NCBI GenBank assembly: GCA_030630935.1
Contig: DAOVMD010000259.1
Coordinates: 1-5,104 of the forward strand
DNA: 5,104 nt
DNA from: Candidatus Mcinerneyibacteriota bacterium
GTDB taxonomy: Bacteria > AUK180 > JAQVHJ01
Direction of reading: 5' to 3'
Below, in pieces: positions 1-5,104 of the stretch. Positions within the stretch are counted from its first letter, which is position 1. Each line of letters begins with the position of its first letter. Both the position numbers and the translations under genes were made by a program. The notes beneath the pieces were generated by a model that was not told the DNA's origin, searched no databases, and worked only from the letters and a program-made list of their open reading frames with translations.

Positions 1-1
1 C

Positions 2-412
2 ATCCCCAAGGTTGAACTTGAAAAAGTTACAGATGATGATATTATAAAACTTGAAGAAGAACTAATCGAGTTGAAAGTTGAATTTAAAGAAAAAGTTGTA
101 AATATCCTTAAGAATACTTCAACATGGTCAGGAAACCAAAGCATTGATGATGGCTTGAAAGGTCTAAATATTATTACTGATGATATTCTTGAGATGGTTC
201 AGGAAATTACTGAATTCTGCTTTAATGAAATTTCTCATGAATATATTTCAATGCTCTCAGAACGAAATATTGATGATAAAGACCTTAGTTACAGAATCCG
301 TCAATTCCCTCAGAAACAACCCCTGGATTACCAATTCTTCATGAAAGACTTGAGAAGCCATATCTTTGAAACATTTAAGATTTCACGAAAAGTATTTAAA
401 CTAAAAAAGTAA
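2..412 (+). CDS. Unrecognised protein, C-terminal fragment (starts outside window)
   Basis: The reading frame is open from base 2 to the TAA at 410-412, giving 136 residues whose N-terminus lies to the left of the window. An internal TTG at 71 is a poor start: it has no ribosome binding site and the frame is open well upstream of it. The visible part is acidic and probably helical at first (EKVTDDDIIKLEEELIELK), with a Trp-containing stretch (NTSTWSGNQSIDDGLKG), and turns basic at the end (FKISRKVFKLKK). I see no membrane segment, signal peptide, Cys pairs or catalytic motif, and I do not recognise the family. No terminator-like hairpin with a T-run follows; repeat DNA begins about 30 bases downstream. 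That it is coding is likely from the long open frame and ordinary composition. Its function is unknown. Confidence 0.7.
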   Translation: MPKVELEKVTDDDIIKLEEELIELKVEFKEKVVNILKNTSTWSGNQSIDDGLKGLNIITDDILEMVQEITEFCFNEISHEYISMLSERNIDDKDLSYRIRQFPQKQPLDYQFFMKDLRSHIFETFKISRKVFKLKK

Positions 413-444
413 AAAAGGTGATAGGAAAAGCTTCGCATTCTAAA

Positions 445-461
445 AGGGAGCTTGCTCTCCT
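445..461. repeat. Short GC-rich palindrome
   Basis: AGGGAGCTTGCTCTCCT folds into a stem (A445-T461, G446-C460, G447-C459, then GAG/CTC with T458 bulged) closed by a CTTG loop. It lies just outside the left arm of the 465/935 inverted repeat. No T-run follows on the plus strand, so it is not a standard intrinsic terminator for the left gene. Confidence 0.4.
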
Positions 462-464
462 ACA

Positions 465-501
465 CATTTGTGATTGATAGTTGATAATTATTAATTGATA
501 A
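465..501 (+). repeat. Left arm of a 37-nt inverted repeat
   Basis: Bases 465-501 match the reverse complement of 935-971 at 32 of 37 positions by hand alignment. The inner 21 bases (481-501, beginning TTGATAATTATTAATTGATA) are identical, and the outer 16 match at 11 positions. The outer part begins CATTTGTG here and CATTTATG on the opposite arm. The two arms enclose a gene-free interior, so the 507-base unit looks like a small element with terminal inverted repeats. No clear target-site duplication is visible. Confidence 0.6.
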
Positions 502-517
502 AACGATTTGCTTTAGA

Positions 518-571
518 TATTACAATGCACTTGTTTAGAGCTTTTGATAGGGGTGAAACCCCATTGTTATA
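518..571 (+). repeat. Hairpin element copy 1 (TTGA, hairpin, ATTGTTATA)
   Basis: TTGATA (544-549) is followed by the perfect hairpin GGGGTGAAACCCC (550-562) and then ATTGTTATA (563-571). A farther upstream arm, TATTACAATG (518-527), can pair with CATTGTTATA (562-571) at 9 of 10 positions, enclosing the inner hairpin. A second copy with a different inner stem lies at 603-652. Spacing of TTGATA to TATACA (568-573) is 18 bases, so a promoter reading is also possible. There is no gene directly downstream. Confidence 0.5.
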
Positions 572-602
572 CATAGTAATAGTATATGGAATTATATAAA
601 AG

Positions 603-652
603 TATTAACATCATCACGTTCCAGTTTGACCCTGCAAGCAGGGATTGTTATA
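603..652 (+). repeat. Hairpin element copy 2 (TTGA, hairpin, ATTGTTATA)
   Basis: TTGA (626-629) is followed directly by the perfect hairpin CCCTGCAAGCAGGG (630-643) and then ATTGTTATA (644-652), as in copy 1. The upstream flank TATTAACATCATCAC resembles the copy 1 flank TATTACAATGCAC in order and spacing. The inner stem bases differ completely from copy 1 while the pairing is kept. TTGACC (626-631) and TATATG (649-654) are 17 bases apart, which again resembles a promoter with a hairpin in its spacer. Confidence 0.5.
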
Positions 653-698
653 TGGTGACATGATTAGGTTTACAAATACATATTTTCAAAGCAGTGAT

Positions 699-757
699 TA
701 TTTTTTGTTTTTTTGTTTTTCTCTTTTTTATCGTACGGGTGTTTTTGTTTTTAAATA
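699..757 (+). repeat. T-rich low-complexity tract
   Basis: Mostly T with scattered G and C (for example TTTTTTGTTTTTTTG), interrupted at 731-740 by TCGTACGGGT and then resuming as GTTTTTGTTTTT. A similar T-rich tract followed by a GC-containing island lies at 4571-4613. No strong hairpin immediately precedes it, so it is not called a terminator. Confidence 0.5.
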
Positions 758-778
758 ATTTCACCGAGATGTGCACTT

Positions 779-839
779 CTAAAGCAACTCTGTTGCTTTA
801 GCAGAGAGTAGATAGCAGAGAACTGAGAACAGAAAATGA
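779..839 (+). repeat. Hairpin-capped GA-rich repeat, copy A
   Basis: It begins with a perfect 10-bp stem, CTAAAGCAAC (779-788) pairing with GTTGCTTTAG (792-801), closed by a TCT loop. A purine-rich tail follows, containing GCAGAGAGTAGATAGCAG and ending GAACAGAAAATG. A related unit with the same AGCAACTC head and AGCAGA junction lies at 2496-2545, and a GA-rich inverted copy at 2592-2637. Confidence 0.6.
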
Positions 840-934
840 TTTATCATCTTTTTTTAATTAAAAATAATTAAAAAGCTTTATATTAAGACATGTCGCCTTA
901 AACAAATGCATCATAATATGTAATGCAAGAACAA

Positions 935-971
935 TTATCAATTAATAATTATCAATCATAAACCATAAATG
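935..971 (-). repeat. Right arm of the 37-nt inverted repeat
   Basis: This is the reverse-complement partner of 465-501: the inner 21 bases (935-955) match exactly and the outer 16 (956-971) match at 11 positions. It lies just outside the compound hairpin at 978-1018, mirroring the GC-rich palindrome outside the left arm. Confidence 0.6.
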
Positions 972-977
972 CGCATC

Positions 978-1018
978 GCATCGCAGCGAAGCAAGATCTA
1001 GCTTGCGTCAAGCGATGC
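978..1018 (-). repeat. Compound hairpin touching the mscS stop codon
   Basis: GCATCGC (978-984) pairs with GCGATGC (1012-1018). Inside, GA (988-989) pairs with TC (1008-1009) across an A/G mismatch next to GCAAG (991-995) pairing with CTTGC (1002-1006), with loop ATCTAG. GCATCGC also occurs in an overlapping register at 973-979. The hairpin shares one base with the mscS stop (TAG, 1018-1020), so it would form at the 3' end of that transcript. On the minus strand it is followed by GATGCGCATTTATGG, with no real T-run. Termination or 3'-end protection is possible but unproven. Confidence 0.5.
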
Positions 1019-1881
1019 TATTTATTAATAATTACTCTTTGGGGTAATGGAATTTCAATTCCTGCCTTGTCAAATGCTTCTTTAATCTTTATCCTTGTTG
1101 CCCGGGCAATACCCCATTGTTCATTTGATTTTGTCTTAATTATCATCTTAAAACTTAAACTGGAATCATCAAAGCTATTAATACCTAAAACAGAAGGTTT
1201 CTCTAAAATTAAATCCTTGTATTTCTTATCTTTCATGAGATCATCAGCGATTGAATTAAGAATATTTGTAACTTTAGTGACATCAGAACCATAAGCAACA
1301 CCAACCTTTACAACTGCTTTAGACCAGAGGAAAGACATATTACTTACTGAGCGAATCTCACCATTTGGCACAAAATGAAATACTCCGCTGGCATCACGTA
1401 ATTTCGTAATTCTAAGATTAATTTCTTGAACCGTGCCTGTAATTCCGCATATTGTAACAACATCTCCAACCCTGAATTGATTCTCTAATAATATAAAAAA
1501 ACCGGTAAAGAAATCCTTAACAATACTTTGTGCTCCGAAACCAATAGCAAGACCAAGTATCCCGGCACCTGTTAATAATGGAGCAATATTCAAACCGATT
1601 TCTCGGAAAATCATTAATGCGCCAATCCCCCAAACAAATATTGAAACAGTATGACGCAAGACACTAATCAAAGTAATTGCCCGCTTTTCCCGCGCACTCT
1701 CATCTTCATCCCACTTGTCAACATGCTTAATTACTTTTTTTGATGCTATCTTTAAAATAATATTTACTACAAACATTGCTAAAAGAATTATCACTACATT
1801 GATTAAATGAGTTATTGTTTCCGGTTTTGAAAAGAACTCAACTATCTTTGTCGCAGCTCCGAAATAATTTGAATTAGTCAT
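1018..1881 (-). CDS. mscS: MscS-family mechanosensitive ion channel
   Basis: A 287-residue inner-membrane channel, close to the 286 residues of E. coli MscS. This family opens under membrane tension to release solutes during hypo-osmotic shock. Hydrophobic segments lie at about 22-46, 68-92 and 97-133. The last is the pore helix with the small-residue signature GAGILGLAIGFGAQSIVKDF (105-124), followed by ENQFRVGDVV (133-142) of the beta domain, PNG (172-174), and the C-terminal GIEIPLPQRV motif (274-283). It starts at ATG 1879-1881, which overlaps the end of the upstream lipoprotein gene by 8 bp. AAAGGAGA (1888-1895) sits 7 bases before the start when counted from AGGAG. It is the second gene of a leftward operon, and coupling to the lipoprotein gene is likely. 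Family assignment is secure; gating and ion preference cannot be read from sequence, and MscS paralogues are common. Confidence 0.95.
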   Translation of the reverse strand: MTNSNYFGAATKIVEFFSKPETITHLINVVIILLAMFVVNIILKIASKKVIKHVDKWDEDESAREKRAITLISVLRHTVSIFVWGIGALMIFREIGLNIAPLLTGAGILGLAIGFGAQSIVKDFFTGFFILLENQFRVGDVVTICGITGTVQEINLRITKLRDASGVFHFVPNGEIRSVSNMSFLWSKAVVKVGVAYGSDVTKVTNILNSIADDLMKDKKYKDLILEKPSVLGINSFDDSSLSFKMIIKTKSNEQWGIARATRIKIKEAFDKAGIEIPLPQRVIINK

Positions 1882-2347
1882 CTGAAATCTCCTTTAAAGT
1901 ACTTAATATAATTCTGTACCCGTCTTTTGTTTTTTTTATTTGAACCTCTTCCTTCTTCTTATCTCCATTTATATAATTACTGGTAATTAATACCGTATAA
2001 ATATCCTTTTTCCTATCCTTAATTTTAACCTCGGTAATTTGTGTGATCTTTTTCATCTCTTTCAAAAACAACTCGTTTATCTTCCGGGAGTTCTTTGTCC
2101 AAAACTTTAAAAATACTTCCTGCTGCTTTGCTTTATCATCCTTGATGGAAGGATTAAAATTAAATCTCATTAAGATCATAAAATCTTCAATATCAACATA
2201 TTTTATAAATGCTTCGGAACCATGACCTGAACGAATTAATCGAAAAAATTCAGGAAAAATATCTTCAACTGAATCTTCCCGGCAGCCAATAACAACAACA
2301 CTGATAAAAACTAAAACAATAATCAGAACTTTTAAAACTCTTTTCAT
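1874..2347 (-). CDS. Small lipoprotein of unknown function
   Basis: A 157-residue protein with a basic N-terminus (MKRVLK), a hydrophobic core and a lipobox VIGC, placing the lipidated Cys at residue 22. The mature part is about 136 residues, highly charged. It has helical-looking stretches (for example FRLIRSGHGSEAF and LKFWTKNSRKINELFLKEMK), then alternating strands (VKIKDRKKDIYTVLITSNY, EEVQIKKTKDGYRIILSTLK). That order of helices then strands resembles small NTF2-like or DUF4878-type lipoproteins, but this is inference from pattern only. Arg follows the lipidated Cys; there is no Asp retention signal, so outer-membrane sorting is possible if the cell is diderm. It is the first gene of the operon and overlaps mscS, which suggests a shared envelope role. 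It starts at ATG 2345-2347 behind a strong GGAGG. Confidence 0.85.
   Translation of the reverse strand: MKRVLKVLIIVLVFISVVVIGCREDSVEDIFPEFFRLIRSGHGSEAFIKYVDIEDFMILMRFNFNPSIKDDKAKQQEVFLKFWTKNSRKINELFLKEMKKITQITEVKIKDRKKDIYTVLITSNYINGDKKKEEVQIKKTKDGYRIILSTLKEISDD
1888..1895 (-). promoter_or_regulatory. Ribosome binding site of mscS inside the lipoprotein gene
   Basis: AAAGGAGA on the minus strand lies within the last codons of the lipoprotein gene, with 7 bases between AGGAG and the ATG at 1879-1881. It supports this start and suggests mscS is translated from the same message. Confidence 0.8.
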
Positions 2348-2350
2348 ATA

Positions 2351-2357
2351 CTCCTCC
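2351..2357 (-). promoter_or_regulatory. Ribosome binding site of the lipoprotein gene
   Basis: GGAGGAG on the minus strand, with GGAGG ending 5 bases before the ATG at 2345-2347. It is near-perfect and fixes the start. Confidence 0.85.
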
Positions 2358-2367
2358 GGAAAATGTG

Positions 2368-2397
2368 ATTATAACATAAATAAATTCAATTTGTCAA
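2368..2397 (-). promoter_or_regulatory. Consensus sigma70-type promoter of the lipoprotein-mscS operon
   Basis: On the minus strand TTGACA (2397-2392) and TATAAT (2373-2368) both match consensus exactly, separated by 18 bases. Transcription would begin near 2361, leaving a leader of only about 14 bases that contains little beyond the ribosome binding site. No operator-like dyad is obvious between the boxes. Confidence 0.85.
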
Positions 2398-2495
2398 TGT
2401 TTTTTAGTATCCAGAGTTTTCCCATTTTTTTCGTTATATTAATATTGAATTATATCTTACTCAAAAACGAAAGGGATTTATTCCTGATATGGGGG

Positions 2496-2545
2496 GCTCA
2501 AGCAACTCCATTGCATGAGCAGAAAACAGATAACAGAAAATAGAA
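2496..2545 (+). repeat. Hairpin-capped GA-rich repeat, copy B
   Basis: The head hairpin pairs GCTCA (2496-2500) with TGAGC (2516-2520) and GCAA (2502-2505) with TTGC (2511-2514), across one A/A mismatch, with loop CTCCA. The tail is AGAAAACAGATAACAGAAAA. The head AGCAACTC, the second stem arm and the AGCAGA junction line up with copy A at 779-839, although the stem bases differ. It lies between the two divergent promoters. Confidence 0.55.
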
Positions 2546-2591
2546 TAATAAGTATTTAGCCTTCAATCTTAATAATCTTTTTCTGTAAAAC

Positions 2592-2637
2592 GACAGCTCT
2601 CTGCTCTCAACTCTCTATTCTCTACGGCAAAGCTGTC
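2592..2637 (-). repeat. GA-rich repeat, copy C, inverted
   Basis: On the minus strand this reads GACAGCTTTGCCG followed by TAGAGAATAGAGAGTTGAGA and GCAGAGAGCTG. It resembles the purine-rich tails of copies A and B but faces the opposite way to B. GACAGCT (2592-2598) and AGCTGTC (2631-2637) bracket the copy as a 7-bp inverted repeat, a different placement of the stem from copies A and B. It ends about 12 bases before the galT -35 box. Confidence 0.45.
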
Positions 2638-2648
2638 TCATAAACACC

Positions 2649-2677
2649 TTGACTTTTTAAAAAGATTATGTAATAAT
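2649..2677 (+). promoter_or_regulatory. Probable sigma70-type promoter of the galT operon
   Basis: TTGACT (2649-2654) and AATAAT (2672-2677) each match 5 of 6 consensus bases and are 17 bases apart. Transcription would begin near 2684, giving a leader of about 15 bases. The spacer contains the perfect palindrome CTTTTTAAAAAG (2653-2664), which may be chance in AT-rich DNA. Confidence 0.65.
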
Positions 2678-2687
2678 AAAAGAAAAG

Positions 2688-2693
2688 AGGAGG
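2688..2693 (+). promoter_or_regulatory. Ribosome binding site of galT
   Basis: AGGAGG lies 5 bases before the ATG at 2699-2701 and supports that start over the internal ATG at codon 8. Confidence 0.85.
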
Positions 2694-2698
2694 ATACA

Positions 2699-3694
2699 AT
2701 GCCTGAGATCAGACAAAGCATGGCTACAAAAGAGTGGGTCATAATTGCTACTGAAAGAGCAAAGAGACCGAAGGATTTTATTTCAAAAAAGAATAGTGAA
2801 GCATCAATTCCGGAATCGGACGCGAAGTGTCCGTTCTGTCCCGGTAATGAGAAATTAGCACCACCTGCCACCTTTGAAATTATGGATGGTGAAAATTGGA
2901 TTACGAGAGTTGTTCCTAATAAATTCCCTGCCCTCTCCCCTGAAGGCGAGAGAAAAAGGAAGTATGATGGTATTCACAGATACATGACCGGAGTAGGTAA
3001 TCATGAAGTAATAATTGAGTCTCGACTTCATAACAGATTTATTTCAGTAATGAAAAAAGATGAGGTCTTAAACATTGTTAAAGCATATAAGAACAGATAT
3101 ACTGAACTTGCAAAAGATGAAAGAATTGAACATATCATAATTTTCAAAAACCATGGTGCTGCTGCAGGGACATCTTTAATCCATCCTCATTCCCAGGTAG
3201 TTGCGCTTCCGTTAGTACCCCAAGCAATTCGTTCAAGACTTAATACTGCAATGAGGTATTTGGATGATAACGGAACCTGTGTATTCTGTGACATGTCTGT
3301 GATGGAACAAAAAGAAAAGGAACGAATCGTTTATGAAAATGACGATTTTATCGCATTCTGCCCCTATGCATCCCTTGGTCCATTTCATATCTGGATATTA
3401 CCAAAAAGGCATATGGCACAGTTTTCCGAAATAAATGAACCTGAAATGACGAGCCTTGCAGATTCATTGAAAATTGTCCTTACTAAACTATCAATCGGAT
3501 TGAATAATCCGGATTACAATCTTGTTGTCAAATGCAATCCTACAGATTATATCAAATCGGACTTCTTTCACTGGTACATTGCAATAGTTCCAAGGTTAAC
3601 TAAAACTGCAGGATTTGAACTCGGAACAGGAATGTTTATAAATGTCTCACTCCCGGAAGAAAATGCGGAGTTCTTAAGGAGTATTAATATTTGA
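2699..3694 (+). CDS. galT: Galactose-1-phosphate uridylyltransferase family protein
   Basis: A 331-residue member of the GalT branch of the HIT superfamily, cytoplasmic. The classic enzyme (EC 2.7.7.12) exchanges UMP between UDP-glucose and galactose 1-phosphate in the Leloir pathway. The active-site motif HPHSQ lies at 162-166; His164 should be the nucleophile that is transiently uridylylated, and Gln166 its partner. Predicted zinc ligands by family analogy are Cys44 and Cys47 (CPFC), His111 and His162. The second HIT-like half has a further Cys pair (CVFC, 194-197), HIWILPKRH (230-238) and HWYIAIVPRL (291-300). The C-terminal GFELGTGMFINVSLPEE (305-321) is typical of the shorter bacterial form. 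The nucleotide and sugar used are not certain: related proteins include an ADP-glucose phosphorylase in plants. It overlaps the downstream SDR by 4 bp. No galK or galE is visible. Confidence 0.92.
   Translation: MPEIRQSMATKEWVIIATERAKRPKDFISKKNSEASIPESDAKCPFCPGNEKLAPPATFEIMDGENWITRVVPNKFPALSPEGERKRKYDGIHRYMTGVGNHEVIIESRLHNRFISVMKKDEVLNIVKAYKNRYTELAKDERIEHIIIFKNHGAAAGTSLIHPHSQVVALPLVPQAIRSRLNTAMRYLDDNGTCVFCDMSVMEQKEKERIVYENDDFIAFCPYASLGPFHIWILPKRHMAQFSEINEPEMTSLADSLKIVLTKLSIGLNNPDYNLVVKCNPTDYIKSDFFHWYIAIVPRLTKTAGFELGTGMFINVSLPEENAEFLRSINI
3676..3681 (+). promoter_or_regulatory. Ribosome binding site deciding the TTG start of the SDR gene
   Basis: AAGGAG lies in the last codons of galT, 9 bases before the TTG at 3691-3693. 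The Rossmann motif begins only a few codons after this TTG and no ATG or GTG start lies nearby in frame, so this site settles the start. Confidence 0.75.
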
Positions 3695-4545
3695 TAAAAC
3701 CTAAAGAGAAAATATTAGTTACAGGTGCAAGCGGGTTTATCGGAAGCTTTCTATGTCATTATCTATTAACAGAAGGGTTTCAAGTATTTGGTTTATACCT
3801 AACTAATCCAATCTCAAATCCTGAGATAATTTCAAAGACAATTGATATTAGAGACAAAGATTCTATCCTTGATTATATCGTTAAGAATGAAATTAATTTT
3901 GTCGTTCACCTCGCCTATAAAAAGGGTAGGGAAATGGAAGAAACAATTGTTAATGGAACAAAAAATCTGGCAGAAATATGCAGGAAATTTAATATTGGAT
4001 TCCTGCTCATGTCAACTGATATTGTCTTTGACGGAATGACTGGTGATTATTCTGAAGAAATAAAACCTAAACCAATTATTGATTACGGAAAATTCAAATA
4101 TGAGGCGGAGAAAATCACTCTTGAAATCAATGGGTATATAATTCGAACATCCCTTGTCTTCGATAGTAAGTCAATAGAAAAAATGCAGGAGTTTACAATT
4201 ACATCATTGAAAAAGAATAAGGAAACAAAGTTATTTGTCGATGAATATAGAAGTCCTATTGAAGTTCGGGAACTGGTAAAAGGAATTACTGCAATAATCA
4301 GTGACCAGCCTGCTGATAAAATCTGGCATATTGCAGGACCTGAAAAAATATCACGATTTAATTATGGTGTTATGCTTGCGAAACATTTCGGATTAAACAA
4401 CTCTCTGCTTAAACCCGTTTCTGCAAAAAACTTTAATAGACCTTTAGATACAAGCTTGAATTGTCAAAAATTCTATTCAAAATATTTTTATGTAAAAAAA
4501 CTGAAGTATTTTTTATCAGAAAAAGCAAACACGAACGGTATTTAA
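3691..4545 (+). CDS. SDR-family nucleotide-sugar reductase-like protein (RmlD type)
   Basis: A 284-residue extended short-chain dehydrogenase. The N-terminal Rossmann motif TGASGFIG (11-18) binds NAD(P). VVHLAY (71-76), the STD motif with Thr109, and the catalytic pair Tyr132 and Lys136 (YGKFK) complete the active site. The C-terminal half carries VDEYRSPIEV (183-192), HIAGPEKISR (213-222) and RPLDTSL (250-256), which resemble the substrate domain of dTDP-4-dehydrorhamnose reductase (RmlD) and its relatives rather than the longer UDP-galactose 4-epimerase. The length also fits RmlD at about 290 residues. The start is TTG, and TTGA serves as both its start and the galT stop, so translation is probably coupled. 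No rmlA, rmlB or rmlC is in the window, so the true substrate is open. RmlD-like SDRs of unknown substrate are common, so a specific name would be overreach. Confidence 0.85.
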   Translation: MIKPKEKILVTGASGFIGSFLCHYLLTEGFQVFGLYLTNPISNPEIISKTIDIRDKDSILDYIVKNEINFVVHLAYKKGREMEETIVNGTKNLAEICRKFNIGFLLMSTDIVFDGMTGDYSEEIKPKPIIDYGKFKYEAEKITLEINGYIIRTSLVFDSKSIEKMQEFTITSLKKNKETKLFVDEYRSPIEVRELVKGITAIISDQPADKIWHIAGPEKISRFNYGVMLAKHFGLNNSLLKPVSAKNFNRPLDTSLNCQKFYSKYFYVKKLKYFLSEKANTNGI

Positions 4546-4570
4546 AAAATTTTGCTATTAAGGTTCTTTC

Positions 4571-4613
4571 CTATTTTTGTTTTTATCTTTGTTTTTATCT
4601 TTGTTTTTTCTTT
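4571..4613 (+). repeat. T-rich 12-nt tandem repeat
   Basis: GTTTTTATCTTT occurs at 4579-4590 and again exactly at 4591-4602, with a degenerate third copy from 4603. The tract starts about 25 bases after the SDR stop on the plus strand. It could aid termination because of its T content, but only a weak 3-bp stem (AGG/CCT, 4561-4573) precedes it, so I do not call a terminator. Confidence 0.7.
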
Positions 4614-4618
4614 AAAAC

Positions 4619-4653
4619 GAGATTGCCGCGTCGCGTCGCTCCTCGCAATGACA
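4619..4653. repeat. Palindromic intergenic repeat (GAGATTGC...GCAATGACA type)
   Basis: The unit begins GAGATTGCCGCG and ends CTCGCAATGACA; ATTGC (4622-4626) and GCAAT (4645-4649) are inverted. I recognise this pattern, read on the other strand as TGTCATTGCGAGGAGCG, as one that recurs between genes in many unrelated bacteria. The GC-rich core stands out from its AT-rich surroundings. It creates a spurious reading frame containing LPRRVAPRNDI, which is often annotated by mistake. Confidence 0.75.
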
Positions 4654-4682
4654 TTCGGACGTTTTTATATTTAAATTAATAA

Positions 4683-4697
4683 TAATTCCGGGAATTA
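4683..4697. repeat. Palindrome overlapping the TatD stop codon
   Basis: TAATTCC (4683-4689) and GGAATTA (4691-4697) form a perfect 7-bp inverted repeat around G4690. It includes the stop codon of the leftward TatD gene (4695-4697). The minus strand then continues TTATTAATTT, AT-rich but not a clean T-run, so a weak terminator is possible. Confidence 0.4.
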
Positions 4698-5104
4698 ATC
4701 AATTAAATCATCTAATAAAAAACGATATATTTCTGAAAGGTTATGGTCATTCCTGATTAACCTGATAAAATTCGTATGAGCCGCGCGTTGAATATTATAT
4801 GGTTCCGTCTCATTTAACTCGGCAAGTTTCTTAATGACTTCAAAAAGAATAGAGGGTTGACCTTCTTTACCTCGTAACCATTTGTAACCACCCGGATTGT
4901 CGGTCTCCGTCAATAAAAGATTACTCGGTAACTCCTTCGCAAAAGACTGAATCAATTCCGATGTTAAAACCTCAACTCCAAATGTGAAAAATACACCTAA
5001 AGAAATTAGTTCGCGGAAAATATCTAACGGTCCGGAATACCAGTGAATTATAACTCTCGAAATATTGTATTTCTTTAATAATAAAAGAACTTCCTGTTCT
5101 GCTC
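4695..5104 (-). CDS. TatD-family metal-dependent hydrolase, C-terminal half
   Basis: The frame is open on the minus strand from the right edge to the TAA at 4695-4697, giving 135 complete residues. The N-terminal half lies outside the window. The TTG at 4953-4955 is internal, because the conserved HWYSG and the strands around it lie upstream of it. The TatD family are cytoplasmic TIM-barrel hydrolases, many acting as metal-dependent DNases. Visible landmarks, counted from the window edge, are VIIHWYSG (17-24), where His20 should bind metal, and LLLTETDNPGG (62-72), where Asp68 is the conserved ETD aspartate. The C-terminal helices follow (VIKKLAELN...NIQRAAHTNFIRL). The family is usually about 255-265 residues, so roughly half is present. 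It converges on the SDR gene with a 149-base spacer. Cellular substrate is unknown. Confidence 0.9.
   Translation of the reverse strand, partial: AEQEVLLLLKKYNISRVIIHWYSGPLDIFRELISLGVFFTFGVEVLTSELIQSFAKELPSNLLLTETDNPGGYKWLRGKEGQPSILFEVIKKLAELNETEPYNIQRAAHTNFIRLIRNDHNLSEIYRFLLDDLID

Follow-up and report, generated by a model that had tools for sequence, protein, structure and literature searches.

Whole hairpin stems are replaced with pairing kept in a family of nested palindromic repeats from a Candidatus Mcinerneyibacteriota genome

Introduction

The small dispersed repeats (SDRs) of Nostoc punctiforme, described by Elhai and colleagues in 2008, are reportedly units of 21–27 nt that have little sequence similarity and a shared structure with compensatory changes, and they are said to be nested by insertion into themselves and into small transposons. 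PATE/IS200/IS605 non-autonomous derivatives carry subterminal hairpins on both sides and lack terminal inverted repeats.

REP, BIME and REPIN sequences with RAYT (TnpA-REP) are short extragenic palindromes that occur in many copies, have near-perfect stems and a conserved unpaired foot, lie in mosaic or tandem arrangements and, across families, carry different stems behind one tag (PMC3116915, PMC3733652, PMC8266576). This tag is 5' and reads GTAG or CGTC; CGTC REPs are also found without a dedicated RAYT (PMC3733652). SDRs are mentioned in PMC3116915 as well. Palindromic repeats can be insertion targets of other mobile DNA, as with the insertion sequences that target REPs, where a full IS is inserted (PMC1525189). 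At the level of general features, the mobile GC clusters of yeast mitochondria, which belong to a eukaryotic organelle, are described as short hairpins, rich in GC, that show signs of having spread through AT-rich intergenic DNA (PMC4478555).

Here, we describe a non-coding repeat of about 95–140 nt that is present in about 70 copies between the genes of a Candidatus Mcinerneyibacteriota bacterium, and in which one hairpin keeps its pairing while its whole stem is replaced.

Results

The window analyzed here is the whole stretch of 5,104 nt at positions 1 to 5,104 of contig DAOVMD010000259.1 (C207), from a fragmented metagenome-assembled genome of 3.16 Mb in 471 contigs that is 80% complete (GCA_030630935.1). 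Statistics are based on about 490 kb of loci, which partly overlap and are enriched for the repeat. The gap between the ORF and the MscS-like gene (Table 1) is made up largely of dispersed repeats, and its terminator-like GC hairpins with a T-rich tail number three, against 0.2 in shuffled sequence. The window also holds an inverted repeat (465–537/899–971). A further dispersed repeat, AAGCAACTCTGTTGCTTTAGCAGAGA.., lies at 777–832 and 2497–2540, in two intergenic gaps, and recurs at several other loci. On the minus strand at 4618–4654, TGTCATTGCGAGGAGCGACGCGACGCGGCAATCTC resembles the REPs of CGTC type that PMC3733652 describes, and a sequence similar to it is found in relative G001 (L232, ~1173–1222).

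Table 1. Coordinates of the repeat features and of the intergenic gap that contains them.
Feature	Position	Strand	Remarks
Intergenic gap, 605 nt	413..1017	.	Between ORF 2–412 (+) and MscS-like gene 1018–1881 (-)
Host repeat Z, conserved ATTACAATGCNTTTGTTTAGAGC; element interrupts it after TTTTGATA	484..549	+	Also at 899–971 on the minus strand
One element copy, Y form, hairpin 1 to tail	550..691	+	DNA matches 544–691; covariance model 550–671
Hairpin 1, GGGGT GAA ACCCC, 5' end of element	550..562	+	GGGGTNAAACCCCANTGYT matched 68 times in the genome
3' foot of hairpin 1, ATTGTTATAC	563..572	+	Family consensus ATTGYTATGC
H2 5' arm (TCACGTTC) and loop (CAGTTTG), c-type stem	614..628	+	Uninterrupted TCACGTTCCAGTTTGGAACGTGA in most related copies
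Hairpin 2, CCCTG CAAG CAGGG, module lodged in top of H2	630..643	+	At other sites also lodged in the top of H2 with a-, b- or c-type stem
3' foot of hairpin 2, ATTGTTATA	644..652	+
H2 3' arm remnant (GTGA) and conserved right flank CATGATT	655..665	+
Tail AGGTTTACAAATA..TTCAAAG, exchangeable right-end module	666..691	+	Common to other Y copies

An earlier sequence-only reading had seen, at 518–652, two adjacent copies of one hairpin element with conserved flanks and different stems. Both inner stems indeed pair perfectly (550–562 and 630–643) and ATTGTTATA follows each of them (563–571 and 644–652); the outer stem that had been assigned to the first copy is likewise present (518–527 with 562–571, 9 of 10 pairs). 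The folding energy of the two stretches is unexceptional when compared with shuffled sequence (z = -1.2 and 0.0). The division into two copies does not hold. Positions 518–549 are a separate repeat that is found elsewhere without hairpin 1, and positions 603–628 fall in the middle of the element whose 5' end is hairpin 1. Two side-by-side paralogous copies are ruled out, as the two 5' halves come from different repeats, and for the same reason the resemblance between the 5' flanks is a coincidence. Of the supposed conserved flanks, the 3' foot is real; neither the matching 5' flanks nor the TTGA box is seen again in the family.

Both hairpins lie within one copy of the dispersed repeat. DNA matches show that 544–691 recurs across the genome, and a covariance model built from 25 copies of the element gave 68 genome matches at E < 0.001, including the 25 training copies; the match at 550–671 is among them (E = 1.8e-8), and its E-value is 3e-11 when the window is searched by itself. 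The pattern of hairpin 1 likewise has 68 genome matches at up to two mismatches, against none for the reversed control. The element lies between genes: of 76 copies, three overlap with an ORF of at least 90 aa. Copies have one of two main bodies, X (~90–100 nt) and Y (~95–140 nt, with a tail). Several Y copies carry a 3' hairpin, GGGAGCTTGCTCCC, that the copy in the window lacks, and X copies end differently. Ends of the family include GGGGTGAAACCCC and GGGAGCTTGCTCCC, and several Y copies are bounded on both sides by a hairpin, with terminal inverted repeats not evident. The element is modular and consists of hairpin 1 and the foot that follows it, a weak hairpin in the middle of one of the forms, a hairpin with the loop CAGTTTG (H2), and the tail. 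The host repeat Z has 78 genome matches at up to three mismatches, and some of its copies are without the element.

We found the clearest stem replacement at H2. Most Y copies have the perfect hairpin TCACGTTC-CAGTTTG-GAACGTGA at the site where hairpin 2 stands in the window. Three unrelated H2 stem types (a, b and c) occupy this one position around the fixed loop CAGTTTG, and almost every perfect CA-NNN-TG hairpin of the DNA examined has this 7-mer as its loop. In an alignment of 25 sequences, 94.8% of H2 cells pair and 8 of the 10 pairs are altered on both sides. Sliding the partners by 1–3 columns lowered pairing over the whole structure from 82.9% to 31–57%, and none of 500 shuffles reached the covariation score. 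The pairing of H2 has thus been kept while whole stems were replaced. The suggestion of a site family that swaps stems and keeps their pairing is therefore supported, more strongly than the sequence alone could show and mainly at H2, which is another hairpin of the element than the two first noticed and is interrupted in the window.

The arms of H2 are not mixed: the 38 uninterrupted copies comprise 15 a/a, 12 b/b and 11 c/c pairs. Between a- and b-type copies, both with an X body, flank identity is 0.81 on the left and 0.76 on the right, nearly the same as within a type (0.81 and 0.79), whereas H2 arm identity is 0.38 between these types and 0.92 within them. For example, the left flanks of L074 (a) and of L030 or L079 (b) are 97% identical and their stems are unrelated. 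On the tree of the flanks, six changes of stem type are needed (5–7 in bootstraps), of which the strongly supported branches alone force one. As no arms are mixed and flanks are equally alike between a and b types, H2 stems are exchanged as whole units.

Nesting extends to smaller units. A module of 23–25 nt, CCCTGCAAGCAGGG followed by WTTGTTATA, sits in the top of H2 in the window and at about 10 other places, where it replaces a few H2 bases; it is found at the same point (CAG^) in a-type and b-type H2 (CACCAGTC.. and GTCAAGGT..) and near it in c-type H2. Four unrelated GC stems precede the foot WTTGYT(T)ATR, namely hairpin 1, hairpin 2, GGGGCATCGAGCCCC and GGGTCTTAGAGACCC. The repeat-enriched loci contain 159 sites with the foot TTGYT(T)AT[GA]; a GC hairpin precedes 47 of them, against none for the reversed and the complemented foot; the permuted-foot control gave four hairpin sites, all of them hairpin 1 itself. 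Hairpin-plus-foot units with different stems stand in tandem in L004 and L023, and in such units (L004, L023, L118) the first ends in the ATG where the second begins. An integron attC site was considered for the GTTATGC/GTTATAT feet and rejected on inspection: the AAC/GTT core words do not match RYYYAAC/GTTRRRY and the surroundings are not complementary. We also noted a second insert, GAAATCAGAAAGGGTGCTTGCACCC, a further nested module that replaces part of the b-type H2 5' arm (L062, L122, L005, L222 and L224). Separately, H2 is chimeric in L024 and C352:146–211, where the arms around a CCAGCAAGCAGGG module are of c type on the 5' side and of a type on the 3' side, possibly as a product of recombination.

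The element had no match in the 40 relatives searched (one from its own family, five from its class and 34 at greater distance) and no copy in the collections of plasmid, phage or viral contigs. A phage or plasmid origin was rejected because those collections gave no matches. The family is a real and genome-specific one of nested palindromic repeats. Relative G001 has the orthologous gap between the ORF and the MscS gene (L232, ~459–1500) without the element and with unrelated content, and in several hosts, paralogous copies of the host repeat occur with and without X or Y, one host having both orientations. These filled and empty paralogues, together with the orthologous gap that lacks the repeat, suggest that the element probably transposed in the past; neither a target-site duplication nor a precise excision footprint was found among the copies. 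When hosts were folded as DNA, insertion was into a loop in a- and b-type H2, in one copy of host V and in two weak Z/W hosts; it was not in the other six hosts. As this fits only 5 of 11 folded hosts, we do not claim insertion into loops as a rule.

Three Y1 (IS200/RAYT-type) genes are present in the genome (C247, C338 and C343), and in this 80% complete assembly none of them is flanked by the hairpins or the foot of the element. The C247 gene (L048, ~540–710 and 1050–1200) has on its flanks an array in which hairpins GCTCYGTANGRGC repeat with a fixed 25-nt period, a fixed foot GATATCTTTGTA and varying stems; it has the design of the element's hairpins in other letters, an analogous arrangement in the same genome. 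The RAYT-like gene of C338 is bounded by its own repeats, AGAGGAGGGACGG.. and the inverted ..TGCAACAAAATGCAACCCCCGT (L049, 1357–1386 and 2347–2390), and C343 has no such flanking repeats. Copies of TGCAACAAAATGCAACCCCCGT were observed near several copies of the element (L004, L023, L036 and L215). A search of the incomplete assembly for an IS200/IS605-type parent found no TnpA-encoding element with the element's ends.

Discussion

With about 22 nt, an extragenic position and 68 matches, hairpin 1 and its foot fall within what is called a REP, a palindrome of 20–50 nt in high copy number, and the element has the near-perfect stems, the conserved unpaired foot, the mosaic or tandem arrangement and the different stems behind one tag. 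It differs from REPs in that its foot is 3' and reads WTTGYT(T)ATR, and in that its units sit within larger multi-hairpin elements. Immediately 5' of hairpin 1, the tetranucleotide is GATG in 20, TAAG in 10, TATG in 9 and GAAG in 8 of 63 copies, with others in the remainder, and in no copy is it GTAG or CGTC. We looked for both this tag and a cognate RAYT and found neither in the 80% complete assembly, and have therefore not filed the element as a REP. The two-hairpin ends of several Y copies may be likened to those of the PATE/IS200/IS605 derivatives, whereas the copy in the window lacks the 3' hairpin and X copies end differently. The use of palindromic repeats as insertion targets is like that of REPs by insertion sequences (PMC1525189), except that here a non-coding hairpin repeat or a 23–25 nt module is inserted rather than a full IS, and GC-rich hairpins that show signs of spread in AT-rich intergenic DNA are, in general features, what the element has in common with the yeast GC clusters (PMC4478555).

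By its design, the element is closest to the SDRs of Nostoc. Units of 21–27 nt, a common structure, compensatory changes and nested insertions, as reported for the SDRs, are all seen in it; whole-stem exchange around a fixed loop within a larger element sets it apart.

We favor, at somewhat better than even confidence, the explanation that these are non-autonomous nested palindromic mobile repeats of the REP or small-dispersed-repeat kind, moved as folded single strands. Elements and modules would move, or would have done so until recently, as non-autonomous mobile DNA recognized as folded hairpins. They would be identified by the loop together with the foot WTTGYT(T)ATR, and the stem would be mainly structural, so that one stem could stand in for another unrelated to it. 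A single-strand transposase of the HUH/Y1 (IS200/RAYT-like) class, acting in trans, is the enzyme we would name first, though we hold this least certain step to be somewhat less than an even bet; as the assembly is incomplete, the link is drawn by analogy and is the weakest one. The cognate gene may be missing from the fragmented, 80% complete assembly, or may not exist. That the hairpins are a substrate for single-strand recombination, which the sequence-only reading had raised, or for transposition is conceivable, with no enzyme linked to the element.

Stems could instead have been changed by hairpin-templated mutation (template switching or quasi-palindrome correction) together with gene conversion, with neither hairpin transposition nor selection on pairing. 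Compensatory pairs inside stem types, such as CACATTC/GAATGTG versus CACGTTC/GAACGTG, and the L024 chimera, with its c-type 5' arm and a-type 3' arm around a module, speak for it. However, unrelated whole stems, 38% alike, stand in register between almost identical flanks, and correction within one hairpin is unable to generate both arms of a new stem; conversion from another copy could do so. We regard this account as unlikely.

A family of structured RNAs or cis-regulatory or terminator elements, whose stems would be kept by selection on RNA pairing in transcripts, is improbable in our view. The covariation of H2 agrees with it, the RNA of intact copies folds more stably than shuffles (z = -2.8 and -3.4), and two hairpins score as terminator-like. 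Nevertheless, the stems have no T run after them, no Rfam match to the element exceeded the gathering score, the element is absent from the 40 relatives searched, and nested insertions would break an RNA. The upstream gene is on the same strand in 31 cases and on the opposite strand in 20 (p = 0.16) and arrangements of the genes on both sides are mixed, so that a terminator is not favored by gene orientation around the copies. A structured promoter with the hairpin as spacer, proposed from TTGA and TATA-like words 17–18 nt apart at both hairpins of the window, has next to no chance, since only 15 of 63 copies of hairpin 1 have TTGA in the 6 nt upstream, one has TATA in the foot after it and one has both, so that the boxes are not part of the motif, a consensus promoter scan listed neither box pair, and a sigma-70 promoter as a family property is refuted by -35 and -10 boxes that are not conserved across copies.

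As a class, the family is an ordinary one, and what is unusual is how clean the stem exchange is. Whole-stem exchange with near-identical flanks and a constant loop in one genome is not known to us from earlier work. One rather improbable cause would be a genome-wide hairpin cassette system, in which an enzyme that recognizes only the foot, the loop and the flanks of folded single strands replaces the whole stem-loop with another; unrelated stems would then pass between copies of a dispersed element, always at the same positions.

Compensatory change is usually taken as slow selection on structure. At H2, both arms were replaced together, in register, and the flanks were almost unchanged, which indicates that covariation can also arise from the exchange of whole hairpins. 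If the mobilizing enzyme were found, it would provide a case of foot and loop being recognized whatever the stem, and would help to account for the growth of mosaic intergenic repeats through nesting.
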